Both the position numbers and the translations under genes were made by a program. From assembly GCA_903970555.1 (NCBI GenBank), contig CAJCJD010000244.1:1-64000 (forward strand): a stretch of DNA of 64,000 nt, given 5' to 3'. The notes beneath the pieces were generated by a model. It had not been told where the DNA came from. It ran no database searches and saw only the letters and a list, made by a program, of their open reading frames with translations. Below, one piece after another: positions 1 to 64,000 of the stretch (its first letter is position 1; the number at the start of each line of letters is the position of its first letter). Source of the stretch: Vulcanimicrobiota bacterium. Lineage in GTDB: Bacteria; Pseudomonadota; Gammaproteobacteria; Xanthomonadales; Rhodanobacteraceae.

Positions 1-1
1 C

Positions 2-817
2 CGCAAGCTGGCCGCGATCCGTCTGATCGCCAAGATGCCGACCATCGCGGCTGCCTGCTATCGCTACTCGATCGGCTGGCCGTTCCGCTATCCGCGCAAC
101 AACCTCGAATACGTCAATCGCTTCCTGCACATGATGTTCGAAGTGCCGAGCGAGCCGCTGGAAATGAGCCCTGTGGCAGCGAAGGCGCTGGATCTGCTGT
201 TCATCCTGCACGCCGATCACGAGCAGAACGCATCCACGTCCACGGTGCGCCTGGTGGGTTCGACGGGCGCCAATCCGTATGCATCCATCGCCGCCGGCAT
301 CACGGCGCTGTGGGGCCCGGCACACGGCGGCGCCAACGAAGCCGTGTTGAAGATGCTTGAAGAAATCGGTACGCCGGACAAGGTGGAAACCGCCGTCAAG
401 CGCGCCAAGGACAAGAACGACAACTTCCGTCTGATGGGCTTCGGCCATCGCGTCTACAAGAACTTCGATCCGCGCGCCAAGATCATTCGCGAGATGTGCC
501 ATAAGGTGCTCGCCGAACTGGGCGTCAACGATCCGTTGCTCGACGTGGCGATGAAGCTGGAAGAAGCTGCGCTGAAGGACGATTACTTCGTCGAGCGCAA
601 GCTGTACCCGAACGTCGACTTCTACTCCGGCATCATCTACAAGGCGCTGGGCATTCCGACGGAAATGTTCACCGTGATGTTCGCCATCGCGCGTACCGCC
701 GGTTGGATCGCGCATTGGATCGAGCAGCACGAAACGCCAGGTTCGCGCATTGGTCGTCCGCGTCAGTTGTACGTGGGTTCGGACACGCGCAATTACGTGG
801 GTATCGATAAGCGCTGA
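2..817 (+). CDS. gltA: Citrate synthase, C-terminal part (start outside window)
   Basis: Condenses oxaloacetate and acetyl-CoA to citrate in the cytoplasm, the entry step of the TCA cycle. The reading frame is open from base 2, so the N-terminal part lies upstream of the window; 271 residues are present. Family motifs are clear: [10 protein letters not shown] and [14 protein letters not shown] carry the two active-site histidines, NVDFYSG carries the catalytic aspartate, and [11 protein letters not shown] near the C-terminus is the arginine segment typical of type II (hexameric, Gram-negative) enzymes. Function is very secure. A 7-bp hairpin lies 15 bases after the stop. Confidence 0.97.
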
Positions 818-831
818 TCGAAGCTTTCTCC

Positions 832-851
832 GGCGCTTCAAGAAAAGCGCC
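832..851 (+). terminator. Hairpin after gltA
   Basis: Perfect 7-bp stem GGCGCTT / AAGCGCC with a 6-base loop, 15 bases after the gltA stop. The following bases are only moderately T-rich (GATAGGATGTTTGTT), so it is a plausible but weak intrinsic terminator. Confidence 0.45.
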
Positions 852-881
852 CGATAGGATGTTTGTTAGGAAACGAAAATC

Positions 882-903
882 CCCCTTGCTACTCGGCAAG
901 GGG
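882..903. terminator. Second hairpin downstream of gltA
   Basis: Perfect 8-bp stem CCCCTTGC / GCAAGGGG with a 6-base loop. The A-rich run lies on the left (AAACGAAAAT), so a U tract would exist only for transcription from the minus strand. It may back up the first hairpin or stabilise the 3' end; no minus-strand gene is evident here. Confidence 0.3.
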
Positions 904-1087
904 CGAGTGGGTCAGAGCAAGGGTAGCTCCGAGTGTTTGGCTGCGTAAAGAAAAGCCAAGGTCGCGCCCCAGTTTGACGAACAAAAGCGGATAGATGGTG
1001 ACGTGCCGGGCGTAAGAAAGCCCGTGTCATGCGTAAGGTCTTCCCGATAAATTCCGAAGTATGTTTCCGAGAATCTTCGTCGAGATC

Positions 1088-1102
1088 ACATCGTGACGAT
1101 GT
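1088..1102. promoter_or_regulatory. Perfect inverted repeat, possible operator
   Basis: ACATCGT-G-ACGATGT is a perfect 7+1+7 palindrome. A one-base centre cannot form a stable hairpin loop, so a dimeric DNA-binding protein site is more likely than an RNA structure. It lies about 420 bases upstream of the symporter gene. The regulator is unknown. Confidence 0.4.
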
Positions 1103-1204
1103 AGGGATGTGTGAGTAATAGGACGGCCACATCCCGCCGGCTACTTGATCATTAAGCAAAAAAGCGCAGAGCTGCCGCTTTGTGCTCATTTGTTTGCGCA
1201 GCAT

Positions 1205-1251
1205 TGTAAAGCCGGCCGTTCTTTACAGTTCGTTTGTTTTACGGATATATG
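1205..1251 (+). promoter_or_regulatory. Putative promoter with overlapping inverted repeat
   Basis: TTTACA (1222-1227), 18 bases, then TATATG (1246-1251) resembles a sigma-70 promoter reading towards the symporter and glycosidase genes. An inverted repeat TGTAAAG (1205-1211) / CTTTACA (1221-1227) with a 9-base spacer ends exactly on the -35 box, the layout expected of a repressor site. No regulator gene is adjacent. Confidence 0.4.
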
Positions 1252-1298
1252 TCCGAGTGACTTTTGGACTTGGCTGCTGCTTCAAGGAAGAAGAACCG

Positions 1299-1496
1299 AT
1301 GAAGAGGATTTTGCCTGCAGCATCCGTTGTTGTCGCGTGCGTGCAATCCGGCTGCGGATCGCCCAGAGCACCTATCTCAAGACATTTCTTGCGGCCCATA
1401 GGTCGCTTTTTGTCGTCGCGCCGCGCCATCACGATTCCGGCAGCCCGCGCGCAACTTTTTCATCGCCCATGGCCAACGGCTCTGCGCAAGAGCTGA
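1299..1496 (+). CDS. Possible small leader ORF, 65 aa
   Basis: An ATG preceded by a good Shine-Dalgarno sequence (AAGGAAGA, about 8 bases upstream) opens a 65-codon frame ending 11 bases before the symporter start. The N-terminus has a basic start, a short hydrophobic run and a cysteine (VVVACVQSGC) that faintly resembles a lipoprotein signal. The rest is rich in Arg, Pro and Ser, which is typical of chance frames in GC-rich DNA. It lies between the putative promoter and the symporter, so it would be in the transcript. It could be a leader peptide, a gene remnant or noise; no family is recognised. Confidence 0.25.
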   Translation: MKRILPAASVVVACVQSGCGSPRAPISRHFLRPIGRFLSSRRAITIPAARAQLFHRPWPTALRKS

Positions 1497-1507
1497 GGTG
1501 AAGTGCC

Positions 1508-2848
1508 ATGAATAAAATATCCGTCAAAGAAAAAATCAGCTACGGCCTCGGCGACATGGCGAGCCACATTGGATTGGACAATGTCATTGTCTTTTTGACT
1601 TTCTACTACACGGACGTGGTGGGCCTTCCTGCTGCTTTCGTAGGGACATTGTTCCTGTTGGCACGCACCGCAGATGCCGTCATTGACCCGACGATGGGTC
1701 TTATTGCCGACCGTACGCGTTCGCGCTGGGGGAAATTTCGCCCTTATATATTGTGGCTGGCAGTGCCGTTTGGATTGAGCTGCATGCTGACCTATGCCGT
1801 GCCAGCCTCGCTTTCGTCGAGCGGGAAAATGATATTCGTATCGATCACGTACTCGTTCATGATGCTGATGTACACGGCCATCAACATTCCCTATTGCTCC
1901 ATGGGGGCGGTGATCACTACGGACAACGAGCAACGTATTTCACTGCAGTCGTATCGCTTCTTCTTGGCAACACTAGGAGGTGCCATGTCCACCTTCTTTA
2001 TGATGCCGTTGGCCCAATACATTGGTGGCGATAACAAGTTGATGGGTTATCGCTGGGCGATGGGCGCAATGGCGGCCGCTGCCACCGTCATGTTTTTAGT
2101 GTGTTTCACTTACACGCGCGAGCGCGTCAAAACCAAAGCGAACCATGACAACTTCCTGGCCGATCTGCGCGATCTGCTGCGTAACGATCAGTGGCGTGTA
2201 GTGGCGTTACTGGTGCTTAGTAATATTTCCTTTGGTGTCGTTCGACTCGGCGCCATGATGTACTTCGTTACTTATTACCTTGGCAGCGCACACTATTTTC
2301 TATGGCTGTTGGGTGCACACATAACCGGCAAGGCAGCAGGCAGCATACTTTCCAAGCCGCTTACGCAAAGGCGCAGCAAAGGACAGGCTTTTGCTCTTTG
2401 CGGTGTGTTGTCCGGGCTCTTGAGTATCGCGATTTTCTTCGCGCCGAAGTCGATATCGGTCATGGTAGCCATGACTTTCATCGTGTCGACGTTCTATCAG
2501 GCAACGACGACCCTGATGTGGGTGATGATGGCCGACGTGGTCGATTACGGCGAACGGAAGCAGGGCAAGCGCATGGATGGCGCTATATTTTCTACGCTGC
2601 TTTCCGTATTGAAGATGGGAATGGCCATCAGTGGGGCGATGGTTGGATGGACGTTGGGCCTCAGTGGCTACGTAGCAAATGCCAGCGGACAAAACCCCAC
2701 GGCAATGCATTGCATCGTTGCCCTGTTTACGTTCATTCCTGGGCTTATCGCATTGCTGGGCGTGGTCGTTTTGCGCTGGTACAAGCTCGATGACATGCCG
2801 CGTCCTGATTCAGTCATGGCGAGACATGCGTTGCCGAGCGATGCGTGA
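1508..2848 (+). CDS. GPH-family sugar:cation symporter (xyloside/glycoside transporter)
   Basis: Inner-membrane secondary transporter of the glycoside-pentoside-hexuronide:cation symporter family (MelB, XylP, YicJ type), 446 residues with about 12 membrane segments. The N-terminal KISYGLGDMASHIG segment and the DPTMGLIADRTRSRWGKFRPY loop between helices 2 and 3 are family hallmarks. It is followed with overlapping or near-touching frames by a GH31 glycosidase, the pairing found in isoprimeverose/alpha-xyloside utilisation loci such as E. coli yicJ-yicI. The substrate is therefore inferred to be an alpha-xyloside or related oligosaccharide. A Shine-Dalgarno-like GAGGTGA precedes the ATG. Confidence 0.88.
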   Translation: MNKISVKEKISYGLGDMASHIGLDNVIVFLTFYYTDVVGLPAAFVGTLFLLARTADAVIDPTMGLIADRTRSRWGKFRPYILWLAVPFGLSCMLTYAVPASLSSSGKMIFVSITYSFMMLMYTAINIPYCSMGAVITTDNEQRISLQSYRFFLATLGGAMSTFFMMPLAQYIGGDNKLMGYRWAMGAMAAAATVMFLVCFTYTRERVKTKANHDNFLADLRDLLRNDQWRVVALLVLSNISFGVVRLGAMMYFVTYYLGSAHYFLWLLGAHITGKAAGSILSKPLTQRRSKGQAFALCGVLSGLLSIAIFFAPKSISVMVAMTFIVSTFYQATTTLMWVMMADVVDYGERKQGKRMDGAIFSTLLSVLKMGMAISGAMVGWTLGLSGYVANASGQNPTAMHCIVALFTFIPGLIALLGVVVLRWYKLDDMPRPDSVMARHALPSDA

Positions 2849-2865
2849 AGAAACAAGGAACGATA

Positions 2866-4905
2866 GTGAGTGAGTTAATCGTAAACGAAAATAGCATTGC
2901 CTGGCATTTTGATCGGCAGAGTGTGCTCATCGAACCTTGGGGCAAGAACAGTTTACGTGTTCGCGCGACCTGTCAGTCGGCACTTAGGGACGAAGACTGG
3001 GCGCTGCTACCACCATCCCAGTGCAAAGCGGATATTTTCCGCGGTCAAGAAACGCTAGCTCTGGTCAATGGGGACATCAAGGTCGTACTCAACATCAAAG
3101 GGCAGATCGCGTTTTATAACGCTCGTGGGGAGCTCCTGCTGGAGGAGTTCTGGCGTCAGCGTACCACCGTGGGTATTGGCGCCACGGAGAAAAGCCAAGA
3201 CAAATATATCAGCGCGCTCAAGATTGAGGCGCGTGAATTCAAGCCCGTGCCGGGCGGAAAATATCAACTTACAGTGCGCTTCGAATCCCGCGCCGAAGAA
3301 AAAATCTACGGCATGGGTCAATACCAGCAGCCATGGCTCGATCTGAAGGGCTGCACGCTGGAACTTGCGCAGCGCAATTCCCAGGCCAGCGTTCCATTCA
3401 TGCTTTCCAGTCTCGGCTACGGATTCTTCTGGAACAACCCCGCGATTGGCGAGGCGGCGTTTGCCAAGAACCATACGCAGTGGGAGGCGAAAGTCACGGA
3501 TCAGATGGATTACTGGATAACCGCCGGCGACACGCCTGCGGAAATAACCCGTCAATACGCCGAAGCCACCGGTAAGGCACCCATGATGCCGTCGTTTGCC
3601 ACGGGCTTTTGGCAATGCAAGTTGCGTTATCGCACGCAGCAAGAAGTGTTGGATGTTGCCCGCGAATACAAACGGCGCAACCTACCGTTGTCTGTGATCG
3701 TCATCGACTTTTTTCACTGGCCTAACCAGGGTACGTGGTGTTTCGATCCCACGGACTGGCCCGATCCCAAAGCGATGGTGGACGAACTGAAATCACTCGG
3801 CATCGAGCCGATGGTATCCGTCTGGCCAACGGTGGATAGCCGCACCGACAACTATCGGGAAATGAAATCGAAAGGCTACCTGGTAAGCACCGAACGCGGT
3901 GTTTCGGTCAATCTAGATTTTATGGGCAACACCACATTCTTCGACGCTACGCATCCCGAGGCGCGTCGCTACGTCTGGGAGAAGGTGAAGAAGAACTACT
4001 ACGATCTTGGTATCCGGCTGTTTTGGTTGGACGAAGCCGAGCCGGAATACCGCGCCTACGACTTCGACAACTACCGTTACCATTTGGGCCCTGTATTGGA
4101 AGTGGGGAATATCTACCCACGCCAATTTGCCGCGGGCTTCTATGAAGGCCTAAAGCAACAGGGTGAAACGGAAATCGTCAACTTGGTGCGCTGCGCGTGG
4201 GCCGGCAGTCAGCGTTATGGTGTGCTGGCCTGGTCGGGCGATGTCCACTCGTCATTCCATTCACTGCGTAATCAACTGGCAGCTGGCCTGAACATGGGAT
4301 TGGCCGGCATTCCTTGGTGGACAACGGATATTGGTGGCTTTCAGGGCGGCAATGTCAGCGATCCGGCCTTCCACGAACTACTCATCCGATGGTTCCAGTG
4401 GGGCGTTTTCTGTCCTGTCTTTCGTTTGCATGGCTATCGCGAGCCGCAGATCAAACCGCCTGAAGCATGGCGTAAGGGCATCCCGCAGTGCGACAGCGGC
4501 TCGCCGAACGAAATATGGAGTTACGGTGAGGAAAACTTCCAGGTCATGCGTCATTGGCTGTTGTTGCGAGAGAGAATGCGTCCGTATGTCGATACGCTGA
4601 TGAGGAATGCGCATACGCTCGGCGATCCGTTGATGCGGCCCATGTTCTACGATTTCCCGCACCAGCCTGAGAGCTGGCAGGTGGAAGATCAGTACATGTT
4701 TGGCACGGATGTTCTGGTTGCGCCGATCCTTCATGCCGGCCAAGTTGAGCGAAAGTTGTGGCTGCCCGACGGTGAAACGTGGGTCAGCCTCGACGGTGAG
4801 CGAATGCAGGGTGGTCAGTGGATTACCGCCCAAGCTCCACTGGAGCACATTCCTGTGTATGTTCGGGCAGACACTGCCGTGTTGGCAGCACTACTTGCCG
4901 CGTAG
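2866..4905 (+). CDS. GH31 family alpha-xylosidase/alpha-glucosidase
   Basis: Glycoside hydrolase family 31 enzyme releasing alpha-linked xylose or glucose; no signal peptide, so it acts in the cytoplasm on imported sugar. The catalytic nucleophile is Asp389 in FWLDEAEPE and the acid/base is Asp459 in WSGD; VIVIDFFHWPNQGTW and WWTTDIGGF are other barrel motifs. At 679 residues it is shorter than E. coli YicI (772) and has a different nucleophile motif, so it belongs to another GH31 branch. The frame is open from GTG 2845, which overlaps the symporter stop, but GTG 2866 has the better Shine-Dalgarno (AAGGAA, 5 bases away) and is preferred. Cotranscription with the symporter is likely. Confidence 0.88.
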   Translation: MSELIVNENSIAWHFDRQSVLIEPWGKNSLRVRATCQSALRDEDWALLPPSQCKADIFRGQETLALVNGDIKVVLNIKGQIAFYNARGELLLEEFWRQRTTVGIGATEKSQDKYISALKIEAREFKPVPGGKYQLTVRFESRAEEKIYGMGQYQQPWLDLKGCTLELAQRNSQASVPFMLSSLGYGFFWNNPAIGEAAFAKNHTQWEAKVTDQMDYWITAGDTPAEITRQYAEATGKAPMMPSFATGFWQCKLRYRTQQEVLDVAREYKRRNLPLSVIVIDFFHWPNQGTWCFDPTDWPDPKAMVDELKSLGIEPMVSVWPTVDSRTDNYREMKSKGYLVSTERGVSVNLDFMGNTTFFDATHPEARRYVWEKVKKNYYDLGIRLFWLDEAEPEYRAYDFDNYRYHLGPVLEVGNIYPRQFAAGFYEGLKQQGETEIVNLVRCAWAGSQRYGVLAWSGDVHSSFHSLRNQLAAGLNMGLAGIPWWTTDIGGFQGGNVSDPAFHELLIRWFQWGVFCPVFRLHGYREPQIKPPEAWRKGIPQCDSGSPNEIWSYGEENFQVMRHWLLLRERMRPYVDTLMRNAHTLGDPLMRPMFYDFPHQPESWQVEDQYMFGTDVLVAPILHAGQVERKLWLPDGETWVSLDGERMQGGQWITAQAPLEHIPVYVRADTAVLAALLAA

Positions 4906-4960
4906 ATCGGCCGCAAATGGCGAGGCAAGGTTGGGCTGAATCCGTATGTCTAAGTCTGGC

Positions 4961-4985
4961 GCCAAGCAGGGCGGGGAATCTTGGC
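4961..4985. terminator. Weak hairpin between convergent genes
   Basis: GCCAAG (4961-4966) / CTTGGC (4980-4985) with a 13-base loop, between the GH31 gene and the convergent gluconokinase. The long loop and short stem make this a weak candidate. Confidence 0.22.
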
Positions 4986-5000
4986 TTCCTACGCGTTGTT

Positions 5001-5552
5001 TTATTCCGCTCGTTTCTTGTCAGTCACAGCGGATTCGCCGTCGAGCGTTTCACACCACGTTGCCGCTACGCGCGTGATATCGAAGAGCGGCAACATTGCG
5101 TCGACAGTCAGTGTCAATGGCTCACCAGTAGGCGATTCCAGAGCGGCAAATTGGCTTGCGACCAAGGAAGCAGGCATGAAATGGCTGCTACGTTGAGCCA
5201 CACGCTGCGCCGCGACGTCAATTGGCAAATCCAAAAAGACGAAGCCCAGCGCTGGCACTGCTTCGCGTAAGCGCTGCCTGTAGCGGTATTTGAGAGCCGA
5301 GCATGTCATGACCGTGCGACAGTGCGTGATGTAGGCACGGTGGAGTTCATCAGCAAGCCGATCAAGCCAGCCTGCACGATCGGTATCGTCGAGCGGGATG
5401 CCTGCCTGCATTTTTGCCACGTTCGCAGGGGGATGGAATGCATCGCCTTCTATCAGGTAGCCGCCGATCTGCGAAGCCAATGCGGTAGCGACACTAGTCT
5501 TGCCACAACCAGCAACGCCCATTACTGCGATCGCAAGCCGCTTTTCTTCCAT
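5001..5552 (-). CDS. gntK: Gluconokinase
   Basis: Phosphorylates D-gluconate to 6-phosphogluconate with ATP, feeding the Entner-Doudoroff and pentose phosphate routes. The 183-residue length is typical. The P-loop GVAGCGKT is at residues 13-20, followed by GDAFHPPANVAKM (gluconate-binding segment), TCSALKYRYRQRLR and the lid region VAQRSSHFMPASLVASQFAALE. It converges on the GH31 gene with 95 bases between stops and diverges from the OprB porin 750 bases away. No gluconate transporter or GntR regulator is adjacent. Confidence 0.95.
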   Translation of the reverse strand: MEEKRLAIAVMGVAGCGKTSVATALASQIGGYLIEGDAFHPPANVAKMQAGIPLDDTDRAGWLDRLADELHRAYITHCRTVMTCSALKYRYRQRLREAVPALGFVFLDLPIDVAAQRVAQRSSHFMPASLVASQFAALESPTGEPLTLTVDAMLPLFDITRVAATWCETLDGESAVTDKKRAE

Positions 5553-6304
5553 GTGTGTATTCCCTTGTGGCGCGTCATAGCCCTCTGCGTCGAGACTGCG
5601 ACGGAGGCGATTTATTGTAATGGATGTTTCATGGCTATACGGACGGAATGATCGGTAAAGGGCTGCACTAGAGACATATCTCGCATTTGCCTTGTTGACG
5701 CCCCTTCGAAATGTGCCGAGATGTTGCTGGCGAGGGCATGCGGAAAGAGTCAGTCTGCGAGGGAAGTATCTCTGGCGTGGTGTAGGTTCGAAGCCATAAG
5801 AAAATATTCACCGACATGTTTTCGTACGTAAGCATTTGTCCCTGGGCGCGGTGAGGTTAAGCGCGCTTCGAACTTTGAAGACGGACCAATTTAGTGACAG
5901 AGATCGGCGCGGGCCTTACAAATGCTGTGAAATCTGCACTCTCATATGCAACGGTCAGAATTCGATGACTAGGGCTCATCATTCGCCCTGCCTTCTGATG
6001 GCGAAATCAGACGCAGAATTTCGTTTTTTTCTTGCTGCGTTGTGCCATGTGTCGAAAGAGGAGGGACTGATAGCGTTCAAACAACGCAATTGTCGTCTGC
6101 TTGCACAACCTCGCTTTGCATGACGTCCATTGCTCTCGCTGTCAATAAAACTAGCGGATGATTTCGGCAAATGCAGCTGCGCGACTTACCCGTTCGGCGG
6201 GCGTTCGCACTGAGGCTATTTGGTTGGTATTGCCTAGGTAAAGCGGTGGTGTGAAACCGCCGTTCAAGAGTTGCCAGTTTTAAAAAATATATGGAGATTC
6301 ATGA
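5553..6304. other. Long intergenic region gluconokinase / OprB
   Basis: About 750 bases between two divergent genes, lower in GC than its surroundings. No open frame here has family features or a convincing start. A minus-strand TACAAT (5619-5614) could be a -10 box for gluconokinase but lacks a good -35. A short hairpin GCGGT / ACCGC (6243-6260) lies in the OprB leader. The length leaves room for regulatory sites or a decayed gene that I cannot identify. Confidence 0.5.
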
Positions 6305-7603
6305 ATGCGATTGATCGCAAGAGCGTCATTGTGTGCCGGATTTGTGGCTTCCGTTTCCTTGAGCAACATTGCACATGCGCAAAGCTTCAGCTCAGATAAA
6401 TACCTGACTGGTGGTTGGGATGGCCTGCGAGAGCAGTGGTATGACAAAGGTGTCGATGTCAGTGTGAAGTACATGGGCGACTTCGCCCACAATGTCACGG
6501 GTGGTCAGCGCCAAGCGAGCTCGTATACCGATCAGATACGGTTCGGTGCCTACCTCGATCTTGGCAAGTTGGCGTCTTGGAAGGGAGCGACATTCCGTCT
6601 GGAAATCGTCGATCGCAACGGCAATCTACTCAATCAGGAGGCAGGGCTCCCTACCTTGATGCAGGTTCAGGCCATCCACGGTAACGGCTCCGTGGCGCGC
6701 TTGACCCAGTTCTCGTTGGAACAGGAACTGTTTGACGATCACATGAGCATCAAGCTTGGCCGTCTTTACGCTACCGCAGATTTCTTTTCCTTTCCCTGTG
6801 CGTTTGAGAACCTGAGCTTTTGTGGCGCGTTACCTGGATACATCAGTAATGGTTGGTATTCCAACCCGCTCAGCAACTATGGTGCCGTGGCCGTATTCAA
6901 GCCAGCGAATGCATGGCGCTTCAAGTATGGCGTGTACGACGTCAATCCACAGAATCGTACGCATGATCAAGGCCTCAGCCTGACAACCCGCGGCAAGAGC
7001 ACGGGCAGGATGACCCTCGGTGAGGTGGAGTACATGCCTCATTTTGGCAATGGCCTCGACGGGGATTATCGCGTGGGTGCCTTTCACAACAGCTCAAGCT
7101 ATCCCTACGTCGTAGGCGTGGAGGGTCTACCAGCCAACTACACACTAATGCCCCGGCCGCTGGTTGGCAGCGAAAACGGCTATTACTTCCGTGGCGAGCA
7201 GCAGCTCTTCGGTCGCGCTGATGCGCCCGGCATTCGTGTATTCCTCAACTATTCGCATTCCGATGCCGACATCAGCAAACTGGACGAGTTGGTGTCGGCG
7301 GGCTTCTGGTGGACAGGGTTATTCTCCTCGCGCCCAGATGATCGCCTTGGTCTGGCTATTGGGCGTAATCATGTCAATGGCAAAGTGACTGTGGCGGAGC
7401 AGCGATACAACACTGGGTTGCCTGCGGGTTCCTCACTGTACGTTCCGGTGCAGAGCAATGAATATCCAGTCGAGCTGAACTATACGTTGCAGATCACGCC
7501 GGCTGCGTCGTTCATGCCTGTGATGCAATTCATTCGAAATGCAAATGGTGTGGATGCACGGAACGGCGTCCTTTTTGGGGCTCGCGTGACGCTAGTGTTC
7601 TAG
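6305..7603 (+). CDS. OprB-family carbohydrate-selective porin
   Basis: Outer-membrane beta-barrel porin for diffusion of sugars such as glucose. A 432-residue precursor with a signal peptide ending in AHAQ (about residue 26) and a C-terminal phenylalanine (VTLVF), the signal for BAM-dependent insertion. WDGLREQWYDKGVDVSVKY at the mature N-terminus and FFSFPCAFENLSFCG in the middle are OprB-like. GGAG at 6293-6296 is 8 bases from ATG 6305, which decides this start over the out-of-frame ATG at 6301. Its position beside gluconokinase and a glycosidase suggests a role in sugar uptake. Confidence 0.9.
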   Translation: MRLIARASLCAGFVASVSLSNIAHAQSFSSDKYLTGGWDGLREQWYDKGVDVSVKYMGDFAHNVTGGQRQASSYTDQIRFGAYLDLGKLASWKGATFRLEIVDRNGNLLNQEAGLPTLMQVQAIHGNGSVARLTQFSLEQELFDDHMSIKLGRLYATADFFSFPCAFENLSFCGALPGYISNGWYSNPLSNYGAVAVFKPANAWRFKYGVYDVNPQNRTHDQGLSLTTRGKSTGRMTLGEVEYMPHFGNGLDGDYRVGAFHNSSSYPYVVGVEGLPANYTLMPRPLVGSENGYYFRGEQQLFGRADAPGIRVFLNYSHSDADISKLDELVSAGFWWTGLFSSRPDDRLGLAIGRNHVNGKVTVAEQRYNTGLPAGSSLYVPVQSNEYPVELNYTLQITPAASFMPVMQFIRNANGVDARNGVLFGARVTLVF

Positions 7604-7928
7604 GGATACCAAAGTTTGCCCAACTAAAGCAGGTCGCGTGACGCGTGTAATGGCAGTGGGGCTCATTGTTGGCGTGACATATATGCAGTCAGGTGCGGAT
7701 GCGTAGTTGCCCGCAGTAAGAATGGCTAAAGGCTGAGATGTACCTCTCTCCACATCCGGCGCAGGCAGCATGTGCCGCCACTTTTATCGATACGATCGAT
7801 TCGGTCGGCCTGAACATATGACTGGCCAGTTCATCAGATAACCGAGAGTACGGCGTCCAGCCCATTTATCGAAGCGGCCTAGCTTTCCATGCCACATCAA
7901 TCGGATGCCTATCGGCGTGATAGGGGCA
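7604..7928. other. Intergenic region after OprB
   Basis: About 325 bases between the porin and a convergent minus-strand gene. I see no supported gene, strong terminator or repeat here. Confidence 0.5.
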
Positions 7929-8606
7929 TCATCGCAATGCCGCCGACAATTTGCGTTCGAATTCATCCTGCTCGTTATCCTCTTCCGCGAGCATGATCTC
8001 CACCGATGCCAGCGAGGCGCGACGCATCGGCTTTTCGTCGATACGATCCAGCGGTGCTTGTCGCAACGCGTTGTGCGGAAGTACGGTCAGGTCGAACGAA
8101 AGATTGTCGGCAGCGAATAGCAACACCGGATACTCGACTTGCTCGTCACGGCTGATGCGTAAACGCCTGGTCTGCATTTCGAACGGCACACCGTGTTCGC
8201 GCAAATAGATGCCAATCGCTTCCGGATCATCGCTGAACACGTGCAGGCAAACGGCGGAATGCGAATCGGCTGTGCCGTCCAGCACGGTGCCGACCAGACG
8301 TGGTTCGAAACGCTGCAGGAATCGCATCGCTTCCACGGCGGCCTCGCGCCTTGCTCTCAGTAGTTGCGGTTGGCTGTCGGCTTGAAACAGCCGCTGGTGT
8401 TCGCGCAGCGCTTGCTCGATCTCGTGATTGCGAGGGAGCGCTTGTTCGTCAAGCACGCCCAATCGCTCGGCGGCTTTGCGTTTGGCGTGGTGGAAGTCGC
8501 GGATGCCGTGCTCGCTCATCAGCCGCGCCGCCTCCTGGGCGACGCGAAGCCGGTTGCGCTGCACACGGTCGTGTGCGTGGATGCGATGGTGCTCGCCTCG
8601 TGCCAT
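7929..8606 (-). CDS. Conserved hypothetical protein, possible nucleotidyltransferase-like fold
   Basis: A 225-residue cytoplasmic protein that I cannot assign. The N-terminal 90 residues are charged and helical (REHQRLFQADSQ region). The middle contains RLVGTVLDGTADSHSAV followed by alternating strands, and LSFDLTVLPHNAL near residue 178. A glycine-bearing turn, an acidic strand and a later D-x-T strand are loosely reminiscent of the minimal nucleotidyltransferase fold; this is a weak inference. It begins 45 bases downstream of the PBP1A gene on the same strand and is probably cotranscribed. Confidence 0.65.
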   Translation of the reverse strand: MARGEHHRIHAHDRVQRNRLRVAQEAARLMSEHGIRDFHHAKRKAAERLGVLDEQALPRNHEIEQALREHQRLFQADSQPQLLRARREAAVEAMRFLQRFEPRLVGTVLDGTADSHSAVCLHVFSDDPEAIGIYLREHGVPFEMQTRRLRISRDEQVEYPVLLFAADNLSFDLTVLPHNALRQAPLDRIDEKPMRRASLASVEIMLAEEDNEQDEFERKLSAALR

Positions 8607-8651
8607 GCCCCGGCCCTCTTTTGCAGCGTCCGAGGCAAGACTACCGGAAAA

Positions 8652-11183
8652 TCAGAAAATGTCGTTAGCCTGCTGCTGATCCTGGTTTTGCTGCTGTTGC
8701 TGCAAGGCCTGGTTATGCAGGCGGTCGATATCCTCGACCTTGAAGATTTCCGACATGGCGTCCGGATCGCCCGTCTCAGTGGGCAGGCCGCTTTCACGGT
8801 TGATTTGCACGGTGCTGATGCCAGGCGGCATGGGGATGGTTTTTTCCGGCGCGCCCTTGAGCGCATCGCCCATATAGTCGACCCAGATCGGCAGTGCCGC
8901 CTTGGCGCCAAATTCACCTTTACCCAGCGAGCTGAAATCATCGAAGCCCACCCATACGGCCGTCGACAAATCGCCGTTGAAGCCTACGAACCAGGCGTCG
9001 CGATGGTCATTGGTGGAGCCAGTCTTGCCGGCCAGGTCAGAGCGATTGAGCGCTTTTGCCGCGTAGCCCGTGCCCATCGGTGAATTGATAACGTCTTTCA
9101 TCAGCGACGTGATGAGGAAGTCATTGCGGATATCGATCACATGCGGCGCCAGCACTGGTGCAGCGGCGCCGTTGTGCGCATCGGCGGGCAGGGTGGTTTC
9201 GCCGGCCAAGGCCACGCTGGCGGCCGGTGCGGGTGCGCCGGCCGAGTTTGCCGATACGCCATTCGTCAGCATGTCGGCAGGCGGCGGAGCGGGGGGCGTG
9301 TTCTGCAGCAGGCGTGCCTGGCAGTCGGCGCAAGCGCGTGCCGGATTGGCGACGTAGACGGGCTTGCCATCGCGATCGTCGATCTCGCTGACGAAATAGG
9401 GCGTGACCAGATAGCCGCCGTTAGCGAACACGGCGTAACCACGCGCCATGCTCAGCGGCGACACGGATGCCGTACCGAGCGCCATAGACAAGTTGTTTGG
9501 CAGCGCGTCGAGCGGAAAACCGAAGCGGGTGACGTAATCGCGTGCGTAATGCACGCCGATGGCGTCGAGCAGGCGCACGGAAACCAGGTTTTTGGACTCG
9601 ATCAGCGCTTCGCGCAGGCGTATGGGGCCGGCGAATTTGCCGTCGTCGTTGCTGGGCGTCCACAGACCATTTGGCTGGGACGGATCGGGCAACGCCAAGG
9701 GTGCATCGTTGATGATCGAAGCCGCCGTAAAGCCGCGCTCAAACGCCGCCGAGTAGATGAAAGGCTTGAAGCTCGAACCAGGCTGGCGTGCCGCCATCAC
9801 CGCGCGGTTGAACTTGCTGCGCTGGAAGTTGAAGCCGCCGACCAGCGATTGAATGGCGCCGTCCTCGGGATTGAGCGATACCAGCGCGGCCTGTGCCTTG
9901 GGTATCTGGGTGAGCTGCCAGTTGCCCTTGTCGTCGCGGATCACGCGGATGATGTCGCCGGGCTTGAGCACCGCATCCACCGTCTTGGGCGTCGCGCCGA
10001 CGCGGGTGTCATTGATGTAGGGGTGCGCCCAATCCATCGCGGCGAGACCAAGCTTTATAGTCTGATGGTCCGCCAAGTAAACCGACGCTTCTGTCGCGGA
10101 CGAGGCGATAACCAGGCCCGGGATGAGGCCCGCGACATCGTTGTAGCTGGATAGCAGGTTGCTGTAGTCCTGCTCGCTGGAGCCCGGAGCAAGTTCCTGA
10201 TGAGCCTCCGGTCCGCGCCAGCCGTGGCGGTGGTCATAGATGGATAGCCCATCGCGCAGGGCCGCGACCGCAGCCAACTGACGTGCGCTGACCAGCGTGG
10301 TCTTGACGACATAGCCTTCGGTAAGGGCGTCGTTACCCAGCCTGTCCAAGGCCTGCAAGCGAGCCATTTCGGCAAGATAGGGCGCATCCACCTGGATCGG
10401 CTGCTCGTGCGGCGCCGCATCGTCCGGCGCCTTGATGGCTTCGTCGTACTGGGGCTGGCTGATGTATTTGTGCTCAAGCATCTGCCCAAGCACCCAGTTG
10501 CGCCGGGCAATCAAGCGCGGGGTGTTGGTGAGCGGATTGACCGCCGAAGGCAGTTGGAAGGTAGAGGCCAGGGCGGCGCACTGTGCCACGGTGAGCTGGT
10601 CCAGGCGTTTGCCGTAGTAGTACTCGGCGGCGGCAGCCACGCCGTACGAGCGGTGGCCCAGGAACATCTTGTTGAGATAGAGCTCCAGGATCTGGTCCTT
10701 GGTGAGCTCGTTCTCGATGCGCAAGGCGATGAACATCTCGATCAATTTGCGCGAATACAGCTTTTCCGGACTGAGGAAAAAGTTGCGTGCAACCTGCTGA
10801 GTGATAGTCGAGCCGCCCTGGGTCTTGTTACCGCCGGAAGCCAGCACGTGGAACCCTGCACGGGTCACGCCGCGCCAGTCGACGCCGGGATGGCGGTAGA
10901 AGTCGGCATCCTCGGCCGACAGGACCGCGTGCTTGACCATGTCCGGCACCTGGTCGATGGAAACCGGGATGCGCCGGGTTTCCCCGAAGGTAGCAATCAA
11001 CTTGCCGTCGGCGGTCAATACCCGCAACGGCACCTGCATGTGGTAATCCTTAAGCACCGCCACCGAGGGGAGTCGGGGGGCGACCAACCAATAAGCCACC
11101 CCGGCGGCTACGGCGATCAGCAGGAGTCCGCTGAAGCCCAGGATGAGGAACCAGCGCAGGAGGCCTTTAAGAATTCGCGTCAT
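8652..11183 (-). CDS. mrcA: Penicillin-binding protein 1A (bifunctional transglycosylase/transpeptidase)
   Basis: Class A PBP polymerising and crosslinking peptidoglycan in the periplasm, anchored by one N-terminal membrane helix (residues about 10-33). The GT51 domain shows EDADFYRHPGVD and GGSTITQQVARNFFL. The transpeptidase domain shows the SxxK motif in RQPGSSFKPF, the SxN motif in ESKNLVSV and KTGS in GKTGSTNDHRDAWF. At 843 residues the length is standard. A Pro/Ala-rich insert separates parts of the C-terminal domain, and the tail is Gln/Asn-rich (QQQQQNQDQQQ). It diverges from pilM, the arrangement conserved in pseudomonads and xanthomonads. Confidence 0.96.
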   Translation of the reverse strand: MTRILKGLLRWFLILGFSGLLLIAVAAGVAYWLVAPRLPSVAVLKDYHMQVPLRVLTADGKLIATFGETRRIPVSIDQVPDMVKHAVLSAEDADFYRHPGVDWRGVTRAGFHVLASGGNKTQGGSTITQQVARNFFLSPEKLYSRKLIEMFIALRIENELTKDQILELYLNKMFLGHRSYGVAAAAEYYYGKRLDQLTVAQCAALASTFQLPSAVNPLTNTPRLIARRNWVLGQMLEHKYISQPQYDEAIKAPDDAAPHEQPIQVDAPYLAEMARLQALDRLGNDALTEGYVVKTTLVSARQLAAVAALRDGLSIYDHRHGWRGPEAHQELAPGSSEQDYSNLLSSYNDVAGLIPGLVIASSATEASVYLADHQTIKLGLAAMDWAHPYINDTRVGATPKTVDAVLKPGDIIRVIRDDKGNWQLTQIPKAQAALVSLNPEDGAIQSLVGGFNFQRSKFNRAVMAARQPGSSFKPFIYSAAFERGFTAASIINDAPLALPDPSQPNGLWTPSNDDGKFAGPIRLREALIESKNLVSVRLLDAIGVHYARDYVTRFGFPLDALPNNLSMALGTASVSPLSMARGYAVFANGGYLVTPYFVSEIDDRDGKPVYVANPARACADCQARLLQNTPPAPPPADMLTNGVSANSAGAPAPAASVALAGETTLPADAHNGAAAPVLAPHVIDIRNDFLITSLMKDVINSPMGTGYAAKALNRSDLAGKTGSTNDHRDAWFVGFNGDLSTAVWVGFDDFSSLGKGEFGAKAALPIWVDYMGDALKGAPEKTIPMPPGISTVQINRESGLPTETGDPDAMSEIFKVEDIDRLHNQALQQQQQNQDQQQANDIF

Positions 11184-11345
11184 GTGGGTGTAGCGAGACC
11201 TGAGTCAAAACAGGTCAGAGTATAGATGTAGCAGTATGGGCAACATGAGCAGCGGATTAGCAAAACCTTAATCGCGGCACCCGGCGGGTTGGTCCAAATG
11301 TGCAGGCCATCACGTCAAAAGTCTCGAAGAAGATCGCGTAGACCG

Positions 11346-12488
<1,143 letters not shown>

Positions 12489-12489
<1 letters not shown>

Positions 12490-13211
12490 TGGCACACATC
12501 AACCTACTCCCCTGGCGTGCCGAACGCCGCAAAGTACGCCAGCGCGAGTTCTTCATGCAGCTGGGCGCTGCGGCACTCGTCGCCGTCGGCTTCATCCTGT
12601 TCTGGTGGTTGTGGATGGATATGCGCATCGACAACCAGAACCAGCGCAACGCCTACCTGCAGGATCAGATCAAGCAAGTGGACGCAAGGCTCACCAAGAT
12701 CAACGACCTGGAAAACGTTCGTTCGCAGCTGCTGGCGCGCAAGCAGATCATCGAACAGCTGCAAGCCAACCGTTCGCAGATGGTGCATTTGTTTGACGAG
12801 CTGGTGAAGACGATTCCGACTAGTGCGCGCCTGACCTCGATCAAACAGAACGGTGATCAGATGGTGCTTGGCGGTGTTGCGCAGTCGAACGCCAGCGTCG
12901 CCGATTACATGCGCAACATCGAGGGTTCGCCTTGGATGGGGCAGACCGATTTAAGCAAGACCGAGAACAGCCATGATGCTTCACGGATGCCATATAGCTT
13001 CGGATTGACTGTTGCCCTGCAGCGTCCGAAACAGGACGCTGGCGCTGCGCAGCAGGGTTCGGCTACCCCGGCCGCATCGAGCAGTAGCGGCTCCTCGGTG
13101 ACACCGATTTCCACTACTGTCCCGACCAAACCGGTTGTTGCGACGCCTCCGGCCTCTACCCAAGCTCCGACGCCATCCGCTGCCGCACCAGTCAAGGGAG
13201 GGGCCAAGTGA
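12489..13211 (+). CDS. pilN: Type IV pilus assembly protein PilN
   Basis: Inner-membrane protein of the alignment subcomplex. It begins with the conserved INLLPWRAERR motif that docks into PilM, followed by one membrane helix (about residues 22-42), a coiled coil and a periplasmic ferredoxin-like domain. The C-terminal 60 residues are a Ser/Thr/Pro/Ala-rich linker. The open frame extends further upstream, but ATG 12489, overlapping the pilM stop, is the only start that places INLLPWR at the N-terminus. Length 240 aa. Confidence 0.94.
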
Positions 13212-13882
13212 TGAAACTCCTCGACGATCTGCGCAGTCTGGATCGCAACAACATTGGGGGCTGGCCGAAATCGGTCAAGACGTTTTTCACCGTGCTGCTG
13301 TTTGTGGTGATCGCATTTCTTGGCTGGTATCTGGTTATCAGCGACCAGCAAAGCACGTTAGAGAATTTGGCTGCCAAAGAAGTGCAGCTGAAGAGCGAGT
13401 TCTCCGAAAAGCAGGCCAAGTCGGTCAACCTCGAAGCGCTGCAACAGCAGTTGGACGAGATGAAAGACATGCTGCGGCAGCTGTTGCGTCAGTTGCCTAG
13501 CAAGACGGAAATGCCGGAGCTGCTGGTCGACGTCTCGCAAACTGCATTGTCGGCGGGTTTGCAGCAGGAGCTGTTCCAGCCAGGTACCGAAGTACCGAAA
13601 GATTTCTACGCCGAAAAGCCGATTCAGCTGAAAATGATCGGTACCTATCATCAGTTCGGAACATTTATCAGTGGTGTCGCATCTTTGCCGCGCGTGGTGA
13701 TCCTCACGATGCACGACGTTTCGTTGACGCCGCTCAATCCGCCTGCCAAGGGCGCCGAGCCCAATCCGAACCAGTTGTTGGTGCTGCAAGGTACGGTAAA
13801 GACCTATCGCTACCTCGACGACTCCGAAACCGGTGACACGGCCAGCAAGGCGAAAAACAAGAAGCCGGGGGGGCGGAAATGA
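13211..13882 (+). CDS. pilO: Type IV pilus assembly protein PilO
   Basis: Inner-membrane partner of PilN; their heterodimer spans from PilM to PilP. One N-terminal membrane helix (about residues 20-42), a coiled coil and a ferredoxin-like periplasmic domain containing FYAEKPIQLKMIGTYHQFG, a PilO signature. ATG 13211 overlaps the pilN stop (TGATG); GTG 13208 one codon earlier is also possible. Length 223 aa. Confidence 0.94.
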   Translation: MKLLDDLRSLDRNNIGGWPKSVKTFFTVLLFVVIAFLGWYLVISDQQSTLENLAAKEVQLKSEFSEKQAKSVNLEALQQQLDEMKDMLRQLLRQLPSKTEMPELLVDVSQTALSAGLQQELFQPGTEVPKDFYAEKPIQLKMIGTYHQFGTFISGVASLPRVVILTMHDVSLTPLNPPAKGAEPNPNQLLVLQGTVKTYRYLDDSETGDTASKAKNKKPGGRK

Positions 13883-14409
13883 GGATCATGACTGCCAATA
13901 AGCCCACCCGGTTGGCCAAGCTGCTGCTGCTGGCTGGTATCGCCTTGGTCATCAGTGGATGCCAGGGTCAGTCAGACCTTCGCGAATGGGTCGCACAGGA
14001 AAAAGCCAAACGCGGCGCGCCGATTCCACCGCTGCCGGTGATCAAGACATTCGAGACATTCACCTACACCGACCAGGACAAGCGCGATCCATTCAGCGCG
14101 AGCCCGGACGAGTTGAATGAGAACAACGGTCCTCGCCCGGACGAAGGCCGCGCCAGGCAGCCACTCGAAGCCTACTCGCTGGATAGCCTGAAAATGGTCG
14201 GCACCATCGGTAATGGCGCCACCATGGAGGCCTTGATCAAGGATCCGGGTGGTGTGATTCACCGTGTGCACGCGAACGAATATATGGGCCAGAACTACGG
14301 TCGCATCACCGCCATCAGCGGCGACAAGGTCGATCTGGTCGAATTGGTTTCCAACGGCAATGGTGGCTGGATGGAACGTCCAGCCAGCGTCGCGCTCGGC
14401 GCGAAATAG
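13879..14409 (+). CDS. pilP: Type IV pilus lipoprotein PilP
   Basis: Lipoprotein linking the PilNO subcomplex to the secretin PilQ. The signal peptide ends in the lipobox VISGC with the lipidated cysteine at residue 28. YTDQDKRDPFSAS precedes the beta-rich HR domain with LDSLKMVGTIG, both characteristic. The start codon overlaps the pilO stop (ATGA). Length 176 aa. Confidence 0.94.
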   Translation: MRIMTANKPTRLAKLLLLAGIALVISGCQGQSDLREWVAQEKAKRGAPIPPLPVIKTFETFTYTDQDKRDPFSASPDELNENNGPRPDEGRARQPLEAYSLDSLKMVGTIGNGATMEALIKDPGGVIHRVHANEYMGQNYGRITAISGDKVDLVELVSNGNGGWMERPASVALGAK

Positions 14410-14428
14410 GAATACAGGGGCTGATGCA

Positions 14429-16639
14429 ATGACCAATCCAATCAAACCAGTCCGGAGCCGTGCCATGCACCTGGCGAGCCGTTGCCTGATGACCATCATG
14501 GTGCTGGGTGCTGCGGCATGGGCGAATGCCGCTGCCGCGACCAGCACACTGCAAAACATCACCTACAAGACCTTGCCCGGTGGGCGCGTCGAGCTGCGCA
14601 TGAACTTCGACAGCAGCCAGGTTCCTGAACCACGCCTCTTCACCACGGACAACCCGCCGCGCATTGCGGTCGATTTTCCGGATACCGCGAACGACGCGGC
14701 GCGACACCAGGATATCGGCGTCGGTACGACCACCGGCGTTTCGGCGGTCTCGGCCGGCGGACGCACTCGTGTGGTGATCGAACTGATGCAGGCGTCGAGC
14801 TACAAGTCACATGTCGAAGGCAACAGCCTGGTCCTGGTGGTCAACAACGGCAATCAGGCACAACCGGTGACCACGGCCGCCACCATCGATCCGTCCAAGG
14901 CGCTGCCCTCAGCAATAAACGGGCCGGGAATCGTTAACATCGATTTCCAGCGCGGCACCAATGGTTCCGGCCGCGTATTGGTCAACTTCAACGGTTCGGG
15001 CGCGAATGCCAACATGCACCGCACTAGCGACAATGTTGCGGTTGATATCGACAACGCGCAGCTGCCTGCCAGCCAGGCTCAGCGTCTGAATGTGATGGAC
15101 TTCGCTACACCTGTGCAGTCGATTACGCCGCATACCACACCCAGTGGCGTGCACCTGGATATCGCTTTCAGTGGCGACGTGGAAACTTCTTCGTACCAAA
15201 CGGCGAGCCAGTATGTCGTCGAAGTGACGCCCAAGAAGCATGACGCGAAGACCGATAAGCTCGCTCCGGGCGTGGAGCCGGCCTATACCGGCAATCGGGT
15301 GACGTTCAACTTCCAGGATATTCCGGTGCGTTCCGCGCTACAGCTGCTGGCGGATGTGTCGGGCCTGAACCTGGTTGCATCGGATACGGTGGGTGGTAGC
15401 GTCACACTGCGACTGGTCAATGTCCCGTGGGACCAGGCGCTGGATGTGATTCTGCGCGCCAAGGATCTGGACAAGCGCCGCGATGGTAATGTGATCTGGA
15501 TTGCGCCGCAGAAGGAATTGGCTGACTACGAACAAAGTTTGGCCGATGCGCGCTTCAAGGCGGAAGACACCGCGCCGCTAGTCACAACCTATGTACCGAT
15601 CAGCTATGGCAAAGCTCAGGACATAGCGAAGCTACTCACGACTGGCAGCATGCAGAGTGTCAGCGGCGGCGGCGCTGGTGCCGCATCTCAGCGCCGCGGA
15701 TTCCTCTCCACTCGCGGCAGCGTGACCTTCGATCTGCGTACCAATACCTTGTTGATAAACGACACTGCGGAGAAGACAGCGGAGTTGCGTGGAATTATCG
15801 CCCAGCTCGATCGTCCAGTTCAGCAGGTACTGATCGAGTCCCGCATCGTCATTGCAACGGATGACTTCGAGCGTGATCTCGGCGTTCAATGGGGTGTGAG
15901 CGCAAATCGTTCCAATCCGAGCGGTCAGGTCATCCAGGTTGGTAGTTCGATAGGTGGTGCGCAGGGTAATAACGGTGGCGTCAGTACCCCCGTCAATCCG
16001 GCTACACTTGGCTCGGGTGGGCTGGCGGTAGATTTGCCTGCTACCCCGACCACCGGTACGGCCTCGTCGCTTGCCGCTGCGATCCTTGGCAAGAACTATG
16101 CGCTGGATCTTGAGCTTTCAGCTGCTCAGCTTGAGGGCCGCAGCGAAGTGGTTTCCAGCCCCCGCGTGATTACTGCCAACCAGCAGGAAGCGGATATCCG
16201 CCAAGGCCAAGAAATCGGCTATGTGACGTACCAGAACAGTGTCGGTGGTGGTGGTGCGAGCGGCACGGCTACCGTAGCGTTCAAGGACGCGGTGCTCGAA
16301 CTGAAGGTGACACCTACCATTACAGCTGACAACCGTGTCTACCTTGCGATCAATGTGAACAAGGACTCGCTGGACCATTACATAACGGTCCCAGGCAGCG
16401 GTCAGGTTCCTGTTATCGATACACGTTCGCTCAACACCTCGGTGCTCGTGGACAATGGCCAGACGGTGGTGCTCGGCGGTATCTATGAAGTCAACAAGAC
16501 TGACACGATTTCCAAAGTTCCGGGGCTGGGCGATATTCCGGGCTTGGGCGTGCTCTTCCGCAGCACGCAACGCATCAACGACAAGGATGAGCTGCTGATT
16601 TTCGTCACGCCGCGCATCCTGAGCGATAGTCTGCAGTAA
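14429..16639 (+). CDS. pilQ: Type IV pilus secretin PilQ
   Basis: Outer-membrane secretin that forms the channel for the pilus fibre. A 736-residue precursor: signal peptide to about residue 33, two AMIN domains (roughly 40-270) for peptidoglycan binding, the N0/N1 domains with VTFNFQDIPVRSALQLLADV, and the C-terminal secretin domain ending in VPVIDTRSLNTSVLVDNGQT and VPGLGDIPGLGVLFRS. A longer frame is open upstream, but ATG 14429 follows AGGGG at 8 bases and gives a proper signal peptide. Last gene of the pil operon, followed by a strong terminator. Confidence 0.96.
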   Translation: MTNPIKPVRSRAMHLASRCLMTIMVLGAAAWANAAAATSTLQNITYKTLPGGRVELRMNFDSSQVPEPRLFTTDNPPRIAVDFPDTANDAARHQDIGVGTTTGVSAVSAGGRTRVVIELMQASSYKSHVEGNSLVLVVNNGNQAQPVTTAATIDPSKALPSAINGPGIVNIDFQRGTNGSGRVLVNFNGSGANANMHRTSDNVAVDIDNAQLPASQAQRLNVMDFATPVQSITPHTTPSGVHLDIAFSGDVETSSYQTASQYVVEVTPKKHDAKTDKLAPGVEPAYTGNRVTFNFQDIPVRSALQLLADVSGLNLVASDTVGGSVTLRLVNVPWDQALDVILRAKDLDKRRDGNVIWIAPQKELADYEQSLADARFKAEDTAPLVTTYVPISYGKAQDIAKLLTTGSMQSVSGGGAGAASQRRGFLSTRGSVTFDLRTNTLLINDTAEKTAELRGIIAQLDRPVQQVLIESRIVIATDDFERDLGVQWGVSANRSNPSGQVIQVGSSIGGAQGNNGGVSTPVNPATLGSGGLAVDLPATPTTGTASSLAAAILGKNYALDLELSAAQLEGRSEVVSSPRVITANQQEADIRQGQEIGYVTYQNSVGGGGASGTATVAFKDAVLELKVTPTITADNRVYLAINVNKDSLDHYITVPGSGQVPVIDTRSLNTSVLVDNGQTVVLGGIYEVNKTDTISKVPGLGDIPGLGVLFRSTQRINDKDELLIFVTPRILSDSLQ

Positions 16640-16654
16640 ACGCATGCTGACAAC

Positions 16655-16682
16655 GAAGTAGAGACAGAGAAGTAGAGACAGA
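16655..16682. repeat. Perfect 14-bp tandem duplication
   Basis: GAAGTAGAGACAGA occurs twice head to tail just before the pilQ terminator. It probably arose by replication slippage; no function is suggested. Confidence 0.7.
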
Positions 16683-16711
16683 AAGGGGCGGCCAAGTTGT
16701 CGCCCCTTTTT
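16682..16711 (+). terminator. Rho-independent terminator of pilMNOPQ
   Basis: Nine-bp stem AAAGGGGCG / CGCCCCTTT with a 10-base loop and a T run extending to 16711, 43 bases after the pilQ stop. The flanking As and Ts could let it work in both directions. Confidence 0.88.
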
Positions 16712-16790
16712 CGTTAACGCGACGGCGTCCCGTCAAACTTTCCCGCCCGGCCGCTGTCTGTACTCGCAAGAAGCAGCACAGGATTTTCGG

Positions 16791-17786
16791 ATGGACATGC
16801 CCCAAGCCCCCGCCCCCGGGCACCTGCAACAAGCGTTTTTTCGCCTGCGCGACGATCTTCAGCGCCATATCATTGGCCAGCCGCGGCTTATCGATTGCCT
16901 GTTGATCGCCTTGCTGGCCGATGGTCACCTGCTGGTCGAGGGCGCCCCTGGCTTAGCCAAGACCACCGCCGTGAAGGCGCTAGCGGAGCGCATCGAAGCC
17001 GATTTCCATCGAGTGCAATTTACGCCGGATCTTTTGCCGGCCGATCTCACCGGTACCGATATCTTCCGCCCCCAGTCCGGCAGTTTCGAATTCGAGCGCG
17101 GTCCGCTATTTCACAACATCGTGCTGGCCGACGAGATCAACCGTGCGCCAGCGAAGGTGCAATCGGCGCTGCTGGAGGCAATGGCCGAACGGCAGATCAC
17201 CGTCGGGCGCAGCACCTGGCGTTTGCCTGAGTTGTTCATGGTGATGGCCACGCAGAACCCGATCGAACAGGAAGGCACGTTCGCGTTGCCCGAGGCCCAA
17301 CTCGACCGTTTCGTCATGCATGTAACGATCGGTTATCCCGATGCCGCATCCGAGTTGGCGATCCTGCGGTTGGCGCGCGCGCAAGCCAACAAGCCCATGC
17401 ATCAGCCAACCGCGGGTGCAGCCATCGTGACGCAGGGTGATGTGTTCGCCGCGCGTGAGGCTGTGCTGAATGTGCACATGGCGCCTGCCTTGGAGCAGTA
17501 TCTGACCCAACTCGTACTCGCTACGCGTGACGCAGGACGTTACGGCCCTGAACTGAAACGCTGGATCGCATGGGGCGCTAGCCCGCGTGCCACCATCGCA
17601 CTGGATCGCTGTGCGCGTGCGCATGCGTGGCTGAGCGGTCGTGATTTTGCGCTGCCGGAAGACGTTCACGCCATCGTGTACGAAGTGTTGCGTCATCGCG
17701 TGCTGCTCAGTTACGAGGCTGAGGCCGAAGGCGTACGCAGCGAACAGGTCATCCATCGCCTGCTGGATCTCGTACCGCTGCCGTGA
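16791..17786 (+). CDS. MoxR-family AAA+ ATPase
   Basis: Cytoplasmic chaperone-like AAA+ ATPase of the MoxR group, which act with VWA proteins to mature or insert envelope and metalloprotein complexes. A 331-residue protein with Walker A GAPGLAKT (about residue 50), Walker B LADEINRAP, sensor 1 in MATQNPIEQEG and the MoxR segment FTPDLLPADLTG. AGGATTTTCGG precedes the ATG. First gene of a run in which every start overlaps the preceding stop, so translational coupling is likely. Confidence 0.92.
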   Translation: MDMPQAPAPGHLQQAFFRLRDDLQRHIIGQPRLIDCLLIALLADGHLLVEGAPGLAKTTAVKALAERIEADFHRVQFTPDLLPADLTGTDIFRPQSGSFEFERGPLFHNIVLADEINRAPAKVQSALLEAMAERQITVGRSTWRLPELFMVMATQNPIEQEGTFALPEAQLDRFVMHVTIGYPDAASELAILRLARAQANKPMHQPTAGAAIVTQGDVFAAREAVLNVHMAPALEQYLTQLVLATRDAGRYGPELKRWIAWGASPRATIALDRCARAHAWLSGRDFALPEDVHAIVYEVLRHRVLLSYEAEAEGVRSEQVIHRLLDLVPLP

Positions 17787-18715
17787 ATACGGATGCCTCG
17801 CTACATACGGACGGCGATGGACGCGTCAACGTCTCGCTGGCGGAGCTGATCGCTCTGCGCAGTCGTGTGGCACATCTGCGATTGCCGCCACAGGATAGCC
17901 GCGCGACGCGCGTCGGCACGCAAACCAGCCGTCTATACGGGCGTGGCATGGACTACGCCGAATCACGCGCCTATCAGCCGGGCGATGATGTACGGCGCAT
18001 GGATTGGAGGCTGACAGCACGTAGCGGGCGGTTGCACACCAAGCTCTTCCAGGAAGAGCGTGAAGGGCAGCTGCTGATACTGCTGGATCAGCACGCCAGC
18101 ATGCGTTTCGGAACACGTGCACGCTTCAAGTCCGTACAAGCTGCACGCGCCGCGTCGTTGGCGGCTTGGTACGCAGTGAAGGCTGGAGAGCGCGTGGGGC
18201 TCATGGTTTTCGGGGGGCATACTCACCTGCAACGTCCTCGTGCAGGCGCGCGCGGCGCACTGGACGTATGCGGTGCGTTGGCCAGGTACGACGCGGAACC
18301 GTCTGATCGACAGGAACCGCTTTCGCAAGCTCTGCAGCATGTCATCAGACTTCAACAGAGCGCCAATCGTGTATTGCTCATCAGCGATGGTCAAAGCACT
18401 GACGAATCGGCGCGCAACCGCATGCTCGAGATGATGCGCCATACGGCGCTGCGCATATTGGTTGTTGCCGATGTGCTCGAACTGCAACTGCCTCCATCGG
18501 GGCATTACCCCATCGAACATGATGGACAACGCCACCATCTGGCGTTGCAATCCACCCGTGAGCGCGAGGCGTTCCAGCAACACCTTGGATCAGGGCAGGC
18601 TCGTCTTGCTGCGATGGCTCAGTCGTTAGGCACCCCGTGTCGTGTTATCGATACTGTCGTCGATCCGCTGGAAGCAACCTCCGCCTTGTTGCGCGATGCT
18701 GGAGGGCGCCGATGA
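17783..18715 (+). CDS. DUF58 domain protein
   Basis: A 310-residue cytoplasmic protein of the DUF58 family, always linked to MoxR. The signature RGMDYAESRAYQPGDDVRRMDW is present near residue 55, shortened here to YAESRAYQPGDDVRRMDW as the core, followed by a degenerate VWA-like fold (ILLDQHASMRFG) in which the metal site is incomplete, as usual in the family. The start is a GTG overlapping the MoxR stop (GTGA). The molecular role is unknown beyond its membership of the MoxR/Bat complex. Confidence 0.88.
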   Translation: MNTDASLHTDGDGRVNVSLAELIALRSRVAHLRLPPQDSRATRVGTQTSRLYGRGMDYAESRAYQPGDDVRRMDWRLTARSGRLHTKLFQEEREGQLLILLDQHASMRFGTRARFKSVQAARAASLAAWYAVKAGERVGLMVFGGHTHLQRPRAGARGALDVCGALARYDAEPSDRQEPLSQALQHVIRLQQSANRVLLISDGQSTDESARNRMLEMMRHTALRILVVADVLELQLPPSGHYPIEHDGQRHHLALQSTREREAFQQHLGSGQARLAAMAQSLGTPCRVIDTVVDPLEATSALLRDAGGRR

Positions 18716-19221
18716 GCAGGCAACTCCTCCAAGCACCGGGTGACCTCGCATTGCGGGACATCCATCTGCCGGCCGCCCCGCCCTGGTGGCCGCCTGCACC
18801 AGGATGGTGGGTGCTAATGGGCGTGCTTTGCGTTGTGTCGATAGTGGCGTACTTGATTTACCGTCGTGCGCGTCGTGAACGCATCTGGCGAGAACAGATT
18901 CTTGCCGAAATTCCGTCGTTAGCAGCGCGCCATCCCGACGACGACATCGCGTATGCCGCTTCGCTACACCAGCTTCTTCGGCGAGCTGCACGACGCTATG
19001 CCGCCGATGCACATCAACTGCAGGGCGAGCGCTGGCGGCAAGTATTGGCGCAAGTACCGGTCGACACGGCAACGGTCGATACATTGATGACGCTTGAAGC
19101 GCGTATGTATCAACCACGCGCCGAATTCGACCGCGTCGCCATGCAGTCCGCTGTGCATCGCTGGCTGCACTCAGCTTTAAGGCACGCTAAACACGCCGAA
19201 AAGGAGCCGAGGCATGCCTGA
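18712..19221 (+). CDS. DUF4381 membrane protein
   Basis: A 169-residue protein with one membrane helix near residues 35-55 (WWVLMGVLCVVSIVAYLIY) preceded by the proline/tryptophan-rich LRDIHLPAAPPWWPPAPG segment that marks DUF4381. The remainder is a cytoplasmic helical domain. It typically sits between the DUF58 and VWA genes of MoxR clusters, as here. The ATG overlaps the DUF58 stop (ATGA); the frame is open further upstream but that part overlaps DUF58. Confidence 0.85.
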   Translation: MSRQLLQAPGDLALRDIHLPAAPPWWPPAPGWWVLMGVLCVVSIVAYLIYRRARRERIWREQILAEIPSLAARHPDDDIAYAASLHQLLRRAARRYAADAHQLQGERWRQVLAQVPVDTATVDTLMTLEARMYQPRAEFDRVAMQSAVHRWLHSALRHAKHAEKEPRHA

Positions 19222-20191
19222 ATTCGCATGGCCCTGGGTGTTTGTAGCGCTGCCATTACCGTGGCTGTTGTGGCTTGTGCTGAAGCCGGCTGCTCCTGGG
19301 CACGCGCTCCGCTTACCGCATGTCGGTTTGTCATGGGGTGCTGTTGGCCGAGTGCCAACGCGCGGCGCGACATCATGGCTATTGAGTCTCGGCTGGCTAT
19401 GCCTGCTCGTCGCAGCCGCGCGACCGCAAACCCTGGGGCCGCCACAGGCGCAACAGCACAGCGGCCGCGCGATGATGCTGGCCGTCGATCTCTCGGGCAG
19501 CATGCAGACGCCCGATATGCAATTGGGCGGCCAGCAGCTCAGTCGTTTTGGTGCGGTAGAAGCCATTGCAAGCGATTTCATTTCACGCCGTAGCGGGGAC
19601 GAGATCGGGCTGATTTTGTTTGCTACGCATGCATACCTGGTCACGCCGCTTACCTATGATCTCAATGCCGTGCGTGCTCAACTGCAAAGCGCTGCCGTTG
19701 GGCTGCCAGGCACCGAAACCGCGATTGGCGATGCGATTGCGGTGGCTGTAAGGCGACTGGCGGCATTACCCGAACAGGCGCGCGTCGTGGTTCTGCTCAC
19801 CGATGGCGTCAATAACTCCGGCAGCATCTCACCACAGGACGCCACACGCGCAGCAAAGGCGGCCGGTGTGCGCATCTATACCATCGGTATTGGCGCCACC
19901 CGCATGACGGTTCCCGGATTATTCGGCGACAGCGTCATCAATCCATCGGCCGATCTGGATGCGAACATGCTCACCTACATGGCGCATGAGACCGGCGGAC
20001 AGTTCTATCGAGCCACCGACGGTAATCAGCTGGCCGATGCCTATCGCGCGATCGACGCGTTGGAGCCGATGCCTCAACAAGGCCCGAGTCTTCGCTTGCG
20101 GCATGAATGGTTCCGGGCTCCGCTTGCCGCAGCAGTCCTGTTTCTGCTGCTGGGCATGCTTTGGCCACGATTGCGAGTAGTGCAGGCATGA
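19214..20191 (+). CDS. VWA-domain membrane protein (BatA-like)
   Basis: A 325-residue inner-membrane protein with a VWA domain between N-terminal hydrophobic segments and a C-terminal membrane helix (LAAAVLFLLLGMLWP). The metal-ion-dependent adhesion site is intact: DLSGSM near residue 93, the threonine in GTETAIGDAI and LTDGVNNSG. This is the typical BatA arrangement, probably presenting the VWA domain in the periplasm or at the membrane face. It overlaps the upstream gene by 8 bases and the downstream gene by 4. Confidence 0.9.
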   Translation: MPEFAWPWVFVALPLPWLLWLVLKPAAPGHALRLPHVGLSWGAVGRVPTRGATSWLLSLGWLCLLVAAARPQTLGPPQAQQHSGRAMMLAVDLSGSMQTPDMQLGGQQLSRFGAVEAIASDFISRRSGDEIGLILFATHAYLVTPLTYDLNAVRAQLQSAAVGLPGTETAIGDAIAVAVRRLAALPEQARVVVLLTDGVNNSGSISPQDATRAAKAAGVRIYTIGIGATRMTVPGLFGDSVINPSADLDANMLTYMAHETGGQFYRATDGNQLADAYRAIDALEPMPQQGPSLRLRHEWFRAPLAAAVLFLLLGMLWPRLRVVQA

Positions 20192-22170
20192 GCGAAGCCC
20201 TGCATCAGTTTCACTTTCTGCAACCCTGGTGGTTGCTTGGGCTGTTAGCGCTTCCAGTTCTGCTGATGCTTGGTTTGCGCGGCAATGCTGCGCAACGTGA
20301 ACTCAGTCGACTTGCCGATGCCGAGCTGTTGCCGCATCTGCTGAGTGGTGGAGCGCGAGATAGGCGCTGGCCATCCACCATATTTGCAGTTGGCTGGACG
20401 CTTTGCATGCTGGCGTTGTCTGGTCCCACCTGGAGTCGTATCGCCGAACCGTTGTACGCGGACCGCGCGGTGCAGGTCGTCGCTATTTCGCTATCCCAGC
20501 ACATGCTGGCGCGCGATGTGCTTCCGAGCCGTATCGAGCGTGCGCGTTATAAAGCGCATGATCTCCTCGCTGCGAACAAGGATGGTTTGAATGCGCTGAT
20601 CGGTTACGCAGGCCAGTCATTCGTGGTGGCGCCGTTGACCAGCGATGCACACAGTCTCGACGATCTGCTCGACGCCATGGCTCCGGACACCATGCCTGTC
20701 GATGGTGACAACGCCGCACAAGCCATCGAGCAGGGGGTTCAACTGATCCATAACGCCAAGGCGGGTAGCGGATCGTTAGTGTTGATTACCGACGATGCCG
20801 ACTCCGCGGCACAAACCGCTGCGCGCCATGCATTGGCGTCCGGGGTGCATGTTTCCGTGCTCGGTATAGGTACGGAGCAGGGCGCGCCCGTGCCGCAAGC
20901 GGATGGCAGTTTTTTGCACGACGAGCAGGGCAACATCGTCGTAGCACGCCGCAACGATGGAAACCTGCGTGCGTTGGTCCAGGCGGGCGGTGGTCTCTAC
21001 GTGGTACTGAGTGAAGATGGCAGCGATACAGCCGCACTCCATGCCGAACTTCAGCCGACCCAACATACGGCGGTTGCCGACGGACAGCGTGGCGATGCGT
21101 GGCAGGATGAGGGCCCATGGTTGCTCTTGCCGCTGTTGCTTGTCGCTGCCATGACGTTTCGTCGCGGGTGGATATTGCTCCTGCCACTGGTGTTGTTACC
21201 GCTATGGCCGAACGCTGCGCGCGCTTCCGGCTGGCAGGATTGGTGGCAGCGGCCCGACCAGCAAGCATTCCATACATTGCAGCGGGGCGATGCCGCCAAG
21301 GCGCAGCAATTGGCGAAGGATCCGGCGTGGCGCGGCGCCGCCGCCTATCGTGCGAAAGACTACGCTGCGGCAGCGCAGGCGCTCGAACAGGCCAAGGGAG
21401 CAGATGCCCAATACAACTTGGGCAATGCGCTAGCCAAGCTCGGCCGTTATCCCGACGCAATCAAGGCTTACGATCGGGCGTTGCAGGCTGATCCGCATAA
21501 CGATGATGCGCGCGCAAATCGCAAGGCAGTCGAAGATGCCATGCGCAAGCCGCCGCAGGATTCGTCATCGCAGCAGCAACAAAAATCAGGCGGCGGCAAC
21601 GGTAGCCAGGATAAGCAGAACGGCCAGAACGGTGGTTCGGAGCAATCGTCCGGACAGAATCAGGACGAGCAGAACCAGGGTCAGCAAGGCGGCCAGTCCG
21701 GACAGCAGCAAGACAGCGACGCGTCTCGCAGCCAAAACCAACGTAACCAGGGGCAAGATGCCCAGCAGAAAAATGGTGGAAGCGAATCTCAAGACGCGCA
21801 ATCCCGTGACAATCAGCAACGCAACGATTCGCAGCAAGACGCGGGCAATCAGCGCGCGCAAAATGCGCCGGATCAAACGCCGTCCCCCACATCGGCCAGC
21901 GCACAGCAGCAGGCTGCCAAGGCACAGCAGGGTCTGCAGCAACAAATGAATCAAGCACTGGCGGGCGCGCCGAAAAAGGGTGCGCAGGCGCCGCAGAGTC
22001 ACGAGTTGGGCGCGGTGGAAAGCGATGATCCGCTGGCGAAACTTCCCAACGATGTTCGGCGCGATCTGCAGCGAGTGCCGGATGATCCGGGTGCGCTGTT
22101 GCGTCGGAAGTTCGCGCTGGAGTATCGGGAGCGCATGGGTGCGCAACCGAGTGATGGAGATCAACCATGA
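20188..22170 (+). CDS. VWA-TPR fusion membrane protein (BatB/BatC-like) with degenerate MIDAS
   Basis: A 660-residue inner-membrane protein. Residues 1-75 hold two hydrophobic helices; a VWA domain follows but its metal site is altered: where BatB proteins have a DxSxS motif this one reads ISLSQHMLARDVLPSR, so the first Asp and last Ser are lost. A membrane segment (about 315-350), TPR repeats (DAQYNLGNALAKLGRYPDAI, then AYDRALQADPHNDDA) and a roughly 130-residue Gln/Asn/Ser-rich tail follow. It thus merges BatB- and BatC-type parts. ATG 20188 overlaps the previous stop; the upstream extension of the frame is not needed. Confidence 0.88.
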   Translation: MSEALHQFHFLQPWWLLGLLALPVLLMLGLRGNAAQRELSRLADAELLPHLLSGGARDRRWPSTIFAVGWTLCMLALSGPTWSRIAEPLYADRAVQVVAISLSQHMLARDVLPSRIERARYKAHDLLAANKDGLNALIGYAGQSFVVAPLTSDAHSLDDLLDAMAPDTMPVDGDNAAQAIEQGVQLIHNAKAGSGSLVLITDDADSAAQTAARHALASGVHVSVLGIGTEQGAPVPQADGSFLHDEQGNIVVARRNDGNLRALVQAGGGLYVVLSEDGSDTAALHAELQPTQHTAVADGQRGDAWQDEGPWLLLPLLLVAAMTFRRGWILLLPLVLLPLWPNAARASGWQDWWQRPDQQAFHTLQRGDAAKAQQLAKDPAWRGAAAYRAKDYAAAAQALEQAKGADAQYNLGNALAKLGRYPDAIKAYDRALQADPHNDDARANRKAVEDAMRKPPQDSSSQQQQKSGGGNGSQDKQNGQNGGSEQSSGQNQDEQNQGQQGGQSGQQQDSDASRSQNQRNQGQDAQQKNGGSESQDAQSRDNQQRNDSQQDAGNQRAQNAPDQTPSPTSASAQQQAAKAQQGLQQQMNQALAGAPKKGAQAPQSHELGAVESDDPLAKLPNDVRRDLQRVPDDPGALLRRKFALEYRERMGAQPSDGDQP

Positions 22171-23906
22171 TGTATCGCTGGCTTTTGCTGTTATGCCTGC
22201 TGCTGCCGCTGAGTGCGATGGCCAACGGTGTGCAAGCAACGCTAGATCGCAGCGAAGCGCACCTGGGCGAAACCGTAACGCTCAACGTGCGCATTGATGG
22301 CATCACAAACGTAAACACGCCGGACCTCAGTGCGCTGGATAACGATTTCGAAGTGCTTGGCACGTCGGCTAATAGCACGCTGAGCATCGACAACGGCCGG
22401 CCTACGGCGCAGATGATCATCGGCATCGCATTGCGACCCAAGCATATCGGTGATTTGCAGATACCTGCGTTGACTGTTGCAGGAAGCCAGACGGCACCTC
22501 TGACCTTGCATGTCATTGCGCCTGACCATTCGGCGAGTAACGGCAATGGCAGTGACAAAGATGTTTTCGTGGAGACGACAGCCGAACCATCCCGCGTCTA
22601 TGTCGGGCAGCAGTCGCTCTACACCGTGCGTTTGCTTTTTGACGTCAATCTCAATGGCGGGACCTTGCCTAATCCTCAGGCAGACGGCGCCGATTTACGC
22701 CAGCTTGGAGGCGATCTCAATTACGAATCGGAGCGCAACGGTCATCGCTATCACGTGGTGGAGCGACGTTACGCGCTGACGCCTCGTCATGCCGGCTCGT
22801 TGACCATTCCATCGATCGAATTCCAAGGCGAGGCCGCCGACGCGGGCAACCCCAACGATCCGAGGGGTTTGCTGGGTCAAGGCGGCTTGTTCGGCAACAC
22901 CACGCCGGTCACCGCCGACTCAGCGCCCGTGACCATCGATGTGCAAGCGGCGCCGGCGAACTGGGGCGGCACGACATGGCTACCCGCGCGCACGCTTGCA
23001 CTCGCGTTGGAAGGCGTGCCTTCCGACGACAAAATCCACATCGGGCAGCCGATCAATCTGCACATGAGTGTTCAAGCCACGGGTCTGGGCGCCGATGCGT
23101 TGCCCGAGCCAAGCTTGCCGGCGATCGACGGTGCGACGGTGTATCCGGATCAATCCGTCGATACCACGCATGATGACGGACAGTGGCTGATCGGCCGCCG
23201 CGAACGAAGCTTTGCGATTTTTCCGCAGCACGCGGGTACGTTGACCATCCCGGCGGTCACCTTGACCTGGTTCGATGTGCAGAGCGGGCAGAAGCAAGTC
23301 GCCACCATTCCAGCGCGCACATTGACGGTGTTGCCGCCTGCCAATGGTGCTCCGACTACAGCCTCGTCGACGACTCAGCCCGCAATAGCATCGACCTTGC
23401 CAGCAGCGACTAGCAGCGTCGCTGCAAGCACAAAGACGGATGCATTGCCTTCGACGGCGCCGTCGACGCCGTGGCGCTGGATAGCCATCGCCAGCATTGG
23501 CTTGTGGATGATCAGCGCGGGAGCTTTCTGGTTGTTCCGCAGGCGCAAACCTGCAGGCACACCTTCCATCCATCTCGCTTCGACCGACTCCGCGCGAGTT
23601 CTGCGCAAGGCATTCATGGATGCGGCGCGCGGTCATGATCCTGCCGCGCAGGCACATCACCTGCTTGCGTGGGCACGTGCCGAACGGCCGGGCTTGCAGA
23701 ATCTAGGGCAGCTGTCCGCGATGCTGGCTTCGGATCCTCAGCGCACTGCGATCGAACATCTGCAGCGGCAACAGTATGCGGGCGCACCGACGGGCGATGC
23801 GGTCGATCTCGCTGCCACATTTGCGCAAGGGTTTGTCTGGCGCAGTGAAAATGAATTCGATAGCGATTCGCCGCTGCCGCCGCTCTATCCCTTCAAGCTG
23901 GATTGA
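22167..23906 (+). CDS. BatD-family protein (oxygen-tolerance type)
   Basis: A 579-residue membrane-anchored periplasmic protein closing the MoxR/Bat operon. It has a signal peptide ending SAMAN (about residue 19), Ig-like beta domains beginning [20 protein letters not shown], a Ser/Thr/Ala-rich linker near 390-430, one membrane helix ([20 protein letters not shown]) and a short cytoplasmic domain. Start ATG 22167 overlaps the previous stop; ATG 22170 is equally possible. Its 3' end overlaps the convergent macro-domain gene by 14 bases. Confidence 0.9.
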
Positions 23907-24414
23907 GCGCGCGCCGCCAGATGGCCGCCATACGATCATCGAAGCAGCACAGTTGCACATCCAACTTGGCATGCGTGGCCAGCACGTCACGCAGTGCTGC
24001 GATCGCCACCGTCGCCGCCTGATCCGGTGGATAGCCGTAGACCCCACAGCTGATCGCAGGAAACGCGATGCTATGGAGCTTATTTTCAATCGCCAAACCG
24101 ATGCACGCGCGATAACAACGTCCCAGCAATTCGGCCTCGCCAGCGTGGCCGCCGTGCCATACCGGGCCCACGGTGTGAATCACAAAACGCGCCGGCAACC
24201 CAAAACCTGGCGTCATCCGCGCTTCGCCGGTAGGGCAGCGCACGCCGGGCGAAACCTCGGGCAAAGCGCGGCAAGCGGCCAGTAGCGCGGGGCCGGCGGC
24301 ACGATGGATGGCTCCATCCACCCCGCCGCCGCCCAGCAATCCAGGGTTGGCGGCGTTGACGATGGCATCCAGGGCTAGCCGGGTAATGTCGGCAGTGACG
24401 AGAGTCATGGGCAT
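23893..24414 (-). CDS. Macro-domain protein, O-acetyl-ADP-ribose deacetylase type
   Basis: A 173-residue stand-alone macro domain that binds ADP-ribose and probably hydrolyses O-acetyl-ADP-ribose or mono-ADP-ribosyl groups, as E. coli YmdB does. The motifs are [23 protein letters not shown] for the catalytic loop (core [18 protein letters not shown]) and [13 protein letters not shown] for the second phosphate loop. The frame is open 20 codons further upstream, but homologues begin just before the TLVTADIT strand, so ATG 24414 or 24408 is likely. Divergent from the MarR gene with about 58 bases between starts. Confidence 0.92.
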
Positions 24415-24472
24415 AAGTTCGGCTCGTTTCGGCTTATGCTTGGCGTATGTGACACCCAGAGTGCTACACATC

Positions 24473-24955
24473 ATGCCAAAAACGGAAGATATTTCCTTCG
24501 GTTACCTGCTCAACGACGTCACGCTGCTATTTCGCAAGCATTTCGATCGACGTGCGGTGAAATTCGGGTTGACGCGTGCTCAGTGGCGCGCCACCAAAAT
24601 GTTGTATCGCCGCGAGGGCCTGCGGCAGACGGAGCTGGCGGAATTCCTCGAGATGGAGCCGATCGCGGTCGGTCGCGTGATTGATCGCCTGCAAGCGGCA
24701 GGATTTGTCGAGCGTCGCCCGGATCCCAAGGACCGCCGCGCCTGGCGTTTGTACACCACGGCCCAGGCCAGCGACGTGGTCGATGACATGGAGCGCATCG
24801 CGTACGAACTGCGTCGCGAATGCACGGTAGGGATCACCTATGAAGAAATGTCCCAGGTGATGGACGTGATGACCCGCTTGAAAGAGAACCTGCAGGCGCT
24901 CGATACCGAAACGCCGCTCGCAGGCAGCGAAGACCATGCGCAGGATCCAACCTAG
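24473..24955 (+). CDS. MarR-family transcriptional regulator
   Basis: A 160-residue winged-helix regulator. Helix-turn-helix region about residues 45-75 ([20 protein letters not shown]) followed by the wing [16 protein letters not shown], whose D-x-R motif is typical of MarR. Such proteins usually repress their own promoter and a nearby export or detoxification gene, with release by small phenolic or oxidant ligands. The divergent neighbour is the macro-domain gene; an operator would be expected between 24415 and 24472 but no clear palindrome was seen. The upstream extension of the frame overlaps the other gene and is rejected. Confidence 0.92.
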
Positions 24956-24962
24956 CCGGCAA

Positions 24963-24994
24963 AAAGAAAGGCGGCCGATAAGCCACCTTTCTTT
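24963..24994. terminator. Bidirectional terminator between MarR and M28 peptidase genes
   Basis: Stem GAAAGG-C-GGC / GCC-A-CCTTTC with one mismatch and a 6-base loop, flanked by As on the left and CTTTC on the right. It lies between two convergent genes and could serve both. Confidence 0.65.
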
Positions 24995-25021
24995 CAGAGC
25001 TTTGTAGTCAATCGTTCCAAC

Positions 25022-26473
25022 TCAGTCGCTGGCACCATCGCCGGCGAACGCGCCGGGCGCCGAGCCAAAATCGCCATCCGCCTGTGCAGCCATGTAAGTG
25101 AACACCGCATACACTGCTACGTTTTGCGCGAGCTGTTGCGGATCGATCTTGTCCAGCGTGTCGTTGGCGGTGTGGTGCCAATCGAAGTAGTAGGTTGCAT
25201 CCTGATCCAGCGTCAATGCCGCCATGCCTTTCAGATGCATCTGCGAGAGATCCGAGCCACCGCCGCCCGGGCGCTTGGCATCGTAGGCAACGCCGATCGG
25301 TTCGAGCACCTTGGCAATCTGCTCGATGGCACCGCGTGCTTGCGGTTTGACGCTGGCGCTCATCTTCCAGACTGGCGCCGCACCGAGGTCCGATTCCGAA
25401 CCAAGCTGGAATTTGGCCACCTCGGCAGCATGCTTCTGCGCGTACGCGCGGCCGCCCCACAGGCCCATTTCCTCATTGGCGAACGCAATCACGCGGACGG
25501 TGCGATCCGGACGCTGCGGCAGGTCGTGGATCACCTTGGCAGCACCCAGCGCGATCGCCACGCCAGCGCCGTCATCGATGGCGCCGGTGCCCGGATCCCA
25601 GGAATCGAGATGGCCGCCGATCGCCACCACCTGATCGGGATATTTGCGCCCAGTGATCTCACCGATCACGTTGTAACCGGTGTACTGGCCGACGATGCCG
25701 CAATCCAGATCCAGTTTCACCGTCACCGGCTTGCCATACGCCAGTACACGCTCAAGCTGGTCGGCGTCCGGGTTGGACAATGCGGCGGCGGGAATGGCCT
25801 TCTCTGGATGAGCGAAATCGCTGAAATCAGTCACGCCGGTGTGCGGCGTGCGGCTATTCGCATCGGTACCGGCAGAACGCAACAGAAAACCGGCGGCACC
25901 TTTGGCAGCAGCGACGGGCGGGCCTTCCTCGCGAATGCCAGCGCCAACGCCATAATCGTGGCCGTCCTTATAGCGCTGCATGCGATAGCCGATATAGACG
26001 ATCTTGCCCTTGATGCTGGCCGGGTCGGCAGCTTTCAGCGCTTCCAGGCTGGGGAACTGAACGACCGAGGCAGTAAGGCCGCCTTTGGGCGTGCCCGGTG
26101 AATAACCCAGCGCGATCAGCGACAGTGGTTGCGGGAAGGGGGCGACGATCGCGCCATGTTCGCTGCGACGCTCCCACAAGGGGTAGGTCACCGGCTCGGT
26201 GTAGACCTTATCAAAGCCCAGTGCCTTGAACTTGGCAATCGCCCAGGCCCGTGCGCGTGGGTCGTTGACGCTGCCGGCCATGCGTGCGCCTACTTCGGTG
26301 GTGAGCGATTCAACGACTTTGTAGGCCGTGTCATCGTGCATGGCCTTGTCGCGCAACTGCTCCGCAGTCTGCACCGCTGCAGCGGGAATGGTGGTGGGCG
26401 CATCGGCGGCGCAGGCGAGGCCGTTGGCGAGTATTAGGCCGGCAGCGAGCAGGGTTAGAGCGGGGCGTTGCAT
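25022..26473 (-). CDS. Secreted M28-family metallopeptidase
   Basis: Zinc aminopeptidase/carboxypeptidase Q-like exopeptidase, 483 residues, exported by a signal peptide ending LACAAD (about residue 22). A PA-type insert lies near residues 130-250. Zinc ligands appear in order: the His/Asp of GGHLDSWDPG, Asp in GAIDDGAG, Glu-Glu in FANEEMGLWG, Asp in SESDLGA and His in YYFDWHHTANDTLDKI. AGGAG is 8 bases upstream of the ATG. It likely digests peptides in the periplasm or outside the cell. Confidence 0.93.
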   Translation of the reverse strand: MQRPALTLLAAGLILANGLACAADAPTTIPAAAVQTAEQLRDKAMHDDTAYKVVESLTTEVGARMAGSVNDPRARAWAIAKFKALGFDKVYTEPVTYPLWERRSEHGAIVAPFPQPLSLIALGYSPGTPKGGLTASVVQFPSLEALKAADPASIKGKIVYIGYRMQRYKDGHDYGVGAGIREEGPPVAAAKGAAGFLLRSAGTDANSRTPHTGVTDFSDFAHPEKAIPAAALSNPDADQLERVLAYGKPVTVKLDLDCGIVGQYTGYNVIGEITGRKYPDQVVAIGGHLDSWDPGTGAIDDGAGVAIALGAAKVIHDLPQRPDRTVRVIAFANEEMGLWGGRAYAQKHAAEVAKFQLGSESDLGAAPVWKMSASVKPQARGAIEQIAKVLEPIGVAYDAKRPGGGGSDLSQMHLKGMAALTLDQDATYYFDWHHTANDTLDKIDPQQLAQNVAVYAVFTYMAAQADGDFGSAPGAFAGDGASD

Positions 26474-26567
26474 CGGGTGACTCCTGGTAGCGAGCCCCGA
26501 TTATGGGGCTCACGCCAGTCGGCGCTTAGGCCGGAAGTCATGCCTGGCCCGCGAGCGGGTACTTTTT

Positions 26568-26969
26568 CTACTGCTTGCTTTTCAGCAGGTCGCGAATTTC
26601 GGTCAGCAGTACCACATCCGCCGGGGTTGCCGCGGCAGCCTTGGTGTAGAACCTGTTGATGATCTTGACCAGGATGAAGATGGCGAACGCGACAATCAGG
26701 AAGGCGATGATCGAGTTGACGAAGCTGCCGTAGTTGATGGCGACCTCAGCAACCTTGTGCGCCGGATTGCTGTCGTCCGCGGGCTTGATCACCCACTTCA
26801 TCGCCGAGAAATCGATGCCGCCGGTAAGCCAGCCGATCGGCGGCATGATCACGTCGCTGACCAGCGAGGTAACGATCTTGCCGAACGCAGCACCGATGAC
26901 GATACCCACCGCCATGTCGACCACGTTGCCGCGCATGGCAAATTCCTTGAACTCCTGCAGCATGCTCAT
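26568..26969 (-). CDS. mscL: Large-conductance mechanosensitive channel
   Basis: Pentameric inner-membrane tension valve that opens on hypo-osmotic shock. A 133-residue protein with the N-terminal amphipathic helix [20 protein letters not shown], the pore helix [16 protein letters not shown], periplasmic loop, second helix [15 protein letters not shown] and a cytoplasmic helix ending TEIRDLLKS. The start at 26969 is chosen because GGGGAG is 6 bases away; an ATG two codons earlier abuts that site directly. Confidence 0.96.
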
Positions 26970-27067
26970 TGTCATCTCCCCGAGGTTGTGAGCCGGATGG
27001 CGTGGTCGACTTTAACGCAGCGGGGATCGTGCAGACAGGGTTTTCACAGCCGCAATACAGCTTGGAA

Positions 27068-27754
27068 TCAGACTATGCGCCCATCCAATGCGGCGATTCC
27101 TTCGAGCTCGGCGTGAAAGCGATCACCACGCTGAAGCGCGGCTACGCCCGCAGGAGTGCCGGTGAAGATCAGATCGCCGGGCTTGAGCTCGAATAGCGTG
27201 GACAACGTCACGATGATGTCGACAACGCTATGCACCATCTCGCCCAGGCGTCCTTGTTGGCGCAACGTATCGTTCACATGCAGGTTGATCGCGGTATCGG
27301 CACTGGGCGATGCCTTACCGGCCGGACGCAATGCGGAGACAGGTGCGGAATGGTCGAAGGCTTTGGCCACGTCCCACGGGTGACTTTTTGCTTTGGCGAT
27401 GGCCTGCAAGTCGCGGCGCGTAAGGTCGAGCCCGACCCCGTAGCCGAAAATCGCGGCCGCGGCCTGGCTTGCATTCAGATCGTGGCCGCCGGCTTTCAAT
27501 GCCACCACCATTTCGACCTCGTGATGCAAATCCGAGGTGCCTTGCGGGTAAGGGACATCAGCACCATCCGTGACCACGGCATCAGCAGGCTTGCAGAAGA
27601 ACATGGGCATCGACGCGTCGACGGTCGCGCCCATTTCGCGCGCATGCTCGGCGTAATTGCGACCGATGCAAAACACGCGGCGGACCGGGAAACGTTCATC
27701 ACTGCCGATGATCGGAAGGCTGGGGGTGGCGGGTAGATCGATAACGTAGCGCAT
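27068..27754 (-). CDS. Fumarylacetoacetate hydrolase (FAH) family protein
   Basis: A 228-residue enzyme of the FAHD/fumarylpyruvate hydrolase-like group, cleaving carbon-carbon bonds of acylpyruvates or decarboxylating oxaloacetate. VFCIGRNYAEHAREMG, the metal-binding LHHEVEMVV (Glu-x-Glu), GVGLDLTRRDLQ and IFTGTPAGV are diagnostic. No aromatic-degradation genes are nearby, so the exact substrate cannot be told. Confidence 0.93.
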   Translation of the reverse strand: MRYVIDLPATPSLPIIGSDERFPVRRVFCIGRNYAEHAREMGATVDASMPMFFCKPADAVVTDGADVPYPQGTSDLHHEVEMVVALKAGGHDLNASQAAAAIFGYGVGLDLTRRDLQAIAKAKSHPWDVAKAFDHSAPVSALRPAGKASPSADTAINLHVNDTLRQQGRLGEMVHSVVDIIVTLSTLFELKPGDLIFTGTPAGVAALQRGDRFHAELEGIAALDGRIV

Positions 27755-28049
27755 GCGGCAAGGTTAGCAGCAACACCTGCCTCAGCATAAGAAGGTGCCA
27801 TGACAGGTATCGCTGCGACGCGTTTTTTGCCATGTTTCGGTATCAAAGTCAGCACTGTGTAAGCCAACGCTGCACGCAACGCGGTAGTGTTTTGTCGCTG
27901 CACGACGATCCAGTCAACGTGTCGATCCAGCGTCGATCCATACGTCATAAGACATGACAGCTGTCATTGATAAGAGCTGATGGCCGCACGTAGTAGGCGC
28001 GATCACTGCCTATTATCGTGAACCTCATCAAGGAACATGGGGCAGACAG
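27755..28049. other. Intergenic region before the ABC exporter operon
   Basis: About 295 bases between divergent genes. It holds the 14-base palindrome at 27954-27967 and a TATTAT hexamer at 28011-28016 that could be a -10 box for the exporter genes, without a good -35. No gene is supported. Confidence 0.55.
27954..27967. promoter_or_regulatory. 14-bp perfect palindrome upstream of exporter operon
   Basis: ATGACAG-CTGTCAT, with no spacer, lies 83 bases upstream of the exporter start codon. The symmetry suits a dimeric regulator such as a TetR, GntR or PadR protein; a hairpin is impossible without a loop. The regulator is not adjacent. Confidence 0.5.
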
Positions 28050-29282
28050 GTGAGCAATTCGGATCTGTTGAAGGAACTGCGTATCGAGCGCCATCAGCGC
28101 GAGGATCACGGCAGCGGCCCAGGGCGCTGGCCCTGGATCGTGGGAGTGATCGTGCTGATATTGCTTTTAATCGGGGCCGGCAGCTGGTGGCTGCTAAGTC
28201 ATCGCGCCATTCCCGTGCACACCGTAGCGGCTGTTGCGGCCGCGAGCGACCCCGGGGCGGGCGCGGTATTGCAGGCAACGGGTTATGTCACTGCGCGCCG
28301 CCAGGCAACCGTTTCGGCGCAGTTGACTGGCACGTTGACCGAGGTGCTGATCGAGGAAGGCGACCGCGTCAAGAAAGACCAGATCCTGGCGCGGCTCGAT
28401 GACAGCGAATATAAAGCCGCGCTCGATACCGCTGTTGCACAGGCTAAGGCGGCACATGCATTGGTTGAGCAGTTCCAGGCGCAGCTGGCGCAGAACCTGC
28501 GCGACGCAACGCGCGACGATACGCTCGCGGCGCAAGGGCTGGTCTCCAAACAGGCTGCCGAGCAGGCGCGCACTTTAGCCAACAGCACGCGCGCGCAACT
28601 CGTGTCGCAGCAGAAGCAAGCGGTTGCCGCCGATGCGGAAGTCGTGGAGGCGCAAGTCAACTTTGACTACTGCGTGGTGCGCGCACCTTTTGATGGCGTG
28701 ATCACCACCAAAGATGCGCAGGTTGGCGAAATCATCTCGCCGTTCTCCACCGGTGGTTTCACACGCACGGGTGTCGGCACGATTGTCGATATGGATTCGC
28801 TCGAAGTCGATGTAGATGTGAATGAAGCCTACATTGGACGCGTCACGCCAAAGATGCCTGCCGAAGCTGTGCTAGACGCATATCCCGACTGGCGCATTCC
28901 CGCGCATGTTATCGCTATCGTGCCGGCCGCGGATCGTGGCAAAGCGACGGTAAAAGTGCGCGTGGCGATGGAGCAGAAGGATTCACGCGTCGTACCCGAT
29001 ATGGGCGTGCGTGTCTCGTTCCTGGAGGCCAAGCCTGCCGCCGCTGCACAAGCGCAAAAGGGTGTGTTGGTGCCCGCCAAGGCCATCGTTAAGCGCGACG
29101 GTGACGACAGCGTTTTCATCGTGGCCGATGGCAAGGCGCATCGCCAGTCGGTGCAGCCTGCGGCACAGGAGTTTGGCGATCTTCGTCTAATCCCAGCGTC
29201 CGTCAACGCGGGAGAGAGCGTGGTGGTATCGCCGCCGGATGATTTGCATGACGGTTCGGATGTAAGCGTACAAACCCAGTAA
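28050..29282 (+). CDS. Periplasmic adaptor (MacA/HlyD-type membrane fusion protein)
   Basis: A 410-residue membrane-fusion subunit bridging an ABC exporter and an outer-membrane channel. One N-terminal membrane helix (WIVGVIVLILLLIGAGSWWLL, about residues 28-48), lipoyl half-motifs (TGYVTARRQATVSAQLTGTL and FDYCVVRAPFDGVITTKDAQ), a helical hairpin between them and a beta-barrel. The start is a GTG with GGGGCAGACAG upstream. Followed by an ATPase and two permease genes in the same direction: a MacAB-like pump of unknown cargo. Confidence 0.9.
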   Translation: MSNSDLLKELRIERHQREDHGSGPGRWPWIVGVIVLILLLIGAGSWWLLSHRAIPVHTVAAVAAASDPGAGAVLQATGYVTARRQATVSAQLTGTLTEVLIEEGDRVKKDQILARLDDSEYKAALDTAVAQAKAAHALVEQFQAQLAQNLRDATRDDTLAAQGLVSKQAAEQARTLANSTRAQLVSQQKQAVAADAEVVEAQVNFDYCVVRAPFDGVITTKDAQVGEIISPFSTGGFTRTGVGTIVDMDSLEVDVDVNEAYIGRVTPKMPAEAVLDAYPDWRIPAHVIAIVPAADRGKATVKVRVAMEQKDSRVVPDMGVRVSFLEAKPAAAAQAQKGVLVPAKAIVKRDGDDSVFIVADGKAHRQSVQPAAQEFGDLRLIPASVNAGESVVVSPPDDLHDGSDVSVQTQ

Positions 29283-29352
29283 TCACATCAGAACAACGGC
29301 CCGCGCTACAGATGCGTTGGCCCTCACGGGATTCACTCTGGAGGCTGTAGCC

Positions 29353-30039
29353 ATGGGTACGTTGATTGAGATCCGCGATCTTTCCAAAGTCTACGAGCGC
29401 GGCAAGCAGAAAGTCGAAGTGCTGCATCACATCAACCTCAATATCGCCGAGGGTGATTTCCTTGCGCTGATGGGGCCGTCCGGCTCGGGCAAGACGACAT
29501 TGTTGAATCTCGTCGGAGGCCTCGATACGCCGACAGCGGGAAGCATTACGGTGGCCGGTCAGCGCATCGATCAATTGGGCGCGGGTGCGCTCGCACGTTG
29601 GCGGGCATCGAACGTGGGCTTCGTATTCCAGTTCTACAACCTGATGCCCATGCTCAGCGCGCAGAAGAATGTGGAGCTGCCGTTGCTGCTAACCAAACTG
29701 TCGGCCGCGCAGCGTCGCAAAAATGCCTCCATCGCCTTGCAACTGGTTGGGCTGGCTGATCGGGCGTCACACAAGCCAAGCGAATTGTCCGGCGGTCAGC
29801 AACAGCGCGTAGCGATTGCACGTGCCATTGTTTCGGACCCTAGTCTGCTGGTGTGCGACGAACCGACGGGCGACCTAGATCGTCAATCTGCCGAGGAAGT
29901 ATTGGGCCTGCTGCGCCAACTCAATCGCGAACACGGCAAGACCATCGTGATGGTCACGCACGATCCGAAAGCGGCCGAGTATGCGAACCATACGCTGCAT
30001 CTGGACAAGGGCACGTTGGTCGAACAGGCCATCGCCTGA
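29353..30039 (+). CDS. ABC transporter ATP-binding protein (MacB/LolD type)
   Basis: A 228-residue ATPase of the exporter. Walker [10 protein letters not shown] (about residue 40), Q-loop [10 protein letters not shown], signature [14 protein letters not shown], Walker [13 protein letters not shown] and H-loop VTHD are all intact. The DEPTGDLD form is that of the LolD/MacB/FtsE subgroup, which work with FtsX-like permeases and act mechanically across the envelope. ATG 29353 has GGAGG 8 bases upstream; an earlier in-frame start is less good. Confidence 0.95.
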
Positions 30040-30049
30040 GGAGACGATG

Positions 30050-31213
30050 ATGAAATACTTTCATCTCATATGGGCGGCGCTATTCCGGCGAAAAGCCCGC
30101 ACCATTCTCACCTTGGTATCGATCGCCGCGGCGTTTTTGTTGTTCGGCATGCTCGATGCGGTACGCACCTCGTTTGATCAGGCGGGTGCGAGCGCCAATG
30201 GTGCGCGTCGTTTACAGGTCGGTTCCAAGCTGTCCTTCATTCAGACCTTACCGCAGGGTCTAGGGGCACGGATCGCCCAGGTTTCCGGTGTGAAATCGGT
30301 TGCGTATGCCAATTGGTTTGGCGGTGCTTATCAGGATCCACACAACCAGATTTTCAGTTTCGCCGTTAGCGACAACTACCTCGATCAATATCCCGAGGTC
30401 GACGTGAGCGCGGATGCTCGCAAAGCGTTTGCCACCACGCAAACCGGCATCATCGTCGGCCAATTGCTAGCGGACAAATACCATTGGAAGGTGGGCGATC
30501 AAATACCGCTGCAATCGACCATTTTTCCCATGCATGACGGCAGCAAGAACTGGAAGTTCGATATCGTCGGTGTCATGCATGCCAAGGATAAAAGTGCTGG
30601 CTGGTATGACCAGGTGATCCTCATGCACTGGAAGTACTTCGATGAAGGCACGCCTTTCAACGGTGGCACGGTTGGTTGGTACGTCGTCAACGTGAACGAT
30701 GCGAATCAGGCGGACAAGGTCGCTAAGGCGATCGATGCGATTTCCGCTAATTCAGACCATGAGACGCGTACACAAACAGAAGCCGCTGCATCTGCATCTT
30801 GGATGAAGCAGCTGGCCGATATCGGCCTGATTGTGGGCTCCATCATGGGCGCGGTGTTCTTCACGTTATTGCTGCTTACCGGGAACACGATGATGCAGGC
30901 GGTGCGCGAACGCACGTCCGAGCTTGCCGTGCTCAAGACTATTGGCTTTTCCAATCAAGGCGTGCTGGCAATGGTGTTGGCGGAATCGCTGTTGCTGGTG
31001 CTGATCGGCGGCCTTATTGGAATTGGTCTTGCGGCGGTTCTGATTCCGGGCGTCAGTGCGGGAAGTGGCGGCCTCTTGAATCTACCGACGGTTGGCTTGG
31101 GAAGTTGGTTGCTCGGCATCGCGTTGATGATCGCGATTGGGTTGGTGGTCGGCGCGCTGCCTGCGTGGCGTGCGATGCGGCTGAACATCGTTGATGCTTT
31201 GGCCGGCCGCTGA
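30050..31213 (+). CDS. FtsX-like ABC permease
   Basis: A 387-residue MacB-type permease: one N-terminal membrane helix ([18 protein letters not shown]), a large periplasmic domain (about residues 45-260), and three C-terminal helices, the second preceded by [15 protein letters not shown], the coupling helix conserved in FtsX-like permeases. GAGGAG is 6 bases from ATG 30050 and 3 from ATG 30047, so 30050 is preferred. The pump would need a heterodimer with the next gene. Confidence 0.92.
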
Positions 31214-31224
31214 GGAGCGAGATC

Positions 31225-32542
31225 ATGAACTTTCTTTTCAATCTGGGTTTGGTGATTGCGTTGATCGTATTCCTGGCGATCTGGGTCTATCTGCCGTGGA
31301 TGGTGGTGCTCGCGCTGGTTGTTGTGTTCGCGTTGTGGATGGCGTTGACGCGTCGCGGTCGTCAGGCGGCGTCGGTCACGGCAGTCGGCGTGAGCACACT
31401 GCGCCAACGGCTGGGCTCGTCATCCGTGGTCATCATTGGTATCGCTGGCGTGGTGGGCGTGCTGGTGGCATTGCTCGCGATGGGTGAGGGATATGCCGAG
31501 ACTTTGCGTAAAACCGGTAGCGCCGACACCGCTATCGTGATGCGCGGCGGATCGGCCAGCGAGGTGATGTCGGTCATGGATCACGACAGCATCGTGGTCG
31601 TACCTCAGGCGCCGGGCATCGCACGTGACAACCAGGGCAAACCCGTTGCTTCCCCCGAAATCGTGGTCGCTGCAAATCTTCCGATCAAGGGCAGCACGCC
31701 AGACGATGAAGGCAGCGTGCAGTTGCGCGGTGTGAGCGATCAGGCTTGGGCGGTGCGTCCAAACTTGAAGATCATCGCAGGGCGAAAGTTTACGCCTGGC
31801 ATGCGTGAGTTGATCGTGGGGCAGGGTGCGCAGCGTCAGTTCGCAGGCTTGGAGCCGGGGCACGAGGTGAAGTTGGGCAACCAGACGTGGACGGTGGTTG
31901 GCGTGTTCGCTTCCAACGATGCATTGGATTCCGAAATCTGGGGAGATGCGGACACCGTGGCGTCCACCTATCGTCGCGGCAGCAGTCGTGCTTCTGTGAC
32001 GGTGAAGTTGGCGGATGCGAAGGCGTATGACGGATTCAAAGCGGCCTTGGCGGCCGATCCGCGATTGAAAGTGGATGTCGATACCACGCTCAACTATTTC
32101 AGCAAGCAGTCCGAGGGCATGAGCAAGGTCATGCGAGTGATGGGTATCACGGTCGGCCTGATCATGGCGATCGGTGCCGTGTTCGGCGCGCTCAATACGA
32201 TGTTCGCAGCGGTCGCTTCGCGTGCGCGCGAAATTGCCACCTTGCGAGCGATAGGTTTTCCGCGGTGTGCCGGTCGTGGTGGCAATCATGCTGGAAACGA
32301 TGTTACTGGCTTTGATCGGAGGCTTGCTTGGCGGATTATTCGCGTGGCTGATCTTCAATGGCTATACCGCGTCCACCATGGCAGCAGGGACGGTTGGGCA
32401 GCTGACTTTCGCTTTCAAAGTATCGCCGGAGTTGCTCTGGCAAGGTTTGAAATGGGCGCTAGCGATTGGTTTCGTTGGCGGATTGTTTCCTGCAGTCCGC
32501 GCTGCACGATTGCCGGTCACCACGGCATTGCGTGAGCTGTAA
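31225..32542 (+). pseudogene. FtsX-like ABC permease, disrupted by a one-base frameshift
   Basis: Second permease of the exporter, with two N-terminal hydrophobic segments, a periplasmic domain and the coupling helix REIATLRAIGF. Immediately after that motif the frame changes: the codons read IGFPRCAGRGG, whereas dropping one C in TTTTCCGCGG (32256-32265) restores IGFRGVPVVVAIMLETM and a normal 94-residue C-terminus ending at 32542. As written, 345 native residues are followed by a 91-residue unrelated tail ending at 32535, and the last two membrane helices are lost. This is either an assembly/base-call error or a real inactivating mutation; the rest of the gene is well preserved. Confidence 0.85.
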
Positions 32543-32550
32543 TGTGATGG

Positions 32551-32586
32551 CAGGAGCCTAGGCGTACGCTTGTGCTCCTGTTTCTT
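32551..32586 (+). terminator. Terminator of the ABC exporter operon
   Basis: CAGGAGC (32551-32557) / GCTCCTG (32574-32580) with an inner pairing region and a following TTTCTT. It lies 9 bases after the restored permease stop, which supports the restored frame as the genuine end. Confidence 0.6.
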
Positions 32587-33040
32587 GCAGGCCATCGTGA
32601 CGCTACCGATGGCCTGACTGCGTTTGATATATCGACTCTGTCGAATCCGCTTCTGCATGCATTGCGCCCAGTCTCGGCACGGCCCAGTCAGAGCGACTTG
32701 GGACTTCTGCTCCCCGTTTTTCACATTTATCCGAATTTTCATTTTTCAGATCAGTCCCATTCTTTGGCTTTTTTTGCCGCACTACCATGCGTAACACGTG
32801 CTCAAGCAATGACGAGCCCTGGCGCATTGGATCCCGATTGACAGCCCGATCACCACGGGTGGCATCGACTTCGCGCTAGTTCGCAAGCGTCCAAGGAAAG
32901 GCATTCCTGACTGGATAGTAGTTGTCCGGGTCGAAGGGGTGCTGCCCGGGAAAAATCCATCGTTTGGATTAGCCGGAATCCGAAACATGAGTTGAGCGAA
33001 GCATCTTCGTCACTCGTTACCTGACGAGCGACAAGAGTAG
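32587..33040. other. Long region upstream of fimbrial operon
   Basis: No gene is supported. The first part is AT-rich in patches (CCGTTTTTCACATTTATCC, GGCTTTTTTTGCC). A TTGACA at 32837-32842 has no good -10 partner. From 32966 to 33062 there is a series of small hairpins that ends with an intrinsic terminator, listed separately. Confidence 0.5.
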
Positions 33041-33062
33041 TCCGCCGTGGCGGCGGATTTTT
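32966..33062 (+). promoter_or_regulatory. Structured leader of the major pilin gene ending in an intrinsic terminator
   Basis: Four successive stem-loops: GGATT / AATCC (32966-32981), CGAAG / CTTCG (32997-33009), CTCGT / ACGAG (33013-33028) and TCCGCC / GGCGGA (33041-33057) with TTTTT at 33058-33062. The last is a textbook rho-independent terminator that stops 33 bases before the pilin ATG. It could attenuate the fimbrial operon or end a separate short transcript. It does not match the c-di-GMP riboswitch consensus I know. Confidence 0.5.
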
Positions 33063-33095
33063 AAGTTGAAACCCTCCATCAAGGACTTTAGATAC

Positions 33096-33671
33096 ATGAA
33101 GCACATCAAACTCGCCTCGGCTCTGGTTGTCGCCATGGGCATCGCCGCAGCTGGCGTTGCCAGCGCAGCGGCTTCCACCGGCGGCACCATTACCTTCACC
33201 GGTGCTGTGACCGACGAAACCTGCACGGTCACCGGCGGCGCCGGCACCAACGGTGGCACGGGCAACTTCACTGTGGCACTCGATCCGGTTCCGGCTTCCG
33301 CGCTGGCCGCTGCGACCGATACCGCGGGCAACAAGACGTTCCAGGTCATCATCGGTGGCCCGGGCCAGAGCACCTGCGTGGACGGCAAGGTCGCCACGAT
33401 GTCGTTCGTGCCCTCCAGCCCGCAGATCGATGCGACTACCGGCGCGCTGGTTAACGCGCTCAGCGGTCAGGCGACCAACACGGAAGTGCAGGTGCTCGAC
33501 AGCACCGGTACGGCGATCGCTCTGAACGATCCGGCCAATGGCGTGACGTTCCCGGCGATTGCAAACAACACCGCCACGATCGACTTCCAGGCTCAGTACC
33601 TGGCCGTCAACGGCGGTGCGACCGCTGGTCTGGTTAGCACGGACGTGCTGTACCAGGTTGTCTACAACTAA
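33096..33671 (+). CDS. Major fimbrial subunit (FimA-type pilin)
   Basis: Structural pilin of a chaperone-usher fimbria, 191 residues with a signal peptide ending ASAA (about residue 23). The mature protein has the Ig-like pilin fold: donor-strand region TITFTGAV, cysteines in DETCTV and QSTCVDG that form the family disulfide, and a penultimate tyrosine (YQVVYN) recognised by the chaperone. AAGGA is about 10 bases from ATG 33096; an upstream TTG in frame is less likely. First gene of a seven-gene operon and followed by a 13-bp hairpin. Confidence 0.92.
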   Translation: MKHIKLASALVVAMGIAAAGVASAAASTGGTITFTGAVTDETCTVTGGAGTNGGTGNFTVALDPVPASALAAATDTAGNKTFQVIIGGPGQSTCVDGKVATMSFVPSSPQIDATTGALVNALSGQATNTEVQVLDSTGTAIALNDPANGVTFPAIANNTATIDFQAQYLAVNGGATAGLVSTDVLYQVVYN

Positions 33672-33696
33672 TCGGTTGTAGAGCAATCTCTCCCTA

Positions 33697-33727
33697 TCTC
33701 GGTGACCGCCTTGCGCGGTCACCGAGA
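33697..33727 (+). terminator. Intercistronic hairpin after major pilin
   Basis: Perfect 13-bp stem from TCTCGGTGACCGC to GCGGTCACCGAGA with a CTTGC loop, 25 bases after the pilin stop and 17 before the chaperone start. No strong U tract follows, so partial termination or protection of the pilin mRNA from 3' decay is more likely than full stop. This would give excess pilin over chaperone and usher. Confidence 0.75.
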
Positions 33728-33744
33728 CATTCTTGAGGTGATAC

Positions 33745-34488
33745 ATGAGCAACGTAATGCGCTATGCCATGGCAGGCTGTCTTTTACTCGCGGGCGTGTT
33801 TGCAGGCCGTAGCGAAGCCAGCGTGGTGATCGGCGGCACGCGTGTCGTGTATCCGGCCCAAGACAAGGAAGTTACCGTCAAGCTCACCAACGAGGGCAAT
33901 CAACCTGCGCTCGTGCAGGTATGGCTCGACGACGGCGATGACAAATCCACGCCGGACACGGCGAAAGTGCCTTTCACTGTGATGCCCCCGGTTTTCCGCA
34001 TCGATCCGTCCAAAGGACAGGCGGTGCGTCTGGTTTACACCAAAGAACCGTTGCCGACCGATAAGGAAAGCCTGTTCTGGGTGAACGTGCTCGAAGTGCC
34101 ACCGAAAGCTGCCGAAGATGGCAAGAACCATCTGCAGTTTGCGTTTCGCACGCGCATCAAATTGTTTTTCCGTCCGTCCGGTTTATCGGGCGACGTAGCG
34201 ACGGCTCGCGACAAGCTCACATGGAAAGTGGTGCCCAATTCGAAGGGCAAAGGTTTTGCAGTGCAGGCGACCAACCCTACGCCTTACTTCGTGTCGTTTG
34301 CGCATGTTGGCGTGAAAGAAGGTGACCGCGAGATCAACGGCGATGGCGGCATGGTTGCGCCGGGCTCGTCCACGGTTTTCCCAATTGAAAATCTCAACAG
34401 CGCTCCCGGTGCGGGAGTGCAAGTGGTGTTCACCACCATCAATGACTTTGGCGCGCTCGACAAGGTTGTAAAGCCGCTCGGTCAGTAA
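33745..34488 (+). CDS. Periplasmic fimbrial chaperone (PapD/FimC family)
   Basis: A 247-residue periplasmic chaperone that completes the Ig fold of pilins by donor-strand complementation. Signal peptide to about residue 26, then SVVIGGTRVVYPAQDKEVTV (edge strand with Arg and Tyr), FTVMPPVFRIDPSKGQAVRL, and the family signature ESLFWVNVLEVPPK. GAGGTGA precedes the ATG. Followed by a short hairpin and the usher gene. Confidence 0.95.
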   Translation: MSNVMRYAMAGCLLLAGVFAGRSEASVVIGGTRVVYPAQDKEVTVKLTNEGNQPALVQVWLDDGDDKSTPDTAKVPFTVMPPVFRIDPSKGQAVRLVYTKEPLPTDKESLFWVNVLEVPPKAAEDGKNHLQFAFRTRIKLFFRPSGLSGDVATARDKLTWKVVPNSKGKGFAVQATNPTPYFVSFAHVGVKEGDREINGDGGMVAPGSSTVFPIENLNSAPGAGVQVVFTTINDFGALDKVVKPLGQ

Positions 34489-34513
34489 GTCCGTTGTTGC
34501 TTTAGTTCCTCCA

Positions 34514-34534
34514 AGGCCGTGCTCGGCACGGCCT
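34514..34534 (+). terminator. Intercistronic hairpin between chaperone and usher
   Basis: Perfect 9-bp stem AGGCCGTGC / GCACGGCCT with a three-base loop, 25 bases after the chaperone stop. No T run follows. Likely a further step-down in expression before the usher gene. Confidence 0.6.
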
Positions 34535-34565
34535 CAGGGGCCTTGTGTTTCGCCGGGAGGTCGTT

Positions 34566-37424
34566 GTGTCCACCAAGCAGTCCCGCAAATCGGAACGTAT
34601 CCGTGCTGTGGCGCCCATGCGTCAGAGACTGCTATCGGTTTGGATCATCGCGGCACTCGTTTCGCCCTCTTTGTTACATGCGGCGGCAGCTGACCCAGCG
34701 GTCGACCCATCATCGGCTGATCCTGCCGCAGCGACGGCCGTGACCTTCGATGCGGATTTCTTTCCCGCCGGCATGGCGCCGAAAGTAGATCTCTCGCGCT
34801 TTGAAAAGAGCGGCGCCGTTGCACCGGGTACCTATCGCGGCGACGTGATTCTAAATCGCGTGTGGCGTGCCAACACCGATATCGTTTTGGACGTTGCTCC
34901 GGGCGGCAAAGATGTGTTGCCTTGCTTCGACAAGGCTTCGCTCACGAGTTATGGCGTCGACTTGAAAAAAGTCGCTGCTGATACAACGCATCCCGGCAAA
35001 AAGCCTATTCCGGATGGTCGTTTCTGCAGTCCACTGAGCGATTACATTCCCGGCGCGACCACTAGTTTCGACGGTGGCGAACAAACGCTCACCATTGAAG
35101 TACCGCAAATCTATTCGTCGCACAATGCGCGCGGATGGGTGGATCCTTCGGAATGGAATAGCGGTATCAACGCGGCCGTCGTCGGTTACACCGCCAACTT
35201 CTACCGCAGCGACGATGGCAATCGTTCGCTCGCCAGCGGCTACCTTGGCTTGAACCTGTCCCAGCACATCGGTTCGTGGAGCATCAATCATACCGGCTCA
35301 CTCATGTGGATTGAGGGCCAGGGGAACAAATACCAGGCCAGCTCCACCTTCTTGCAGCACGACATCCCCTCGGTGCACGCGCAAATGCTGGTGGGTGACT
35401 CGTTCACGCAGGGCGATCTGTTCGATAGCGTGCGTCTGCGCGGTGTGCGCCTCTTTAGCGACGATCGCATGCTGCCCAATTCATTGCGCGGCTATGCGCC
35501 TGTCGTGCGTGGCGTGGCAGATACCAATGCGCATCTGATCATTCGCCAACATGGCTATGTGGTGTACGACACCAATGTGGCACCCGGTCCATACGTCATC
35601 GATGATTTGTCGCCCACGGGCTACGGTGGCGATCTGGACGTGGAGCAGATCGAAGCCGATGGCCGCGTCAAGCGCTTCACGGTGCCGTTTGCTGCGGTGC
35701 CCATGTCGTTGCGCCCAGGCATGACACGCTGGAGCCTGGCTGCCGGCAAGATCGATCAGCTCAACCTGAGGGATGAGCCGACCATTTTGCAGGGCACGTA
35801 TCAACGTGGTCTCACCAACCTGGTTACGGCATATGGCGGCGCGACACTGGCCACCGATTACGCGTCAGTGATCGGCGGTGCGGCGTTCAATACCAAAGTG
35901 GGTGCTTTCGCGGCCGACGTTACCGAAGCACGCAATCGCGTGCCCACACGGCCGGCGACGACAGGCACCAGCGTAAGGCTGAGCTACAACAAGAACCTGG
36001 TCGACACCGGCACCAACTTTGCAGTGGCAGCTTACCGGTACTCCACCAGCGGTTACGTCGGGCTGCAGGACGCTACGTATATGCGTGACGCCGCAGCGCG
36101 CGGCGAGAACCCTGATGCCATTCAGCGCCAGCGCAATCGCGTGGATGTGAACATCAGCCAGAATCTTGGCAATACCTACGGCCAGTTCTTTCTCACCGGT
36201 TCCGTGCTCGATTATTGGAACGCGCGCGGTCGCCAGGTGAATTTCAGCGCGGGTTACAGTAATCGCTGGAAATTGCTCAACTACAGTATCAGCGCACAAC
36301 GTACGCGTGACACGACGATCGCAAATGCGGCGTATACCGGCCCGATTACCGACACCGTTCCCGGCAATATCGCTGGGGCGTTGGGTGCGCCCACCACGCC
36401 AGGTCGCGTCGATACCAGCATTTTTCTCACGGTTTCGATGCCGCTGGGCCGGAGCGCGCATGCGCCGATCTTCAATGCACTAACCAGCCATTCGCAGCAA
36501 GGCGGCAGCAACGAACAAGCCAGCGCCAGTGGCACACTAGGCGACGAGCAACGTCTGGCTTATGGCGCCACCCTAAGTCATGACGCGAGCACGACTAACG
36601 CAAGCGTGAACACCCAATACAACGGCAGTCACGGCAACTACGCAGCCAGCTACAGCTACGGCACCAACTATTCACAGGCGAGTGTCGGCACCTCGGGCTC
36701 GTTGATACTGCATGCAGGGGGCTACACTTTCTCGCCGCCCACGGGCGATACCATTGCGTTGATACACGCACCCAACGCCAAAGGTGCGCGAGTCCTGAGC
36801 GGGCAAGGTTCCGTGGTGGATGGGAACGGTTATGCCGTCGTGCCGTATTTGCAGCCTTATCAGCTCAACACCGTCGAGCTCGATCCGAAGGACTCAAGCA
36901 CCAGTGTGGAGCTGAAGTCCACCAAGGAAAGTGTGGCGCCGCGCGCGGGTACGGTGACGCTACTCAACTATGAAACCACCAGTGGCCGCGCTTTGCTCGT
37001 TGAAACCAGCTTGCCCGATGGGCGTCCCGTTCCATTCGGCGCCAACGTGCTGGATGAGAAAGGCGACAACATTGGCGTCGCCGGTCAGGCGAGCCGCCTC
37101 TACATTCGCGATATGCAATCGTCCGGTGTCATCACCGTGCAGTGGGGCGACGGCGCGGCAGATTCGTGTCAGATCACTTTGCAGCTCAAGCCGCAGCCAA
37201 AAGGTGTGCGTACGGATATGGAAAAAGTCCAGGCCGCCTGCGTTTTCAAAACTACGGCGGCTGCTCCGACCGGACAGGCAACAGGCGAGAAGCCCGTGGC
37301 GATGCTCGATGCCGGGCAACGCCATACCGGTATCGAAAGCGTTTTGCCTCTGCCTAGGAGTCGGTCTGAATGCTTTAGGCTCAAACGCGATCCGGCCGGT
37401 TTGCTAGAGAGGTTTACAGCATGA
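34566..37424 (+). CDS. Outer-membrane fimbrial usher
   Basis: A 952-residue outer-membrane usher that secretes and orders fimbrial subunits. Signal peptide (WIIAALVSPSLLHAAAAD), N-terminal periplasmic domain starting VTFDADFFPAGMAPKVDLSR with the conserved PGTYRGDVILN, the 24-strand barrel with plug domain (PYVIDDLSPTGYGGDLDVEQ), and C-terminal domains. The tail after the last cysteine (about 45 residues, rich in Arg near the end) is longer than usual. GGGAGG is 5 bases from GTG 34566, better than the GTG at 34545. The stop overlaps the adhesin start (ATGA). Confidence 0.95.
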   Translation: MSTKQSRKSERIRAVAPMRQRLLSVWIIAALVSPSLLHAAAADPAVDPSSADPAAATAVTFDADFFPAGMAPKVDLSRFEKSGAVAPGTYRGDVILNRVWRANTDIVLDVAPGGKDVLPCFDKASLTSYGVDLKKVAADTTHPGKKPIPDGRFCSPLSDYIPGATTSFDGGEQTLTIEVPQIYSSHNARGWVDPSEWNSGINAAVVGYTANFYRSDDGNRSLASGYLGLNLSQHIGSWSINHTGSLMWIEGQGNKYQASSTFLQHDIPSVHAQMLVGDSFTQGDLFDSVRLRGVRLFSDDRMLPNSLRGYAPVVRGVADTNAHLIIRQHGYVVYDTNVAPGPYVIDDLSPTGYGGDLDVEQIEADGRVKRFTVPFAAVPMSLRPGMTRWSLAAGKIDQLNLRDEPTILQGTYQRGLTNLVTAYGGATLATDYASVIGGAAFNTKVGAFAADVTEARNRVPTRPATTGTSVRLSYNKNLVDTGTNFAVAAYRYSTSGYVGLQDATYMRDAAARGENPDAIQRQRNRVDVNISQNLGNTYGQFFLTGSVLDYWNARGRQVNFSAGYSNRWKLLNYSISAQRTRDTTIANAAYTGPITDTVPGNIAGALGAPTTPGRVDTSIFLTVSMPLGRSAHAPIFNALTSHSQQGGSNEQASASGTLGDEQRLAYGATLSHDASTTNASVNTQYNGSHGNYAASYSYGTNYSQASVGTSGSLILHAGGYTFSPPTGDTIALIHAPNAKGARVLSGQGSVVDGNGYAVVPYLQPYQLNTVELDPKDSSTSVELKSTKESVAPRAGTVTLLNYETTSGRALLVETSLPDGRPVPFGANVLDEKGDNIGVAGQASRLYIRDMQSSGVITVQWGDGAADSCQITLQLKPQPKGVRTDMEKVQAACVFKTTAAAPTGQATGEKPVAMLDAGQRHTGIESVLPLPRSRSECFRLKRDPAGLLERFTA

Positions 37425-38578
37425 GCAACCACGCATCGGTTCTACGCAATAGTTGTATTGAACAGCAATTTGCAAATCAAGGAGCACGGCGTAGCTCGCT
37501 CGTGCCAGTCCCCAGGTCCATTGCGGTGCTATTGCGTTGCGGCCCTGCAAGCATGTGGTTCGCCATTATTTTGCTTTGCCTACTTGGTCTATTGCCGTCG
37601 CGTGTATGGGCAACGTGTTCCTATGCAAATGGCACCACCGCCATCACTATCCCGGTGGTACTGCAGGGAACCATTACGGTAGGGCGAGATGCTCCCGTTG
37701 GCACAGAGATCTACCGAACTTACGTTCATTCGAACCAAATAGTAGCCGTCACGTGCGATGAGGTCAGCCCGTTCAATTTCCAATACATAAGTCTCCCTTA
37801 TCCCAAGGCAAACTATACGGACCCGGTGTATGGCAATAACGTCTATCAGACGAATGTGCCGGGTGTGGGTGTCGTAGGCTGGGCAGGTGACCCTCCAAAG
37901 GCGATGCCCGCTTCGTTTAATTCTTCTATTGTCGGCACGACAACTGTGAATACCGACTGGTATTACTTCAGCTTTATCAAGATTGGACCGGTAAGTGCTG
38001 GAACGATCACTGGAGCTTCTCTGCCTACGCTGCAGTATGTGGTAGGTAGCAATAATCTGCGTTTGCAGTTGGGCGGAGCCACGGGATCGTTAAGCATCAT
38101 TGCTCAAACGTGCACAACTCCCAACGTATCGGTCAATCTGGGTACGCACTTCACTACAGAGCTGAGCGGCGCTGGTACAACGACGAACCAATGGGTGAGC
38201 GTGCCTATTGCGCTGAATAACTGTCCGGCATTCTTCGGATACACGTCTACGAGCATCGACGATGGGGTAACCACGCAAGGGCTGCTTGGCCAGAATTCAA
38301 TTCTGTACAGCATTACTCCGAACAACGGTGTCGCAGACGCCACGAATGGCGTGATGAATCTCTCGTCTGGCGGTGCGACCGGCATCGGCATCCAGTTGAC
38401 CGATACCAGCAGCAAACCGGTTCAGTTCAATACGGCGACGCCTTCCGGACTGACCCTTAACGAGACGAGTTCGGCCAACTACACCATTAATCTCCAGGCG
38501 CGTTACTACCAGACGGGAACGTCTATCACTGCGGGAGCGGCTAACGCCACTGCAACCGTTACGTTGACCTATCTATGA
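37421..38578 (+). CDS. Two-domain fimbrial tip adhesin
   Basis: A 385-residue FimH-like protein. An unusually long N-terminus (about 44 residues) precedes the hydrophobic core MWFAIILLCLLGLLPSRVWA and the cleavage site before TCSYANGT. Residues 65-220 form a receptor-binding domain unlike ordinary pilins; residues about 230-385 form a C-terminal pilin domain with cysteines (IIAQTCTTP, LNNCPAF) and penultimate Tyr (TLTYL). AGAGAGG supports ATG 37421; ATG 37553 would give a shorter signal peptide. GC content drops visibly from here to 39.1 kb. The ligand is unknown. Confidence 0.88.
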   Translation: MSNHASVLRNSCIEQQFANQGARRSSLVPVPRSIAVLLRCGPASMWFAIILLCLLGLLPSRVWATCSYANGTTAITIPVVLQGTITVGRDAPVGTEIYRTYVHSNQIVAVTCDEVSPFNFQYISLPYPKANYTDPVYGNNVYQTNVPGVGVVGWAGDPPKAMPASFNSSIVGTTTVNTDWYYFSFIKIGPVSAGTITGASLPTLQYVVGSNNLRLQLGGATGSLSIIAQTCTTPNVSVNLGTHFTTELSGAGTTTNQWVSVPIALNNCPAFFGYTSTSIDDGVTTQGLLGQNSILYSITPNNGVADATNGVMNLSSGGATGIGIQLTDTSSKPVQFNTATPSGLTLNETSSANYTINLQARYYQTGTSITAGAANATATVTLTYL

Positions 38579-39114
38579 TGACGGTGAGGGCCATGAAGCA
38601 TAGGTGTTCGACTTGGTTTTTGTTCGCGACGCTTGCGTTGTTGTCAACGCCTGTTTTTTCGACGGACCTTACTATTAATTTCAATGGTCAGTTCGTCGTG
38701 CCAACCTGCAACTTTTCGGTCAATGGTGGAAGCAACACAAACATAGGCACTTATCCAAACACGTATTTCAATACGAATACGTCAACACCTACTGTGGAGA
38801 TTCCGATCGTTGCAACGGGTTGCACAGTAGGTATCAACACCATTCATCTGTATTTCTCAGGTACGGCAGACGCTTCTAACAACCATCTATTTGCCGTAAA
38901 CAGTGGGTCTGGGGTTCAAGGCGTGGCCATTGAGCTGCTGTATAACGCCCAGTCGGCAGAAATCTGGCCGAACTCCTCTATTAACTGGAACGGTGTCGAT
39001 CCGAGCAATCCACCCAGTACCTTCAACATCTGGGCGCATTTCTACAAAACGACTGGGCCCATTGCGGCAGGCAGCATCAACGTACCCATCACCATCAACT
39101 TCACCTACAACTGA
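38575..39114 (+). CDS. Minor fimbrial subunit 1
   Basis: A 179-residue pilin-fold protein with a signal peptide (FLFATLALLSTPVFSTD), donor-strand segment LTINFNGQFV, paired cysteines (VVPTCNFSV, VATGCTVGI) and a penultimate Tyr (INFTYN). It overlaps the adhesin stop by 4 bases. Probably an adaptor next to the tip adhesin. It is markedly AT-richer than the rest of the window. A second ATG six codons in (MKHRCSTW) is an alternative start. Confidence 0.85.
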   Translation: MMTVRAMKHRCSTWFLFATLALLSTPVFSTDLTINFNGQFVVPTCNFSVNGGSNTNIGTYPNTYFNTNTSTPTVEIPIVATGCTVGINTIHLYFSGTADASNNHLFAVNSGSGVQGVAIELLYNAQSAEIWPNSSINWNGVDPSNPPSTFNIWAHFYKTTGPIAAGSINVPITINFTYN

Positions 39115-39138
39115 TTTCACCCGCGCCAGGACATCGTC

Positions 39139-39654
39139 ATGCGTATATTCGCTTCGAAACTTGCTATTGCGATGGGCTTGTTGTGCATCGCTTCGTTTGT
39201 ACAAGCTCAAACTACTTTCAACATTACCGGCACAATTACTGTGGGCACCTGCACCATCGCCGTGAACAGTGGCAGCCCGGTCAATGTGGGTACCTTTAAC
39301 TCCAACTCGTTCACGGGCAGCTTCCAGTCGGGCTTTATTCCTAACTTCAATCTGTCCTACAGCGCCTGCGCGGAGGGCATTGAAACCCTGACGCTTAAGC
39401 TTACGGGCACGGCCGATAAAACGACGGGCGGTAACGTCAACTATTGGGATAGCGGTCTTCCAGGTGCGCCCTTCGAGTTGAAGGATGCCAAGGCCAACGT
39501 GGACCTGCCGCCGAGCGGCGCAACGTTGATTACGATTGCAAATCCTGGCATCAGTGGCACGTATCCGTTGACGGCACAGTTCCATCAGACCGGCACCTTG
39601 ACCAAAACCGGTGTAGGCACCGCCACGGTCACCGTAAACGCCACCTATAACTAA
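39139..39654 (+). CDS. Minor fimbrial subunit 2
   Basis: A 171-residue pilin-fold protein: signal peptide ending VQAQ (about residue 21), TFNITGTITVGTCTIAV with the first cysteine, SYSACAEGIETL with the second, and a penultimate Tyr (NATYN). AGGAC lies upstream of the ATG. Adaptor or terminator subunit of the fimbria; its exact position in the fibre cannot be read from sequence. Confidence 0.87.
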   Translation: MRIFASKLAIAMGLLCIASFVQAQTTFNITGTITVGTCTIAVNSGSPVNVGTFNSNSFTGSFQSGFIPNFNLSYSACAEGIETLTLKLTGTADKTTGGNVNYWDSGLPGAPFELKDAKANVDLPPSGATLITIANPGISGTYPLTAQFHQTGTLTKTGVGTATVTVNATYN

Positions 39655-39667
39655 GGCGGGATTGCAT

Positions 39668-40177
39668 ATGTTGCGCAAGCTCCTAGTCATTTTGGGGATA
39701 GTTGTGGCGGCTGCGCATGCCTGCACGGCTGTTGCGCAGACGCAATTCGACATTACTGGCGAGATCGATCCAGGTACTTGCCAATGGACAGTCGGCGACG
39801 ACAATCGCACCGTTGTATTCGATCCTATCGATGCCAGCGTGCTCAACGCGCAAGGCTCGGGTAACTTTCAAACATTCAGTCTCACCCTCCAAAACTGTGC
39901 GCCAGGAATGACCAGCGCAACGTTCGTGTTTGGAGGAACACCAGATACCAATGATCCGTTGCGTTTTCTCAATGCCGGTAGCGCGCAAGGCACAGCGGTG
40001 GAACTAGAGTCGGCAGATGGTTTGAACATTGGTGCAAACGGCACCAATGACTCGCGCACGATTCCGGTTGTTGATAACGGGGCAGTGATTGCTTTGCGCG
40101 CTGGTTACTGGCGCGTGGGCCCGGTCGCGGCGGGCAGTGTCCAGTCTGTTGCTACGGTTTCGGTGACTTACCAGTAA
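39668..40177 (+). CDS. Minor fimbrial subunit 3
   Basis: A 169-residue pilin-fold protein: signal peptide ending AVAQT, FDITGEIDPGTCQWTV and LQNCAPGM carrying the disulfide cysteines, and a penultimate Tyr (VSVTYQ). ATG 39668 is preferred to the in-frame TTG at 39662 because of spacing from AAGGCGGG. Last gene of the fimbrial operon; a 9-bp hairpin begins one base after its stop. Confidence 0.87.
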   Translation: MLRKLLVILGIVVAAAHACTAVAQTQFDITGEIDPGTCQWTVGDDNRTVVFDPIDASVLNAQGSGNFQTFSLTLQNCAPGMTSATFVFGGTPDTNDPLRFLNAGSAQGTAVELESADGLNIGANGTNDSRTIPVVDNGAVIALRAGYWRVGPVAAGSVQSVATVSVTYQ

Positions 40178-40178
40178 G

Positions 40179-40204
40179 TGCCAAGGCGAGATGTTGCCTT
40201 GGCA
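40179..40204 (+). terminator. Hairpin at end of fimbrial operon
   Basis: Perfect 9-bp stem TGCCAAGGC / GCCTTGGCA with an 8-base loop, immediately after the last pilin stop. It is followed by TTACGG, so the U tract is poor, but the position suggests termination. Confidence 0.6.
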
Positions 40205-40354
40205 TTACGGCTTTCGGGTAAGAGGGGTGTTTCGTTCGTTTACGGAAGCCTTGATGCCGCGCCGTTCGACGTAAACCCAGAAAGCTATACGGCCTGTGCA
40301 ATACGGGGGGTAAGGGCAACGCCGACTGTGTCGCGAGCTAGCGTTTCAACACGA

Positions 40355-41287
40355 TCAATGTGCTCGCCGTTGCCGTGCTGCAGTAATCGTAACGACGCCG
40401 ACAAGAATGATCGTCATGCCAACCAGATCGAACGGCCCGACCTTCTCGCCCAGTAACAACACACCAAACAGCACGGCTACGGGCGGGTTGACGTAGGCAT
40501 AGCTTGTCGCCAAAGCAGGGCGTGCATGTTTGAGCACATAGAGATAAGCGCTGAATGCGATGAGTGATCCGAATACCACCAGATAGGCTGCTCCCAATGT
40601 CGCGTTGAGGCTCGGATGCTGTGGTAGCGTCTCTCCGGTGCCGAAGCCGACCAGGAGCAATGCGCCGCTACCACATAGCATTTGTGCGGCCGTATTCATG
40701 GGGCCTGCGGGCATATCTTGACGACGACTCCACACCGAACCAAACGCCCATGCAGCGGCGGCTACCAGCAATGCAACAGCGCCCATACGCGAAGCAGACA
40801 GGCTGCTGCCCAGGTTCAATACGGCCACGCCAACGAAACCGATTAGCAGGCCAAGCGTTTCGCGCCGTGACGGCCATTCGCCGTAAAGACCCGCGAAGAG
40901 CGCCGCAAACAAAGGCATGCTAGCTACGACGACGGCGGAGATGCCGGAGCTCACGCTTTGTTCGGCGTAGCACACCAGGCCGTTGCCAAAGCCAAGCAAC
41001 AAAATGCCCGTGAACGCGGCATTGCGCCATTGACGGGCGGTGGGCATGGCAATGCCGCGCAGTCGCAACGCACCCAGCAATAGCAGGCCGGCACATGCAA
41101 AGCGGCATCCCGCAAGAAGGAAGGGCGGGTAGCTTTGTAGCGCGACGCGAATGGCTAGATAGGTCGAACCCCAGATGATGTATAGCGCGAACATGCACAG
41201 CGGTAGCCATAGGCTGTCACGTGGGGTTTCGGTTGTTGCGACAGAGGGCGTGGCGGAGTCGGTCATGGGTGTGTCGCGGGAGTGCAT
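40355..41287 (-). CDS. EamA/DMT-superfamily transporter (YedA-like)
   Basis: A 310-residue inner-membrane protein with ten predicted helices in two EamA repeats. YIIWGSTYLAIRVALQSYPP at the start of the first repeat and YAYVNPPVAVLFGVLLLGE in the second are the typical signatures of the RhaT/YedA-like exporters of metabolites or amino acids. Substrate unknown. The ATG at 41287 is used; ATG 41266 (MTDSATPS) is equally possible, neither with a clear Shine-Dalgarno. Confidence 0.9.
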   Translation of the reverse strand: MHSRDTPMTDSATPSVATTETPRDSLWLPLCMFALYIIWGSTYLAIRVALQSYPPFLLAGCRFACAGLLLLGALRLRGIAMPTARQWRNAAFTGILLLGFGNGLVCYAEQSVSSGISAVVVASMPLFAALFAGLYGEWPSRRETLGLLIGFVGVAVLNLGSSLSASRMGAVALLVAAAAWAFGSVWSRRQDMPAGPMNTAAQMLCGSGALLLVGFGTGETLPQHPSLNATLGAAYLVVFGSLIAFSAYLYVLKHARPALATSYAYVNPPVAVLFGVLLLGEKVGPFDLVGMTIILVGVVTITAARQRRAH

Positions 41288-41336
41288 TGCACAATAGCCG
41301 CGTCATGCATTCTGAGGAAGAGATGGATACGCAAGC

Positions 41337-41361
41337 CTGCGTTGAGCTCCACTCAACGCAG
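41337..41361. terminator. Hairpin between Ada-like and DMT genes
   Basis: Perfect 10-bp stem CTGCGTTGAG / CTCAACGCAG with a 5-base loop, between two minus-strand genes. No T run on the minus side, so termination is uncertain. Confidence 0.4.
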
Positions 41362-41465
41362 CAGTACCCGCCTGACTTTTTCCTCGTCGTTTGGGCCCGC
41401 GTCGGAACGACGTTGAGGCGATGTGCGATGGGGCTTTCCTAAGCGCGAGCGCCCCCAGCAGGTTG

Positions 41466-42332
41466 TTACTTCTGCGACATGCTTTTGCCGAGTTCCCGCT
41501 CAAGCAGCACGCGTTTAAGCTCTACGCCCCAGCGCCAGCCACCCAGTGAGCCATCCTCGCGCACGACGCGATGACAAGGCACGATCAACGCCAACCGGTT
41601 GCTTCCACAGGCTCGACCGATAGCGCGCGCTGCGCCCGGTTGTCCCAGTTCGGCGGCAAGTTCGCCATAACTTTTGGTTGTTCCGGCGGGAATTCGTGTC
41701 AGTGCTTCCCAGACTCGCCACTGAAAAGCTGTCGCTGCGATGTCCAGTGGTGGAAGCTCCGGTGCGGTTTTATCGCTCCAGCCTAACTCGCTCGCGATCC
41801 GCGCAATGACAGCATCGAGCCATTCTTCGCGCCCGTTATCCACGCGCTCGTACTCGGCGTGCGGAAATTCTGTTGCAAGGCGTCGCTCCAGATCTTCGTC
41901 GTCAACGCCCAGTGTCACGCTGCAAATGCCTTTTGCTGTGGCGGCGACCAGCAACTGCCCTAGCGGCGTGCTTGTGGTGGTGTAGCGGATGTTTGCTCCC
42001 GCACCGCCCGCGCGATAGCTGGCTGGTGTCATGCCGAGCAAGCGATTCGTATGCTCATAGACGCGACTGCCGGAACCAAACCCGGCGTCGTACACCGCAT
42101 CCGCAACGGCAGCGCCTTTGCGCAGAGCCGACTTGAACTGGCCAAACCGACGCGCGCGGTGATACTCCGCGGGACTCATGCCGTAGCGACGCCTGAAAGC
42201 GCGTTGCAGATGACTAGGACTGAGCTTGGCAGCACTTGCAAGGGTGCTTAGCGAGGGTACTTCGTCGGCACGCTCGATCAGCGCGCGGACGTGTTCGAGC
42301 GGTGCTTCAAGGGTGGCGAGCGAGTTGCGCAT
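41466..42332 (-). CDS. Ada-like fusion: AraC helix-turn-helix plus O6-methylguanine-DNA methyltransferase
   Basis: A 288-residue DNA-repair protein. Residues about 10-105 form an AraC-type DNA-binding domain (LASAAKLSPSHLQRAFRRRY, then the second HTH to GMTPASYRAGG). Residues about 115-285 form the methyltransferase with the acceptor cysteine Cys253 in VPCHRVV and the AIGRACGSNR helix. The N-terminal zinc domain of classic Ada, with the phosphotriester-sensing cysteine, is absent, so methylation sensing cannot work as in E. coli. AGGAC is 7 bases from the ATG. Confidence 0.92.
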   Translation of the reverse strand: MRNSLATLEAPLEHVRALIERADEVPSLSTLASAAKLSPSHLQRAFRRRYGMSPAEYHRARRFGQFKSALRKGAAVADAVYDAGFGSGSRVYEHTNRLLGMTPASYRAGGAGANIRYTTTSTPLGQLLVAATAKGICSVTLGVDDEDLERRLATEFPHAEYERVDNGREEWLDAVIARIASELGWSDKTAPELPPLDIAATAFQWRVWEALTRIPAGTTKSYGELAAELGQPGAARAIGRACGSNRLALIVPCHRVVREDGSLGGWRWGVELKRVLLERELGKSMSQK

Positions 42333-42405
42333 GGGAACGTCCTGGAGAGGATGCCGTCAGCTTAGAAGCGGCATCCAGCGGCAGCTATCCGAATCTTGCG
42401 CTTGT

Positions 42406-42672
42406 TTAATGGGCTACCGGGCGGGAGTCGCGGATAACCACGTATTCGCCTTCCAGCACTTCGGGCTGACGTTCGGCGCGGGGAGAGCCCGACACGCGAT
42501 GCAGCTTCCACTGGCGCCAAACCAGCCACAATGCGCCACCTACCATCAGCACGCCAGCAACGACCAACCCAAACACCAGCAATACGCCAATGACGAGCAA
42601 CCCCAGCACCAGGGAAATCGCCTGGGCGATTGGATTGCGGCGACGATGCATCAGCGGCAGAACGATGCGCAT
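42406..42672 (-). CDS. Small inner-membrane protein, 88 aa
   Basis: Unrecognised small membrane protein. A basic N-terminus (MRIVLPLMHRRRNP) leads into a continuous hydrophobic stretch, residues about 15-52, long enough for two closely packed helices, then a basic segment (WRQWKLHR) and an acidic tail (EVLEGEYVVI). Charge distribution suggests a cytoplasmic tail. It diverges from the Rieske gene and sits behind the Ada-like gene. Confidence 0.65.
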   Translation of the reverse strand: MRIVLPLMHRRRNPIAQAISLVLGLLVIGVLLVFGLVVAGVLMVGGALWLVWRQWKLHRVSGSPRAERQPEVLEGEYVVIRDSRPVAH

Positions 42673-42748
42673 GTTAAAAATCCGTATGGTAAAATCAAGG
42701 ACTTACGCGTGTAACGATGAGGCCATAGGGCCTTCAAGGCAAGTGCCG

Positions 42749-43093
42749 ATGGATACAGCAACCTCTCCCCGCCGCCTGTGCCGGCTCGACGATATGCCTG
42801 ATGGCGAGGCGATGGCGCTGGACGTAGCGCTGCCCGACGGCGAGGAAAGCGTGATCCTGCTTCGGCAGGGCGAACGCGTAAATGCGTGGCTGAATATTTG
42901 TCCACATGCCGGCCGCCGTCTCGATTGGGCACCGGGCAAATTCCTGATTTCACGCGGCATGCTGGTTTGTGCCGCCCATGGCGCCTGCTTCAGCCTTGAT
43001 AACGGCGAATGCATCGGTGGCCCGTGCCGAGGCGAAAGTTTGCGCACGGTGCCGGTGCACGTGGAACAGGGCGACGTTGTGCTGGACGACTGA
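42749..43093 (+). CDS. Rieske [2Fe-2S] ferredoxin-like protein
   Basis: A 114-residue soluble electron carrier. The cluster ligands are Cys51 and His53 in CPHAGRRLDW and Cys74 and His77 in CAAHGACF. Length and the absence of a membrane helix fit Rieske-type ferredoxins of the NirD/bacterial dioxygenase group. No oxygenase or reductase gene is near, so the partner is unknown. ATG 42749 is chosen because AAGGCAAG lies just upstream and homologues begin near here; the frame is open earlier. Confidence 0.9.
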   Translation: MDTATSPRRLCRLDDMPDGEAMALDVALPDGEESVILLRQGERVNAWLNICPHAGRRLDWAPGKFLISRGMLVCAAHGACFSLDNGECIGGPCRGESLRTVPVHVEQGDVVLDD

Positions 43094-43103
43094 GCGACGT
43101 TAG

Positions 43104-44387
43104 TTACAGCCGCCCGTCGACCTGTTCTTTCGGCAACACGCCTTTGATGTCGTAGACGACGCCATTGGACATAGTCAGTGCGCGCGTGTCGTAAGCGCCA
43201 CCGGGTTTGAATTGCTCATGCGCCACCGCGAGTACTACGGCGGCATAGCTGTTTGCGGTTTCGACACGTGGCAACAAGGCAACGCCATAACTTTTGTGCG
43301 CTTCCTCGGCGTCGGCCCACGGGTCGTGCACGTCGACCGATGCGCCATAGCTTTCCAGTTCGCGCACGAGATCGACGACGCGCGTGTTGCGCAGATCGGG
43401 GCAGTTTTCCTTGAAGGTGAGGCCCAGCACCAGCACGCGGCTGCCGCGAATCGCATGGCCTTGGCCGACCATCAGCTTGATCACTTCGCTGGCTACATGT
43501 TGGCCCATCGCATCGTTGATGCGGCGGCAGGCGAGCAGGATATCCGGGTAATAACCGGTCGATTGCGCTTTCTGGATCAGGTAGTACGGATCGACACCGA
43601 TGCAATGTCCGCCGACGAGTCCCGGTTGGAATGGCAGGAAATTCCACTTGGTACCGGCGGCAGCGAGCACGTCCTGCGTGTCGATGCCCAGACGATGGAA
43701 GATCAACGCAAATTCGTTGATCAACGCAATGTTGGCGTCACGCTGCGTGTTCTCGATCACCTTGGCCGCTTCGGCCACTTTAAGGGTGGGCGCTTTGTGC
43801 GTGCCGGCGGTGATGATGCGTGCGTACAACGCGTCGACGAAATCCGCCGCCTCCGGCGTGGAGCCGGAGGTGATTTTCGGAATCGTGGTGAGTCGGCGCT
43901 GCTTGTCGCCGGGATTGATGCGTTCGGGGCTGTAGCCCACAGTGAAATCGACATTGAAGCGAAAGCCTGAGGCGCGCTCCAACTCGGGCACGCAAATTTC
44001 TTCGGTCGCGCCCGGATAGACGGTGGATTCGTAAATCACCACATCGCCGTTGCGCAGCACACCGCCCACCATCTGGCTGGCGCGGATGAGCGGCGTGAAG
44101 TCGGGTCGTTTGTGCTCATCCACCGGCGTAGGCACCGTGATGATGAAGACATTGCGATCCCGCAGTGCATCGACATCCGTCGTGAAACGCAGATGCTGCG
44201 CAGCGACCAGTTCATCAGCGGATGTTTCCTGATTGCTATCGGCGCCACCACGCAAGGCATCCACGCGCATCGCATCGATGTCGTAGCCGAGCGTGTCGAA
44301 CAAGCGGCCGAATTCCACCGCGAGCGGCAAGCCGACATAGCCGAGTCCGATGACCGCAAGACGCAGGTCGCTTGGAAGTGTTGTCAC
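43104..44387 (-). CDS. Nucleotide sugar dehydrogenase (UDP-GlcNAc/GalNAc dehydrogenase type)
   Basis: Oxidises a UDP-sugar C6 alcohol to a uronic acid with NAD+, supplying O-antigen or capsule synthesis. A 427-residue protein with the Rossmann motif AVIGLGYVGLPLA (residues 11-23), VPTPVDEHKRPD, ESTVYPGATEE, and the catalytic cysteine Cys262 in GGHCIGVDPYYL. The sequence is closest in feel to the WbpO/TviB branch rather than UDP-glucose dehydrogenase. No glycosyltransferases are adjacent, so it is an orphan here. Confidence 0.9.
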   Translation of the reverse strand: MTTLPSDLRLAVIGLGYVGLPLAVEFGRLFDTLGYDIDAMRVDALRGGADSNQETSADELVAAQHLRFTTDVDALRDRNVFIITVPTPVDEHKRPDFTPLIRASQMVGGVLRNGDVVIYESTVYPGATEEICVPELERASGFRFNVDFTVGYSPERINPGDKQRRLTTIPKITSGSTPEAADFVDALYARIITAGTHKAPTLKVAEAAKVIENTQRDANIALINEFALIFHRLGIDTQDVLAAAGTKWNFLPFQPGLVGGHCIGVDPYYLIQKAQSTGYYPDILLACRRINDAMGQHVASEVIKLMVGQGHAIRGSRVLVLGLTFKENCPDLRNTRVVDLVRELESYGASVDVHDPWADAEEAHKSYGVALLPRVETANSYAAVVLAVAHEQFKPGGAYDTRALTMSNGVVYDIKGVLPKEQVDGRL

Positions 44388-44432
44388 GTATGTCTCGCTC
44401 AGATGGGCAGGCGGTCAGGGGAACGTCGAGTT

Positions 44433-46274
44433 TCAGCGAAACATCAAGTTGATGGCAACCAAAGTGATCACCAACACGATGATCGTCAGCGGCACGCCAG
44501 CGCGCAGAAAATCCCTGCTGCTGTAATCGCCGGGGCCGGTCACCATCATCAGGGCAGGATGCCCCGAGCTCAACAGGAAGGTGTTGGACGAAGATACGGC
44601 GACAATCAGCGCATAGGCCGACGGATTGCCGCCGGTAGCGACCGCCACGCTGATTGCAACCGGCACCATCATCACCGTCGCGCCGACGTTCGACATCACT
44701 TGCGAGAACATCAAGGTGAGAATCGCCAGCGACGTCTGCAAGATCCATGGCGACGCGCGTCCGAGGTGCAGCAAGACTTCCTGCGCGAGCCACGCGGCGG
44801 TGCCGGTGGAGTCCATCGACCAACCAAGCGGAATCAGGCAAGCGGTGACGAAGATCGTCTTCCAGTTCACCGCCTTATACGCCTCGTCCATATTCAAAAC
44901 GCCGCTCAGCAGCATACCGATGGCACCAGTCATCATCGCCACCGAAAGGTCGAGGTTGGTGAACAACGCCAATCCCTTCGCCAGCAGGAAGAACCCCACG
45001 GCTTGCCAGATCTTGTTGGGGCGTTGTTCCTCGCGCGGGATATCGGTGATGACGACGAGGTCTTTGTCTTCGGAGACTTCCTGCAAGGCTTTCCAACTGG
45101 AATGCAGCACTAGCGTGTCGCCCGTGCGCAGGCTGACCGAACGCAGGTCGTCGCGATAAACATGATCGCCGCGCGTCACGGCGAGTACCGAAATGCCGTA
45201 ACGCTTGCGCAGACGCAGTTCACCCACCGATTGCTTGAGGAAGCGCGAACTCGGCGGAATCACCGCTTCGGAAATACCAGCGCGCGTCGGGTTGAACAAT
45301 TCGCCCAACTGGCGCATGCGTGGCGACAGCTTGCAAAGTTGATTATTGGCGAAGCGATTGAGTTCCTCGCGCGGCCCCAGCACGCCGAGAATCGAGCCGA
45401 CCCAGATCACCTGATCGGCCGGTGGCGCCATGCGTGCTTCGTTGCCGCTTTTAATGGCCAGGATCAACGGCGCGCCGTGCAACTGCTCCACCTCGCCGAT
45501 GCTCATACCTACCAGTGGGCTTTCGGCGGTTACCGTGAGTTCGGCAGTCTCGCCGACGATGCCGTAGGTTTCGGCAAAGTAGCTTTCGGTACGGCCTGGG
45601 GTGACTTTTTGGCGCTCATCTTCGCGCTCGGGAAGCAGCTTGTTGGTGAACAGATAGAAGAACAGGATGCCGGCGATCGCCAAGGCGAGACCGACAGGCG
45701 TCACGCTGAACAAGCCGAACTTGGGCACCGTCTGCGCGCCCGGTGGCAGGTTGGCGTTGGCGCTGGCGATCAGGTCGTTGAGCACGATCAGCGGCGAGTT
45801 CGCGATCAGCGTGGTGTTGGTGGCGGTGAGGATGCAGAACGCCATCGGCAACAGTAGCCGCGAGATCGGTACGCCGGTGCGGGCGGAAAGTCGGCTGGTC
45901 ACGGGGATCATCAATGCGGCCAGCGCCTGGCTGGGAATCACCGCGCTGAACAGGCTGGTGACGGCATTGATGACCACGCCCAAGCGCGACTCCTTGCCGC
46001 GCGCCATGCGCATCACGAATTGTGCGGTAAGAGCGAGCACGCCGGCGCGATCGAGCCCCGCGCCCATGATCATGATCGCGATGATGGCGATCACGGCGTT
46101 ACCGGCAAAGCCATTGAATACCCGGTCTGAGGGAATCAGGCCGGTCAGGCCGATGACCACCACCACCAGCAGCGCCACCATGTCGGCGCGGATCCACTCA
46201 AGTACCAGCATGAGCATGGTGAAACACACCAGCCCAAGTACCAGGATCATTTCCGGGGTGAGGGTTAACGCCAC
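44433..46274 (-). CDS. SLC13/DASS-type transporter with two TrkA-C domains
   Basis: A 613-residue inner-membrane protein of the divalent anion:sodium symporter/ArsB-like group. Two membrane halves surround a soluble central region of two RCK-C (TrkA-C) domains, roughly residues 210-400 (VGMSIGEVEQLHGAPLILAI and RSVSLRTGDTLVLHS). Helix-hairpin motifs VIPSQALAALMIPV and TATNTTLIANSPL are typical. Related proteins carry sulfate or dicarboxylates. The open frame starts at TTG 46304, but GTG 46274 has CAGGGA upstream and is preferred. Confidence 0.85.
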   Translation of the reverse strand: MALTLTPEMILVLGLVCFTMLMLVLEWIRADMVALLVVVVIGLTGLIPSDRVFNGFAGNAVIAIIAIMIMGAGLDRAGVLALTAQFVMRMARGKESRLGVVINAVTSLFSAVIPSQALAALMIPVTSRLSARTGVPISRLLLPMAFCILTATNTTLIANSPLIVLNDLIASANANLPPGAQTVPKFGLFSVTPVGLALAIAGILFFYLFTNKLLPEREDERQKVTPGRTESYFAETYGIVGETAELTVTAESPLVGMSIGEVEQLHGAPLILAIKSGNEARMAPPADQVIWVGSILGVLGPREELNRFANNQLCKLSPRMRQLGELFNPTRAGISEAVIPPSSRFLKQSVGELRLRKRYGISVLAVTRGDHVYRDDLRSVSLRTGDTLVLHSSWKALQEVSEDKDLVVITDIPREEQRPNKIWQAVGFFLLAKGLALFTNLDLSVAMMTGAIGMLLSGVLNMDEAYKAVNWKTIFVTACLIPLGWSMDSTGTAAWLAQEVLLHLGRASPWILQTSLAILTLMFSQVMSNVGATVMMVPVAISVAVATGGNPSAYALIVAVSSSNTFLLSSGHPALMMVTGPGDYSSRDFLRAGVPLTIIVLVITLVAINLMFR

Positions 46275-46445
46275 TATGGGACGTCCCTGACGGGCGTTAG
46301 GCAAGACTCGGTGCGGATGGGCAGCGTTTGCTTCACGCGATGACTCGTCCCTGTTTGACGCAGAAGTATAAGCGTCTGCGCGGGCGGGCTGGTGAACCGT
46401 TGCCGCATTGCGGGCGAGTTGTCAGCCGGTGCTGGGCGCTTTTGC

Positions 46446-46475
46446 TCGTCATCCCGGCGCAGGCCGGGATGACGA
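46446..46475. repeat. REP-like palindromic element
   Basis: Perfect 13-bp stem TCGTCATCCCGGC / GCCGGGATGACGA with a GCAG loop. The core GTCATCCCGGC...GCCGGGATGAC matches the general form of dispersed palindromic repeats common between genes in xanthomonads and other proteobacteria. Only one copy is in this window, so its repeat status rests on general knowledge. Confidence 0.7.
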
Positions 46476-46515
46476 AGATGAAGGCGTGAGGTGCTTTAGC
46501 TGCAGGCGCAATAGG

Positions 46516-47220
46516 TCAGCGCTTGCGGTAAAGCAAATCCCACACGCCGTGCCCGAGCTTCAGGCCACGCCGCTCAAAATGCGTTTCGATGCGCCACTCG
46601 GGCTTTTCCGCGTACTGTCCCGGGCCTAACGCATTGCGCCAATCTGGAGCGGCTTCCATCACCTCCAGCATGTGCTGGGCATAAGGCTCCCAATCGGTAG
46701 CCAGGTGCAACAGGCCATCAGACGCCATGCGTGTGGCGAGCAGGGCGACGAACTCGGGCTGGATGATGCGGCGCTTGTTATGCCGCTTCTTGTGCCAGGG
46801 ATCGGGGAACCAGATGCGCGCCTCGGCCAGCGTGCCGGGAGGGATTTCCTGCTCCAGAACCTCGACCGCATCGTGTTTGTAAAGCCGCACATTGGCGGCA
46901 TCGCGCGCGGCCAGGGCATTCATCAGCCGGCCCACGCCAGGGCCGTGTACTTCGACGCCAAGATAGTCGCGGGCTAGGTCATGCTCGCTGGCCCAGGCCA
47001 GCGCCTCGCCATTGCCGAAGCCGATTTCCAGCACGCGCGGAGCATGGCGGCCGAAGCGTGCGTCGAAATCTTGCGCGGTGCCGGTGTAATCGATGCCGAA
47101 GCGGGCCCAGTGCGTTTCGAAGGCGCGTTGCTGGGCGGGCGTCATGCGACCTTCCCGCAGCACGAAGCTGCGGATGCGGCGCATGTACTCGGGCGCGTCG
47201 TGGTCGGCGCGGTCGCTCAT
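46516..47220 (-). CDS. trmB: tRNA (guanine-N7-)-methyltransferase
   Basis: Methylates G46 in the variable loop of tRNA using SAM. A 234-residue protein with the SAM motif [28 protein letters not shown] and the catalytic segment [15 protein letters not shown]. Its ATG overlaps the thiG stop by one base, giving the thiS-thiG-trmB order common in pseudomonads and xanthomonads. Confidence 0.96.
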
Positions 47221-48020
47221 CAGCCGATGGTGCCGTCGATCGGGCTCGACGCCGACGCAAAGCGCTTGCGTGGAATGCGGCCAGCGCGGAAAGCGGCGCG
47301 GCCGGCTTCGATGGCCAACTTCATCGCATGCGCCATCAGGATAGGGTCCTTGGCGCAGGCGATGGCCGTGTTCATCAGCACGCCGTCGCAGCCCAGCTCC
47401 ATCGCAATCGCCGCGTCCGAAGCGGTGCCCACACCGGCGTCGACGATGACCGGCACCTTGGCGTTTTCGACGATTTCCAGCAGGTTGTAGCGGTTCTGGA
47501 TACCCAGGCCCGAGCCGATCGGCGCGGCCAGGGGCATCACGGCGACGCAGCCGATGGCTTCCAGCTTGCGGGCGAGGATCGGATCGTCGCTGGTGTAGAC
47601 CATCACGTCGAAGCCATCGGCGACCAGCAGTTCGGCGGCTTTGAGTGTTTCCACCACATCCGGATAGAGCGTGCGTTCGTCACCAAGCACTTCGAGCTTC
47701 ACCAGCTTGTGGCCGTCCAGCAGCTCGCGCGCCAGCTTGCACGTGCGCACAGCATCGACCGCGTTGTAACAGCCGGCGGTGTTGGGCAGCAGGGTGAATT
47801 CATTGGGCGGCAATGCATCGAGCAGGTTGGGCGCGTTGGGATCCTGGCCGAAGTTCACGCGACGGATCGCCGCGGTGACGATCTGCGCACCGGCCGCCTG
47901 GGTGGCGCGACGGGTCTCGTCCAGATCCTTGTATTTGCCGGTGCCGGTTATCAGGCGGGAACCGTAGCTCTTTCCAGCGATGATGAGGGGATCGGTCGTA
48001 TCGGGCGTCTTGATATTCAT
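47220..48020 (-). CDS. thiG: Thiazole synthase
   Basis: Forms the thiazole phosphate of thiamine from deoxyxylulose phosphate, dehydroglycine and ThiS-thiocarboxylate. TIM-barrel protein of 266 residues; the Schiff-base lysine is in [16 protein letters not shown], with ITGTGKYKD at the N-terminus and [20 protein letters not shown] for the phosphate site. The frame is open to 48065; ATG 48020 is the likeliest start by homology, ATG 48038 an alternative. Lies 60 bases after thiS. Confidence 0.95.
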
Positions 48021-48080
48021 GGGGATTTGAGTCGGCATGCGGGGCGCTGGGCGCGGGGAAGGCAAACGTGGCGCGACGGA

Positions 48081-48281
48081 TCAGCCGCCGCCAATGGCGT
48101 GAACAATCTCCACCCGATCGCCCTCGCGCAACGCATAGGCGTCGTGCTGGCTGCGCGGCACGATTTCCTGATTGATCTCGACCGCGACGCGGCGGCCGGC
48201 GTAACCGGCTTCGTGGAGTAATTGGGTAACGGTGGCGGCTTGCCCGCACTCGCGCGGACTGCCATTGAGCGTGATCTGCAT
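48081..48281 (-). CDS. thiS: Sulfur carrier protein ThiS
   Basis: A 66-residue ubiquitin-like sulfur carrier for thiazole synthesis. It ends in the C-terminal Gly-Gly needed for adenylation and thiocarboxylation (EIVHAIGGG) and starts MQITLNGSPREC. The last glycine adds one residue beyond the usual pair but the frame stops there. A longer upstream frame is rejected because it would overlap the preceding gene. Confidence 0.93.
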   Translation of the reverse strand: MQITLNGSPRECGQAATVTQLLHEAGYAGRRVAVEINQEIVPRSQHDAYALREGDRVEIVHAIGGG

Positions 48282-48297
48282 CCGCCCATTGTAACGG

Positions 48298-48326
48298 CAC
48301 CGGCCCGGCGGTTGGCCGGGCCGGTG
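48298..48326 (-). terminator. GC-rich hairpin after the FecR/DUF6600 gene
   Basis: Perfect 12-bp stem CACCGGCCCGGC / GCCGGGCCGGTG with a 5-base loop, 7 bases beyond the stop of the secreted-protein gene and upstream of thiS. No T run follows on the minus strand, so it may be a pause or stabiliser as much as a terminator. Confidence 0.5.
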
Positions 48327-48333
48327 AAGGCGA

Positions 48334-50265
48334 TCAGTGCTGATTGTTCTCGCTGTGGGCCGGTGGCGCGCTGGCGTGCGGCTTCGGTGCGTTTTGTGGA
48401 TGGGCCTGCTGTTCCTGGCGGCCCTGCTGCTGTTCGGGGCGCACATATTGCTGCTGCGGAGGTGGCTCATACGACGGATTGGGCTCCATTCGCCGTTCCT
48501 CCGGCACGTACTCGTGCGAGCGTTGCGCCGCGTCGAAACGTTGTTGTTCGCCATTGTCTTGCGGCTGCGCATAAGGCTGAGATGGCGCATATCGCGGCGT
48601 CTGCGGCACCTGTCGTACCTGCTGTGCCGGCTCAAAATGTGGAACCTGCGGCAACGTGGCGGGGCGCGAAGTGGCTTGCGTCTGCACCGGCGTTATCGGA
48701 CGCGAGAAATTCTCCGGCGCGGCCGTGTTTACCGGAGCCGGACGAACACCCAGTACCCGAACATTGGATGCCGGCGCCCCGGATCGGAACGCCGCCGTGG
48801 CGAAGGTTGCCGCCGCTGGCTTGCCGACCGCTACCACCTGTCGATTGAAACCGGCCGAAGGCAAAGGCCGTGCGTTGACGAGCCTCGGTTGGCCGAAGCT
48901 CGCCGACGACGGACGTTGCATGGCGCCTGGAGCGATCACCGATGCGGTGTCCATCTGCTGCGGGCTCATATGCACCTGGCTGGTTTGCACGCTCCGGGCG
49001 CCGGCAAACGCCTCCGCGGAGACTGCCGTAAAAGCATGCGGCGCGGTGCGGTTGGCGTAGGTGATATTCGGTGCTGGGCGACCGCTTTGATAAAAACCGT
49101 ATTGGCTGTGGATGTTGTTGATCAGTGTGCCTCGGTCATAGCCGCGTCCGATCGCGATATTGGTGACATTGACGCCGTTGTAGTAGTTGCGCGATGCGCG
49201 GTACCACGGGTTGTAGACTTCATGCGGACCGAGCGGGAACCAGCCGACTGGGCCGCCAGCGCGCATGCCGACAAAGGCAACCAGCGCCGGCGCGTAGATC
49301 GGGCGTACGCGTGGCGATCCGGGTATCCATCCCCACGCGCCGCGGATAAAGGCCCACCGGCCGTAGTGATAAGGCGCAAAGCCCCAGGGCAGGTTGTCTA
49401 CCCACGTCCAGCCCCACGGCGCGATCCACACCCAGTGGCCGAAACGGTAAGGCGCCCACCCAAAACCCACATAAGTCGGATACCACACGGCGCCATAGTC
49501 GTCGTCGGTCTGCCAGTTGCCGTATTGGTTCAGATCCTGTGCGCCTACCATGTCGTCGGAGACATATTCGGCCTGCGCGCCGTTACCGTACTGGGCATCG
49601 CGGCCGCTGCACCAGGCATCGAACGCATCGCCGCCATTGATCTCGTTGACGGTAACGTTGTTCAGCGTGGAATCGGCGAACTGATAGCTGCGCCCGTTGT
49701 AGACATCGCGTTGTGCGTTGTTTTCGCCATAGACCACGCCTGCGCCGCTGAACGCCGTGACCGTGGTCGAGGCGCCGTTGCCGTCAACGTCCACGCGGAA
49801 AGTACCCGGTTGATCGATCACCAGGGCCAGGGTCGGCGTATCAACTTCGTAGCTCGAACCCTGATCGAGATTGCGCACGGTGATGTTCAACGTGCCCTGC
49901 GTCAGTTCAAACTGGCCGATCTGCTCGTTGAGATTGAGCACGCCGATATCGCTCTGGCCGTTGATGCGCAGCGCGGCGTTGCCAAGATCCAGCTCGGCCC
50001 GCGCATCCGGGCCGCCAGAGAGCTTGTCGCCATTGGTCAAAGGGCGGTTGACATCAGCGGCGCTCCAGTTGGTGCTGCCAGCCGGCATCAGGCCCAGGTC
50101 ACCGGTCGCGTAGGAGAGCCGCGCCACGCGAGTGGGAGGGTCGCCCGCGCCGGGTTGACCATCGTCGGATTGGGCATTGACGATGCCGGTGCAAATCAGC
50201 AGCAGCGCGGCAAGCACAATGGTCCAGCCGCGCGACCGTGAGCTTGCGGAATTCGGCACTCGCAT
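48334..50265 (-). CDS. Secreted FecR/DUF6600-like protein with disordered Gln/Pro tail
   Basis: A 643-residue exported protein: signal peptide (WTIVLAALLLICTGIVNAQ), a FecR-like beta domain (about 45-215) with ARLSYATGDLGLMPAG and FELTQGTLNITVRN, then a strikingly Trp/Tyr/Gly-rich core (about 255-380) built from repeats such as YRFGHWVWIAPWGWTWVD and YHYGRWAFIRGAWGWIPG, typical of DUF6600. The C-terminal 200 residues are low-complexity, rich in Ala, Pro and Gln. AAGGAGAG supports ATG 50265 over the longer frame. Function unknown; probably cell-surface or periplasmic. Confidence 0.82.
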   Translation of the reverse strand: MRVPNSASSRSRGWTIVLAALLLICTGIVNAQSDDGQPGAGDPPTRVARLSYATGDLGLMPAGSTNWSAADVNRPLTNGDKLSGGPDARAELDLGNAALRINGQSDIGVLNLNEQIGQFELTQGTLNITVRNLDQGSSYEVDTPTLALVIDQPGTFRVDVDGNGASTTVTAFSGAGVVYGENNAQRDVYNGRSYQFADSTLNNVTVNEINGGDAFDAWCSGRDAQYGNGAQAEYVSDDMVGAQDLNQYGNWQTDDDYGAVWYPTYVGFGWAPYRFGHWVWIAPWGWTWVDNLPWGFAPYHYGRWAFIRGAWGWIPGSPRVRPIYAPALVAFVGMRAGGPVGWFPLGPHEVYNPWYRASRNYYNGVNVTNIAIGRGYDRGTLINNIHSQYGFYQSGRPAPNITYANRTAPHAFTAVSAEAFAGARSVQTSQVHMSPQQMDTASVIAPGAMQRPSSASFGQPRLVNARPLPSAGFNRQVVAVGKPAAATFATAAFRSGAPASNVRVLGVRPAPVNTAAPENFSRPITPVQTQATSRPATLPQVPHFEPAQQVRQVPQTPRYAPSQPYAQPQDNGEQQRFDAAQRSHEYVPEERRMEPNPSYEPPPQQQYVRPEQQQGRQEQQAHPQNAPKPHASAPPAHSENNQH

Positions 50266-50486
50266 GGGGCTCTCCTTGTAGTGGCGCGCGATGCGGTCGC
50301 GCTTCCGGGGTGTCATGGATGGCGGACAGATTATGCGCACGGCCAGTAAGTGCGGACATCTGCCGCAAAGGTTTCCAGCGGCGGTGGTTCAGCGGGCCGC
50401 TACCTGCGGTTCACGCCGCGTTGCCATCCGTAAACAGCACTCAGGATTCCAAAAGCCGCAGGCGCCGGTTACCATCGCCGAACGTT

Positions 50487-50560
50487 GCGGGTGTAGCTCA
50501 ATGGTAGAGCTGTAGCTTCCCAAGCTACTGACGAGGGTTCGATTCCCTTCACCCGCTCCA
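50487..50560 (+). tRNA. tRNA-Gly (anticodon CCC)
   Basis: A 74-base cloverleaf: acceptor stem GCGGGTG / CACCCGC, D-arm GCTC / GAGC, anticodon stem GTAGC / GCTAC enclosing TTCCCAA so that positions 34-36 are CCC, T-arm GAGGG / CCCTT with TTCGATT, discriminator T and an encoded CCA. Reads the glycine codon GGG. It lies just upstream of rimB. Confidence 0.97.
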
Positions 50561-50640
50561 GTCCCTGCTTGCAGGGGAAAATTGAATCACTTCCTCCGGT
50601 TCCCCACCGAGATCTTCCACACCCTACAGCGTGAGCTGAC

Positions 50641-51093
50641 ATGGCGGACATGATGACCCTCGGTTGGCGGGAGCGACTGGCATTGCCGCAGTTCGGCATC
50701 GCCACGCTTAAAGTCAAACTCGATACCGGCGCCCGCAGCAGTGCGCTGCATGTGGATGCGCTGGAAACATTCGAACGTGACGGCGAGACCTGGCTGCGCT
50801 TCATGGTCGGCCTTGGCAGGCGCTCCACGCGTCATATGCAATGCGAAGCAAAAGCTTTCGATCGGCGCGTGGTTGTCGATACCGGAGGTGGTCGCAGCGA
50901 ACGCTGGTTTATCCGCACCGAGGTGATGCTTGCAGGCGAACGTTTCGAGGTTGACATGAATCTGACCGATCGCCGCCACATGCTGTTCCCTATGCTGTTG
51001 GGACGCACTGCCTTGATGGGACGCTTTACCGTCGATCCCGCCCTTTCCTACACCCTTCCACGCCCCGCGCACACGATGGTGGACAAACCATGA
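50641..51093 (+). CDS. rimB: Retropepsin-like aspartic protease, RimB/ATP-dependent zinc-protease family
   Basis: A 150-residue protein with the retropepsin-type motif [12 protein letters not shown] (residues about 26-37) and the second loop [12 protein letters not shown]. Members of this family sit next to rimK and are thought to trim poly-glutamate tails or otherwise modulate RimK modification of ribosomal protein S6. Here it directly precedes rimK with a 4-base overlap, which supports that role. The regulator RimA is not present nearby. Confidence 0.85.
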
Positions 51094-51977
51094 AAATCGC
51101 CATCCTTTCGCGCAATACGCGTTTGTATTCCACCCAGCGCCTGGTGGAAGTGGCGCGCGAACGCGGCCATGTCGTGCGGGTGCTCGATCCGCTGCGCTGC
51201 TACGTGCGCATTGCGCCGGGTTCGGTGGAGATCCGTTACAAGGGCAAGGCACTGCACGATATCGATGCCGCGATTCCGCGCATCGGCACGTCCAGCACTT
51301 TCTACGGCACGGCCGTGCTGCGCCAGTTGGAAATGATGGGGGTCTATACCCCCAATTCTTCCGATGCCGTACTGCGCGCACGCGACAAATTGCGTTGCCT
51401 GCAGATTCTGGCCGCCAAAGGGCTGGATATGCCGGTAACTGTCTTTGGCGACAACCCGGACGACACCACCGACGTGCTGGAAATGCTGGGCGAGCCGCCG
51501 CACGTGATCAAACTCAACGAAGGCAGCCAAGGCACTGGCGTGGTGTTGGCGGAAAAGCGCAGCGCATCGCAGAGCGTGGTTGAAGCCTTCCGCGGCCTGT
51601 ATGCCAACTTCCTGGTGCAGGAATTCATCGCCGAAGCGAAAGGCAGCGATCTGCGCTGCTTCGTCGTCGGCGGTCAAGTGGTGGCAGCGATGCAACGCGA
51701 CGCGGTGCCGGGCGAGTTCCGCGCCAACCTGCACCGTGGCGGCACTGCCGTGGCGGCAAAACTGACGATCGCAGAGAAACGCATCGCCGTAAGTGCCGCC
51801 GAGGCGCTAGGCCTGGGCATCGCTGGCGTGGATCTGCTGCGTTCGAAGCGTGGCCCGCTGGTGCTGGAGGTCAATGCCTCGCCGGGGCTGGAGGGTATCG
51901 AGGCGGCCTCGGGCGTGAATGTGTCCGAGAAAATCATCCGCCACCTTGAGAAGAATGCCGGCAAAAAGCCGCGTTAA
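51090..51977 (+). CDS. rimK: Ribosomal protein S6-glutamate ligase RimK
   Basis: ATP-grasp ligase adding glutamates to the C-terminus of ribosomal protein S6. A 295-residue protein with [20 protein letters not shown], the preATP-grasp region [21 protein letters not shown]-binding [15 protein letters not shown], and the metal/catalytic segment [15 protein letters not shown]. The start overlaps the rimB stop. A hairpin overlaps its own stop codon. Confidence 0.95.
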
Positions 51978-52000
51978 CCCGCCAGTGAGCGCGGGTTAAC
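51973..52000 (+). terminator. Hairpin overlapping the rimK stop
   Basis: Perfect 10-bp stem GTTAACCCGC / GCGGGTTAAC with an 8-base loop; the rimK TAA is in the left arm. No T run follows, so termination is uncertain. Confidence 0.45.
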
Positions 52001-52022
52001 TGCCGCGTAACCCCCCCACGCC

Positions 52023-52150
52023 TATAAAGGCACCACTGTTTGTTTGCTCGCCACTTCAATCGCAAGGTCCGGTGACAGCAGACGACGGTATCGGGGCAGT
52101 AGCTTCAGCCCGGATGCAGCGGCGCACCGTCGCAGCAGCCGGGCTTTTTC
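52023..52150 (+). ncRNA. Candidate small RNA or attenuated leader before two-component operon
   Basis: A TATAAA hexamer at 52023-52028 is followed by about 80 bases without an open frame and then a strong terminator, stem AGCCCGG (52107-52113) / CCGGGCT (52139-52145) with inner pairing and TTTTTC. A transcript begun here would be about 115 bases. No convincing -35 was found, and the terminator could instead serve rimK read-through. Confidence 0.3.
52107..52150 (+). terminator. Strong rho-independent terminator upstream of two-component genes
   Basis: Seven-bp outer stem AGCCCGG / CCGGGCT followed directly by TTTTTC, enclosing a second GC-rich pairing around GCGGCGCACCGTCGC. It lies 130 bases after the rimK stop and 120 before the response regulator start. 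Confidence 0.75.
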
Positions 52151-52269
52151 TTTGCCCGTTTAAAAGCTGCCACTTCCCCCGTTCAGTATTCCGCTTAACA
52201 TTTGCATGCTTCCCTCGTTAAGCTTGGGCCTCCGCCGGCCTTGCGCCGGCATGCGTAGCGGAGAAACGC

Positions 52270-52939
<670 letters not shown>

Positions 52940-52956
<17 letters not shown>

Positions 52957-54238
52957 GTTGCGGTTTCGCCTTATCGTTTCCTTCGCGCTGTTCGGATTTG
53001 GACTTAGCGCGTTGTTTGCTGTGGCATCGTTGTATGTGCGGGCGAAGGTCGAGAACCAGCTGGTCAACGCCAGCTTGCAAGGCGATGTAGATCAGGCTGT
53101 CGAGAAAACGCATGAGAACCCCGGCGAGCAGAGGGGCTCTCAGCTCATCGACGCATGGATGTGGAGCGACCGAACCATCTACAAAGCGCCGCTTGCGTGG
53201 CAGAACCTCGCAACCGGCGTCTATGACATGCAGGATGTGGATAAGGATGGCCGCCCACGGCATTACAAACTTGCCGTTTCACGCAAATATGGCTTGATAG
53301 GCTTCATCAGCTACGACATCAGTCGCGAGGATCTGGGCAAACGCCAGCTCATCACGTCGCTTGTCGCATCCGTCATTTTGTTTAGCTTGCTATCGCTGGC
53401 CATCGGCTTGTGGTTGTCGCGTAAAGTGCTCAAGCCGGTTAGCGAACTTGCAACGCGACTGCGCGATTTCAGAAAGTCAGGACGCGTAGAAGCGCTTGCC
53501 CCGCATTTTGCCGATGATGAAGTCGGCGAGTTGGCACAGGCGCTTGATGAATATTCCACGCGACTGACGGCCATGGTCGAACGCGACCGCGAATTCAACT
53601 CGGACGTCAGCCACGAGTTGCGCACGCCGTTGGCCGTGATTTCCAGCACCACCGAACTGCTACAAGGTTCGCCCGATCTCACCGACAAGCTGCGCGAACG
53701 ACTGAAGCGCATCGAACGCGCATCGCGTCAGGCCACCGAACTGATCGAAGCATTGCTATTGCTGTCACGCGCTGAACGTCGCGGCCCGACACGCGGTGAA
53801 ACAACGGAAGTGGCGAAGGTTGCTGCCGACGTCATCGAAAGTCAGCGGCCGCAAGTGCGTGACAAGCCGGTTGAGATCGAGCTGATCCAGAACGATATTG
53901 TCAGCGTCAATGCGCCAGCATCGGTGTTGTCGGTGGCGCTCACCAACATCATCGGCAATGCGATCAAGTACACCCTGGAAGGTCGCGTCACGGTAAAAGT
54001 GGAGAAGGGGCGCATCGAAGTGATCGATACCGGCCCCGGCATCAAGCCTGAAGATGCGGAGCGCCTGTTCCAGCGCGGCGTGCGCGGCGAAGGCGCGGGC
54101 GGCAGCGGCGCCGGTTTAGGCCTTGCCATCGTACGGCGTCTTTGCGAACTCTACGGCTGGGATGTTTCGATCAGGCCTCGCACCGACGGCAATGGCGCGA
54201 TTGCCTCTATTGTTTTCGATCGCAGCGCCGCCGCATAA
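52940..54238 (+). CDS. Sensor histidine kinase
   Basis: A 432-residue membrane kinase: helix 1 about residues 9-30 (RLIVSFALFGFGLSALFAVA), a periplasmic sensor of about 110 residues, helix 2 near 137-160, HAMP, then HisKA with phospho-His225 in SDVSHELRTPLAV, and HATPase with N box NIIGNAIKY, IDTGPGI and GAGLGLAIV. Start ATG 52940 lies within the response regulator gene. The sensor domain (YVRAKVENQLVNASLQGDV) belongs to no family I recognise. Confidence 0.92.
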
Positions 54239-54251
54239 GCGATCTCGTTTC

Positions 54252-54281
54252 GCTCCTCTCCTTGCAAGCAAGGGATGGAGC
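54252..54281. terminator. Hairpin between convergent kinase and sdaA genes
   Basis: Two stacked stems, GCTCC / GGAGC and CCTTG / CAAGG, separated by a small internal loop, closing on CAAG. It sits between the kinase stop and the sdaA stop and could terminate both, though no T runs are obvious. Confidence 0.45.
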
Positions 54282-55663
54282 TAGCACTCGATCACGTTGA
54301 CGGCGAGACCACCGCGCGAGGTTTCTTTGTACTTGTCCTTCATGTCGCGGCCGGTGTCGCGCATGGTCTTGATCACTTTGTCGAGCGAGACGCGATGCTT
54401 GCCATCGCTCTTCAACGCCATGCGACTGGCGTTGATCGCTTTGACCGAACCCATGGCATTGCGTTCGATGCAGGGAATCTGCACCAGGCCGCCGATGGGA
54501 TCGCAGGTGAGGCCGAGGTTGTGTTCCATGCCGATCTCGGCGGCGTTTTCGATCTGCAACACGCTGCCGCCAAGCGCAGCGGTCAAGCCGCCGGCAGCCA
54601 TGGAGCAAGCGACGCCGACTTCGCCTTGGCAGCCCACTTCGGCGCCGGAGATCGAGGCGTTTTCTTTGTAGAGAATACCGATCGCTGCCGCGGTGAGCAT
54701 GAAATCGATCACGCCGTTTTCGTCGGATTTCGGGCAGAATCGATGGTAGTAATGCAGCACGGCGGGGACGATGCCGGCCGCGCCATTGGTCGGCGCGGTG
54801 ACCACGCGACCACCCGCGGCGTTTTCTTCGTTGACCGCGAGCGCGTAGAGATTCACCCAGTCGAGAATGGTGAGAGGATCCTTGAGTGCGGCCTCGGGCT
54901 GGTTGCGCAGTTCGGCAGCCATTGTCGGTGCGCGTCGCGCAACCTTCAGGCCCCCAGGAAGGATGCCCGGCGAGCGCAGTCCGCGTTCCACGCAACCTTG
55001 CATCGCTTTCCAGATGGTGAGCAGCCCCGCGCGGATGTCCGCTTCGCTGCGCCACACTTTTTCGTTTTCCATCATCAGCTGCGCGATGGTCAGTCCATGC
55101 TGTTCGCATAGCGCAAGCAATTGGTCGCCGCTGGCGAAGGGATAAGGTTGTTCGGTGGTGTCGGCCACGATGCGGTCTTCGGCCGCTTCATCGTGATTGA
55201 CTACGAAACCGCCGCCGACGGAGTAGTAGTCGCGCGTGGCCAATTCGTTACCGTCGGCGTCGTAGGCGGAGAAGCGCATACCGTTGGTATGGAACGGCAG
55301 CTTCTGGCGCTTGTTGAACACCAGGTCGCGCTTTTCCTCGAAATCGATCTCGTGCTTGCCGAGAACGCGGATGCGGTGCGTCGTGCGTACGCGCTTGAGG
55401 ATCTCCGGAATATGGTCCGGGTCTACTTTGTCGGGGTGCTCCCCTTCAAAGCCAAGCAGTACGGCCTTGTCCGTGCCGTGTCCGCGGCCTGTCATCGCCA
55501 GCGAACCGTATAGTTCGGCGCGCACGCGCACGACACGGTCGAGCACGCCCTTTTCCTCCAGCCAACGCTCGGCAAAGCGCGCTGCGGCGCGCATGGGGCC
55601 GACGGTGTGGGAAGAGGACGGGCCAATGCCGATCTTGAAAATGTCGAAAGCGCTGACAGCCAT
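54281..55663 (-). CDS. sdaA: L-serine ammonia-lyase (L-serine dehydratase)
   Basis: [4Fe-4S] enzyme converting L-serine to pyruvate and ammonia. A 460-residue single-chain type with beta domain ([19 protein letters not shown] at the N-terminus) and alpha domain; cluster cysteines lie in [20 protein letters not shown] and [19 protein letters not shown]. Length and motifs match E. coli SdaA. Confidence 0.96.
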
Positions 55664-55739
55664 AGGTGTACTGCGATGACGGAGATGAACTGGCTATTCT
55701 ACGCGTGCATTCAACTTACGGCAGTCAATTCGCATACGT

Positions 55740-55970
55740 ATGGCCGAATTCGTGCTCTACCAACGGGACTATTGCCACCTCTGTGACCAGGCGCTCGCCG
55801 TGCTGGCGCAAGCTCGCGCGCCGGATTTCGACAGCGTATGGGTCGACGATAGTCAGGAACTTGCGGATCGCTATGGCACGCGTGTGCCGGTGCTTCGCGA
55901 TGTGCGCGATGGGCGCGAACTGGACTGGCCCTTCGATGAAACGGCGGTGCGCGATTTCTTTAGGCGCTGA
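55740..55970 (+). CDS. Thioredoxin-fold protein of the glutaredoxin-like DUF836 family
   Basis: A 76-residue protein with a CxxC redox motif near the N-terminus (YQRDYCHLCDQAL), the cis-proline segment RVPVLRD and a short C-terminal helix. Small glutaredoxin-like proteins of this family are common in gammaproteobacteria but their partners are unclear. It stands between sdaA and the yceI operon, facing the latter. Confidence 0.85.
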   Translation: MAEFVLYQRDYCHLCDQALAVLAQARAPDFDSVWVDDSQELADRYGTRVPVLRDVRDGRELDWPFDETAVRDFFRR

Positions 55971-55972
55971 GC

Positions 55973-55993
55973 GGGCGCGCCTTGCGCGCGCCC
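55973..55993. terminator. GC-rich hairpin between convergent genes
   Basis: Perfect 8-bp stem GGGCGCGC / GCGCGCCC with a CTTGC loop, two bases after the glutaredoxin-like stop and 15 before the yceI stop. Probably a shared terminator. Confidence 0.55.
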
Positions 55994-56008
55994 GGCAACG
56001 GCCAAGGC

Positions 56009-56572
56009 TTACTTCGCGCTGAGTACCAAGTGCGCAGTGACTTTCACATCGGCACCGATCACCGACGTGTCGGCATACTGGCCACCGCCGACGCCGAAAT
56101 CCAAACGCTTCACGGTGCCGGTCACGTCCAGCGTCGCGCCGCTGCCCTGTGGCTTGAAGGTGACGTTGAGGCTCACCGGCTTGGTTACGCCATGCAGGGT
56201 CAAGGTGCCGTCAGCGATCACCTGGGCGCCTTGTTGGCGGAATGCCGTGGTAACGAAATGCGCTTGCGGGAATTTCGCCACGTTGAAGAAATCCGGTCCC
56301 GGCAAGGCGCCATCGCGGTCGCTGTCGCCCGTCTTGGCACTGGAAAGATCGACGGTGACATCGAACTTCGATGCGGCCAGCTTGGCTTGGTCGTAACTGA
56401 TTGCGGCCGTCCATTTGTCGAAATGCCCGTCGAAGCCGCTGCCCTGGAAGCTGCTGCTGAAGCCGAGCGTGCTGCCGGACGGTTGCACGGTGTAGTCGGC
56501 GGCGCCAGCAACACAGGGCAGCGCTAGCGCAAGCAGCAACACGAGCGGACGATGCGTGATACGAAAAGTCAT
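56009..56572 (-). CDS. YceI-family periplasmic protein (second copy in operon)
   Basis: A 187-residue exported lipocalin-like beta-barrel that binds isoprenoid-type lipids such as ubiquinone precursors. Signal peptide (LVLLLALALPCVAGAA), YTVQPSGSTLGFSSSFQGSG and FDVTVDLSSAKTGDSDRDG, FFNVAKFPQAHFVTT are typical. It is the last gene of a three-gene operon and overlaps the cytochrome gene by 4 bases. Confidence 0.92.
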   Translation of the reverse strand: MTFRITHRPLVLLLALALPCVAGAADYTVQPSGSTLGFSSSFQGSGFDGHFDKWTAAISYDQAKLAASKFDVTVDLSSAKTGDSDRDGALPGPDFFNVAKFPQAHFVTTAFRQQGAQVIADGTLTLHGVTKPVSLNVTFKPQGSGATLDVTGTVKRLDFGVGGGQYADTSVIGADVKVTAHLVLSAK

Positions 56573-57150
56573 GGGAGCTCTCCTGAGGGGGATTTGCTTT
56601 GACGCACGCGACCGAATGGCAGCATGCGACGCAATACGTTGTCCTGATCGAACACATGGTGTTTTAGCGCCGCACCAACGTGTCCCACCAGCACCAACAG
56701 CAAAAAGTAAAACAGGTACTCGTGAATGGCGTGCGCAGTCTGCGACAGCTCATCGTTCTTGGCAGTCAGCGCCGGCAGGTTGAACAATTTGAACCACTGC
56801 AACGGATAGCCGTGCAAGGAGTTGTACCACCATCCGCTCAGCGGTAGCGCGAGGACGAAGGCATACAGGAGTACATGCGTGGTATGCGCTGCGATGCGCT
56901 GCCACAGCGGGCCAGGTTCGTCCGGCGGCGCGCGATCGAACAGGCGCCACGCCACACGCAGCACGAATAGCGCCAGTATCGTCAGGCCGATCGACTTGTG
57001 CAGGGCGTAGACACTGATCTTGCTCATTGATGGCGACATGTCCGTCATCAGCAAGCCCCACACGCCGTTGCCGAGAATTCCCAAGGCGACGATCCAATGG
57101 AAAAACTTGACCATCGATCCCCATTGGCGGTCGTTGCTACGCAAGCTCAT
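56569..57150 (-). CDS. Cytochrome b561
   Basis: A 193-residue membrane di-heme cytochrome with four helices. Axial-ligand histidines are in KFFHWIVALGILGNGVWGL, ALHKSIGLTILALFVLRVAW and IHEYLFYFLLLVLVGHVGAAL. It likely passes electrons from quinol to a periplasmic acceptor and is flanked on both sides by yceI genes, with 4-base overlaps, implying they act together. Confidence 0.93.
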   Translation of the reverse strand: MSLRSNDRQWGSMVKFFHWIVALGILGNGVWGLLMTDMSPSMSKISVYALHKSIGLTILALFVLRVAWRLFDRAPPDEPGPLWQRIAAHTTHVLLYAFVLALPLSGWWYNSLHGYPLQWFKLFNLPALTAKNDELSQTAHAIHEYLFYFLLLVLVGHVGAALKHHVFDQDNVLRRMLPFGRVRQSKSPSGELP

Positions 57151-57764
57151 GGATTTTCCTTGGTGGTCGATGTCTGACTATCGCGGATGCCTTCCAGTTC
57201 CAGCCAGATGGCTACGTCATGGCCGATGGCATTGGGAAAAGCGGTGATGCCAAATGCCGTGCGATCGAGCGTAGCTGTGCCGGAGAAACCCGCAATGGTG
57301 TGCAAGCCGTAGATGGTCTTGCCGACACGATTGACTCGAAAAGGAATATCCATCGGCAAACTTTTGCCGTGCAAATCGAGCGTGCCATGCACGACGCCGT
57401 GCGTAGCATCTTTGCGTTCCACGGATGTACTGGCGAAGTGCGCCGTCGGATAGGCCTTGCAATCGAGCAGCGACGATTTGCACACCGCGTTGTTCCAGGC
57501 CGTATCGCCCATGTCCAGGCTGGTCACGTCGATGTCCAGCTCGGTGCTTGAGTGGGACCAATCATCCGGATCGAAGCGTAACCATCCGTGGGCAATATGC
57601 AGTCGTCCGAGGGGCCGGGAGAAGCCGTCGTGATCGATGCTGAAGACGATCTGGCTGTGCACTGGGTCGTATTGGTAGAGATCGGGCGCCGCCCATGCGG
57701 CCAGCGGCGCCAGCAGTAAGCCAATACTTAACGTCAGGAGTGAGTAAGCCACGCGTCGATTCAT
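57147..57764 (-). CDS. YceI-family periplasmic protein (first copy in operon)
   Basis: A 205-residue exported protein: signal peptide (LLTLSIGLLLAPLAAWAA), YDPVHSQIVFSIDHDGFSR, and ELDIDVTSLDMGDTAWN. It is only distantly similar to the second YceI protein in the same operon, so the two copies probably bind different ligands or partners. It starts the operon. Confidence 0.92.
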   Translation of the reverse strand: MNRRVAYSLLTLSIGLLLAPLAAWAAPDLYQYDPVHSQIVFSIDHDGFSRPLGRLHIAHGWLRFDPDDWSHSSTELDIDVTSLDMGDTAWNNAVCKSSLLDCKAYPTAHFASTSVERKDATHGVVHGTLDLHGKSLPMDIPFRVNRVGKTIYGLHTIAGFSGTATLDRTAFGITAFPNAIGHDVAIWLELEGIRDSQTSTTKENP

Positions 57765-57959
57765 GCCGGGAGTCTGGCCGAAACCACGCAGGGCTTCCAG
57801 ATCGGCAACGGGAACGGATTGTTGCCGCCACGGCTACATCGGGCCAACCACGTGAGCCGACCGAAAGGACATGCGGTTAACTCTCGGATTTGGCATGATC
57901 TACGGGGTGCGGGGCGAACGAAGGGAGCGCCCGGCCTGACGTGCCTTAGGGGGCCACTA

Positions 57960-60900
57960 GTGTCGGTTTTCTTGATGGGGCTGGCCTTCCTGATGGGAGC
58001 ACCTGGACCGGGTGTGCCGTCATCGACGGCGCCTGCTGCTTCTGCATCCATTCCGGCCGTGGCGATCCACGCCCCGGATGCCGCCCCATTGCCTACACCG
58101 CAGTTTCGTCGCTACGGCACGGACGATGGGCTGCCCAGCAGCACCGTCTACGCGGTGGCGCAGGACCATGATGGCGCGATGTGGTTTGGCACCAAGGGCG
58201 GTATTGCCCGTTTCGACGGCGTGCACTTCCAGGTTTTTCGGCACATCGAGAACGATCCCGATTCGCTCTACAACAACGAAATTTCCTCGTTGATCGTCGA
58301 TCGGCAAGGCAACATCTGGGCCGGCGGCCTGGATGCCGGCCTCAATCGTTACGACACCACCACCGGTAAATTCACCCACTGGAGCCACGATCCGGTCGAC
58401 CCGCACAGCCTGACCAGCGATCGGGTCTGGGTGATCGCCCAGACGCCCGATGGCGTTGTCTGGGTGGGCACCGGCGATGGCCTCGATCGCATGCTGCCTG
58501 ATGGCCACGGATTCGAGCATGTGACCAACCCGCTGCTCGGCTTGAATCCCCCCGATTTCGGCATCGTGGGTGCGTTGTACGTCGACCCGCAGGGGCGTTT
58601 GTGGGTGGGTTCTGATCGAGGTGTGTTCCGTCGCAATGCGGACGGAAATTTCTCGCTGATCAAGCCTGCTGATTCGACGCTTTCGATGGACGCGTGGCGC
58701 ATCGATGGCAATGGCAATGAAGTGCGTATTGCCACCGAGCGCGGATTGCTCATCGTGGGGGCGGACGATGTGGCGCGTCCTTTTGGCGCCCCGGTCATTC
58801 CCGGCGACACCAATGTGATGACCAGCACGCGCGATCCGGCCGGGCACTTATGGGTCGGTACGCAGCGGGGCATGTATCTGCAAGCGCGTCACGATGGGCC
58901 TGTTACCGAGGTGATCGACCAGCCGCTGCTCTATGGCGATCTGCCTGGCAGCTGGGTCTGGCAGACCCAGGTCGACCGCGAAGGCGGCCTTTGGGTAACG
59001 TTGCTGGACGGTGGCGTGGGCTATCTTGCGCCGGGTTGGAACAGATTCAGCCGCTTTACGCACATTCCCGATGATCCAAACAGCTTGCGCGATTCGGTGG
59101 CAACAACGATGGGGCGCGGGCGTGATGGCCGGCATGTCTGGGTCGGTGAGCGTGAAGGGCGCATCGATCGTCTCGATCCGATCACCGGCAGCGTCGAACA
59201 TATTCTCAGCGGTCTACATGGCGACGTTGTCGGCATGACCGAAGACAACCATCAGCGCCTTTGGGTGGCGTTGCAAGGTGCGCTTTACCGCTACGACTAC
59301 GCGCACGACCGGCTTGATCAGGTCGATCCGCAAGGTACGAAGCTCAAGCGCCCGCGTGAGGTGGAGCTTGGGCCCGACGGCATGATGTACGCCCGTACAT
59401 TCGGGCAAGGCATATTGCGCATCGATCCGGATACGTTGGCCGTGTCCGACGTGGCGATGGACCAGCCGAACGAAAAGGTACTGCTGGGCAGTCAGATGAT
59501 GCTCTACAAAGGCAGCTTCTGGTACGCCAGCGACGGTGGTCTGATGCGCTTGGATCAGGCGCACAGTCGATTCGTGATGGTGCCGGGCGGCCCAACCGGC
59601 GATCCCATCGATGCGTTCGATTTCGATCGCACTGGCATGTGGGTGGCCACGGAGAATGGCCTGTTTCACTATCACGCACAGGGGCAGGGTATCGTTCTGG
59701 ATCGGACGGTAGATGCCGCGCTTGGTTGGCCGTCGCTGAAGGCGGTGGATATCGATGTCGATTGCCTGGGCCGAGTGTGGATTTTCGCGCATGACGGTTT
59801 GTGGCGTTTCAATCCGGCTAAGGGCACGTTTCACGAGATCGGCCTGCAAAACGGCCTGACCAATAGCGAATTCCAAAGCGGTTACGCGCTGTTGCCCAGC
59901 GGCTACCTGTATGCCGCGACGTTTGGTGGTGTAGCCGGTTTCAATCCTGACAACGTTGATGCTCCACCGGTTTCCCCGCTGTTGTCGATCACACAGATCA
60001 CAGTGCGACACAAAGGCACGGAACAGAATTTGCCGCTTGGCCCGGCGCCGGTGAAGGTTGGTTGGCACGACAGTCAGCTGCAAATCCACGCGCGTGTCTT
60101 CTCCTACATCAATCCGTGGGCCAATCAATATCGATTCCGTCTACATGGCTTCGACACCGATTGGGTCGATCGCGATAACCACGGCGAACGGGAATTCACG
60201 GGCCTGGGCAGCGGCGATTACACGCTGGACATCATGGCGCGTGGTGCCGATGGCGGCTGGGTGACGCTGGCTGCACCGCTGCGTATCCAGGTGCAATCGC
60301 CGCCATGGTTGCGCTGGTGGGCATGGTTGCTTTACGCATGCGTGGCTATCGCAATGGCGTTGCTGATGATGTTGGCGTGGCGTCGTCGTTTGGCGCATCG
60401 CCATCGCATACAACTGGCCGAGCAGCGCCACCAGATCGCCGAACAGGCAAGCGCGGCCAAGAGTCAGTTTCTCGCCACACTCAGTCACGAGATCCGCACG
60501 CCCATGACCGGCGTGATCGGCATGGCCGAGCTGCTACTGAGCACACCGCTGAGCGACGCGCAGCGCGAATACACCGAAGCCATGCAACGCGCCAGCAATG
60601 TACTGCTCAAATTGTTGAACGATGCGTTGGACCTTGCACGTATCGAAGCGGGAAAGCTGGTGCTGGAGTCGGCACCGTTCGAAGTGCGAAGCCTTGTGCA
60701 GGATGTGGAGCGCCTACAAAAGAATACGGCGCAGGCGAAGGGTTTGTCGCTCGTGGTGCAAATTGATGCGGACGTGCCGGTCTCGTTGATCGGTGATGCC
60801 ATGCGCATCCGGCAAGTGCTGTTCAACCTGGTCAATAACGCGGTCAAATTTACCGAGCGTGGCCGCATCGGCATTGATGTCTGCTGGCTGGATGGCTACC

Positions 60901-61577
60901 TGTGGCTGGACGTCAGTGATACGGGGCCTGGCATTTCTGAAAACAGCCGAGTGCGACTGTTTCGCCGATTCGAACAAGACGAAGGGCCGCAACGCAGCAT
61001 CGGTAGTGGTCTGGGCCTGGCCATCTGCAATGAGTTGGTGAGCTTGATGGGCGGCAGCCTTACCCTGGAATCGATGCTTGGGGAAGGCAGCACGTTCCAC
61101 GTGCGTCTACCACTTCAGATTTCGCAAGAGGCAGCGTCCGCAGCCCCGGAAACATCGGGGCCACTGGAAGGACGCGCGCTCGATGTTCTGCTGGTGGAGG
61201 GCGATGCCACGGCAACCAATGCCATTCGCGGCATGCTGGAACATCAAGGGCATCGCGTGCGTTGCGCAACGCATGGGCTGAATGCGCTCGCGGAATTGTC
61301 GCAGGATCCTTGCGATGTCATTTTGCTCGATCTGGATCTGCCCGGTATCGATGGATTCCAAGTCGCGCAATTGATACGTCAGGGTGAAGGCGCTGGCGAG
61401 CACGTGCCGATTATTGCGATGACCACGCGCACCCGAGCCGAAGAGGTGGCGCGCGGACATCAAGTTGGCATGGATGGCTTTTTGCGCAAACCGCTCACGG
61501 GTGTGCAACTTTCGTCGGCATTGGTGGCGGCGTTGTCGGCGCGGTCGTCGCCACGACAGGAAACGAATCCGGCGTGA
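57960..61577 (+). CDS. Propeller-type hybrid sensor histidine kinase with receiver domain
   Basis: A 1205-residue membrane sensor. Signal peptide or anchor (VFLMGLAFLMGAP), periplasmic two-component-propeller repeats (about 50-720, repeated IWAGG, VWVGTGDGL, LWVGSDRGV units), Y_Y_Y domain (HARVFSYINPWANQYRFRLH), one helix (about 785-805), HisKA with His843 (LATLSHEIRTPMTG), HATPase (VNNAVKFTERG, GSGLGLAICNEL) and a receiver with Asp1124. No AraC DNA-binding domain follows, unlike Bacteroides HTCS proteins. GTG 57960 has AGGGGG 6 bases upstream and a signal peptide; the frame is open 47 codons further. Confidence 0.92.
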   Translation: MSVFLMGLAFLMGAPGPGVPSSTAPAASASIPAVAIHAPDAAPLPTPQFRRYGTDDGLPSSTVYAVAQDHDGAMWFGTKGGIARFDGVHFQVFRHIENDPDSLYNNEISSLIVDRQGNIWAGGLDAGLNRYDTTTGKFTHWSHDPVDPHSLTSDRVWVIAQTPDGVVWVGTGDGLDRMLPDGHGFEHVTNPLLGLNPPDFGIVGALYVDPQGRLWVGSDRGVFRRNADGNFSLIKPADSTLSMDAWRIDGNGNEVRIATERGLLIVGADDVARPFGAPVIPGDTNVMTSTRDPAGHLWVGTQRGMYLQARHDGPVTEVIDQPLLYGDLPGSWVWQTQVDREGGLWVTLLDGGVGYLAPGWNRFSRFTHIPDDPNSLRDSVATTMGRGRDGRHVWVGEREGRIDRLDPITGSVEHILSGLHGDVVGMTEDNHQRLWVALQGALYRYDYAHDRLDQVDPQGTKLKRPREVELGPDGMMYARTFGQGILRIDPDTLAVSDVAMDQPNEKVLLGSQMMLYKGSFWYASDGGLMRLDQAHSRFVMVPGGPTGDPIDAFDFDRTGMWVATENGLFHYHAQGQGIVLDRTVDAALGWPSLKAVDIDVDCLGRVWIFAHDGLWRFNPAKGTFHEIGLQNGLTNSEFQSGYALLPSGYLYAATFGGVAGFNPDNVDAPPVSPLLSITQITVRHKGTEQNLPLGPAPVKVGWHDSQLQIHARVFSYINPWANQYRFRLHGFDTDWVDRDNHGEREFTGLGSGDYTLDIMARGADGGWVTLAAPLRIQVQSPPWLRWWAWLLYACVAIAMALLMMLAWRRRLAHRHRIQLAEQRHQIAEQASAAKSQFLATLSHEIRTPMTGVIGMAELLLSTPLSDAQREYTEAMQRASNVLLKLLNDALDLARIEAGKLVLESAPFEVRSLVQDVERLQKNTAQAKGLSLVVQIDADVPVSLIGDAMRIRQVLFNLVNNAVKFTERGRIGIDVCWLDGYLWLDVSDTGPGISENSRVRLFRRFEQDEGPQRSIGSGLGLAICNELVSLMGGSLTLESMLGEGSTFHVRLPLQISQEAASAAPETSGPLEGRALDVLLVEGDATATNAIRGMLEHQGHRVRCATHGLNALAELSQDPCDVILLDLDLPGIDGFQVAQLIRQGEGAGEHVPIIAMTTRTRAEEVARGHQVGMDGFLRKPLTGVQLSSALVAALSARSSPRQETNPA

Positions 61578-61601
61578 AGCTTCGGTGCGAACCGAGCGCT
61601 T

Positions 61602-62024
61602 CTACATGTCGAACTTGTTCACTTCAAAACCGAGCCGTTGATATTCCCGCCAGCGCAAGCGTGAGCCTTCGCGTTCGGCGGGATCGGCAGCGACGACTTC
61701 CAGTATGCGATCGCCATAGCTCTGCGGACATTGTTCGCGCAGGTTGATGGTGAGTGCGCGCGTTGCCGTATCGATGCCGGGTGGCACGATCAATACCGCC
61801 GTGTGTTCGTCGTCGTCATCACCGGCCAGTTGATGCGGAATGAAGGTGTCGTCATCGAATGCCCACAACAATTCGTCGAGCGCTTCGGCTTGCGTGAAGT
61901 CGCGGGTCAGAATCAGCGTGGGTTGTTGCGCAGCAAAGGCCTTGCGCGCAAGTTCGCACACCAGCAGTAGCGGTTGCTCGCTGAAGCGCGGTTTGGCGAT
62001 CAGGTAAAAGTCGGCGCGGGGCAT
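61602..62024 (-). CDS. holC: DNA polymerase III chi subunit
   Basis: Chi subunit of the clamp-loader assembly, which binds SSB. A 140-residue protein with ADFYLIAKP at the start matching the E. coli chi N-terminus (TFYLL), LDELLWAFDDDTFIPHQLAG and the C-terminal LRWREYQRLGFEVN. The frame is open from ATG 62051, but that codon lies inside a 15-bp inverted repeat and homology supports ATG 62024. It follows pepA, the arrangement known from E. coli. Confidence 0.92.
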   Translation of the reverse strand: MPRADFYLIAKPRFSEQPLLLVCELARKAFAAQQPTLILTRDFTQAEALDELLWAFDDDTFIPHQLAGDDDDEHTAVLIVPPGIDTATRALTINLREQCPQSYGDRILEVVAADPAEREGSRLRWREYQRLGFEVNKFDM

Positions 62025-62041
62025 GGTGGCAGCGTGTTGGT

Positions 62042-62078
62042 TCTGCGCCATTTCGAATCGAGGTCGAAATGGCGCAGA
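62042..62078. repeat. Perfect 15-bp inverted repeat between pepA and holC
   Basis: TCTGCGCCATTTCGA (62042-62056) and TCGAAATGGCGCAGA (62064-62078) are exact reverse complements with a 7-base loop. This would form a very stable hairpin in the pepA-holC transcript. It is not followed by a T run on the minus strand. It may set the relative expression of pepA and holC. Confidence 0.85.
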
Positions 62079-62085
62079 TGATCCA

Positions 62086-63576
62086 TCAACCGGCGCGATC
62101 GATCAGCCACTGTGCCAGCAGGGGCACGGGGCGGCCGGTGGCGAGCCCTTTGCGGCCTTCGTCCCACGCGGTGCCGGCGATATCCAAATGCGCCCAGCGC
62201 TGGCCTTCGGTAAAGCGCGACAGGAAGCAGCCGGCGGTGATGGCTCCCGCATTCTTGCCGCCGATGTTGGCCACGTCGGCGAAGCCGGAATCAAGCTGCA
62301 CCTGGTAGTCGTCCCACAGCGGCAGGCGCCATGCGCGATCGAGCGTGTTTTCACCTGCACTGAGTAGTTCGTCGGCGAGATCGTCGTGCTTGCTCATCAG
62401 GCCGCTGGCATGTTTGCCCAGTGCGATTACGCAGGCGCCGGTGAGCGTCGCGGCATCGATCATGGTTTGCGGTTGGAACGTCTGCGCGGTGTAGGTCAGC
62501 GCATCGCACAGAATCAAACGACCTTCGGCATCGGTGTTGAGCACTTCGATGGTGATGCCGGAAAGGCTGGTCAGCACATCGCTCGGACGGTAGCTGTCGC
62601 CGTCGGGCATGTTTTCCACAGCCGGTACTACGCAAACCAGATTGAGCTTCAGGCCCATCTTCACGGCGGACACGAAAGCACCAAGCACGCCGGCCGCGCC
62701 ACCCATGTCGAACTTCATTTCTTCCATGCCCGGGCCGGGTTTGAGACTGATGCCGCCGGTGTCGAAGGTGATGCCTTTGCCGACGAAAGCGTACGGCTTT
62801 TCGTCAGCCGCGCCGCCTTTGTATTCCAGCACGATCAGCTTGGGCTTGTTGGCCGAACCGCGACCGACGGCCAGCAGCGAACCGAAGCCAAGCTTGGCCA
62901 TGTCGTCGTGATCGAGCACGGTGCAGCTGACGTTGTCCTTGCCTTGCGCGAACTGCTCGGCTTGCTCGGCGATGTAGGCGGGATTGCAGATGTTGGGCGG
63001 AAGATTGGCCAGTTCGCGGGCGAAGCGCACGCCTGCGGCAATCGCGCGCGCTTGATCGAGGCCAGCTTGCGCATCGTCAGTGCCGGCAAAAAGAAGGTTG
63101 GTCAATTCCGGCTGGCTGCTTTTCTCGCGCGGCTTGAAGGTGGCGGTGTAGCGATAGGTGGCGTGGTCAGCGGCCAGGGCGGCGGTGCGCACGCGCCAGG
63201 CGGCGTCACGGCCGGGGACGTCCACTTCGGCCAGGAACGACACGGCGGCGTCGATCGGCAGGCGGCTGAGCGCGCGTGCTGCTTCCATGTTCACTTTCTG
63301 GAAACGTGCCGCGTCAAATGTCTTCTGCGTACCCAGGCCCACCACCAGCACGCGCTTGGCCTGAATGCCTTCCGGGGCGAACAAAACAGTGGTCGAACCG
63401 GCCTTGCCGTTGATGTCCCCGCTTTCCACCTGGCGCTTGATCGCGCCGCCGGCCCCACTGTCCACCCGTGCGGCTGCACTGGTGAGCAGGCCGTTTTCGT
63501 AAACGCCGACCACCACGCAAGGGGTATCAACGGTTTCGGGGGCGGCGGAGCCTAGGCTGAATTGAAGCGTCATCAT
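62086..63576 (-). CDS. pepA: Leucyl aminopeptidase (cytosol aminopeptidase)
   Basis: Hexameric M17 zinc aminopeptidase; in some bacteria also a DNA-binding protein. A 496-residue protein with metal and active-site motifs [30 protein letters not shown] and the signature [14 protein letters not shown]. The start at ATG 63576 follows AGGA by about 6 bases; a TTG precedes it and a second ATG follows. Divergent from lptF. Confidence 0.96.
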
Positions 63577-63671
63577 CAAGTTCCTGCGGGAGGCCGGCGC
63601 GCGTCGAACCGGCTAGACTTAGGGTTTGCCTCTCCAAGGTCGGAGGGGCATGGAACCCACGATTCTATCGC

Positions 63672-64000
63672 ATGCTGAGCATCCTAGACCGATACTTCCT
63701 ACGCGAGCTTGGCCAGACCGTTGCCGCCACGGTCATCGTGCTTTTGGTCATCATGGCCGGCACGTCGTTCGCTCACGTGCTGGAACAGGTGGCCAAAGGC
63801 AGCTTTCCGGCCAGCGTGATGTTCCAGGTGCTGGGCCTGAACATGGTCGACAGCCTTTCCAGCATGCTGCCGCTGGCCGGGTTCCTGGGCGTGTTGCAGT
63901 CGTTCGGGCGTATGTACCGTGAGAGCGAAATGCATGTGTTGTCGTCGTCCGGTATGGGCATGGGAGGCCTGTTGCGGCCGATGGCGATCGTCGCGGTGGT
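63672..64000 (+). CDS. lptF: LPS export ABC permease LptF, N-terminal part (runs off the window)
   Basis: Inner-membrane permease of the Lpt machinery that extracts lipopolysaccharide for transport to the outer membrane. The first 109 residues are present: MLSILDRYFLRELGQTVAAT, first helix TVIVLLVIMAGTSF and the second helix region, plus the coupling-helix pattern YRESEMHVLSSSGM. Divergence from pepA is conserved in gammaproteobacteria; lptG is expected next outside the window. Confidence 0.93.
   Translation, partial: MLSILDRYFLRELGQTVAATVIVLLVIMAGTSFAHVLEQVAKGSFPASVMFQVLGLNMVDSLSSMLPLAGFLGVLQSFGRMYRESEMHVLSSSGMGMGGLLRPMAIVAV

Follow-up and report, generated by a model that had tools for sequence, protein, structure and literature searches.

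The window (the whole stretch of DNA that was analysed, 64,000 nucleotides) comes from the family Rhodanobacteraceae, as do the relatives with which it was compared, and carries on its forward strand an operon for a chaperone-usher pilus. The gene for the major pilin (33096..33671, ATG at 33096), a 191-aa protein of the Fimbrial family (PF00419), comes first and is followed by genes for a PapD-like pilus chaperone (33745..34488), an outer-membrane usher (34545..37424), and four further small pilus-type proteins that extend to position 40177. Three of these four match Fimbrial, and the one encoded at 39139-39654 has no Pfam match. The motif AAGGA on the forward strand (33081..33085), identical in two relatives, L010 and L011, is presumably the ribosome-binding site of the pilin gene. 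A sigma-70 promoter scan of positions 32000-34000 returned no site on the forward strand and a single site on the reverse strand. The upstream gene, encoding a MacB/FtsX-type permease (31225-32542), is broken across two frames, one of 436 aa that corresponds to FtsX positions 2-40 and one of 91 aa (32267-32542) that corresponds to positions 46-119; this split is a frameshift or an assembly error.

Two adjacent hairpins, designated H1 and H2, lie in the leader of the pilin gene, on the same strand. H1 (33004..33036), conserved in shape, has a UCUU/AAGA base, a bulged C, and a long irregular stem. H2 (33039..33059), the terminator stem, is a G+C-rich hairpin of 9 bp with 6 G-C pairs, a loop of 3, and the core UCCGCC/GGCGGA, and it ends in a tract of five T (U5 in the RNA, 33058..33062), two of which are within the stem. 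The original prediction had placed a terminator 33 bases ahead of the pilin ATG, and H2 with its U5 tract is found at that distance. Of the four successive stem-loops that had been proposed there, the third and fourth hold up, as a single conserved element (33004-33059), and the first two do not: on visual inspection, neither L010 nor L011 retains the first (GGATT/AATCC, 32966-32981), and the second (GAAG/CTTC, 32998-33008), kept in L010, shares bases with H1 and thus competes with it. The segment 33003-33060 folds with a z-score of -4.8, a stability equaled by none of 200 shuffled sequences, and the whole stretch 32966-33062 has a z-score of -1.99, with 9 of 200 shuffles folding equally well. 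A stricter terminator scan of both strands of the 64-kb window detected 5 sites vs 2.25 (sd 1.4, max 5) in 20 shuffles, and therefore the H2 hairpin by itself is within chance; its conservation in relatives (L010 and L011 have almost the same terminator, tail, and ribosome-binding region), together with the fold z-score of 33003-33060, lifts it above that level. An invertible promoter was considered and rejected: an inverted-repeat search of 32540-33100, non-exhaustive because it missed H2, returned only two hairpins (32551-32616), located directly past the upstream gene.

When the 125 bases that precede the ATG were folded for 26 pilin leaders, many orthologs showed a common layout, namely, H1, a spacer of 1-5 bases, and then H2, the core of which is CGCC/GGCG-like in most leaders. 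In a first alignment of 13 leaders (A1), the H2 region and leaders L058, L072, and L046 were misaligned, and 8 of the 13 (L046, L047, L057, L058, and L072 were dropped) make up alignment A2, in which the base of H1 is shifted out of register in three rows, those from the clade of the window. Across A2, 90.2% of the cells are paired, 11 of the 21 pairs have changed on both sides (a count reached by 1 of 500 shuffles), and the covariation score is 0.430, against 0.231 for shuffled alignments and 0.08-0.16 when slid, although these counts are biased towards structure because the rows were picked after the folds had been seen. The covariance check in relatives that had been proposed for this leader thereby gave H1-H2 a score above all 500 shuffles.

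Alignment A4 and the model derived from it, R2, are a test more independent than A2. The six rows of A4, five from A2 plus L047, were picked by eye and exclude the window, L010, and L011; in all six, H1 is a 32-base hairpin with the base CUUUG/CRAAG. Considering H1 only, 92.9% of the cells are paired, both sides have changed in 9 of 14 pairs, and the score is 0.552 vs 0.270 in shuffles (reached by 0 of 500). When R2 was run on 21 sources (131,122 bases), the window ranked first, with its best match at 33003-33066 (29.4 bits, E 2.4e-6), and was followed by L010 and L011. At 18 pilin loci outside the window's clade, R2 matched the expected site weakly in three (L057, E 0.025; L046, E 0.43; L058, E 3) and produced no match there in the other 15. 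The model R1, run on 233 genomes of the family, assigned 52-71 bits to its 8 training leaders and 29.0 bits to the held-out L047; two terminator-like sites elsewhere scored higher than L047 (31.4 and 31.0 bits), and hence the R1 score cannot separate distant members from ordinary terminators. Of the R1 matches, 22 lower-scoring loci (L114-L135) were inspected and judged on the basis of the element and the reading frame that follows it: L116 is L047, L130 and L132 yielded no element, and none of the remaining 19, which comprise terminator-like hairpins, repeats, and coding sequence, resembled a pilin leader. A few additional R1 matches represent the same leaders read on the opposite strand. In many leaders of orthologous Rhodanobacteraceae pilins, the sequence of the predicted pair changes, but its shape and place are retained, and these comparisons delineate H1-H2 as a predicted, conserved RNA element of the 5' untranslated region of the major-pilin mRNA.

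The position of the element is constrained as well. Located by hand, H1 starts 74-92 nt upstream of the ATG in 18 leaders (including L014, L050, and L061, where H1 is doubtful), and H2 ends 27-43 nt upstream of it in 15. Among 76 non-redundant pilin leaders (from 88), the segment -95..-25 has a fold z-score of -2 or lower in 22, compared with 8, 10, 3, and 8 of 76 for four segments further upstream and 4 of 76 for coding sequence. Within the ortholog group, this holds for 11 of 15 leaders, with L048, L050, L066, and L072 as exceptions; a clear hairpin pair is absent from L048 and L050 (pilin identity 70% and 57%, respectively), and L066 has two hairpins that are placed differently. In the sister family f2, the 5' segment reaches this threshold in none of 14 loci, which represent 14 of the 17 matches listed (G343, G410, and G419 were left out) and include several near-identical ones; thus, the 5' element appears to be confined to this ortholog group, and the 5' hairpin seems dispensable for pilin expression in general. 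When 251 leader bases were compared with the 233 family genomes using blastn, three matches were obtained, the window's own and those in G010 (89%) and G013 (75%), each extending to a pilin ortholog. The pilin of G009 (L009) is 94% identical to that of the window, and its leader has no blastn match; this leader still contains two hairpins, the second being TTCGCC/GGCGAA followed by ATTTTCTC, and its mismatch with the window's leader suggests leader replacement or very fast change.

The tail that follows H2 is less general than the hairpin pair. The form of an intrinsic terminator, a G+C-rich stem with a U-rich tail, is present in the window, L010, and L011, and the strongest tails are those of the window and the two relatives with an alignable leader. 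At least five T occur among the 8 bases past the hand-located H2 in 5 of 15 relatives (L008, which is the window, L009, L010, L011, and L015) and 0-4 in the remaining 10; a terminator score, likewise calculated at hand-picked positions, is positive in 5 of the same 15 (L008, L010, L011, L015, and L051). Terminator-like sites, defined by a stem of at least 6, at least 4 G-C pairs, and at least 4 T, are found at -100..-1 in 12 of the 76 pilin leaders vs 0.9 in shuffles, and at -200..-100 in 1 of the 76; much of this excess goes with an excess of hairpins as such. Tails with at least 4 T follow 10 of 57 leader hairpins, compared with 7.6% of random 8-mers and 2 of 57 in a mirrored control, so U-rich tails are commoner than expected past leader hairpins, which favors some role in termination. 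Taken together, the tail counts indicate that U tails are mildly in excess overall and strong in the window's clade, where termination is plausible; it is probably not a function shared across the group. The conserved feature is the predicted hairpin pair rather than the terminator.

Further upstream lies an element of the TTTTCAG type (32743..32760, forward strand), a possible promoter-proximal operator. We first spotted this motif by eye and then counted it: of 76 pilin upstream regions (600 nt), 16 carry it on the coding strand and 3 on the opposite strand, and it is located at -92 to -126 in L077, L088, L091, L096, L098, and L105. It is a possible binding site of a fimbrial regulator, and if it marks the promoter, the leader of the window's pilin gene would be about 300 nt long. 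Other pilin groups have leaders of their own. One group (L019-L022, L026-L030, L033, and L035) shares a similar leader, GCAAGGCGTGGGCC..GGCCCAC, just before the ATG, diverged in L030; it comes after a TTGGCCYGATTGTTGCT-like sequence, which we take to resemble a sigma-54 promoter, and looks like a second structured pilin leader. In another group (L076, L078, L080, L087, L094, L095, L102, and L103), inspection by eye revealed, about 35-55 nt before the ATG, a short hairpin the arms of which change (for example, ACGGCCC..GGGCCGT).

On the other side of the pilin gene, a 12-13-bp hairpin (33697..33727, forward strand, z -7.2) separates it from the chaperone gene. Of the 42 non-redundant loci with enough sequence downstream of the pilin gene, 36 have a perfect stem of 9 bp or more within 90 nt past the stop (2.4 in shuffles), and 22 have one of 12 bp or more (0.1 in shuffles). 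The sister family f2 has a 3' hairpin with a stem of at least 10 bp in 13 of 14 loci. Across related loci, the pilin-chaperone hairpin keeps its shape while its sequence changes. With a hairpin pair before the pilin gene and a stem after it, the pilin message is bracketed by hairpins.

Given that this bracketing is papA-like, stabilization or processing is taken as the most likely function: H1-H2 would be an mRNA-stabilizing or processing element that raises the output of the major pilin, a reading that has, in our estimate, about an even chance of being correct. We infer steps of processing, stabilization, and partial termination. Transcription would yield a long leader that is subsequently cleaved or trimmed upstream of H1, and the hairpin pair, sitting just outside the initiating ribosome, would shield the pilin message from decay that starts on its 5' side. 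Together with the strong 3' hairpin, H1-H2 would raise major-pilin output above that of the chaperone, usher, and adhesin encoded in the same operon. In the window's clade, H2 with its U5 tail may additionally terminate some of the transcripts, setting a basal level. A point against stabilization is that papA-type protection needs a hairpin near the 5' end of the message, whereas the conserved stretches further upstream suggest a long leader.

The main rival, possible although rather unlikely, is attenuation in the window's clade, whereby most transcripts would stop at H2 and a signal (a P1-bound ligand, a protein, or an RNA acting in trans) would let polymerase through and so switch the fimbrial operon. 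Consistent with such a switch, the U5 terminator is conserved in the window, L010, and L011, terminator-like sites are enriched close to pilin start codons, and P1 (32900..32943, forward strand), a long hairpin or DNA dyad, is found, when its 32-base core is searched with up to 3 mismatches, in 3 of the 233 family genomes, which are also those carrying the U5 terminator. RNAalifold predicts P1, H1, and H2 from the three leaders, and the fold z-scores of P1 are -2.3, -2.7, and -1.3. Because the three genomes share one alignable leader, however, the association of P1 with the terminator amounts to one event, and because P1 is almost invariant in sequence, a protein-binding DNA dyad fits as well as an RNA. 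A weak antiterminator candidate, AAAAATCC (32951..32958, forward strand), can pair with GGATTTTT of H2 in all three leaders, with 3 variable pairs; as a second candidate, TGCTGCC can pair with GGCGGCG. These partners, one of 8 bp (mostly A-U) and one of 7 bp, take the 3' arm of H2 and the U-tract and would form after the terminator, whereas for the 5' arm, the usual target of antiterminators, no conserved partner longer than 5 bp was found in the leaders. With candidates this weak, the search yielded no convincing antiterminator. The same applies to a leader peptide in the window, L010, and L011, where the weak candidate is a short frame of 18, 18, and 16 codons, respectively, in the same place; between the window and L010, 6 of 10 changed codons are non-synonymous, L011 differs almost throughout, and a ribosome-binding site filter retained the frame in L010 and L011 only. 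Also counting against attenuation is the positive terminator score in just 5 of 15 relatives. The attenuation or riboregulation that had been suggested survives in part, as a structured leader with a terminator; for an antiterminator and a leader peptide there are weak candidates, and the U tail is not common to the group.

Alternatively, the hairpins might serve translation, keeping the region ahead of the ribosome-binding site defined for standby ribosomes or for a repressor such as CsrA. The tight spacing between H2 and the ATG in the 15 leaders fits this possibility, which we regard as unlikely: the ribosome-binding region is partly paired in some folds, for example, the 125-base fold of the window, and the sequence fits stabilization equally. 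Distinctly unlikely, too, is a composite history in which an ancestral stabilizer of the pilin mRNA became a true attenuator in the window's clade, with H2 gaining the U-tract and P1 serving as a sensor; under this scenario, P1, some 100 nt upstream, would sense a ligand, a protein, or a trans-acting RNA and gate the entry of polymerase.

A search of the whole window against Rfam at gathering scores matched one tRNA and nothing else, and at relaxed E-values, the region 32540-33200 produced two sub-threshold matches, neither to a riboswitch, in agreement with the original prediction, which saw no match to the c-di-GMP riboswitch pattern. Membership in the Pseudomonas sRNA P9 family (RF00624) was rejected, as its 17.3 bits (E 0.42) fall short of the gathering score of 43. 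This sub-threshold resemblance and the arrangement of H1, H2, and U5, which is reminiscent of the 3' end of a small RNA, are compatible with an independent small RNA that would start upstream and end at H2, with the pilin gene starting further down. Such an RNA is nevertheless very improbable, given that all three leader matches among the 233 family genomes reach orthologous pilins, that 10 of 15 relatives have fewer than 5 T among the 8 bases past H2, and that a separate pilin promoter would have just 33 nt between terminator and ATG; of this alternative, raised already in the original prediction, the terminator stands and little else supports it. That H2 is a chance terminator-like hairpin in a G+C-rich genome, as the strict scan of the window would allow, is hardly credible in the face of the covariation and the held-out R2 match.

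Stabilization or processing of the pilin message, the reading that we prefer, concerns a system with an inherent imbalance, as chaperone-usher pili require far more of the major subunit than of the other parts. The examples of pilin control at the RNA level in the passages cited here come from E. coli. Bracketing hairpins in Rhodanobacteraceae, which are soil gammaproteobacteria, would point to a wider distribution of this solution, and H1-H2, as an element with covariation support, can be tested with simple reporters.

H1-H2 itself is undescribed in the literature searched and in Rfam, and it is a known kind of element. It resembles P9 in having two hairpins, the second with a U tail. The window, L010, and L011 share the combination of H2 and U5 with intrinsic terminators and attenuators; unlike in typical attenuators, the group as a whole does not conserve the U-tract, and a sensor, an antiterminator, and a leader peptide are not established. 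The closest parallel is the 5' stem-loop of the papA mRNA of E. coli P pili, reportedly characterized by Bricker and Belasco in 1999. According to one account, RNase E cleaves upstream of the papA hairpin, and the 5' structure protects papA, the 3' end of which is protected by a terminator structure (PMC5927463); the 5' stem-loop study also appears in the references of PMC3997798. The layout found here, with a hairpin upstream of the major-pilin ribosome-binding site in a chaperone-usher operon and a pilin message that ends in a stable structure, is like that of papA as described in these sources, where the outcome is a long-lived major-pilin mRNA. The papBA hairpin is located between two genes and exposed by RNase E cleavage, whereas the leader examined here is preceded by no known gene and has two hairpins, one of them a possible terminator. 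Passages from related work mention a thermometer in the psaE 5'UTR (PMC9820224), list papA-I and CFA-I among the operons reported to undergo selective processing and stabilization (PMC4423207), and cite differential decay of the CFA/I fimbrial operon (PMC5927463, PMC4423207). Whereas the CFA/I-type cases, as presented there, are built on RNA measurements of polycistronic mRNA and ours on comparative evidence, H1-H2 and the 3' hairpin would join them as message stem-loops that set the stoichiometry of a pilus or complex.
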